28,501 nt of DNA from a virus, in the IMG/VR virus record IMGVR_UViG_3300030098_000154, positions 1 to 28,501 of that record, one strand, 5' to 3'. The notes under the pieces were generated by a model that did no database searches, was not told where the DNA came from, and worked only from the letters and a program-made list of their open reading frames with translations. This document shows, piece after piece, positions 1-28,501 of the stretch (within the stretch, counting starts at the first letter, position 1; each line of letters opens with the position of its first letter). Position numbers and translations under genes: made by a program.

Positions 1-248
1 TTATCGTTTATATCTATGCTTTGCCATTCACTTGCAAACTTGACCTTTAAGGTATCATGCATTTCATCAGGAAAATAGCCAAGTGACTCTCCTAATGGTT
101 GTACTATACAAGCCCAATAGTAATTGTTCTGCATATTGCTTCTATTGTTTCTTTGCTTTTTTACTTTAACTATATAATCTGTTTCAAGTTCTTTTAAGTA
201 ATTAAAAAGTGTTTGTTTATCTTGACTTGTATTAATCACGAAATTCAT
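1..248 (-). CDS. NinB-like recombination protein, 5' part only (cut by window edge)
   Basis: The first 82 codons of a second, diverged copy of the gene at 27974-28357. The ATG lies at 246-248 and overlaps the end of the T9SS-like gene by 17 bases. The diagnostic core RSNMQNNYYWA is unchanged. Seven residues differ from the other copy: R/Q and N/T at residues 12-13, D/E, S/T, and the ANE/GES triplet. These are mostly conservative, so both copies look functional. The missing 3' part presumably matches the other copy, so this is one gene seen twice across a circular or concatemeric join. Confidence 0.8.
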   Translation of the reverse strand, partial: MNFVINTSQDKQTLFNYLKELETDYIVKVKKQRNNRSNMQNNYYWACIVQPLGESLGYFPDEMHDTLKVKFASEWQSIDIND

Positions 249-392
249 AGTGCAGCTTTCTGTTCTTAATATAAATTTTATTTTTAGGCTCTTGTAAAAG
301 TTTTATGCCTTGCAGGTTATATATTTTTTTAGTAGGTCTTAGTGGTATTTCATTTACACCAACACTATTTGTTATTGGAAATTGAACCCACT
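1..392. repeat. Left copy of diverged terminal repeat
   Basis: This stretch aligns without any gap to 28110-28501. By hand count about 30 of 392 positions differ (about 92% identity). It spans the start of the NinB-like gene and the C-terminal end of the T9SS-like gene. Both reading frames stay open in both copies, so the differences look like natural variation rather than sequencing noise. The constant offset implies a unit of 28,109 bp. Confidence 0.9.
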
Positions 393-738
393 CTAGCCCA
401 TTAAATACAACAGTATCACACTGGTTAGTGCAAGGTATTATTGTAGTACCTGCTCCTTGCGGATTCATTATGTAAGCATTGTAACATACTTTTACTGTAT
501 CTGTAAGTTGTATTATTGGAAACGATGCAAATGCACCAATACCACTAAAACAAAAATCACTATTACAAACCCCCCAATAAACATCAACTGTGTCACAATA
601 ATTATCTAAAGAGTCTGTTGTTTCAATCGTCACGCTAAAAACACCATTCGAGTTTTCTATTACTGAATATGATATTGAGTCACACCAGTTAACTGACATT
701 TGTGTTTGCATGTATAATAATAAGTATAATAATTTCAT
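232..738 (-). CDS. Putative secreted protein with T9SS-like C-terminal sorting domain
   Basis: A 168-residue protein. It has a short hydrophobic N-terminus (residues 2-10, mostly Leu and Tyr) that could be a weak Sec signal. A cysteine-rich beta-type region follows, with seven Cys at residues 19, 48, 58, 63, 85, 103 and 107 and recurrent DT/V motifs. The last 45 residues include KIYNLQGIKLLQEPKNKIYI and resemble the type IX sorting domain of Bacteroidota secreted proteins (hydrophobic strand, DLxG-like turn, YI strand, basic end). The start overlaps the stop of the preceding gene as TAATG. Export and surface attachment by the host T9SS are inferred. It resembles no phage structural family I know, so it may be a cargo gene that alters the host surface. 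The C-terminal part is repeated at the right edge. Confidence 0.6.
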   Translation of the reverse strand: MKLLYLLLYMQTQMSVNWCDSISYSVIENSNGVFSVTIETTDSLDNYCDTVDVYWGVCNSDFCFSGIGAFASFPIIQLTDTVKVCYNAYIMNPQGAGTTIIPCTNQCDTVVFNGLEWVQFPITNSVGVNEIPLRPTKKIYNLQGIKLLQEPKNKIYIKNRKLHYEFRD

Positions 739-995
739 TAGTTAAATTTTTCGTTAATACCTCGTTCTCCTATTAATTTTTCTTTAGCACCAGCCCATAG
801 TTTATCATGCCTTATCTTTTTACTTAAAGACGCTTCAGTTCTTTTAAGGCTTGGCATACCATCTTCAGGTTCGCTATCCATATATTTGCCACAACTACAA
901 ATAACATCTGCAACCCATTTACTATCTCTATAAACTATTTTAGCTTTGTTTACTTCTTTTTTTTCTTTACAACATTTACAAGAATATAGTGTCAT
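738..995 (-). CDS. Small zinc-ribbon-like phage protein
   Basis: An 85-residue protein. Cysteines at residues 6, 8 and 9 (SCKCC) and at 33 and 35 (CSCGKYM) could bind one metal ion. The rest is charged and basic with no membrane segment. It sits between the DUF3310 gene (4-base ATGA overlap upstream) and the T9SS-like gene (TAATG overlap downstream), so it is translated within the early operon. The CGKYM-x-SEP pattern looks like a family I recall from Bacteroidota phages, without known function. Nucleic-acid binding is only a guess. Confidence 0.7.
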   Translation of the reverse strand: MTLYSCKCCKEKKEVNKAKIVYRDSKWVADVICSCGKYMDSEPEDGMPSLKRTEASLSKKIRHDKLWAGAKEKLIGERGINEKFN

Positions 996-1249
996 TTTGC
1001 TAGTCCTCCTGTTCTAGTTTTACTTTCTTCATAAAGTTTTTCTAACTCAAAATGCAAAACATTAATTGCTTTTTGTATATCTTGTTCAGCAGGACTACCA
1101 TCTTTTTTTCCTGCTCTTAGTATATACTGTACTGCTTGAGCAGTCCATGCGTTTAAGTTAAAATCATCAACTATATCTTTGGCTGAATAACCATACAATG
1201 TTCCTGAATAATAACTTGGCTCAGGTGTTCTTTTATAATCTTGTTTCAT
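992..1249 (-). CDS. DUF3310-type protein
   Basis: An 85-residue protein with the DUF3310 pattern: an aromatic N-terminal segment, DIVDDFNLNAWTAQAVQYIL around residues 25-44, RAGKK at 45-49, then a helix with DIQKAIN and ELEKLYEE. Such proteins are widespread in phages and are sometimes called nucleotide kinases, but they have no P-loop and the activity is unproven. The 3' end overlaps the zinc-ribbon gene by 4 bases, and the start overlaps the small membrane gene upstream (ATGA). Confidence 0.8.
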   Translation of the reverse strand: MKQDYKRTPEPSYYSGTLYGYSAKDIVDDFNLNAWTAQAVQYILRAGKKDGSPAEQDIQKAINVLHFELEKLYEESKTRTGGLAK

Positions 1250-1368
1250 TTTTTATTTTTTATTTTATATATTAAATAACTAGCAATAGGTGTTCCAAGT
1301 AATAAAGTAATTAAGCTTGGGTGTGGTTCTCCACAAATACCTATAATATGTCTTAGTGTTTCAAACAT
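1246..1368 (-). CDS. Small single-pass membrane protein (40 aa)
   Basis: A 40-residue reading frame. The N-terminal part contains GICGEPHPS, followed by one hydrophobic stretch (about residues 19-35) and a lysine-rich tail (KIKNKK). The start overlaps the end of the HTH gene by 8 bases and the stop overlaps the DUF3310 start as ATGA, so it fills the gap exactly and is probably translated by coupling. The topology looks N-out with a cytoplasmic basic tail. No function can be assigned. The CGEPHP motif looks like one I recall from other small Bacteroidota phage membrane proteins. Confidence 0.65.
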   Translation of the reverse strand: MFETLRHIIGICGEPHPSLITLLLGTPIASYLIYKIKNKK

Positions 1369-1543
1369 TTTTATTAATAAATCTTCTAACCATGCTGTTT
1401 TCTCTTCTTCTTTTTAATTCCTTAGACAGTATTCTACTAAAAGTAATTGTACAAATATTAAATCTTTTAGCCATTTCTTTGTTACTGTTTTTGCTAGGGT
1501 TTTGAAAGTAATAGTCTAGTATTTCTTTTGTATTTTTAATCAT
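1361..1543 (-). CDS. Small helix-turn-helix-like protein
   Basis: A 60-residue, highly basic protein. Residues 20-45 (NKEMAKRFNICTITFSRILS) fit a helix-turn-helix: helix, turn at FNIC, recognition helix TITFSRIL. A basic tail KELKRRRE follows. It resembles the DNA-binding part of small phage regulators and could bind the palindromes in the 7.1-kb control region, but that is inference. The start overlaps the zinc gene upstream by 4 bases. Confidence 0.6.
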   Translation of the reverse strand: MIKNTKEILDYYFQNPSKNSNKEMAKRFNICTITFSRILSKELKRRRENSMVRRFINKNV

Positions 1544-1941
1544 TCGCTATATTTTTTATATAGTTTTTTAATTGCATCAAAACAAGTTGATATACACGAA
1601 CCACAATTTGTAGTAGGTGAATAATTAGTATTGTGTATTGTATTATATGTCTCTATCATTCTTTTTTTAGCTTGAACATCTTTTGCTCTACCCGTCTTTA
1701 AGTCTTTCCACATGTCTAATATTTCATCTATTATCTCTTGTGGCAAGTCATCTGGTGTTTGTACTTCTGTTGTTTTATCCCAATACTTCTGAGGACACGC
1801 CATTGGTGCTAGTCTTGCTTTTACTTTCATAAAACATAAACACCGCTTACAAGTTCCTGTTGGTTTAAAATAGTAAACACATTCTTTACATATTGCTATC
1901 CTGTCTTGATAGACTTCATCAGGAACAAAAAATCTATTCAC
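1540..1941 (-). CDS. Cysteine-rich zinc-binding phage protein
   Basis: A 133-residue protein with a GTG start. The N-terminal cluster C18-x2-C21, C31-x2-C34-x-C36, C49 (reading ICKECVYY, GTCKRCLCFM, ACPQKYW) is a zinc-ribbon pattern common in phage proteins of unknown role. A second cluster, C113-x2-C116-x3-C120, lies near the C-terminus. The middle is a charged helix (LPQEIIDEILDMWKDL). The GTG sits inside the end of a 38-codon upstream frame, which suggests coupled translation. The pattern suggests nucleic-acid or protein binding. Confidence 0.65.
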   Translation of the reverse strand: MNRFFVPDEVYQDRIAICKECVYYFKPTGTCKRCLCFMKVKARLAPMACPQKYWDKTTEVQTPDDLPQEIIDEILDMWKDLKTGRAKDVQAKKRMIETYNTIHNTNYSPTTNCGSCISTCFDAIKKLYKKYSE

Positions 1942-2050
1942 TTTTTCTATCTCCTTTTTTTATATAAGTGTTTTTAGTTCTTGGCTGCCAGTTAGGACTT
2001 CTAAAACCAAACTGCATTACAAAACTATCATTCTTTACAGGGTTATACAT
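1934..2050 (-). CDS. Small basic protein (38 aa)
   Basis: A 38-codon frame that fills the gap between the sigma-like gene and the cysteine-rich gene. It overlaps both by 8 bases (ATG just before the upstream stop; its own stop just after the downstream GTG). The product is polar and basic with a central QFGFRSPNWQPR segment and a lysine-rich end. The double overlap is the main evidence that it is real. I recognise no function; it may serve mainly to couple translation of its neighbours. Confidence 0.45.
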   Translation of the reverse strand: MYNPVKNDSFVMQFGFRSPNWQPRTKNTYIKKGDRKSE

Positions 2051-2624
2051 CTTCATTTAAATTATTTTTAATTATTGTTCTTACTTTATCTATTGTTGTA
2101 AACAAGCTGTTACGACTTATTTTAGTCTTAGCAGCGAGTGAGTCGAGTGTCTCACCGCTATAATATAACTGGAATAATTTTCTATCGTACCAACTTTCTA
2201 GCTTGTCTAACTCTTTATCTATTGCTTCTAATTTCATTATTTTATGGTTATCTACTTCTTCGTTTGGAATATTTGAAATATCTTTATAATTAAAACCATC
2301 AGGAATAATATACTCATTAGTGTCAGTTGTATTAGAACTAAAAACAGAACCATCAATATGTGTATAATACTTTTCATATTTATAATAAAAATTACTTCTT
2401 GTACTTGTTAATGCTCTTCTTAATGCGACAGCCCCGTATCTTGTTATTCCATCTATTCCATCTTTTTCATAAATATTCCTAAGCGTTTTAGGATTCATCT
2501 GTAAAAAATAAAGCATCAATTCCTGTACTGCTTCATTAATTTTATTTTCATCTGTTGTTATTCCATAAGCCATTTTTCTGAACTTGTTTGTTAGCTTTGA
2601 TATTTCAATATAAATATCAGTCAT
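2043..2624 (-). CDS. Putative phage RNA polymerase sigma-like factor
   Basis: A 193-residue protein. Residues 28-45 (INEAVQELMLYFLQMNP) resemble sigma region 2.1/2.2. Residues 140-185 resemble region 4, with a helix-turn-helix reading YSGETLDSLAAKTKIS then RNSLFTTIDKVRTII. The middle (80-125) is a variable polar linker. This layout is common in Bacteroidota phage proteins annotated as sigma factor-like. If active, it could direct host RNA polymerase to late promoters. A replication or terminase role for the HTH is an alternative. It overlaps its upstream neighbour by 8 bases. Confidence 0.5.
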   Translation of the reverse strand: MTDIYIEISKLTNKFRKMAYGITTDENKINEAVQELMLYFLQMNPKTLRNIYEKDGIDGITRYGAVALRRALTSTRSNFYYKYEKYYTHIDGSVFSSNTTDTNEYIIPDGFNYKDISNIPNEEVDNHKIMKLEAIDKELDKLESWYDRKLFQLYYSGETLDSLAAKTKISRNSLFTTIDKVRTIIKNNLNEDV

Positions 2625-2973
2625 GAGTAGGTTCTAGTTTATCTATTCTATCAATAACTTCTTGAAGCATTTGGTCTAATACAACCTTATAAGCTCTTAT
2701 AACTGCTGAGTTAGTTTTAGTTTCTACTCCTGCAAAAAATCCGCTAGTAGCAACAGATACATTTATTGGTATAATAGTAATCCAGTCATAGAAATTGTTT
2801 TCTCTAACTCCTTTGCCATAGTTGTTAGAATATTCTATAACTAAGTCTAACACCTCTAAATAATTTTTGTATCTTGCTTTTGTAGTTAATTCTTCTACAA
2901 ATTGTTTGCACATTAAAACATAAACATCTACTATTGATTTGTGTTCTTCACTTGAATAAATAGGAATGTGCAT
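2617..2973 (-). CDS. Hypothetical early protein
   Basis: A 118-residue, mainly helical protein with no cysteine cluster and no membrane segment. The N-terminal half is charged helices (CKQFVEELTTKARYKNYLEVL); the centre contains WITIIPINVSVATSGFFAGVE. I recognise no family. It lies between NinG and the sigma-like gene in the early operon. A TAnnTTTG-like sequence at 2978-2985 just upstream has no -33 partner, so an internal promoter is doubtful. Confidence 0.6.
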   Translation of the reverse strand: MHIPIYSSEEHKSIVDVYVLMCKQFVEELTTKARYKNYLEVLDLVIEYSNNYGKGVRENNFYDWITIIPINVSVATSGFFAGVETKTNSAVIRAYKVVLDQMLQEVIDRIDKLEPTHD

Positions 2974-2994
2974 TTTTCAAAGTTATAAAAAAAA

Positions 2995-3402
2995 TTATTC
3001 TATTCCCTTTTCTTTTTTTAATTTTTTAACAACTGACTTGTAATAACTTATTTTATCTTCATAATCAGCTCTAGTAAACTTCATTGTTTGTCTAGCTTTA
3101 AATTGTAAATCATCTGCTGTTCCCTCTCCATACTTAGAATCAATAGCTAAAGCAAACCTATATTGTTCTCCTGCACGATATAAATTACAAGCAACACATT
3201 GAGCTGAACAGTTTTGTTCATCATATCTAGTTGCCATAAAACGCCTAGACTGAAAGTGTCCGCATTGCATTCCTGACTTGTAATGTTTAACTACGCCACA
3301 AGTAAAACATTGTACTAAGCCATTTTGACTATCTCTTAGCCTAATGTAAAGACTAAACCATTTGTCTAGTTCTTTTTTAAGTTTACTTATTGATTTTACC
3401 AT
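2995..3402 (-). CDS. ninG: NinG/Rap-like recombination protein
   Basis: A 135-residue protein with the NinG (Rap) zinc-binding core: C32-x2-C35 (QCFTCG), MQCGHFQSR with C47 and H49, then C65, C69 and C72 (NCSAQCVACNLY). NinG of lambda is a structure-specific endonuclease that promotes Red-mediated recombination by cleaving branched DNA. The basic N-terminus (KSISKLKKELDKWFS) and the C-terminal lysine helix fit DNA binding. A NinB-like protein in the same operon supports a recombination module. It overlaps the HTH protein upstream by 7 bases. Confidence 0.85.
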   Translation of the reverse strand: MVKSISKLKKELDKWFSLYIRLRDSQNGLVQCFTCGVVKHYKSGMQCGHFQSRRFMATRYDEQNCSAQCVACNLYRAGEQYRFALAIDSKYGEGTADDLQFKARQTMKFTRADYEDKISYYKSVVKKLKKEKGIE

Positions 3403-3671
3403 AAAATTTCCTGAATAAAATCTTTTGGCGGTTTTGTATAAATATATTGGGCAATAGTAGTTGTCTTACCAAATCTAGTTTTCTTTTGTAAAGGAATACT
3501 ATCTATTTGATATCCATCTTTTCTATGATTAAATATAATAGCTGAAAGTCTAGTAGCACCATATTCTCTAATAGCTTCATAGCTTGTTATACTTCCATGT
3601 GTTTTTAAATGCCATAAAACAGCATCTGATTGACTTTTTACTTCTTCTTCTTTAATTGTAATTGTTTTCAT
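3396..3671 (-). CDS. Helix-turn-helix domain protein (HTH_39-like)
   Basis: A 91-residue protein. Residues 12-60 fit the winged helix of the HTH_39 type: SQSDAVLWHLKTHGSITSYE, then IREYGATRLSAIIFNHRKDG. Such proteins occur widely next to NinG and replication genes in phages. Its target is unknown; it could act as an early regulator or replication accessory. The start overlaps the stop of the 20-residue membrane peptide gene by the bases ATGA. Confidence 0.75.
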   Translation of the reverse strand: MKTITIKEEEVKSQSDAVLWHLKTHGSITSYEAIREYGATRLSAIIFNHRKDGYQIDSIPLQKKTRFGKTTTIAQYIYTKPPKDFIQEILW

Positions 3672-3730
3672 TCTTTTAATTTATAGTTTATATGCAGCAA
3701 TATTGCTGCGATTATTACCCACCCTATCAT
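3668..3730 (-). CDS. Micro membrane peptide (20 aa)
   Basis: A 20-codon frame that exactly fills the gap between two genes and overlaps both by ATGA (3727-3730 upstream, 3668-3671 downstream). The product starts MIGWVIIAAILLHI, long enough to span about two thirds of a membrane, and ends NYKLKE. The double ATGA is the strongest evidence that it is translated. A stop-start relay with no functional peptide is the alternative. Confidence 0.5.
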   Translation of the reverse strand: MIGWVIIAAILLHINYKLKE

Positions 3731-4089
3731 TTGAGTAGTTTTATTGGTTCTTGATAAAAAGGTACATTTTTTTGACCTAATGTATGTACTTGATGATAAG
3801 CATCATCTATAACTTTTTTATGAGCGTAAGTCCACTTGTAAAAAGTTCTAATGTTTAAAAATGGTTCATCCTTTCCAAATCTTACACCCTGCCTAAAAGC
3901 ATCTTCAATTTGATTAAATGTCATATTGACAAATCTTTTTTCTTGTTTAAGGTCTTGTGCAAATATCTTACTTAATGTAGCCATAGTGTTTGCATCTGTT
4001 TTGTGTCCTATTTCTACTGAAGTCTTTGCTACTAAGTCTAAAACCTTTTCAGTTAATTCTTGTAAGTTTTCGTTTTTTAGTGGTTTCAT
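3727..4089 (-). CDS. Putative replication accessory protein (helicase-loader-like)
   Basis: A 120-residue helical protein. The middle, FNQIEDAFRQGVRFGKDEPF then NIRTFYKWTYAHKK, matches a pattern I associate with small replication proteins of Bacteroidota phages: an IEDAFRxGVR helix followed by an aromatic N-TFYKW helix. It sits directly downstream of the initiator and a small acidic gene. A role in helicase loading is inferred from position only. ATGA overlaps link it to its neighbours. Confidence 0.5.
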   Translation of the reverse strand: MKPLKNENLQELTEKVLDLVAKTSVEIGHKTDANTMATLSKIFAQDLKQEKRFVNMTFNQIEDAFRQGVRFGKDEPFLNIRTFYKWTYAHKKVIDDAYHQVHTLGQKNVPFYQEPIKLLK

Positions 4090-4295
4090 AATTTAATGTT
4101 TTTTATTAATTCTTCTTCTTCAAGTTTAGTATAAAACAAATCATCAACTAATTCATCTAACTCACAACCATCTTCATTTTGTATTATGTCAGGCATCATT
4201 CCATTAACATACCAAACTGATATTATATTTAATATCTGCATTTCACTTAACCCTAAATCTTCTATAATATTTTCATTATATTCTAATTCTTTCAT
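4086..4295 (-). CDS. Small acidic hypothetical protein
   Basis: A 69-residue, strongly acidic, helical protein (ELDELVDDLF and KLEEEEL near the C-terminus). It has no cysteine pairs, signal or membrane segment. It overlaps the replication initiator upstream and the accessory gene downstream by 4 bases each. I cannot assign a family. Its charge and size would suit a DNA mimic or an inhibitor of a DNA-binding protein, but that is speculation. Confidence 0.6.
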   Translation of the reverse strand: MKELEYNENIIEDLGLSEMQILNIISVWYVNGMMPDIIQNEDGCELDELVDDLFYTKLEEEELIKNIKL

Positions 4296-4894
4296 AACAG
4301 TTTTTTAGCTTCTTTCCATTCGTTTAATTGTGAATGTATTTTACTCATTGTTTGTTTTTTTACATCTCTTCTTTCCCAAGTTCTAACGCACGCTTTCCAG
4401 TCTTTCATTTTATTCTTTCCTATTTGCCAGTTTTTACTTTCATAAAAATCTATAAAACTTTCAGCATCTATATTGTTGTTGCGTAATATACAATAATTTT
4501 TAACTTCTTTAATAGTTGGTTTTTTAAAGCGCACCTTTTTATTACTATCTGTAAGATTAGTATTAGTTATATTTATATTAATATTATCTGTAAACTTTTC
4601 TTGTGTAGGGGTGTTAACCAAAGTTATCACCCTAGTTTCTATTTCTTTACTACCCTGTTTATATATGTTAACACGCTTTATGTAATTATTATCTTCTAAG
4701 GTTTTTAACCATTTTTGTATTGACACCCTACTAACTTCATATAATCTGCAAAAGTATTGAGTTGAAGCAGTACACTTTCCATTCATATTACATAAAGCAG
4801 TTATTTCTGCATAAAGTAATTTAGCATTAGGGGTTAATTCTTTGCTATATCTTACATCAGCAGGAATAACTGCATAGTAGTTTGGTTTTTCCAT
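4292..4894 (-). CDS. Replication initiator-like protein (winged helix plus DnaD-like tail)
   Basis: A 200-residue protein. Residues 5-92 fit the winged helix found in phage O-type and RepA-type initiators: YYAVIPADVRYSKELTPNAK, then FCRLYEVSRVSIQKWLKTLE and a wing with EIETRVITL. Residues 95-122 are an Asn/Thr-rich linker encoded by very AT-rich DNA. The C-terminus (124-180) resembles DnaD-type tails (FIDFYESKNWQIGKNKMKDW, then RTWERR). This is the architecture of lambda O, where the origin lies inside the gene; repeats consistent with that are present here at 4543-4593. It would bind the origin and recruit the helicase. Confidence 0.7.
   Translation of the reverse strand: MEKPNYYAVIPADVRYSKELTPNAKLLYAEITALCNMNGKCTASTQYFCRLYEVSRVSIQKWLKTLEDNNYIKRVNIYKQGSKEIETRVITLVNTPTQEKFTDNININITNTNLTDSNKKVRFKKPTIKEVKNYCILRNNNIDAESFIDFYESKNWQIGKNKMKDWKACVRTWERRDVKKQTMSKIHSQLNEWKEAKKLL
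4543..4593. other. Candidate replication origin inside the initiator gene
   Basis: Two copies of the 12-mer TTACAGATARTA (read on the minus strand) lie at 4543-4554 and 4582-4593, spaced 39 bases start to start. An almost pure A/T stretch with ACTAAT repeats separates them. The region encodes the low-complexity linker of the initiator, the place where lambda keeps its iterons. Only two repeats are seen, so the call is tentative. Confidence 0.3.
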
Positions 4895-5403
4895 TAAATA
4901 ATTTCTAAGTTGTAATTACAATCTGTCAGGGCAAACTTACATAATTCTAATTGATTGTAAAAATCTTTATATGAGAGTCTAATATTATATTCAGCTCTTC
5001 CTGAAGTAACTTTAATAATAGTTTGGTATTTATCACTGTTACTTATTCCGTTTTCTCTTAAATATATTTCTAACTCCCTAGAGTCTGAAAATGTTCTTTT
5101 AGAACCCTGAATACTAGAATATGCATTATAGACTAAATTAAAAATCTCTCTATATTTAGGAAAAGAACGATAATTAGATTCATGCATTCTTTCATAATGA
5201 TAAACAGAAACCCTATCTCTTTTAAGCTGTTTAGCTATTATAGTTGGGTGTGTATTATCTATCATCCTAGCAACAACTGCTACAACACTTCTTGGTACTT
5301 GGTATTCTTGTTTTCTGCTTTTGAAGGCAAGCGAACCTTTACGCAGCCCTACTAATCTTGTAGTAAGGTCACATAAGTTTTTAAAATTATCTTCTTGTAT
5401 CAT
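4894..5403 (-). CDS. DnaA C-terminal-like DNA-binding protein
   Basis: A 169-residue protein from the ATG at 5403, four bases after the SSB start of the stop codon; this start is preferred over one 24 bases upstream inside the SSB gene. Residues 18-75 resemble DnaA domain IV: LRKGSLAFKSRKQEYQVPRS, a helix VVAVVARMI, then a helix-turn-helix HPTIIAKQLKRDRVSVYHYE in the position of the DnaA signature (GRDHSTV type). The C-terminal 90 residues are unassigned. No AAA+ domain is present, so it is not a full initiator. It probably binds double-stranded DNA at the origin or acts as a regulator. Confidence 0.65.
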   Translation of the reverse strand: MIQEDNFKNLCDLTTRLVGLRKGSLAFKSRKQEYQVPRSVVAVVARMIDNTHPTIIAKQLKRDRVSVYHYERMHESNYRSFPKYREIFNLVYNAYSSIQGSKRTFSDSRELEIYLRENGISNSDKYQTIIKVTSGRAEYNIRLSYKDFYNQLELCKFALTDCNYNLEII

Positions 5404-5404
5404 T

Positions 5405-5731
5405 TTAAAACGGCAAATCATTGTCATCTGAGTCTGAAGTTACAAAGTCCTCATTTTCAGCTTTTTGTGTAAACCAATATCCATCTATATTGTGATAGTA
5501 TTTTCCTTTATACTCTCTAGAATAAACATTACAAAGAATAGATACTGTCATTCCTTCTTGTAATTTATTTAAGTCTTTAATTTTGTCTTGACCAAAAGCA
5601 CTTATTGCTACTAAATTATTAAAATCTTCTCCATTGTCAATTAGAGCTGTTTGCTTTTGCCATTCTTTTCCAGATTTACTTACGCCTGTCTCAAGTTTAA
5701 GCATCTTAACTAATTTTCCTTTTACTTCCAT
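5405..5731 (-). CDS. Single-stranded DNA-binding protein (DUF3127-like)
   Basis: A 108-residue OB-fold type protein matching DUF3127: MEVKGKLVKMLKLETGVSKS at the N-terminus, LQEGMTVSI and REYKGKYYHNIDGYW in the middle, and an acidic tail ending DNDLPF. That tail is the classic SSB tip that docks replication and repair proteins. DUF3127 proteins serve as SSB-like proteins in Bacteroidota and their phages. It sits between the annealing protein and the DnaA-like gene, forming a replication and recombination cluster. Confidence 0.85.
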   Translation of the reverse strand: MEVKGKLVKMLKLETGVSKSGKEWQKQTALIDNGEDFNNLVAISAFGQDKIKDLNKLQEGMTVSILCNVYSREYKGKYYHNIDGYWFTQKAENEDFVTSDSDDNDLPF

Positions 5732-5762
5732 TTTTATTTATTTAATTTATTAATACTAGGTT

Positions 5763-5933
5763 TTATTTGTAACTTTTAATGTACTTAATTATTTTTGATA
5801 GTTTTTCTTTTTCTTTAATTATTTCTAATTTTAAATTCAAATTGTTTTTCCTTAGTCTTGTGTTTTCATTTCTAAGCTGCTCACTTTCACTTAAAGGTTT
5901 GTTTATACTGTTATTAGGCAGTGCTGTTTCCAT
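5763..5933 (-). CDS. Small coiled-coil protein (56 aa)
   Basis: A 56-residue frame from the ATG at 5931-5933 to the TAA at 5763. Residues 15-56 are a charged helix with Leu, Ile or Asn at heptad spacing (SESEQLRNENTRLRKNNLNL, then KLEIIKEKEKLSKII), so it should form a short leucine-zipper-like coiled coil. It sits between the SSB gene and a long-loop terminator. The upstream A/T-rich sequence fits a Bacteroidota start. Function unknown; a dimeric regulator or scaffold is possible. Confidence 0.65.
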   Translation of the reverse strand: METALPNNSINKPLSESEQLRNENTRLRKNNLNLKLEIIKEKEKLSKIIKYIKSYK

Positions 5934-5951
5934 AATTTAATTTTTAATTAT

Positions 5952-6026
5952 TAAAAAGAGGGGGGCGTATATCTTTACAAAGTATAACTGCTGACATTAT
6001 TATTTATATTGATACCAAACCCCCTC
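5952..6026 (-). terminator. Long-loop terminator after the annealing gene
   Basis: On the minus strand GAGGGGG (6026-6020) pairs with CCCCCTC (5964-5958) across a 55-base loop, followed by TTTTTAATAATT. The U-rich run and position just after the stop at 6030 fit an intrinsic terminator, but the loop is unusually long. It shares the string CCCCCTCTTTTTA with the compact hairpin after the capsid gene. Confidence 0.45.
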
Positions 6027-6029
6027 ATG

Positions 6030-6413
6030 CTATTTTCTTTTAAAATCTTCGCTTTCATCTTCACTAAACACTCCAAGCTCATAAAAGCCAGTTAATTTTA
6101 ATACTGCTCTTGACATAGCTCGTTTTTCAGCCATCTCCATTACATACCAAGTATTACAATTGCCGTCTTTAAAACCACCTTTAAGAGCTGAACCAAATGT
6201 TTGAATAGATGCCTCACCTTTAATTGCATTAGCTTTTACAACACAAAAATCTCTTTCACAATTTATAACTTCATAGTCAATAGTTATATTTTCTATTGCT
6301 TGTATTTTGTCTATTCCTGACCTTGTGATAATTACATAATGTTGATGTTTAAAAACATCTTCCTTGTCCAAACCGTAATGCAAATATTTTTCTTTTATTT
6401 TTTCTGTTCTCAT
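6030..6413 (-). CDS. Probable single-strand annealing protein (Rad52/Sak/Erf-like)
   Basis: A 127-residue protein with the pattern EMAEKRAMSRAVLKLTGFYE (93-112) followed by an acidic SEDESEDF tail. This is the signature helix of phage annealing proteins of the Rad52, Erf and Sak type. The preceding YEVINCERDFCVVKANAIKG and GEASIQTFG look like the beta-sheet core. It is shorter than usual members, so a reduced form is likely. It would pair with the SSB next door and with NinG and NinB for recombination. The start overlaps the upstream gene by ATGA. Confidence 0.6.
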   Translation of the reverse strand: MRTEKIKEKYLHYGLDKEDVFKHQHYVIITRSGIDKIQAIENITIDYEVINCERDFCVVKANAIKGEASIQTFGSALKGGFKDGNCNTWYVMEMAEKRAMSRAVLKLTGFYELGVFSEDESEDFKRK

Positions 6414-6784
6414 ATCGTAGTTATTAATGCTTTGTTATTATTTAGTTTATTATATTTCTCTTTATATATTGCTAGATTCTTATTTACAGCTTCATTATAT
6501 TCTTTTAGAGTTGGTCTATCCTTTCTTGTTTCACTAAATACAATACCATCCCAGTAGCTGCCTTTTTTTTCTGTCTTATATTCAAATGATTCGTCAAGAT
6601 TAAGACCAGTCAATTCAATATAAGTATCAAGAGCTTCATCTACCTGCTCTCTAGTTCCAAAGATTCTAATACTTGGTTCTACTTTTTTTAAATCTGTAAA
6701 CCAACCTTCAGGTGATAGTTTTTCTATTGTTTTATACACTCCGTTATTATAGAAGTAGTAGTCTTCGCAAATTAGTAATTCCAT
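6410..6784 (-). CDS. Hypothetical early protein
   Basis: A 124-residue soluble protein. The N-terminal half is beta-rich with aromatic residues (LLICEDYYFYNNGVYKTIEK); the C-terminal third is a lysine-rich helix (TLKEYNEAVNKNLAIYKEKY). No motif identifies a function. It overlaps the first early gene upstream by 13 bases and the annealing gene downstream by 4 bases. Confidence 0.6.
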   Translation of the reverse strand: MELLICEDYYFYNNGVYKTIEKLSPEGWFTDLKKVEPSIRIFGTREQVDEALDTYIELTGLNLDESFEYKTEKKGSYWDGIVFSETRKDRPTLKEYNEAVNKNLAIYKEKYNKLNNNKALITTI

Positions 6785-7026
6785 TGTGTAAAATCTTTAA
6801 AGTGATAGTATTCTTTTTTTAGTTTAACAAACAAGTCTATTACTTGTTCATCTAATGACCTTTCTAATAAAAATCTTTTGTGTTCAGGTTCAATACTTTT
6901 TACCAATAAAAATAAGCCATCATTAATTTTATTAAGCCATAATGGATTTTCTTCTATTACATCTAATATTGATACAATAGCTTCTTCTTTGTTTGTTGCT
7001 TCTAACATTTTAAAATTTGAGTACAT
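6772..7026 (-). CDS. First gene of the early operon, hypothetical
   Basis: An 84-residue helical protein. The start is about 20 bases downstream of the transcription start expected from the 7053-7083 promoter. An internal ATG at codon 7 is an alternative start. Residues 12-30 (NKEEAIVSILDVIEENPLWL) and 45-75 form charged helices. There is no membrane segment or cysteine cluster. Its place as first early gene would suit a host-takeover protein, but no family is recognised. Confidence 0.6.
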   Translation of the reverse strand: MYSNFKMLEATNKEEAIVSILDVIEENPLWLNKINDGLFLLVKSIEPEHKRFLLERSLDEQVIDLFVKLKKEYYHFKDFTQWNY

Positions 7027-7052
7027 CTGTTTTTGTTTTGATTAATATGATG

Positions 7053-7083
7053 CAAAGATACATATTATTTTTAATTGACACAA
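7053..7083 (-). promoter_or_regulatory. Early promoter P2, Bacteroidota type
   Basis: Read leftward: TTG at 7083-7081, a 20-bp spacer, then TATCTTTG at 7060-7053. This matches the Bacteroidota consensus TTG / TAnnTTTG with correct spacing. The expected start near 7046 gives a leader of about 20 bases before the ATG at 7026. Confidence 0.8.
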
Positions 7084-7102
7084 TTATTTACAACTTTATT
7101 TA

Positions 7103-7132
7103 CAAAGTTATTAACAATTATAGTGTTAACAA
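7103..7132 (-). promoter_or_regulatory. Early promoter P1, Bacteroidota type
   Basis: Read leftward: TTG at 7132-7130, a 19-bp spacer, then TAACTTTG at 7110-7103. It lies 50 bp upstream of P2 in the same direction, so the early operon has tandem promoters. A perfect palindrome fills its spacer. Confidence 0.7.
7111..7129. promoter_or_regulatory. Operator-like palindrome in the P1 spacer
   Basis: TTAACA, 7 bases, TGTTAA: a perfect 6-bp dyad that occupies exactly the 19 bases between the -33 and -7 boxes of P1. A bound regulator there would block polymerase. The regulator is unknown; the small HTH proteins at 1361 and 3396 are candidates. Confidence 0.45.
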
Positions 7133-7159
7133 GAAAATTAAAGAGAAATAAGTAAGACT

Positions 7160-7174
7160 ATTACTATAAGTAAT
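7160..7174. promoter_or_regulatory. Second palindrome upstream of the early promoters
   Basis: ATTACTATAAGTAAT: 6-bp arms and a 3-base centre, about 30 bp upstream of P1. It differs in sequence from the palindrome in the P1 spacer, so it may bind a different protein. The flanking 7175-7205 carries three ACTCTA-type repeats on the minus strand. In this AT-rich setting chance is possible. Confidence 0.35.
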
Positions 7175-7214
7175 AAGTAGAGTAGAGTTAGCTTTGTAGA
7201 GTCTTTTAGGTGCA

Positions 7215-7940
7215 TTATAAGGGCATTAAAAGGTTTATTGGTAGTGTACCATTGTTTAGTACTACGGAGCAGCCTATGGCTTGTTTTTTAAAGTTTTTAG
7301 CGTAAGCAGCAGCATAAGTCGTACAGTCAACCCCACAACCTACTTGCATTGCATAGATTTTATACTTTTTTCCTACGAACCACTTGCAGTATGCTTCAGT
7401 ATGAGTATGACCGCAAACGCTTGACATTAGGTTGTTCTTTGCTTTTGTTTGTGCTTGACCCCCTTCTCCATGTTCGTAAAGAACATCATCATAAACTACT
7501 GATTCTACCCAATTCCAATTAGGAGTTCCTAATACTTCGTTGTATGATTTTATCCAGGCTTTAGGAATACCGCCTGTAAAAGCCTTTCTAGAAGCTAAGC
7601 GGTCATGGTTCCCAATACAAACATCTGCAACAGGAAAGGCTTCATACCATTTAGCAACCTTTTCTATTGTCTTTTCTAACTCATAACCTGCTGACATTCC
7701 ATCAGGGTCAGGCTCATGATAACTAAAAGCATGATTATCAAGTATATCGCCAATAAAAATAACTTGGTTGCAGTTGTATGTTTCATATTGCTCTTGACAA
7801 AACTCTAAATAACCATCTAGGCAAAATGGTTCATGCAAGTCGCCAACAACTAGGATGTTCCTAGTGTCAGCTTCTCGCATCTTTTTTAATGCCGCTATTT
7901 CATGCGGCTTTAATCTAAATCTATTTGTTTGACTTTCCAA
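7215..7940 (-). CDS. Calcineurin-like metallophosphoesterase
   Basis: Up to 241 residues. All metallophosphoesterase motifs are present: GDLHE (33-37), GDILDNH (64-70), GNHDR (110-114), HGEGG (157-161) and GHTHT (177-181). These bind a di-metal centre and hydrolyse phosphoester bonds. The substrate (nucleic acid ends, cyclic nucleotides, phospholipid or cell-wall phosphate) cannot be read from sequence. The reading frame begins with TTG at 7940, inside the holin-like gene; the first ATG is at 7880 (codon 21) and keeps every motif. It is the last gene before the early control region. Confidence 0.85.
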   Translation of the reverse strand: MESQTNRFRLKPHEIAALKKMREADTRNILVVGDLHEPFCLDGYLEFCQEQYETYNCNQVIFIGDILDNHAFSYHEPDPDGMSAGYELEKTIEKVAKWYEAFPVADVCIGNHDRLASRKAFTGGIPKAWIKSYNEVLGTPNWNWVESVVYDDVLYEHGEGGQAQTKAKNNLMSSVCGHTHTEAYCKWFVGKKYKIYAMQVGCGVDCTTYAAAYAKNFKKQAIGCSVVLNNGTLPINLLMPL

Positions 7941-8109
7941 AATCTGCTAATGATTGTCCGCCTAACATAGCGATTAAACTCCACCAAATTTTAGAAACTG
8001 ATTCTTCATCAACCCCTAACCATGAAGCTATCATTGGAACTAAAATAGAACTAATTCCTAACCATACTTTTTTTGAGCCTAACAGTTGTGTAATAATGTA
8101 ATTTTTCAT
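7921..8109 (-). CDS. Holin-like small membrane protein
   Basis: A 62-residue protein with two hydrophobic segments (about 15-31 and 40-55) joined by a polar turn (GVDEESVSK), and a charged C-terminus (ADFGKSNK). The pattern LGSKKVWLGISSILVP then GGQSLADFGK is typical of holin-like proteins in phages of Gram-negative hosts. It lies next to the DUF5675 gene in a lysis-like cluster. Pore formation is inferred from topology and position. Confidence 0.65.
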   Translation of the reverse strand: MKNYIITQLLGSKKVWLGISSILVPMIASWLGVDEESVSKIWWSLIAMLGGQSLADFGKSNK

Positions 8110-8110
8110 T

Positions 8111-8596
8111 TTATTTATTTTTGATTATTAAATTAATATTAGTGCCACCCAAATTTATTATTTCTTTTATAAGTAAATCCATAGCTAAAGTAGAGTTACC
8201 AACAAAGTCTTGTTTACTAGTCATCCCAACTAATATACAACCCCTAGAATCTTTAGCAGTATTACCTCTATGAAATAATATATATGAACGGTCTTTTACA
8301 TCTTCTACAAGCAAATGCAAATAATCTCTAGTTGCACTTTCTCTTGGGTATCTTAATCGTACCTTGTATTCGCCTACTGGTATGCAAGATATGCTTCTTT
8401 GATTATCTCTATATGGTAGTTCTAATGTATCACAAAAGCGTTCTCCATTAAGAAATAGTTCTCCTATTGTACTTTCATCACTAAAAGTATCTCTGAGAAT
8501 TAAAAGGTTTATGTTGGAGTTTTTAGAGATAGTAGGACTTATAAATTTTACACCCTTTAACTTCTTTAACAAATTCTTTACGCATTTTAACTTCAC
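8111..8596 (-). CDS. DUF5675 family protein, possible lysis-related
   Basis: A 161-residue frame from a GTG at 8596; the family domain covers residues 31-158. Signature segments are RDTFSDESTIGELFLNGE, CDTLELPYRDN, SCIPVGEYKVRL, YILFHRGNTAKDSRGCILVG and a C-terminal helix. DUF5675 proteins are common in phages near holins, and the conserved His109, Asn112, Asp116, Cys120 arrangement has led others to suspect a peptidoglycan-related enzyme; this is unproven. Here no other endolysin is seen, which makes it the best candidate. The first 30 residues are lysine-rich and overlap a small frame at 8523-8654, so the exact start is uncertain. Confidence 0.75.
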   Translation of the reverse strand: MKLKCVKNLLKKLKGVKFISPTISKNSNINLLILRDTFSDESTIGELFLNGERFCDTLELPYRDNQRSISCIPVGEYKVRLRYPRESATRDYLHLLVEDVKDRSYILFHRGNTAKDSRGCILVGMTSKQDFVGNSTLAMDLLIKEIINLGGTNINLIIKNK

Positions 8597-8654
8597 TTTT
8601 TATTGCTTTGTTATACTTTGGATTGTTGCTATTTAATTTGCGTTTTTTAGGCAT
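8523..8654 (-). CDS. Small basic protein (43 aa), overlaps DUF5675 gene
   Basis: A 43-codon frame starting MPKKRKLNSNNPKYNKAIKS and very rich in lysine. Its ATG overlaps the stop of the membrane protein upstream as TAATG. Its last 74 bases overlap the DUF5675 frame. The coupled start argues for translation, but the long overlap means one frame may be non-functional there. No function recognised. Confidence 0.4.
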   Translation of the reverse strand: MPKKRKLNSNNPKYNKAIKSEVKMRKEFVKEVKGCKIYKSYYL

Positions 8655-8824
8655 TATCTTTTCTTTTTATGATACCACCACTTGTCAACAGTATAAACTA
8701 TTGTAACTAATAACAGTATTATTTTTAAAAATAGTTCTAGGTTAGTGAATGTTGTTACGCTTAGTATTACGCTGTTTACACCTATCACCTCTCCTACTTC
8801 TTTTGTTATCTGCTTCAGTGGCAT
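8654..8824 (-). CDS. Small single-pass membrane protein, holin- or spanin-like (56 aa)
   Basis: A 56-residue protein. The N-terminal half is amphipathic (ITKEVGEVIGVNSVILSV), then comes a hydrophobic segment (about 29-46, LELFLKIILLLVTIVYTV) and a basic tail DKWWYHKKKR. This shape recurs in small lysis-cluster membrane proteins of Bacteroidota phages. The ATG lies inside another frame (8742-8885), and the stop overlaps the next start as TAATG. A holin or inner-membrane spanin role is likely but not shown. Confidence 0.65.
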   Translation of the reverse strand: MPLKQITKEVGEVIGVNSVILSVTTFTNLELFLKIILLLVTIVYTVDKWWYHKKKR

Positions 8825-8885
8825 CTTTCAAATATGTTTTAAGTTTATTTATATTTTTAATTTTTGGCTTGTAATATTTCTTCAT
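8742..8885 (-). CDS. Small very basic protein (47 aa), overlaps the next gene
   Basis: A 47-codon frame beginning with TAATG overlap at the stop of the head-tail adaptor gene. It is rich in Lys and Arg (DNKRSRRGDRCKQRNTKR near the C-terminus). Its last 83 bases run in another frame through the start of the 56-residue membrane protein, an overlap reminiscent of nested lysis genes. The coupled start is the main support. A non-functional leader that carries ribosomes to the membrane gene is the alternative. Confidence 0.45.
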   Translation of the reverse strand: MKKYYKPKIKNINKLKTYLKDATEADNKRSRRGDRCKQRNTKRNNIH

Positions 8886-9445
8886 TAAGTTAAATCAGGA
8901 GTTAGAAAATCTCTTAAAGTTAATTTATTGCTTTGTCTTGGCATATCTAAATTCATGTTAGAGTAATAGTTTTCAGTTGATGGTGAAACATCAGCGCCTG
9001 AATTTGTTGAATACTCAGGAAAGCTACTTATATTGTTCTTAATATAATCTATCAACCTTTCTCTATAATAACTAGCAGTATTTAAAACCTCTTCCCTAAA
9101 GCTCTGCGCTTCAGCAGTTGTTAAAGCAGTTCCAGTTTCTGATGTTTTATTATAGATATTGCCATTTTCTACTTTATGCCTAAGATAAGGAATAGCATGG
9201 TATAGACTATATCCTGGAAGCATATCGCCTATATACTCATCTACTAAGGTCTTATAAGCACCTGCTAATGTTCCTGCTATTATTTCATTTTTTAGCTTTT
9301 GAGTTAGCTGAGTTCCAAGTGCAGTCTCAACATATAGCTTCTGTGCTTCACGCACAAATGGAAGTAATATATCAACATCAACATTTAAGTTGATTGCAGT
9401 TGAATCTTTTAACTTCTGTTCTGATATAAAAAGTACATAGCTCAT
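8885..9445 (-). CDS. Head-tail adaptor-like protein (DUF6712-like)
   Basis: A 186-residue, mostly helical protein. The N-terminus (VLFISEQKLKDSTAINLNVD, then LLPFVREAQKLYVETALGTQ) matches a family common directly after the portal in Bacteroidota phages, thought to be a gp6/gp15-like ring that joins portal and tail. Segments LVDEYIGDMLPGYSLYHAIP and NTASYYRERLIDYIKNN fit the helical bundle. The tail (160-186) is polar. It follows the portal by two bases. Confidence 0.65.
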   Translation of the reverse strand: MSYVLFISEQKLKDSTAINLNVDVDILLPFVREAQKLYVETALGTQLTQKLKNEIIAGTLAGAYKTLVDEYIGDMLPGYSLYHAIPYLRHKVENGNIYNKTSETGTALTTAEAQSFREEVLNTASYYRERLIDYIKNNISSFPEYSTNSGADVSPSTENYYSNMNLDMPRQSNKLTLRDFLTPDLT

Positions 9446-9447
9446 AA

Positions 9448-11517
9448 TTATCTTGGTTCTAAAAATCCGTTATTTTTCATTCTTTTAGGGGGTCTTGCTA
9501 CTAGGTTGTCATTTTTCTCCGCCGTAAACCCTTCACTTCTTGCTTTTGTATAAGATATTAATTGATTAGAGTTTATCTTACTTTTAGCACCCCTTAAAGA
9601 TGTCTTGTAAATCTGTCTCAGCCAAAAATGATGACAGTTGCCCCCGCCTTTATACAGCTCTAACTTACTGTCTTTCAATGACTTACAGCATTCTTCATGT
9701 TGGTCAGCTAACCATATAGAGTAAGTTGCAGCACCTCTCGGTCCCCAACCTGGATTAACTGCAATATCATTTAATCTTACTATATCTTCTTTTCTATATA
9801 TTTTTTTAGCAGCCATCATTAACCTGCAAAACTCTCTAGTTTCACCCTCTTGACTTAAAAAATTATCTTTAGTATAAACATACCTCACTTTGTAAAAATC
9901 ATTATCTGACTTATTAGTTCCATCTTGACTACTTCTAGCATTAGGTCTAGCTGTTCCTGTACTAGCTAATTCTAGCTTTTCGTTAGCTGCTTGATTTAAA
10001 ACTTCTTCAAAATTAAAATCTTGGTGTTCTCCATCTACTACTTCTTCTTCAATTAGTTCCCAGTCTTCAGACATATCTTCACCAAAATCTTCTATAAATT
10101 TTTGCAATTCTGTTTTTTCTACTTTCATCTCAGTTGCTTCAGCATGACCATCACAAGCCATATAAACTATTTTACCCTCTAGTTCGTGTTCATGATAGCC
10201 AGTACAACCTTTAGTCTTAGCATGAGCTTCTGCTTCTTCTATTGTACTAAATACTGGCTCTCCATCTATCATTCCAACTTTAGCTAGTTTTACATCTTGT
10301 TCAACAGTTGCTTCGTCTTCTTCTAATGGTGCTAATCCAATAGCCTCTCTTATTTCGTCCTGAGTTGTAACCTCTCTAATAGTCTTAGAGTCAAATTGAA
10401 CTGTTATAGGTTTTAATTGTACAAACTCAACCTCTAAGTCCATATTATTAACTGAGAATATAGTCTGTAAAGTGTCTAGTATGTTTAACTGAAAGCCACG
10501 AATCACAGTATTTTGATAAAAGTTTGCAGCGTTTATAAGCTCATCTGTATTGCTTGAGAAGCCGTTGGTACTATCAATACCTAAAAGTGTCTTAGAAGTC
10601 ACCCTATGACCTGTGAGGATGTTCTGTACTAATAGTTCTTGAAGTGCTAAATACTGTTTATCAGCATCAGATACACTTATAGGTGTTATTTCAGGTGTTC
10701 TTGTTCTGTCGTCTGAGAAAGTTAAAACAAACTTTCCTGAGTTTTTAGCACCTGTAAATTTATCTGTTAAACTTTGCTCTATCTGTCTTCTTTCTTCAGC
10801 AGTTGGTACTCCATTTGCGAAGCTGATAAAGTAAGAACCACTGAAACCGTTTTCTATATTATTAAGATGAAACTCAGCAACTCTTTGGTCTACTAAAGCC
10901 CAGTTACAAGCTGCTAAGTAGTCAGGTGTGTGGTAGATGTCCATATTAGGACTATACGCCCCTGTGTAAAGTAATTGACTACCTGAAGTTCTATCATTAG
11001 TGTTAAATGCTGCTATTGGATAAGGTTTGTGTGTTCTGGTATTTGCCCAGTCAGCACTAATATAATATGTGTCTACTTTACCCATTTCATTTGGTCTACC
11101 TGCTCTAACCCTCTCAACTGGCACATGATAGATTTCAGCTATCTCAGTTCTATCTCTATTCCATATAATGTGTATTGCATAAGCACCCTGAAGCTTAAAG
11201 TCAAATGCTACTTTTTTAATTACTTGATGTAAAGACTCTTTAGAGTTTGCATGACGCATAAACTTCTTTAGTTTAACATAAGTATCTAAATTAACATCAT
11301 CATCAGGAGCTATTAAATCCTCTCCTGCTATCATCTCAGCAGTTCCGTTAATAATAGCAGCATGAGTTGAAGAATTGTAGTATAAGTCTATAAGAAACTG
11401 TGGATAGAGGTTGCGCCAGTCATCAGTGCCATATTCAATGTAGTCACGCCCTCTTACTTCTTGCACTATTGGTGCTGTACTTGTTTCTAAATTTATTGAA
11501 ATTATTGAGTCTTTCAT
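9448..11517 (-). CDS. Portal protein with C-terminal extension
   Basis: A 689-residue protein. Residues 1-400 are portal-like: DWRNLYPQFLIDLYYNSSTH at the N-terminus, the clip and stem region (RVAEFHLNNIENGF, then SDADKQYLALQELLVQNILT) and VTTQDEIREAIGLAPL at the end. The dodecameric portal forms the DNA channel and docks terminase. Residues 436-460 hold a Cys/His cluster (GCTGYHEHELEGK, then MACDGH) that could bind zinc. Residues 537-689 form a separate domain (FYKVRYVY, FCRLMMAAKKIYRKEDI, NPGWGPRG, GGGNCHHFW, KNNGFLEPR) fused to portals in related phages; its role is unknown. The gene lies after capsid and tail genes, an unusual place. Confidence 0.85.
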   Translation of the reverse strand: MKDSIISINLETSTAPIVQEVRGRDYIEYGTDDWRNLYPQFLIDLYYNSSTHAAIINGTAEMIAGEDLIAPDDDVNLDTYVKLKKFMRHANSKESLHQVIKKVAFDFKLQGAYAIHIIWNRDRTEIAEIYHVPVERVRAGRPNEMGKVDTYYISADWANTRTHKPYPIAAFNTNDRTSGSQLLYTGAYSPNMDIYHTPDYLAACNWALVDQRVAEFHLNNIENGFSGSYFISFANGVPTAEERRQIEQSLTDKFTGAKNSGKFVLTFSDDRTRTPEITPISVSDADKQYLALQELLVQNILTGHRVTSKTLLGIDSTNGFSSNTDELINAANFYQNTVIRGFQLNILDTLQTIFSVNNMDLEVEFVQLKPITVQFDSKTIREVTTQDEIREAIGLAPLEEDEATVEQDVKLAKVGMIDGEPVFSTIEEAEAHAKTKGCTGYHEHELEGKIVYMACDGHAEATEMKVEKTELQKFIEDFGEDMSEDWELIEEEVVDGEHQDFNFEEVLNQAANEKLELASTGTARPNARSSQDGTNKSDNDFYKVRYVYTKDNFLSQEGETREFCRLMMAAKKIYRKEDIVRLNDIAVNPGWGPRGAATYSIWLADQHEECCKSLKDSKLELYKGGGNCHHFWLRQIYKTSLRGAKSKINSNQLISYTKARSEGFTAEKNDNLVARPPKRMKNNGFLEPR

Positions 11518-11519
11518 AA

Positions 11520-11867
11520 TTATTGTTGTGGTTCTACATTATCTCCATTTGCATCTATACTATAACCTGCGAAGCCGTGTACGCATTTAGTAGGTGTTAA
11601 AGCATGAGTTCCAAAGTCTATATGCTTAGTAGTCATTATATCGTAAAATACACCATCATAATAAACAGGTGGCGTTATTACATGACCATCAGGGTCATAA
11701 GTTCCAGGTGTTTCTACTATTCTACCTAAGTCTACTATTGCTTGAGTTGTGCTAGTATTTGCTGTGTGTTGTTGACCTTCAACCTCTATTATTTGAGTTA
11801 CTCCTTTGTCTAAAAAGTCAGCATCAGCTTGTGCTTTAGTATCGTATTGTAATTTATATATATTCAT
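11520..11867 (-). CDS. Small phage protein following the receptor-binding gene
   Basis: A 115-residue beta-rich protein starting MNIYKLQYDTKAQADADFLD, with a central IVDLGRIVETPGTYDPDG and a tail HIDFGTHALTPTKCVHGFAG. This layout matches small phage proteins often found between tail fibre and portal or lysis genes. It may be a structural or fibre-accessory protein, but the function is unknown. It sits two bases from both neighbours. Confidence 0.6.
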   Translation of the reverse strand: MNIYKLQYDTKAQADADFLDKGVTQIIEVEGQQHTANTSTTQAIVDLGRIVETPGTYDPDGHVITPPVYYDGVFYDIMTTKHIDFGTHALTPTKCVHGFAGYSIDANGDNVEPQQ

Positions 11868-11868
11868 A

Positions 11869-13053
11869 TTATGTTGTTAAAGCTAATAGTTGAGCATCTG
11901 TTAAAATTGAATCAAAATATAAAATGGTTTTTATTCTACCTTCAAATGCCCAAAATCCACCTGCAATACCATTATAGGCATTTGAAATTTTATCTATTGG
12001 TTGACTTGGTGTTCCTGTTGCAACAGATGCTAACTCTTCTACACCATCTAACCAAATTGCTGAGTCACCACTTTTATATTTTACAGCAGTCTTATGGAAG
12101 TTAGTATCAGCTATTGGAAATTTATAAGATAATGAAAACATTAAATTGGTGCTTCCTATAGTAGCGCTAGCCATATATCCTGCACCCCACCTGCCTATAT
12201 TTATACTGTTACCATTATTTTCGCCAATGCTCATTATTTTTTGACCTGATTCTGTAACATTTAAAAAAGCATACTCTAAAAATAAAACACCCTCAGCATT
12301 ATTTGTGACACTTGCTATTCCTGTTTTATCAAACAGAGTTATGTTTCTAGTAACAGAACCACTAGTTGTTGGTATATATGATGTTTCTTGAGGATGCTCA
12401 CCTTCTTCTAATTGAAAGCCCCATAAATATATAGTACCTGTTACACCTGAAGAGTTTATAGGATAAAAATAACTATTACCTCCATTTGCACCAGTTTGAA
12501 AACTAAAAGAAACTCTAGTCCATCCTGAAGCTGAAGTTTGAGAGTAATAACTTTGTGCAGCAACATAGTCTGAGTCTCCATTTAGGTTTATAACTTTAGC
12601 TCCTATATCAGTCATTGTACCTCTTTTTACATAAAAACTCCAAGTGTAAAAAGTATTTGCTGAAACAGATATTGCTTGATACATTTGTGCTGGTGCGCTA
12701 AGTGTTTCGCATTTATCAGCATTAGTAGTTCCATCTGGAGATGTTATATCGTTAGCAGTTACAGTTACATCACTTTTGCCCCATGCAGCATTATCAATCT
12801 CTTCACTATAAAGGTTTAAATTAGTTCTTTGTGGTTCTATAAGAAAATTAGAGCAGCCCCCTAATGAGTAGTCTATTTGTGGCTCATTTACTGCAACAGA
12901 TACTACATTGCCTGATTCATTGACTCTTGTAGCAGTTGTTGCTCTTGTAATATTTAAATCTACTAAACCACTATCAGGCTTTATGCTATAAAGCGTACCT
13001 GCCTTAGCTCCATTTGAAGTTGTAATTATTTTAGCATCATCTAATAATGTCAT
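11869..13053 (-). CDS. Probable receptor-binding tail fibre protein (CBM-like and LamG-like domains)
   Basis: A 394-residue protein. Residues 1-80 form a phage-typical entry segment (LDDAKIITTSNGAKAGTLYS, ITRATTATRVNESG, FLIEPQRTNLNLYSEEIDNA). Residues 80-230 resemble a carbohydrate-binding beta-sandwich (SPDGTTNADKCETLSAPAQM, YTWSFYVKRGT, SGWTRVSFSFQTGANGGNSY, WGFQLEEGEHPQETSYIPTT). Residues 240-394 resemble a concanavalin/LamG-like domain (NNAEGVLFLEYAF, FHKTAVKYKSGDSAIWLDGV, FEGRIKTILYFDSILTDAQL). The two sugar-binding type domains point to attachment to host surface glycans. The start overlaps the small Gly-rich gene by 4 bases. Confidence 0.7.
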   Translation of the reverse strand: MTLLDDAKIITTSNGAKAGTLYSIKPDSGLVDLNITRATTATRVNESGNVVSVAVNEPQIDYSLGGCSNFLIEPQRTNLNLYSEEIDNAAWGKSDVTVTANDITSPDGTTNADKCETLSAPAQMYQAISVSANTFYTWSFYVKRGTMTDIGAKVINLNGDSDYVAAQSYYSQTSASGWTRVSFSFQTGANGGNSYFYPINSSGVTGTIYLWGFQLEEGEHPQETSYIPTTSGSVTRNITLFDKTGIASVTNNAEGVLFLEYAFLNVTESGQKIMSIGENNGNSINIGRWGAGYMASATIGSTNLMFSLSYKFPIADTNFHKTAVKYKSGDSAIWLDGVEELASVATGTPSQPIDKISNAYNGIAGGFWAFEGRIKTILYFDSILTDAQLLALTT

Positions 13054-13232
13054 GATATGTCATTTAAATCGGTTAGTATAGTTGTCAAGCATGAACTACC
13101 TTCAAAAGTACCACCATCAGTTGTTACTCTTGACTGGAAATCAGCTACCATAGTCGAGATAGGGTCTCCACCACCGCCACCTCCACTAGCTTTGATGTTA
13201 TTTAAACTTATGCCTAATTTAAGTGATAGCAT
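13050..13232 (-). CDS. Small glycine-rich phage protein
   Basis: A 60-residue protein. A run ASGGGGGGDP at residues 16-25 divides a short N-terminal segment from a C-terminal helix with VTTDGGTFEGSSCLTTIL. The DGGTFE-x3-CL pattern recurs in small phage proteins just upstream of receptor-binding proteins. It overlaps the fibre gene by ATGA. A linker or virion-surface role is possible. Confidence 0.6.
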   Translation of the reverse strand: MLSLKLGISLNNIKASGGGGGGDPISTMVADFQSRVTTDGGTFEGSSCLTTILTDLNDIS

Positions 13233-13235
13233 ATC

Positions 13236-13511
13236 TTATGTTGTAATGCCTTCATGATAACCTATTCCAATACCACTTGTAAGGGTTATAGCGGTCACAT
13301 TCATAAATAAAGTAGTTCCCGCTGGTAGTGTCGTATGAAGAGCTGCTTCACCAGTTGCATCTGCTACTGTAATTGAAGCTACTACACTTTCAACTGGAAA
13401 GTAAACACAGTACCAGTCTTTACTTGTTTGGGCTGCTGTTGTGAATATCTCAGTACCTCCGTTTTTACCTAATTGCTCTGTTAAGAGTTGTTGTACATTT
13501 TCTATTGCCAT
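13236..13511 (-). CDS. Small beta-rich structural protein
   Basis: A 91-residue protein without cysteine clusters. An N-terminal helix (IENVQQLLTEQLGKNGG) is followed by beta-rich, Thr/Ala-rich sequence (WYCVYFPVESVVASITVADA, then FMNVTAITLTSGIGIGYHEG). It looks like a small virion decoration protein, but no family match is certain. Its neighbours are all structural. Confidence 0.55.
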   Translation of the reverse strand: MAIENVQQLLTEQLGKNGGTEIFTTAAQTSKDWYCVYFPVESVVASITVADATGEAALHTTLPAGTTLFMNVTAITLTSGIGIGYHEGITT

Positions 13512-13521
13512 TTTTTATTTT

Positions 13522-14001
13522 TTATTGTCCGTAATATATATAATTAGTTCCACTAGGCTCTTGCCTTTGTGTATATTGTACTTGTGCTGTTCCTGCTTTA
13601 TCTGCTACATACATTTTGCCTTTAGTTACTAAACCTTGAACTACGCCATGAGTAGCTCCAATAGGCAATACATCATTCTCATTAATAGGTGCGTTTCCTG
13701 CACTAATAGCTACTGCACCTGTCCAACTTACTTCATATACTTCATATTTCCAAAATCCTGATGGTACAAAGTTTACTTTACCAGTATAAACATCAGGTGT
13801 TGCATTATAATCAAATACAAATTTTGTATATCTATCATAAATTAAATGAACTGTTGAATAAGCATACTGAACTGACTTATCCATGTCATTAGTAAACTTA
13901 ACTAAATGCCTTATTTTGTCAGAACCTACTGAAGTGTCTATACGATTATCTTCAGTCTGCAAATAAGTTGTTAGGTTAGTTTCAGTGATTGCTTGTATCA
14001 T
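13522..14001 (-). CDS. Hypothetical structural protein
   Basis: A 159-residue beta-rich protein. The N-terminus (DTSVGSDKIRHLVKFTNDMD) precedes strands such as AYSTVHLIYDRYTKFVFDYN and FWKYEVYEVSW, and the C-terminus holds GKMYVADKAGTAQVQYTQRQ. It is probably a virion component because it lies between tail tube and fibre genes. It is the first gene after a clear terminator and is preceded by the TTTCTATTATATAAT motif, so it likely begins a separate expression unit. Confidence 0.6.
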   Translation of the reverse strand: MIQAITETNLTTYLQTEDNRIDTSVGSDKIRHLVKFTNDMDKSVQYAYSTVHLIYDRYTKFVFDYNATPDVYTGKVNFVPSGFWKYEVYEVSWTGAVAISAGNAPINENDVLPIGATHGVVQGLVTKGKMYVADKAGTAQVQYTQRQEPSGTNYIYYGQ

Positions 14002-14003
14002 AT

Positions 14004-14018
14004 ATTATATAATAGAAA
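14004..14018 (-). promoter_or_regulatory. Late start motif, copy 1
   Basis: Reads TTTCTATTATATAAT on the minus strand and ends two bases before the ATG at 14001. It contains the palindrome ATTATATAAT. Here it lies downstream of an intrinsic terminator, which suggests that transcription restarts nearby. Four more copies precede or sit near late gene starts. Confidence 0.5.
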
Positions 14019-14039
14019 AAGTCATTATTTATTTGGTAT

Positions 14040-14070
14040 ATAAAAGAAAAGAGTGGTATTAAACCACTCT
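14040..14070 (-). terminator. Intrinsic terminator after the tail-tube gene
   Basis: AGAGTGGT (14050-14057) pairs perfectly with ACCACTCT (14063-14070) around a 5-base loop. On the minus strand the hairpin is followed by TTTTCTTTTAT. It starts about 33 bases after the stop of the 14104-14691 gene. Confidence 0.8.
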
Positions 14071-14103
14071 AATCAAGAAATATATGAAAACTACTAATTA
14101 AGA

Positions 14104-14691
14104 TTAAGATGTAACTATAGTTAAACCTGTAATACCTGCATTAGAGAAAGGCGCGCCTCCTGCTGCTACATCTTCTAACATAGCAAAAGGTTGTGCTTCT
14201 AACCCATCAAAAGTTAAAGTATATCCGTTTCTGTCTCCAAATGCAGCACCACTATCAGCAGTTCCTGCATTCATTGACATTCCGTTGTGCATACCCATAC
14301 AAATTATTACATCATTTCCTGTTGCAGGGTGTGTCGCATTAAGCTGTGCAAATATTCTAACTTGCGTTTGTCCTAAAAGTTTAATCTGATTCTGGTCTTC
14401 TTTAGTAAGACGGTTTATCACCATATTTACAGTAGGTGTATAAAAAAGAGTACCGTTTTCGACAGAGCCTGTAAGACTCTCGTTTGCGGTTGTAGAACCT
14501 CTTGGTACTGTGTACCTATATATTGTAGAGCTTTGAAAGTTAATAGTGTCTATCTCACCTTCAGTACCTGAAGCATACGCCCAGTCTGCTCTTGCAAAAT
14601 CATCATAAACTGAAAAATAAATATATTTAACACCCCCTGAAATTCGTGAGCAGTCAAGTCCTCTACCTTTGCTAAGTGCTGTACATGCCAT
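14104..14691 (-). CDS. Probable major tail tube protein
   Basis: A 195-residue beta-rich protein. The N-terminus (KGRGLDCSRISGGVKYIYFS) matches a family typical of Bacteroidota phages. The middle has TPTVNMVINRLTKEDQNQIK and TQVRIFAQL; the C-terminus has GYTLTFDGLEAQPFAMLEDV and GITGLTIVTS. Size, composition and its place right after the capsid as a single gene between two terminators fit a highly expressed tube protein. A minor tail or decoration protein is the alternative. Confidence 0.6.
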   Translation of the reverse strand: MACTALSKGRGLDCSRISGGVKYIYFSVYDDFARADWAYASGTEGEIDTINFQSSTIYRYTVPRGSTTANESLTGSVENGTLFYTPTVNMVINRLTKEDQNQIKLLGQTQVRIFAQLNATHPATGNDVIICMGMHNGMSMNAGTADSGAAFGDRNGYTLTFDGLEAQPFAMLEDVAAGGAPFSNAGITGLTIVTS

Positions 14692-14707
14692 ATTTTATTG
14701 TTTTAAA

Positions 14708-14737
14708 AGTTAAAAAGAGGGGGTTTTTACGCCCCCT
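14708..14737 (-). terminator. Intrinsic terminator after the capsid gene
   Basis: AGGGGG (14718-14723) pairs with CCCCCT (14732-14737) around an 8-base loop. On the minus strand it is followed by CTTTTTAACTTTT. It begins 12 bases after the capsid stop codon at 14749. Confidence 0.8.
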
Positions 14738-14748
14738 ACTTTGTATTA

Positions 14749-15660
14749 TTAATCTTGGTGAACGATGTCAGCTCCTACTCCTAACTGAACTCCTCCTGCA
14801 TATCTTGCTACTACTCTTATGTTATCAGAACCATCAAGTAAACTCATATCCATCAATTGAATTCTTGTAGCATCACTTAAAAGGTCAGTACCATAAAATA
14901 AGTTAGATTTTTGTGCCGCTACTAACTGATTATCTGGACAACCAGGTACTACAGCAATTTTATAGCCCTCAAATACAGGCTCATAGTCTCCGTTCATGTT
15001 GTAAGCATTTACATATCCTAAAGTCGATACCGCTGAAATATAGAAAGCGTAAGTCTTAGGGTTCATGTATATATGTAAATCCTCTTTATTTAATACAGGA
15101 GAAATATTAGCTGCCATGTCAGCAGTTAAAGTTTGTAAGTTAGCTATGATGTTAGCCGCAGTATAAGCACCTGAAGCTGTTGAACCTACTACTGTACCAT
15201 CAACTGCAAATATTCCCGTAGTTGCTGTTAAGAACCCTTCAAATTCTCCATTATTAGCCGCTGCTCCACTCCATACAGACTCTTCAGTAGCCTGTGCTAT
15301 AATCTCACCCATATAAGAAATAACATAGTCTTCAAAACTTACAGGTGGCATTGCCCCTGCTCCAGCTCTCATTTCTAGAGCCTCCCAAGAAGTTAATAAA
15401 GTTTTCTTACAAAGGTCAAGGTTAATTTGTAGATTCTTTGGTGTTAAAACCTTTTCGGTCATAGCCAAAGTTCCGTGGTCTGTAAAGTCACAAGTTGCAT
15501 CTCTAACTACTGTAGTTCCTGCCATCCTTTGGATGTTGCTTTTGTACTTTACATTCTCCATTACTGTTAAGTAGTCTAGTGATTTTGCTTGTTTTAATGC
15601 TGCTGAAATATAAAAACCAGCTGCTTTTCCCGCAAAATTCGATGTTACATTGAATGCCAT
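14749..15660 (-). CDS. Major capsid protein (HK97 fold)
   Basis: A 303-residue protein of normal size for a compact HK97-fold capsid subunit. It begins AFNVTSNFAGKAAGFYISAA. It shows an N-arm and spine helix, a central P-domain (SFEDYVISYMGEIIAQATEE, then ANIIANLQTLTADM), EDLHIYMNPKTYAFYISAVS, the typical FEGYKIAVVPGCPDNQLVAA, and a final VVARYAGGVQLGVGADIVHQ. It follows the scaffold gene and is closed by a terminator, as expected for the most abundant virion protein. Confidence 0.85.
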   Translation of the reverse strand: MAFNVTSNFAGKAAGFYISAALKQAKSLDYLTVMENVKYKSNIQRMAGTTVVRDATCDFTDHGTLAMTEKVLTPKNLQINLDLCKKTLLTSWEALEMRAGAGAMPPVSFEDYVISYMGEIIAQATEESVWSGAAANNGEFEGFLTATTGIFAVDGTVVGSTASGAYTAANIIANLQTLTADMAANISPVLNKEDLHIYMNPKTYAFYISAVSTLGYVNAYNMNGDYEPVFEGYKIAVVPGCPDNQLVAAQKSNLFYGTDLLSDATRIQLMDMSLLDGSDNIRVVARYAGGVQLGVGADIVHQD

Positions 15661-15694
15661 AATTTTTTATTTTTAATTGTTATTATTTATTTAT

Positions 15695-16408
15695 TTATTT
15701 GTTTAAATCGTGTAAAAATCTATCTCTGCTAGATAGCTTCTTGTATTCTTTTCTTGATAACACAGGTTTTTCTGAGCTGAATTTATTTGTGTTAATCGGT
15801 GCATCAGCAGGACTAGCTGCTAATTCCGTTTTAAGTTTTTCGTTCTCAGCTTTTAGTTTTTCTAATTCTTCTTCTGCTGAAAATTCAACTGTTTCTGTTT
15901 TTTTAATTGTCTTAGGTTTATCAGACACTTCTTCAGTAGTTTCTTCTGACATCTCTTCAACATCATCATCACCACCTACTTTGTCTCTTTTTAAATCAGC
16001 AACTGCATCTTCTAGGTTTTTGATACGCTTTTCCATACCTTCCCAGTCATAAACTGCTGCTTCTTCATCATAGTCATCTTTATCTTTTTCTTCCAAGACA
16101 GTTTCTTCTGACATTTCTTCTTCTTCAACTGTATCAACTTCTTCAGTTTCTGATTCAATAACCTCAGCTACTATACCTTCTTCTTCTACCCTAAAAGATA
16201 TACCAGTGTCAGTTCGATAAGTTCCAACAGGAAGTAAGATTGTAGTTCCATCTTCTGTCAATACAGAAATGTCTACGCCTGATTCTAACTCTTCAGCAGT
16301 AGATACATAGATTGTACCATCTTCTCCTTTTGCCTGCCAAGCTAATTTTATTTCTTCTTCAGCTTTATTTAAGCCAAGTGCTACTAATATTTGTTCTTTA
16401 ATGTCCAT
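15695..16408 (-). CDS. Scaffold-like acidic coiled-coil protein
   Basis: A 237-residue, strongly acidic protein. Residues 20-85 look like a small beta domain (IKLAWQAKGEDGTIYV, GTYRTDTGISFRVEEEG). Residues 85-180 are Glu/Asp-rich with a duplicated EEMSEET motif. Residues 180-205 form a coiled coil (EEELEKLKAENEKLKTELAA). The basic C-terminus (RKEYKKLSSRDRFLHDLNK) could bind capsid, as in other scaffolds. Its position between protease and capsid is the standard scaffold place. The N-terminal domain resembles one I associate with Bacteroidota phage proteins and is unassigned. Confidence 0.7.
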   Translation of the reverse strand: MDIKEQILVALGLNKAEEEIKLAWQAKGEDGTIYVSTAEELESGVDISVLTEDGTTILLPVGTYRTDTGISFRVEEEGIVAEVIESETEEVDTVEEEEMSEETVLEEKDKDDYDEEAAVYDWEGMEKRIKNLEDAVADLKRDKVGGDDDVEEMSEETTEEVSDKPKTIKKTETVEFSAEEELEKLKAENEKLKTELAASPADAPINTNKFSSEKPVLSRKEYKKLSSRDRFLHDLNK

Positions 16409-16420
16409 AGTTTCTTTTTT

Positions 16421-16433
16421 AATATAATAGAAT
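16421..16433 (-). promoter_or_regulatory. Late start motif, copy 2
   Basis: TTCTATTATATT on the minus strand, overlapping the stop of the protease gene and ending 12 bases before the scaffold ATG at 16408. It differs from copy 1 in the last bases and so lacks the full ATTATATAAT palindrome. Confidence 0.4.
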
Positions 16434-17155
16434 TATTTTGAGTTTGTTTGATTTTCGCGTATTATTTCATTTAAAGCTGATAGTATTTCTTCATCAGTTG
16501 GTTGTCTTTCTGACATCTTTTCCATTTTATCTGTAAAATAACCTTCAATAGAAAGTCCTTTAAGTTCTCCTGCTTTTACTTTTTGCCATAAATCATCATT
16601 GTTAATTTTCATAGATACCATCCAAGTCCCTTTTGGAAGATTATATCCATAGAGTCTTGACTTATCCATTTTAGGGTCTTCAATTATCCAGCTTTCAGTT
16701 GTTAAGACACCTGACACTCTATCTTGGTGTTCGTAAGTTGCTTTATGATGATTGTTGTGTTTTAAATAAAGTTCAGATGATTTTCTAACTGTATCAGGAC
16801 TAAAATATACATAATACTCTGAGTCTGTATTTGGGTTGTATCTAAATATCTGCTTATTAGGTATCAATGCAGGACTAACTAGCATTCTTTTTTCTTCATC
16901 TACTTTAGCAAATGTCAAGTTGTTTTTCTCTTTACCAAAATAGACAAAGTCTTGCTCAATAGCAGGACTAGATACTAAACTAATTGCATCAATAGCTAGT
17001 TCTTGACTATCATCATCAATAACCAATTCTACAATAGATGTAGTCTTTTCATAATAGTCTTTGTTAGCAGCTTCACATTCAGCTATTGAGTCATACTCAC
17101 AGCTTCCTGTCTTTCCCCATTTTACTTTTCCGTTTTCACATTCTTCGCAAGGCAT
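16433..17155 (-). CDS. XkdF-like prohead protease
   Basis: A 240-residue protein. Residues 40-210 match the XkdF-like phage serine protease pattern: DAISLVSSPAIEQDFVYFG, RMLVSPALIPNKQIFRYNP, a His-rich segment LKHNNHHKATYEHQ (His143 a candidate catalytic residue), ESWIIEDP, GTWMVSMKI and GLSIEG (Ser202, the likely nucleophile). It would cleave scaffold and capsid termini during head maturation. The first 30 residues carry C3, C6, C19 and C27 (PCEECENGKVKWG), a zinc-knuckle-like addition. The late start motif abuts the ATG. Confidence 0.75.
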   Translation of the reverse strand: MPCEECENGKVKWGKTGSCEYDSIAECEAANKDYYEKTTSIVELVIDDDSQELAIDAISLVSSPAIEQDFVYFGKEKNNLTFAKVDEEKRMLVSPALIPNKQIFRYNPNTDSEYYVYFSPDTVRKSSELYLKHNNHHKATYEHQDRVSGVLTTESWIIEDPKMDKSRLYGYNLPKGTWMVSMKINNDDLWQKVKAGELKGLSIEGYFTDKMEKMSERQPTDEEILSALNEIIRENQTNSK

Positions 17156-17168
17156 ATTATATAATAGA
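17156..17168 (-). promoter_or_regulatory. Late start motif, copy 3
   Basis: TCTATTATATAAT on the minus strand, directly adjoining the ATG at 17155. With so little room before the start codon, a promoter here would give a leaderless mRNA or one that starts inside the gene. A translation or processing signal is therefore as likely. Confidence 0.45.
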
Positions 17169-17191
17169 TTTAATTAATATTTATTTGATTT

Positions 17192-18682
17192 TTAAATTGT
17201 AGCTCTTCTTCTAATATTGGCTAACTGTGCTTGACTGTTGGTCATTTCATCTGTTACTACAAATGCTCTCATAGCTTCAGGTGCTTGACCTCCACTTAAT
17301 TGAAACGCTCCTGACATCATTTGAGGTGCTGGTGCCTGTGAAGTTAAAGCACCTCTTCCGCCTCCACCTCCGCCTCCACTTGCATCAGGTTTTGTTCCAC
17401 TTAAAATCTTTTGTATCTGTACCGCTGAAAACGCACCTGCTAGACCTGCCTGTATAAATGGATATGCTGGAAACAGCTTAGTTATAGGAGAGTCTTGTGC
17501 GGTTGTAAAAGCATTTTGTACACCCTCTATTCCTGATATAGTTACTGAAGCTACTGCTGCTGCTTTGCCTATTGTAGAGCCCTCTTTAGCAACCATTTGA
17601 ATTAATGCTAACCCATCTAATGCTATTGCTTTTTCAGCATCTGCTAATAGTTTTGCATCTCTTTTCTTCATTTTATTATTAGCCAAATAGTTGTCTAAGA
17701 CTTTATTATTAGCCTTAATAATGCCCTGAGCTTCAGTTTCAGCAATTGCAGGCATTTTAGTCATTATTACTTCTTCTTCTTTTCTTAATGCTACACCTTC
17801 GGCTTTTATTGCATTTATTTTATTATTAAGCTCAATTTGTTTAGTAGTAGATTCTTGAGTTATACGAAACACATTCATCTGCAACTCAGCCTCTCTATCA
17901 AGTTCTTCAGCAGTGTTTTTACCATCTACTGCTGTTAGTTTCATTCTTTCTTGTTGTATTCTTAAATCCTCTTCAGCGTTAGAAACTCTTTGGTCTAGTA
18001 ATTTGTTTTCAATGTCAAATGCTTTTTGAGCAGCATTAAGTCTTTCATCTTGCGACTTTGTAACATCTTCAGCAACTAACTTTAGCCTTTCAATTTCAGC
18101 TCTTTGCTTTTCTGTCTCTACATTTAACTTTCTTTGACTGTCTGTTAATTTTTGCTGAGCCTTTGTTAATGTAGCAGTTAGTACAGTATCTGCTATTATT
18201 TCTGTACCTATGTTTTTAAATGTATTCTGTATGTCTTTTATACCGTCTATCACATCACCAGTTAACAACTTAACCAAACCTCCACCAAATAAAGCAACTC
18301 TATCAATAATAACTTTAAATGCAGCACCTATCCCATTTAATGCAGTCTCTAAAAATTCTGCACCTCTTTTAGTTTGAACAAACCAAGTAGATATACTACC
18401 TAATGCTACAACAAATGCACCAACACCAGTAGATATAATACCCGCTTTTATTGTTCTAAACATGAATTTAGCACCTGAAGCCGCTGAACTCCATGCTGCT
18501 TTTAAACCATTAATTGAAACACCTAAAATTTGCATCTCTGCAACAACTTCTTTACCCTCTTCGTTTACATCTTCAATGTTTTCTTTTGTCTTTTCTAGCT
18601 CTTTATTCCATGCCTTTTGGTCTTTAGCAACACTCTTAATATTGCTATTAACTTCAAATTCTATAATTTCTTTAGTTGCCAT
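17192..18682 (-). CDS. Probable tail tape measure protein
   Basis: A 496-residue protein. The N-terminal helix (KEIIEFEVNSNIKSVAKDQK) is followed by a hydrophobic stretch (about 65-150, with FMFRTIKAGIISTGVGAFVV and AFKVIIDRVALFGGG) that may cross a membrane. A long coiled coil spans about 165-310 (LTKAQQKLTDSQRKLNVETE and following). A second hydrophobic part (MVAKEGSTIGKAAAVASVTI) and a Gly run (SGGGGGGGRG) precede the C-terminus. This is the tape-measure layout that sets tail length and helps DNA entry. At about 0.15 nm per residue the tail would be roughly 70-75 nm. Confidence 0.7.
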   Translation of the reverse strand: MATKEIIEFEVNSNIKSVAKDQKAWNKELEKTKENIEDVNEEGKEVVAEMQILGVSINGLKAAWSSAASGAKFMFRTIKAGIISTGVGAFVVALGSISTWFVQTKRGAEFLETALNGIGAAFKVIIDRVALFGGGLVKLLTGDVIDGIKDIQNTFKNIGTEIIADTVLTATLTKAQQKLTDSQRKLNVETEKQRAEIERLKLVAEDVTKSQDERLNAAQKAFDIENKLLDQRVSNAEEDLRIQQERMKLTAVDGKNTAEELDREAELQMNVFRITQESTTKQIELNNKINAIKAEGVALRKEEEVIMTKMPAIAETEAQGIIKANNKVLDNYLANNKMKKRDAKLLADAEKAIALDGLALIQMVAKEGSTIGKAAAVASVTISGIEGVQNAFTTAQDSPITKLFPAYPFIQAGLAGAFSAVQIQKILSGTKPDASGGGGGGGRGALTSQAPAPQMMSGAFQLSGGQAPEAMRAFVVTDEMTNSQAQLANIRRRATI

Positions 18683-18688
18683 ATCTTT

Positions 18689-19543
18689 TTATGTTAAATC
18701 TACACTTGTTCTTATTTCTGTTATCCTAATAGTTGACACCCATTCTATTTCGGTATTAGCAGCTCCTGTTAAAGATTGTTTATAATCTGTACCTGATACT
18801 TGACTTTCAAAATCCCAACCAGTAGTTGTGCCGCTTGAACTAATAGCTGTTTTACTCATGTCTATACTTAATGTAGTTCTAGCATTTTTAATTACACCCC
18901 TTTCAACCCATGCTTTATAGTCTCCTGTGTTACCAGTTGAGGTACCCCCTACTCTTACTGCTATTGTTTCACTTTGAAAATATAAGATACTGTTATTAGC
19001 AACACTTGCAGGTTTGTAATAACTGCCAGTAACATTGTTTAAATAAGCATCTGTTGCTGAAGCATCTTCAGTAGCCCCACCATAAATTATAGTAGTGTTT
19101 TGCCTTTTACCTAATATATCTGAACTGTTATTACCACCTAATACTATTGAGTTGTCAGCTATTGAGTTTGCTTTATTTCCATAGATAAAGGAGTTGTTTA
19201 CACTATTAGTTATTTCGTTATTTGTACCTATTATAATGTTGTTTCTTGACATACCTTTAACAGTATTGCTTTCGCCCATTATATAGGTGTTATTAGTACC
19301 TGTTTCAGTTTTATTGCCTACGCCCTGTATATTGTTATTTTCGTTTCTTATATTCCTACCTAAATTATTACTAAATGTAAATGCTTTACAAGTACCTGTT
19401 GCTTTATCATAAGTATAGCCATACGCTTCGCATTGTTGTTGGTTAGGCGTAACATCATTAGTGCCATCAGTAAATGTTACCAGTCCTAAAGTATTAACTG
19501 AAGCAGGTTTAATTGTATATCCGTTTAAATAAGGTATTGCCAT
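18689..19543 (-). CDS. Tail fibre with YadA-like beta-roll repeats
   Basis: A 284-residue protein. Residues 60-150 contain repeated N-x-N/I-x-G units (NNNIQGVGNKTETGTNNTYI, GESNTVKGMSRNNIIIGTNN, GNKANSIADNSIVLGGNNSS). They match the left-handed beta-roll of YadA-type trimeric adhesin heads. The C-terminal half (190-284) has strands such as ETIAVRVGGTSTGNTGD and EIEWVSTIRITEIRT, a candidate tip or attachment domain. It probably forms a trimeric fibre near the tail tip. TAATG overlap with the large tail protein upstream suggests co-translation. Confidence 0.6.
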   Translation of the reverse strand: MAIPYLNGYTIKPASVNTLGLVTFTDGTNDVTPNQQQCEAYGYTYDKATGTCKAFTFSNNLGRNIRNENNNIQGVGNKTETGTNNTYIMGESNTVKGMSRNNIIIGTNNEITNSVNNSFIYGNKANSIADNSIVLGGNNSSDILGKRQNTTIIYGGATEDASATDAYLNNVTGSYYKPASVANNSILYFQSETIAVRVGGTSTGNTGDYKAWVERGVIKNARTTLSIDMSKTAISSSGTTTGWDFESQVSGTDYKQSLTGAANTEIEWVSTIRITEIRTSVDLT

Positions 19544-22206
19544 TATGGTATAAGTATAAATTCTACTGTTGCTAAATCGTTTGGTTTATAGTCTATCTTG
19601 TTTACTCTAAATTCTCTATTTTTAATAAATACAGTATCAAAGAATTTAAAAGTATTAATATCACCAGGAGTTAAGTTTACTTTAAGTGTCATTGTTCTTG
19701 TGTCAGGGTTGTATAGCTCATTAAAATAAGGTAGCCAATAAGTATTAAATAAATTATTAGTTGTTGGGTTTCCTATTGGTTGTATAAGCTGACAAATACC
19801 AAAATGAAAATCAGTAGTTGATGATGTTGTTGGTATATCTGTCAAATGACTGAATTGTAAAAATTCATATTCTGTTGCATTCCCACCAACTCCGTTTTGA
19901 GCAGGAACATCATAAGTTGTACTAACAAAAGTTCCTAATGCTGCTGATTGCACTCCGTTATTATACATTATTCGTGGACTATTTTCAAACGGTTCTGAAG
20001 TGCCATCATCTGCATTATAAGAGTATATAGTAGGAACTATAAAATCAAAGAATTGTGTCATCAATGGTCTAGGTACTGTTGCGGCAAATGGTTCAGGGAT
20101 TATCTCTTCTTCACCTGTTAATATTGTAGGCAAGTTATTAGAGCTTGTACTAGCATCAAAAAACTGGCTTCCGTACAAATGATTCTGCACTCCTATCTTA
20201 TATTGTGTAAAAGCGTAGTCATCATCATCTTCTACAAACTTAAACATTGTACTCTTGTTTAATTCTGTTAATGGTGTTAGTTTAATTTCTTCAATATCTA
20301 TTTTATCTGTCCAGTCTAATTTAGTTGAGTCTGAGTTTTCTAAAAATATATCTTTATAAGGTTCTATAATAATGTTGTTAGGGTTGTTTTTATCAGGTAC
20401 TGACACTAAGTTAAACATTGTCATTATTCCTTTTAAAAACTCCCATTGTCCTATTTCACCTCTTAGCGTATTTAGCGTTGCTGATGTTACAGATATGTTG
20501 GACACAGAAAAAGAAACAACACTAGCAGCAGCTTGGTCTTGATAAAAAAAGCTGTTTCCATTAAATTGTGCTTTTAAAGTGTCTCCTGAATTTAAATTAA
20601 CAGTAAAAGCTCCAACATACCAAATACTATCACCGCCACCAACAACTGTTGGCGAAGCATAATCTATGACTGTTGTATTATGAAGCCATTGAAAACTTAT
20701 TGAGTTTTGACCTGTATCTGTATTATTAACTTTAAAATTATAAGAAATATTGTATATTTCATTATTAGTTGTAGCCGTAATAATATAAGTAGATGTGTTA
20801 TAATTAGGTGGTACTGATGAACCTGATTCTCCACCAGTTACACCATTAGGTATTAATCTTAATTCTTTAAAAGTTCCAGTTCCAATGTTAGATGCAGCTC
20901 CTGTTCCAAACTTCCATGTAGCATAATATTCGTTATCAGGCACAGGCATTTCATTGCCACCCCAATTAAAATCCATAGACAATTTTTCAAAATCAGCAGT
21001 ATCAAAGAATGTGCTAGTAAATGAAAATGGAGTAGACTCAAATATTCTTTGAATTAAATATTTAATTGATATAAAAGGTCTAAATGAACTTTCTAAATTA
21101 GGCAAAGCAGGTCCCCCATTTGTTCCTAATGTATAAGAATGGCTCCAATTTACAAATGGGTATCTTAAAACATTAGTAGTAGAAGCCCCTGCTGTACCCG
21201 CATAAGTTCCTACTGGCAATGGATTGGTTAAACCTAAAATGCCCTGCCAACTGTTTCTAATTTCTGTATATGTATAAGCATGAGTAAGCTCAGAAAAATC
21301 AATATCATTAAAGGTTCTATTTTCTAATAAGTCAGCTAACGCAATAGCTTCAGAATATAAATTAACATTATAGCTTATTTCACCCTGTTTTTCTTGTATG
21401 TCTATTAGTCTAAGATAACCCTGAAACAATATAAACCCATCTTGCTTTAATTCGCATTGTGTTCTTACATAAGGATTAAAAGCCAGTCCGCTAGTATCTC
21501 TTGTTACTTCAAATATATTATCAAAGATTTGATTATTTCGTTTTGTTGCAGGTAGGTTAAACGCCTTAGAGTATGACTGTACTTGTTCAGCTACATTTTT
21601 AAAATCATCAACACTTAGAGTTAGTGGTATATCTTCATCTTCATATAAATCACAAATAACTTGCCCTGTTGCTAAGTCTTGTATAGCACCACTTGGATTC
21701 TGAGCCGCTTGTTGAACTGATACAGATGTTACTGCACTTGTTCCTGTTGAGTAAATAACAATAGTATTGGTAGTAGATGTTGCAGTAAATTGTAAACTAT
21801 TAGTGCCTACTACTGTTGCAGGTGTTGAGCTTTGTTGGTTAGTTCCTGAATAAACATAAAAAGTTAGAGTAGATGCGGTTGTTTCAATAGTTACATCATA
21901 AATTTGTCCTATTATTAAATTAGAAAGTTTTTGTATTATACCCTGTTGTGCCACTATTCCAACCGTTCCGCTTGACTCTGTTGGCGGTGTAGCTGAAGAG
22001 CTAAATCTGTACCATGTATTAACAACCATTGAAGCGTTTAAAGCATTTATTGCTGATTGATAAGTTGGTGCTGCTAAAGATAAAGAAGTAGTTGAGCTAT
22101 TAATAGTATTAAAATTAATGCCATCAATAATATGCTCTGTACCTGCACCTGATAAGGAGTTTAAGCCATTATAACTTTGCGGATATAATATTAGTTGTAC
22201 ACTCAT
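19543..22206 (-). CDS. Large tail tip or hub-like protein
   Basis: An 887-residue protein. Residues 1-175 form a Ser/Thr-rich beta domain (VNTWYRFSSSATPP, GQIYDVTIETTASTLTFYVY). Residues 180-330 hold a block typical of Bacteroidota phage tail proteins: ICDLYEDEDIPLTLSVDDFK, VAEQVQSYSKAFNLPATKRN, FQGYLRLIDIQEKQGEISYN. A second beta region follows (450-580), then GQWEFLKGIMTMFNLVSVPD and KIDIEEIKLTPLTELNKSTM. It is probably the hub/tail-associated protein of the tip. The added N-terminal beta domain could be surface-exposed. TAATG overlaps link it to both neighbours. Confidence 0.6.
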   Translation of the reverse strand: MSVQLILYPQSYNGLNSLSGAGTEHIIDGINFNTINSSTTSLSLAAPTYQSAINALNASMVVNTWYRFSSSATPPTESSGTVGIVAQQGIIQKLSNLIIGQIYDVTIETTASTLTFYVYSGTNQQSSTPATVVGTNSLQFTATSTTNTIVIYSTGTSAVTSVSVQQAAQNPSGAIQDLATGQVICDLYEDEDIPLTLSVDDFKNVAEQVQSYSKAFNLPATKRNNQIFDNIFEVTRDTSGLAFNPYVRTQCELKQDGFILFQGYLRLIDIQEKQGEISYNVNLYSEAIALADLLENRTFNDIDFSELTHAYTYTEIRNSWQGILGLTNPLPVGTYAGTAGASTTNVLRYPFVNWSHSYTLGTNGGPALPNLESSFRPFISIKYLIQRIFESTPFSFTSTFFDTADFEKLSMDFNWGGNEMPVPDNEYYATWKFGTGAASNIGTGTFKELRLIPNGVTGGESGSSVPPNYNTSTYIITATTNNEIYNISYNFKVNNTDTGQNSISFQWLHNTTVIDYASPTVVGGGDSIWYVGAFTVNLNSGDTLKAQFNGNSFFYQDQAAASVVSFSVSNISVTSATLNTLRGEIGQWEFLKGIMTMFNLVSVPDKNNPNNIIIEPYKDIFLENSDSTKLDWTDKIDIEEIKLTPLTELNKSTMFKFVEDDDDYAFTQYKIGVQNHLYGSQFFDASTSSNNLPTILTGEEEIIPEPFAATVPRPLMTQFFDFIVPTIYSYNADDGTSEPFENSPRIMYNNGVQSAALGTFVSTTYDVPAQNGVGGNATEYEFLQFSHLTDIPTTSSTTDFHFGICQLIQPIGNPTTNNLFNTYWLPYFNELYNPDTRTMTLKVNLTPGDINTFKFFDTVFIKNREFRVNKIDYKPNDLATVEFILIP

Positions 22207-23618
22207 TAGATAGATTGCGTTCTTAGTGTTTTACTTTTTTCTATTTCAAATGTATATTGAATAAGTTTATCATTAGCTAAAGTCTTTTTAGTAAAGCTAG
22301 ATGTTGTAAGTCTTACTGGTGTTACATAGTTATTTAAAACTGCATTAGCAGCATCAGTTTGGTAGCCTTTTAATAAATAAACTTCAGGACTATTAATTAG
22401 TTCTTCAAACATTACATTGTCATCTTCAGAAACAAAATTAGTATTCATTGTAATTCTTTCAGTAGCATTAACTCTAAAAGACTTCTTGCCACCTTTAAAG
22501 CTATCAGGTCTATATAGACTTTCATTCCAACTGCCACCTAATTGATGATATGTAGACCCCTGAGTTGATGTGCTTCTAATTGATTTTTTAGTAAATGTGT
22601 AATAATCCCATGCACCCCATTGATTGAGCCAACATAGTCTTATGCTCTCAAAGTTTTTAGTGTCAGGGCAATTAACATAAATCATGTATGCCTTAGATAT
22701 TGCTGAAAAACCAAAATAAGCCTGTACTGTAATAAAACCGCCCTGTATAGTTCCTAATGAAACTAAGTTTTGAAAAGTTGAACTCCAGTTTCTTAAATTG
22801 CCTGGAAAGCAACCTAAATGCAATATTTGATTTTCTGAAACTGCTGCAAAAGGATTATCCCAAGCACCATTGCTTGAGTTTCTTACAACCGTATCGCTTC
22901 CTATTACACTAAAGCTGCTATCATAATAATTAAGTGCAATACTATTCATGCTTGTAGAAGATGTTACAAATGACATAGTTCCATAATCCTCTACATTTGC
23001 ATATTGCTCAGCAGGTGCGTTAGTTAAAAATTCATCAGTAATACTACTCAAAAGAAATTTAGAAGTGTCAAATCCAAAATTATTACCTGACTTATAAAGA
23101 CTATCAGTATGTTTTACATAACCATTAAAAAGAAAATAAACTTCAGAGTTCTGTGTTGTGCCATCTTGCCTAGCAACTACATTAGGGTCAGAAACACCAT
23201 TATTTGTCGCTCCTAGATATTCTACATAAAACTGTATAACCATATAACGCCCTAAGTTAGTATTTAAAGAATACTTGTCTATTAAGTGAACTGGGTGTCT
23301 TTCACTGTCTGAAGTAGTTGTGCCTTTATAAGAACTACCATTAGCAGCCATATTGTCTGCCTTTACATAATTCTCTATTACATTTCTTAAATCAAACATA
23401 CCTACCCCTGCATTATTAGGGGTTGTTTTAAATACACCTTTTAAATTGTCAGAATTAGCGGTTACTGGTATAGTAGTACCTATGTGTACTTCTGCACAAA
23501 ACTTAACTTTAGTTTGATTTGCTACTGCATCTCGATTAGAGACTACAAATATTAATTCCTGTCCTACTGGTATAAAAAATCCTATTGGATGTTGTTCTAT
23601 TACACAATTTGCTGCCAT
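22206..23618 (-). CDS. Tail protein, possibly distal tail
   Basis: A 470-residue beta-rich protein. The N-terminus (IEQHPIGFFIPVGQELIFVV) and middle (RYMVIQFYVEYLG, LRNWSSTFQNLVS) precede a distinctive segment, IRLCWLNQWGAWDYYTFTKK, then SFRVNATERITMNTNFVSED and EELINSPEVYLLKGYQ. This pattern is known to me from Bacteroidota phage tail genes upstream of the large tip protein. Its place suits a distal-tail or tip-ring protein. The exact role is uncertain. Confidence 0.6.
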   Translation of the reverse strand: MAANCVIEQHPIGFFIPVGQELIFVVSNRDAVANQTKVKFCAEVHIGTTIPVTANSDNLKGVFKTTPNNAGVGMFDLRNVIENYVKADNMAANGSSYKGTTTSDSERHPVHLIDKYSLNTNLGRYMVIQFYVEYLGATNNGVSDPNVVARQDGTTQNSEVYFLFNGYVKHTDSLYKSGNNFGFDTSKFLLSSITDEFLTNAPAEQYANVEDYGTMSFVTSSTSMNSIALNYYDSSFSVIGSDTVVRNSSNGAWDNPFAAVSENQILHLGCFPGNLRNWSSTFQNLVSLGTIQGGFITVQAYFGFSAISKAYMIYVNCPDTKNFESIRLCWLNQWGAWDYYTFTKKSIRSTSTQGSTYHQLGGSWNESLYRPDSFKGGKKSFRVNATERITMNTNFVSEDDNVMFEELINSPEVYLLKGYQTDAANAVLNNYVTPVRLTTSSFTKKTLANDKLIQYTFEIEKSKTLRTQSI

Positions 23619-23619
23619 A

Positions 23620-24147
23620 TTAATTTACTGTTGTTAATCCTTCTATTATATCTTCTTTTACTGCACCAAGTAAGTCTTTTCCAAATTGCTTTAATCCAAG
23701 ACCTAATGGTTTTTGAAAAAAACTAATACCCTGTATTCCATCTCTTTTTATTGCTCTACCAATTATAAAAGCTAAAGACATATTACTAATAAACCTACCT
23801 GTTTTTTTATCTCTGCCTTTCATGCCTTTTTTACTTATCCATTTAGCTAATATACTTGGTGGTGGTTGCTTTGTTGTATATTTATAAGGGCTTGATTTTA
23901 CTTGTCCTTTATAGTCTTTAAATTTTCTAGCTTGTTGGTTTCCTGATACTCCTTTATCTACAAAAGTACCATAACTATCCATAAAAAATTGTACTGTAAA
24001 TCCATCAGCATCAGTTCTAACTTCAAACCTTATAGATTTCTCTAAATTCGTTCCGCCACCTTTAGCTTTTTGAATATTACTCTTAGCTCTGTTTACTACT
24101 TGTTTACCAAAGCTATTTAAGTACCTTTCTATGTTTTGCGTTTTCAT
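23620..24147 (-). CDS. HK97 gp10-like tail completion protein
   Basis: A 175-residue protein. The features are IERYLNSFGKQVVNRAKSNI and NLEKSIRFEVRTDADGFTVQ, then FFMDSYGTFVDKGVSG, which is the pattern of gp10-like neck or tail-completion proteins. A basic stretch (LAKWISKKGMKGRDKKTGRF) and a C-terminal helix follow. It is likely part of the head-tail joining or tail-closing complex. TAATG overlap with the gene upstream. Confidence 0.7.
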   Translation of the reverse strand: MKTQNIERYLNSFGKQVVNRAKSNIQKAKGGGTNLEKSIRFEVRTDADGFTVQFFMDSYGTFVDKGVSGNQQARKFKDYKGQVKSSPYKYTTKQPPPSILAKWISKKGMKGRDKKTGRFISNMSLAFIIGRAIKRDGIQGISFFQKPLGLGLKQFGKDLLGAVKEDIIEGLTTVN

Positions 24148-24596
24148 TAAACAAGCCCTACAAATAATTCTACCTGAGCATCATTAGCTGTTACTGGTCT
24201 TACTTGTAAAGATGCTAAGTTTTCCAAAGTACCAAATGCTGGAGATGTATCTGTTTCTCCAATAGCTGCTTCAGTTCCTATACTTAGGATATGAGAATTT
24301 CCGCCAGTTATTGTTACTTGATAATTTGTTGCTGTTGTTACTACTGCTAACTCAATGTTGTTAGTAGTGTCTAAGTTTGTAACTCTAACATATCTTGTTC
24401 TATCAACATCTATTGCTCCTGCTGAAGTGTAAGGGTTAGCAGCAAATACTGCTATTGTAGTAGTTTGTGCTTGAGTACAAGTTACTATTCTTTCCATAAC
24501 ATCAACTATTCCCGTTGTTGTTACTGAGTTACTACCCCCTCTAACTGAACCGTTTAAAGTTACTGACTCACTAATTGTTGTTACTAAATCTGCCAT
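24147..24596 (-). CDS. Beta-rich structural protein
   Basis: A 149-residue protein rich in Thr, Val and Ala with no charged helices. Repeated strands (VERIVTCTQA-like MERIVTCTQAQTTTIAVFAA, RYVRVTNLDTTNNIELAVV, SLQVRPVTANDAQVELFVGL) suggest an all-beta fold. It is probably a virion protein, as it lies within the tail module and overlaps the gp10-like gene. No family is recognised with certainty. Confidence 0.6.
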   Translation of the reverse strand: MADLVTTISESVTLNGSVRGGSNSVTTTGIVDVMERIVTCTQAQTTTIAVFAANPYTSAGAIDVDRTRYVRVTNLDTTNNIELAVVTTATNYQVTITGGNSHILSIGTEAAIGETDTSPAFGTLENLASLQVRPVTANDAQVELFVGLV

Positions 24597-24600
24597 AATT

Positions 24601-24999
24601 TTATTTTTTATCTATTTGTTTTAATTTATTTATTGCCCAATTTACTCCACTTCGCCCTCCCCAAGCATCATACATTAGTCCTCCACAGCCCTCACTATAA
24701 GGTACATCTGCGTGTTGCTCGTGTCTTTTAAATGAAGCCATTCTTGCTATAGTATCTCTACTAATATTTTCTTTTCTTGCTAATTGTCCTGCTCTAGTCC
24801 AGCCAACTCTAGTGCCACAACTGCTACCATTTTCTTCTTTATATTTAATAGCTTTCTTAGCGTTATTACTAGCACTGTCAGGATAATCATTATATGACTC
24901 TAACTTAATACTTATTGCTTCTAGCTTTTCAATAACATCTTCATAGTTTAAAGATGTATTGTTACTTTTGGAGGTATTAGTTGTATTGTTATTTTCCAT
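24601..24999 (-). CDS. Phage protein with conserved GTRVGW/RH domain
   Basis: A 132-residue protein. An Asn/Thr-rich tail and short coiled coil (DVIEKLEAISIKLES) precede a compact conserved domain at 38-132: DYPDSASNNAKKAIKYKEEN, CGTRVGWTRAGQLARKENIS, ARMASFKRHEQH, then YSEGCGGLMYDAWGG and a final helix. I recall this domain from many Bacteroidota phages, where it may stand alone or be fused to structural proteins. Its function is unknown. The Cys/His content (C61, H93, H96, C104) might bind a metal. Confidence 0.65.
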   Translation of the reverse strand: MENNNTTNTSKSNNTSLNYEDVIEKLEAISIKLESYNDYPDSASNNAKKAIKYKEENGSSCGTRVGWTRAGQLARKENISRDTIARMASFKRHEQHADVPYSEGCGGLMYDAWGGRSGVNWAINKLKQIDKK

Positions 25000-25015
25000 A
25001 TCTTAAATTTAAACA

Positions 25016-25564
25016 TTAATATCCTGCACCTGCATCTGTTACTGGTATCTCACAAGTATCAAAGTCATTCATTACTATAACACCTATTGTAAAAGTCCAA
25101 CCACACAAAAGATTATCAAATCTTTCTTGAAATGGTTCTATTGTAAATTGGTCTTGTGTAAAGTATAAAGGAGCATTAATATCATTTACTCCTTCTTGTG
25201 ATTGTCTTGAACTATGCCTTAACATACCTATAAAATCTGTACATATTTCTAAAGTCTGATTCCATACTTGCTGTTCGTTGTTCTTAGGGTCTAATAGTTT
25301 AGTTAATTGTTTAGCTTGATGTGTTTGCCAATCGTTTTTTTCAGAAACTAGGTCAGCAATAAAAATCTGAAAGTTGTAAACCAATTCACTATCTCCTGTT
25401 GTTACAGATGTTGGATTAATATGCAGTAGTGGCATCTTCTCCATTTTTTCAAGATTAATATCAAATATGTCTCCAACTGATACTGTTGAAATTTGCTCGT
25501 GATACTCACCCATTCTACAAAGGGTGTTTACTACATTGTTATAACTCTTATTGCTTACTGCCAT
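25016..25564 (-). CDS. Tail terminator-like or completion protein
   Basis: A 182-residue protein. The N-terminal helix (NKSYNNVVNTLCRMGEYHEQ) is followed by strands KMPLLHINPTSVTTGDSELV and YNFQIFIADLVSEKND, a polar middle, and FDNLLCGWTFTIGVIVMNDF. The alternation fits the alpha/beta fold of tail terminators (gpU-like), which cap the tail tube. It directly follows the tail assembly chaperone and overlaps its second frame by 17 bases. The family assignment is inferred. Confidence 0.5.
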   Translation of the reverse strand: MAVSNKSYNNVVNTLCRMGEYHEQISTVSVGDIFDINLEKMEKMPLLHINPTSVTTGDSELVYNFQIFIADLVSEKNDWQTHQAKQLTKLLDPKNNEQQVWNQTLEICTDFIGMLRHSSRQSQEGVNDINAPLYFTQDQFTIEPFQERFDNLLCGWTFTIGVIVMNDFDTCEIPVTDAGAGY

Positions 25565-25805
25565 GTTTTACTTTATTTTGTGATTCTAAATCTGTTTCAT
25601 AACTTAACCAAGTCAATGCTTCTAATAAGTTAAGTTTAGTTATCTGTTCTAGCTTTGAAATATCTGCATTTGTCAATCTATACATCACTCCAAACCAACT
25701 CCACTTTTCTGCAAAAGATTCTGAGGCAATTGCATCTTCATTTCCTTCAGCACCTCCGTCAAAGATGATTCCAAAGTTAGTAATAATATCGTTGCGAAAT
25801 GATAA
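25548..25805 (-). CDS. Tail assembly chaperone, second frame reached by -1 frameshift
   Basis: This -1 frame is open from the T9 run at 25804-25812 to the stop at 25548 (85 residues after the slip). It reads LSFRNDIITNFGIIFDGGAE, then an acidic linker, FAEKWSWFGVMYRLTNADIS and LNLLEALTWLSYETD. The WSWFxxxYxLxxxDI and LTWLSYE segments look like the GT part of Bacteroidota phage chaperones. They begin before the only start codons (GTG 25688, ATG 25685), so initiation there would lose the WSWF motif. Codon third positions are AT-rich in this frame and GC-rich in the zero frame. Fusion with the first frame gives about 259 residues. A 45-residue product from the ATG is the alternative. Confidence 0.6.
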   Translation of the reverse strand, partial: LSFRNDIITNFGIIFDGGAEGNEDAIASESFAEKWSWFGVMYRLTNADISKLEQITKLNLLEALTWLSYETDLESQNKVKHGSKQ

Positions 25806-26326
25806 AAAAAAACCAGCGCACTTTGCACTTGCTCTGCTGACATTTTTTTCATTTCTTCCGCCCTTATGCTTATATTACCATCATACGCTTCTATTGTATA
25901 GACATCATTGTTTTCTTCAACTATTGGTCTATATAGAATTGCCATTACTTCTGGCATATTCTTTTCAATATCATTCTTAATCATGGTTTCTATGTCTGCA
26001 TACTCCCCTAATGTAATTTCATCTAAATTAGGGTGGAACCCATACCTTTTGCCATTTATCTCTACTATCCTTTTTAAAGAACTATCTTGTTTTGCTTGAA
26101 GCTCAGATAACTTACTCATTATAAGTGCAACATCTTTTAATTCCAACTGCTTAATTAAGTCTTTTGGAATATTAGATAAAGCTGCTATTGTTTCTTGAGC
26201 TTCTTTACTCTTTGTACCTTTGTGAAAGTCTATTAGCTTTAACCATTTCTCTAGTGTTACATCTTCCCACTTACTAATTAACTTAAACTCCTTTGTCTTG
26301 CCCTGCTTCTTAATTTTAACCTTCAT
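25685..26326 (-). CDS. Tail assembly chaperone, first frame
   Basis: A 213-residue protein if read in the zero frame. It begins MKVKIKKQGKTKEFKLISKW, then VTLEKWLKLIDFHKGT, IAALSNIPKDLIKQLELKDV, GKRYGFHPNLDEITLGEYAD, MPEVMAILYRPIVEE and AEQVQSALVFFYHFA. The ITLGEYAD and VMAILYRPI motifs are characteristic of Bacteroidota phage tail chaperones, the functional analogues of lambda gpG. Such proteins wrap the tape measure before tube assembly. The last 39 zero-frame codons overlap the second frame and have atypical GC-rich third positions. The late start motif lies 2 bases before the ATG. Confidence 0.7.
   Translation of the reverse strand: MKVKIKKQGKTKEFKLISKWEDVTLEKWLKLIDFHKGTKSKEAQETIAALSNIPKDLIKQLELKDVALIMSKLSELQAKQDSSLKRIVEINGKRYGFHPNLDEITLGEYADIETMIKNDIEKNMPEVMAILYRPIVEENNDVYTIEAYDGNISIRAEEMKKMSAEQVQSALVFFYHFATILLLTLESSLTEVLKEMKMQLPQNLLQKSGVGLE
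25804..25812 (-). other. Slippery T9 run, candidate -1 frameshift site
   Basis: On the minus strand the zero frame reads GTT TTT TTT TAT; sliding back one base gives GGT TTT TTT TTA and enters the chaperone second frame. Nine U residues make a classic slippery site. It lies after codon 174 of the first frame. A homopolymer sequencing error would look the same. Confidence 0.5.
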
Positions 26327-26327
26327 A

Positions 26328-26343
26328 CATTATATAATAGAAA
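26328..26343 (-). promoter_or_regulatory. Late start motif, copy 4
   Basis: TTTCTATTATATAAT on the minus strand (26343-26329), 2-3 bases before the chaperone ATG at 26326. Contains the palindrome ATTATATAAT. A TAnnTTTG box lies just upstream at 26349-26356. Confidence 0.5.
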
Positions 26344-26348
26344 TTCTT

Positions 26349-26356
26349 CAAATTTA
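26349..26356 (-). promoter_or_regulatory. Possible leftward promoter box for the tail operon
   Basis: TAAATTTG on the minus strand fits TAnnTTTG and would start transcription near 26342, 16 bases before the ATG. No TTG is seen at the -33 distance, where the sequence is a T run. Chance is possible in such AT-rich DNA. Confidence 0.35.
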
Positions 26357-26379
26357 GTTTACTCTTTTATTTTTTTTTA

Positions 26380-26387
26380 TATATTTG
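26380..26387 (+). promoter_or_regulatory. Possible rightward promoter box
   Basis: TATATTTG on the plus strand fits TAnnTTTG, but the -33 element is weak (TTTAG in place of TTG). It points toward a terminator-like hairpin 30 bases on, not toward any gene. Confidence 0.3.
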
Positions 26388-26393
26388 TACGGT

Positions 26394-26472
26394 TTTTGTT
26401 TTCAAGTTAGTTACTAGCCCCTCACAACCTTTCTATTATCTTGTCGTAATACTTAAAGTGGGGGGCTTTTTT
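26394..26472 (+). ncRNA. Candidate small RNA opposite to all genes
   Basis: From the expected start near 26394 to the T run, about 80 bases. The 3' part is a hairpin: AGCCCCTCAC (26416-26425) pairs with GTGGGGGGCT (26458-26467), one G-U pair, 32-base loop, then TTTTTTATT. The U run is on the plus strand, although every gene runs the other way. The T run overlaps the terL stop. The alternative is a hairpin that protects the 3' end of the terL mRNA; on the minus strand it has no U run. Confidence 0.3.
26416..26467. terminator. Strong hairpin directly after terL
   Basis: A 10-bp GC-rich stem with one wobble, in the only long gap of the late region. As a terminator its polarity is rightward (TTTTTT after the stem on the plus strand). 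On terL mRNA it would be a stable 3' hairpin exposing AUAAUAGAAA in the loop. Confidence 0.5.
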
Positions 26473-27673
26473 ATTGCACAAAATACCTACCTGCATTAGG
26501 GTTGTCTAAATGATATGTTATTGCATATCTCACTCCATCAATAGCATGATTATATGAGTCTACATATAACTTAGAAGATTTATCTGAATATATATAGTTA
26601 TTTAACTCTTTAGCTATGTTAGTTGATTCAGGAGTTATTACTAACTCAAAATCTTGCATTCTAGTTATACCACTTTCAATAGTTCCTTTTTTTACTGGTT
26701 TAATGTTTACTCCTAAATGTTTTAAATCTGCTATTAGTCTTGGTTCTGCTGAATCAGCGATTATAAGTTTCTGACCTACTTTTTCTAATATAATCTGTGC
26801 AAGTTCTTGTGATTTTAAACCATTCTTATATATATGCTCTTTTAAATATATCTTTTGCTTACGCTTATCTATTGCGACCTCTGTGAGACTGTCAGGGTCA
26901 ACACTAAATCCAAAGTCCATACCACAAGAAGTCTGTAAGCCATCAGGATTAAATTCTCCTATACTCCAATTGTCAAATACTACACCATCCGCTCTGTCTA
27001 GCCAACCCCCTAAGATTTTATGCTGATACTTTTTAAAGTTCCTATTCTTTATAGTCCTAATACGCTCTAGGAAGCTCTGTGAAAGATTTTCTTTATTGTC
27101 TAGGTATGTACTGTGGATATAGCACACATTGTCTCTAACGCCATTAAAACCAGCTTCTACGCCTTTGTCCTCAAAAAATCTTTTGTATATCCAATGCTCT
27201 TTAGTTACTGGGTTTAATATAAGTATAATCCTGTTTTGTATATTCTTTTCTCTAATACTAAGGTCTATGGTGTCAAATATATCTTCATCAATAAGCTCTT
27301 CTGCCTCATCTAATACCCAACAACTAATACCCTGTAATGATTTTAGAGATGCAGTTTGGTTTCCTGCTGAAGTCTTAATACCTCTAAATAGAATGTCTGA
27401 TTGATTGCCTAAGTTTACAACCTCAGCTTTATTTACACTAAAAATATTTTCAAAACCTAATAGCCCTATCTTTTCTAAAAACTCAGGTATAATTGATAAA
27501 TGAGCTGACACCATTGTATATCGTGTAAACAATACTCTAATACCTTCAGCCATTGTAAGTAAAGTTAAAAAGACTGTAACCGCAAAAGACTTACCACTAC
27601 CTCTTCCACCTGTTATTATAAAATAACGAGCATCAGAATTAAATAGTGCTTGATATTTATTGTTCAGGTTCAG
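26471..27673 (-). CDS. terL: Terminase large subunit
   Basis: About 400 residues when extended upstream of the first ATG (27553). The extension is needed because the Walker A motif GGRGSGKS lies at residues 22-29, before that ATG. Walker B with catalytic Glu is VLDEAEE (120-126). The nuclease acidic residues lie in CGMDFGFSVDPDS (Asp253), IIADSAEP (Asp307) and HAIDGVRYA (Asp379). The enzyme packages and cuts DNA at the portal. No ATG, GTG or TTG occurs in frame between the upstream stop (27677-27679) and the ATPase core; CTG at 27673 or 27667 are the only near-starts. The frame is +1 to terS, overlapping its end. Confidence 0.85.
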   Translation of the reverse strand: MNLNNKYQALFNSDARYFIITGGRGSGKSFAVTVFLTLLTMAEGIRVLFTRYTMVSAHLSIIPEFLEKIGLLGFENIFSVNKAEVVNLGNQSDILFRGIKTSAGNQTASLKSLQGISCWVLDEAEELIDEDIFDTIDLSIREKNIQNRIILILNPVTKEHWIYKRFFEDKGVEAGFNGVRDNVCYIHSTYLDNKENLSQSFLERIRTIKNRNFKKYQHKILGGWLDRADGVVFDNWSIGEFNPDGLQTSCGMDFGFSVDPDSLTEVAIDKRKQKIYLKEHIYKNGLKSQELAQIILEKVGQKLIIADSAEPRLIADLKHLGVNIKPVKKGTIESGITRMQDFELVITPESTNIAKELNNYIYSDKSSKLYVDSYNHAIDGVRYAITYHLDNPNAGRYFVQ

Positions 27674-27929
27674 TTTCTACAAAGTTTATTAGTGGCATAT
27701 TAATACTTTCATCATTTGAAGTTACATCCACCCTTTGCTGAGGTTTGCCATAAAAGTATTCAAAGAATAGCTTAACCGCCCATTGTTCTTTTTTATCAAT
27801 ACCCTGTTCTAAGGACTTTAACGCCTTTTCATTCATTGGCGTTAGGTTCTCTATTAATCTTTGCTCATCTGCTTTAGATTTGCGCCCTGCGCCTTTTCTA
27901 GCCCCACCGTTGTTTATTCTTTTATCCAT
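27657..27929 (-). CDS. terS: Terminase small subunit
   Basis: A 90-residue protein from the ATG at 27929; the frame could extend to a TTG at 27953, but the family usually starts MDKRINNGG. The basic N-terminus GARKGAGRKSK is the DNA-recognition part seen in this type. A central helix pair (NLTPMNEKALKSLEQGIDKK) drives ring assembly, and AVKLFFEYFYGKPQQRVDVT is a conserved segment. It recognises the packaging site and hands DNA to TerL, whose frame overlaps its end. Confidence 0.75.
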   Translation of the reverse strand: MDKRINNGGARKGAGRKSKADEQRLIENLTPMNEKALKSLEQGIDKKEQWAVKLFFEYFYGKPQQRVDVTSNDESINMPLINFVETEPEQ

Positions 27930-27960
27930 AATTGAAAAAGATTGATTATTCAATTCTCAT

Positions 27961-27973
27961 AATATAATAGAAA
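27961..27973 (-). promoter_or_regulatory. Late start motif, copy 5
   Basis: TTTCTATTATATT on the minus strand, between the stop of the NinB-like gene and terS, 31 bases before the preferred terS ATG. It is followed at once by a mini-frame ATGAGAATTGAATAA (4 codons) that may act as an upstream regulatory frame. Confidence 0.4.
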
Positions 27974-28357
27974 TTACTCATATTCATTTGGTAGCATTAG
28001 TCTTATGCCTAGTTCTGTTAATGCCCATATCCTTATTTGCTCTGCATATATCTCAAACTCTTTTGTGTTCATTCTTGCTGTACTGTTTACTGTTTGCAGT
28101 CCTATCTGTTTATCGTTTATATCTATGCTTTGCCATTCACTTGCAAACTTGACCTTTAAGGTATCATGCATTTCATCAGGAAAATATCCTAGCTCATTTG
28201 CTAATGGTTGTACTATACAAGCCCAGTAATAGTTATTCTGCATATTGCTTCTGTTGTTTCTTTGCTTTTTTACTTTAACTATGTAATCACTATCAAGTTC
28301 TTTTAAGTAATTAAAAAGATTCCGTTTGTCTTGACTTGTATTAATCACGAAGTTCAT
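27974..28357 (-). CDS. NinB-like recombination protein
   Basis: A 127-residue protein. The core KKQRNNRSNMQNNYYWACI then LANELGYFPDEMHDTLKVKF matches the NinB-type pattern (R-S-xx-QN-xx-YWA). Lambda NinB (Orf) is a ssDNA-binding recombination mediator that assists Red annealing. The C-terminal part (TKEFEIYAEQIRIWALTELG) is a helix pair. It lies directly upstream of terS and overlaps the cargo gene by 17 bases. A second, diverged 5' copy is at 1-248. Confidence 0.7.
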   Translation of the reverse strand: MNFVINTSQDKRNLFNYLKELDSDYIVKVKKQRNNRSNMQNNYYWACIVQPLANELGYFPDEMHDTLKVKFASEWQSIDINDKQIGLQTVNSTARMNTKEFEIYAEQIRIWALTELGIRLMLPNEYE

Positions 28358-28501
28358 AATGCAGCTTTCTGTTCTTAATATAAATCTTATTTTTAGGCTC
28401 TTTAAAAAGTTTTATGCCTTGCAGGTTATATATTTTTTTATTTAGTCTTAGTGGTATTTCATTTACACCAACACTATTTGTTATTGGAAATTGAACCCAC
28501 T
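28110..28501. repeat. Right copy of diverged terminal repeat
   Basis: Partner of 1-392. Substitutions cluster at the segment matching bases 68-92, where the NinB-like protein reads ANE here and GES in the other copy. The first 67 and the last 50 or so bases are identical. Gene order runs on across the repeat, as expected if the window holds one genome unit plus the beginning of the next. Confidence 0.9.
28341..28501 (-). CDS. T9SS-like secreted protein, C-terminal part (cut by window edge)
   Basis: The last 53 residues of a diverged copy of the gene at 232-738, ending at the TAA at 28341. It keeps the sorting-domain-like end with KIYNLQGIKLFKEPKNKIYI. Changes against the other copy are LLQ to LFK, PT to LN and a final ELRD instead of EFRD. 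The hydrophobic and basic pattern is preserved, which suggests that this end is under selection. Confidence 0.65.
   Translation of the reverse strand, partial: WVQFPITNSVGVNEIPLRLNKKIYNLQGIKLFKEPKNKIYIKNRKLHYELRD

Follow-up and report, generated by a model that had tools for sequence, protein, structure and literature searches.

The window, i.e. the whole stretch of viral DNA analysed here (28,501 bases, the full length of the record), represents a phage of ~28 kb in which PHROGs recognised the large terminase, the portal, a NinB/Orf recombination mediator and a metallophosphoesterase. Its portal is distantly related to those of the Nonlabens phages P12024S and P12024L (~31% identity). A Cys-rich protein of 168 aa is encoded on the minus strand by a single open frame (232–738, including the stop codon). 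This frame shares one base at its start with the stop of the preceding gene (738–995), and its 3' end overlaps the start of a NinB/Orf-like gene that is cut at the left end of the window (3–248); the other copy of this recombination mediator gene (27974–28357, minus strand) would be its downstream neighbour once the genome is closed. Since the Cys-rich gene overlaps both neighbouring genes, it looks like a member of an early operon; it lies among the early genes of the phage. In the related contig L001, a DNA methyltransferase gene (6874–7644) separates the NinB-like gene from the one that comes next (97–98 aa); the window phage does not have this gene (27953–27974 in the window). In another relative, L029, an HTH-like frame continues stop-free into a secreted Cys-rich protein (1286–1957), whereas a similar small ORF in the window stands alone (1361–1543).

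The sequence-only reading had assigned a diverged second copy of the Cys-rich gene. There is no second gene: the right-end stretch (28110–28501) overlaps positions 1–392 of the window (392 bp, 92.3% identity, gap-free), taking in the end of the Cys-rich gene together with the beginning of the NinB-like one, and the partial copy at the right contig end (28344–28499, minus strand, a stub of 52 residues) is the allele of another strain, 97% identical to the relatives L001 and L034 and nearer to them than to the left end. The contig of one relative (L005/L007) has an exact terminal overlap of 123 bp in the same gene, and L034 and L010 contain a single copy within the 16.5 kb examined. The simplest reading is that the window would be a closed (circular) or permuted genome, assembled past its start with the allele of a co-occurring strain. 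Since the stub is a strain allele at the contig end, it provides no independent test of tail conservation, and the retention of the C-terminal pattern in a second copy was rejected as evidence for such conservation. The 29-kb contig L034 (PBGL02000003.1), which comes from a near-identical phage, has been assigned to a MAG with the name Euryarchaeota archaeon, a placement that probably reflects binning contamination.

Three parts can be distinguished in the deduced protein, all encoded on the minus strand: 1) a short hydrophobic N-terminus (residues 1–18, nucleotides 685–738), which aligns with the Sec signal peptides of its relatives but is weaker; 2) a body containing seven Cys residues (residues 19–125, nucleotides 364–684), for which an FN3/Ig-like beta fold is predicted; and 3) a C-terminal tail resembling a short signal of the type IX secretion system, T9SS (residues 126–168, nucleotides 235–363; SVGVNEI...KIYNLQGIK...NKIYIKNRK). 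The T9SS exports proteins and attaches them to the surface of Bacteroidota cells. Six of the seven Cys residues are invariant in a 16-row family alignment. The structural model is mainly beta (pLDDT 71; 82 for the relative L027, with its body above 85), and the tail is predicted to form short strands, joined to the body by a low-confidence linker. Fold searches retrieved a generic FN3/Ig-type beta sandwich, a common arrangement with best matches at Z ~8 and no specific relative; among viral proteins, the best match (50% identity) was uncharacterised and came from an uncultured virus. No PHROG, NCBIfam or Pfam model matched the protein. The description of the product as a Cys-rich, beta-type protein with a short hydrophobic N-terminus, made from the sequence alone, thus holds. 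Within the family, this N-terminus is the weakest, with a best 9-residue hydropathy of 1.64 compared with 2.3–4.1 in complete relatives, and has no AQ cleavage site of the usual kind; since it is both short and weak, even Sec export is uncertain for the window copy. Strain variants of the gene are under purifying selection (overall dN/dS about 0.12–0.36), which argues against its simple decay.

Distribution in marine phages and Flavobacteriales

Searches of viral contigs identified close variants (88–97% identity), a 10-row phage clade (55–58%) and distant relatives (about 37–53%), on contigs of 4–95 kb. The first residues of nearly all complete family members form a clear signal peptide of the Sec type (...GLQTQAQ and ...NLNAQ are typical), and most of these peptides obey the Bacteroidota Q-rule, which predicts Gln after the cleavage site (PMC10653852). 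Two degenerate DNA patterns detected the phage-type tail at 24 loci, including two on already known contigs, and a sister tail (..DLLGR..NKLLFYIYDDGTVEKK) at 8 loci, mostly on proteins of 730–870 aa; a signal peptide was present in all the complete proteins found in this way. The first set and the pattern-found loci amount to ~40 tail-bearing marine viral contigs, a count that includes fragments and in which viral status comes from IMG/VR plus a few hallmark hits. Among 50,697 records of isolated phages, neither a relative of the Cys-rich protein nor a phage-type tail was found, and the long repeat protein had only repeat-type partial matches.

In L013 and L017, the Cys-rich member lies directly before a repeat protein of ~800 aa. 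Secreted proteins of ~730–870 aa are encoded in L013 (1786–4176), L017 (8428–10839), L178, L179, L180, L182, L183, and L186; GCTDxxxxNYDxxAN repeats occur in several of them and the sister C-terminal tail (FYIYDDGTVEKK type) in most. They are likely to be a further class of predicted T9SS cargo carried by marine phages. Two different phages encode small secreted thioredoxin-like proteins a short distance upstream of the Cys-rich gene (L013, 879–1199; L018, 7132–7536); these proteins have VPTIxIF and no CxxC motif.

Homologs of the Cys-rich protein were also identified in Flavobacteriales MAGs, one of them adjoining a protein that bears a canonical signal of type A. In the body-family tree, host rows are mixed in among phage rows, which forces at least three changes in a tree with few host rows, some of them on small contigs and possibly misbinned phage DNA like L034. 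A single host-phage transfer is not supported by this tree.

Tail matches at E 0.01 or better were found in 45 of the 148 genomes of the order of G001, and the phylum-wide sample contained the tail in 1 of 296 genomes. All 20 host proteins inspected have the tail at the extreme C-terminus and, as judged by inspection, a signal peptide at the N-terminus, and their bodies are unrelated (M43 metalloprotease, fasciclin, BNR-repeat-like, a 388-aa repeat protein, and small beta proteins). Among the M43 proteases, seven carry the short tail (11–29 bits, with the canonical HMM scoring 0 or less), whereas 21 homologs with bodies 33–54% identical carry canonical type A C-terminal domains (CTDs; 16–54 bits, with the short-tail HMM scoring 5 or less). 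By these profile scores, the short tail stands in place of the canonical T9SS signal on M43 proteases. The body of the 388-aa repeat protein was not used as a second case of exchange, its homologs being all in tail-bearing genomes.

SprA was detected in 20 of 23 host genomes, namely G001 and 19 of 22 incomplete genomes that bear the tail or a homolog; the other three of these 22 had no SprA match. TIGR04183 had 37 matches in G001 and 67 in G002. A correlation between tail and SprA across the phylum was uninformative, with one sampled genome carrying the tail. In G034:C23, the gene for a short-tail host protein (43406–43927, L072) is located ~0.8 kb from the SprA gene (44713–51753).

The C-terminal tail and T9SS sorting signals

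A profile search of the kind proposed in the sequence-only reading (TIGR04183 for type A and TIGR04131, or CHU_C, for type B sorting domains) gave no match for the window protein or for the relatives tested, and the same was true of PF18962; for TIGR04183 and PF18962, the window protein remained unmatched at E 10. TIGR04183 is a model of 72 positions, and the family tails have ~43 residues. An HMM of canonical CTDs gave no meaningful hit on the phage ORFs and did not pick out the phage proteins. When an HMM was built solely from host tails on unrelated bodies, the phage family occupied the first 22 places among 1,612 viral ORFs, with a best E of 7e-15; the window copy was last of the 22 (E 0.037), and the next, unrelated ORF had an E of 0.67. 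The resemblance of the C-terminal tails is beyond chance.

Aligned by hhalign with canonical type A CTDs, the tail profile scored 23.7, whereas none of 100 column shuffles scored above 16.5. Since this link is modest (probability 56%), the case rests on modularity and tail exchange and not on that score; the host-tail set scored 20.4, below one of 100 shuffles (20.8), and adds nothing. In a PDB sequence search, the best match of the tail profile was the arabinanase 4kca (residues 642–682 of 692, E 1.9e-7), and gingipain CTD entries (5hfs, 7pq4, and 5ag9) were among the sub-threshold matches (E 0.4–0.9). The C-terminus of 4kca chain A, an endo-1,5-alpha-L-arabinanase of known structure, may by this match be an unrecognised T9SS signal.

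Short T9SS CTDs have been described in Prevotella intermedia (Ye et al. 2025, PMC11969387); according to the authors, no other species of the phylum is reported to combine them with long CTDs. They consist of 43–55 residues with three predicted strands, are cleaved at PT/GI (cleavage sites were determined for five of them), support C-terminal glycosylation as do the long CTDs, and are characterized by three motifs: motif B contains conserved Tyr and Gly residues as well as a basic one, motif D is GxY-Ile with an invariant Gly, and motif E has a conserved basic residue (PMC11969387). This match in the literature was found after the tail tests had been done. The tails of our family likewise form the very end of proteins that start with a signal peptide (clear in the relatives, weak in the window clade), have, as in P. 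intermedia, a length of ~43 residues counted from a (P/T)-G-I/V site, and share the Tyr, Gly and basic residue of motif B, the Tyr-Ile of motif D, and the basic motif E. They differ in that motif D is often GxxYI rather than GxY-Ile, and in that they belong to marine Flavobacteriales and their phages and not to a Prevotella.

In the window protein, 42 residues extend from GVNEI to the end (mostly 39–48 in the family), within the length range of short CTDs (about 40–55). Motif B (IYNLQGIK; IYDLxGR in relatives) and the basic motif E (KNRKLHYEFR) are present. The cleavage-site motif is SV/GVNEI, with Val for Ile, most relatives having GI or SI, and motif D is NKIYI, in which Gly has been replaced as in most of the 10-row clade to which the window belongs; most other family members keep G(x)xYI. 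Because of the missing motif D glycine and the Val at the cleavage site, the window tail is classified, by its motifs, as a variant of the short T9SS CTD and not as a strict member.

Predicted export and its alternatives

Four independent lines carry the case for the tail: i) its modularity, ii) the blind recovery of the phage family by the host-tail HMM, iii) the exchange with canonical signals on proteases, and iv) the machinery, with SprA present in most of the host genomes. With the short-CTD motifs added, the sorting-signal character suggested by the sequence-only reading is well supported for the family, and its tail is probably a T9SS signal.

We propose that the Cys-rich gene would be an accessory gene of host origin in phages of marine Flavobacteriales. 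The encoded protein would be made during infection and exported by the host Sec system, with disulfides forming in the periplasm; the host T9SS, presumably through recognition by PorV/PorU, would then read the ~43-residue tail as a short CTD and move the protein across the outer membrane, with cleavage near SV/GVNEI. The protein would remain attached to the infected cell's surface or be released from it, with a putative benefit to the phage such as receptor masking against a second phage or changed adhesion. Host origin, the direction of transfer, T9SS export with recognition of the tail, and surface display with its benefit are what we infer from these comparisons, and export of the window copy is extrapolated from its relatives. 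Taken as a whole, i.e. a host-derived cargo exported by Sec and T9SS and probably located on the infected-cell surface, window copy included, this proposal is in our view reasonably likely. Counting against it, the tail and the signal peptide of the window protein are the weakest of the family, the motif D glycine is lost, and the E value of 0.037 is what this copy obtains alone. As to purpose, the protein might serve to exclude superinfection, to mask the receptor or to change adhesion, each of which would be compatible with the proposal; superinfection exclusion in particular is a tentative suggestion that we would not favour.

These same weaknesses raise the possibility that the clade of the window is a decaying or re-purposed member of a T9SS-cargo family, with a role in the periplasm or at the inner membrane, or with none. 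The poor N-terminus without its AQ site, the altered motif D and the lowest tail score of the family would all be expected of such a protein; however, its strain variants are under purifying selection, all the Cys residues are kept, the N-terminus is identical in five variants, and the rest of the 10-row clade has good signal peptides despite the common change in motif D, so that we regard decay or re-purposing as unlikely, though to be taken seriously.

Doubts of a different kind concern the whole family. The tie between tail and T9SS comes from sequence comparison, canonical models do not match the tail, and three of the 22 incomplete tail-bearing genomes have no SprA match; the tail might accordingly be a conserved C-terminal element of secreted proteins of marine Flavobacteriales serving another purpose, such as periplasmic stability or T9SS-independent retention at the outer membrane. 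That homologous proteases carry canonical T9SS CTDs at the very same position, and that the length and motifs are those of P. intermedia short CTDs with shown cleavage and C-terminal glycosylation (PMC11969387), makes this improbable. The protein could also be an Ig/FN3-like decoration of the virion or baseplate, its tail being a folding or attachment element with no role in secretion, since such folds are common on phage virions and the homolog in L006 comes after LamG-like structural genes. This we consider very improbable, given the clear Sec signal peptides of the relatives, the even number of invariant Cys residues, the host chromosomal homologs, the presence of this tail on proteases and fasciclin proteins of hosts, the position among early genes in the window, and the lack of a PHROG match.

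The statement in the sequence-only reading that no characterised phage example is known was too strong, in that phage-encoded T9SS cargo has already been predicted, although the published cases are predictions only. Cryophage is reported to encode predicted T9SS cargo said to alter host secretion, with superinfection mentioned (Bellas et al. 2020, PMC7468147). The likeness to our case lies in the phage-encoded predicted cargo; in that other phage, the sorting domains described are of type A and belong to a glycoside hydrolase, an endoglucanase and a protein with PA14 (PMC7468147), whereas here many phages encode a small Cys-rich family with short tails. ORFs of the crAss-BACON cluster with a T9SS sorting domain, reported as a prediction in an annotation remark, are likewise from Bacteroidota phages, but these are gut phages with BACON repeats (PMC6949934). 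Phages of Porphyromonas gingivalis are described as encoding Q-rule secreted proteins, with a proposed alteration of the outer membrane; the Bacteroidota-type signal peptides are shared with our family, but a T9SS tail goes unmentioned in the account given of these phages (PMC10367356). The new elements here are the class of short signals, the extent to which it is spread, and the Cys-rich family.

A broader reading is that marine Flavobacteriales phages carry sets of short-tail cargo taken from hosts, consisting of the small Cys-rich proteins and the repeat proteins of ~700–870 aa, and recoat infected cells via the host T9SS, using a short signal class missed by annotation; we consider the chances of this to be evenly balanced. 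If export as proposed is true, phages of abundant marine Bacteroidota would put their own proteins outside the infected cell through the host T9SS, and surface proteins would be more than receptors to these phages. Short T9SS signals would then extend from P. intermedia to small-genome marine Flavobacteriales, revealing a class of secreted proteins overlooked by TIGR04183. The family would also offer a concrete and testable candidate for a phage-made surface change such as superinfection exclusion, none of which has to our knowledge been characterised in this group. Finally, the clade-limited distribution of the tail, in 45 of 148 genomes of the order and 1 of 296 across the phylum, could aid host prediction for uncultured phages.
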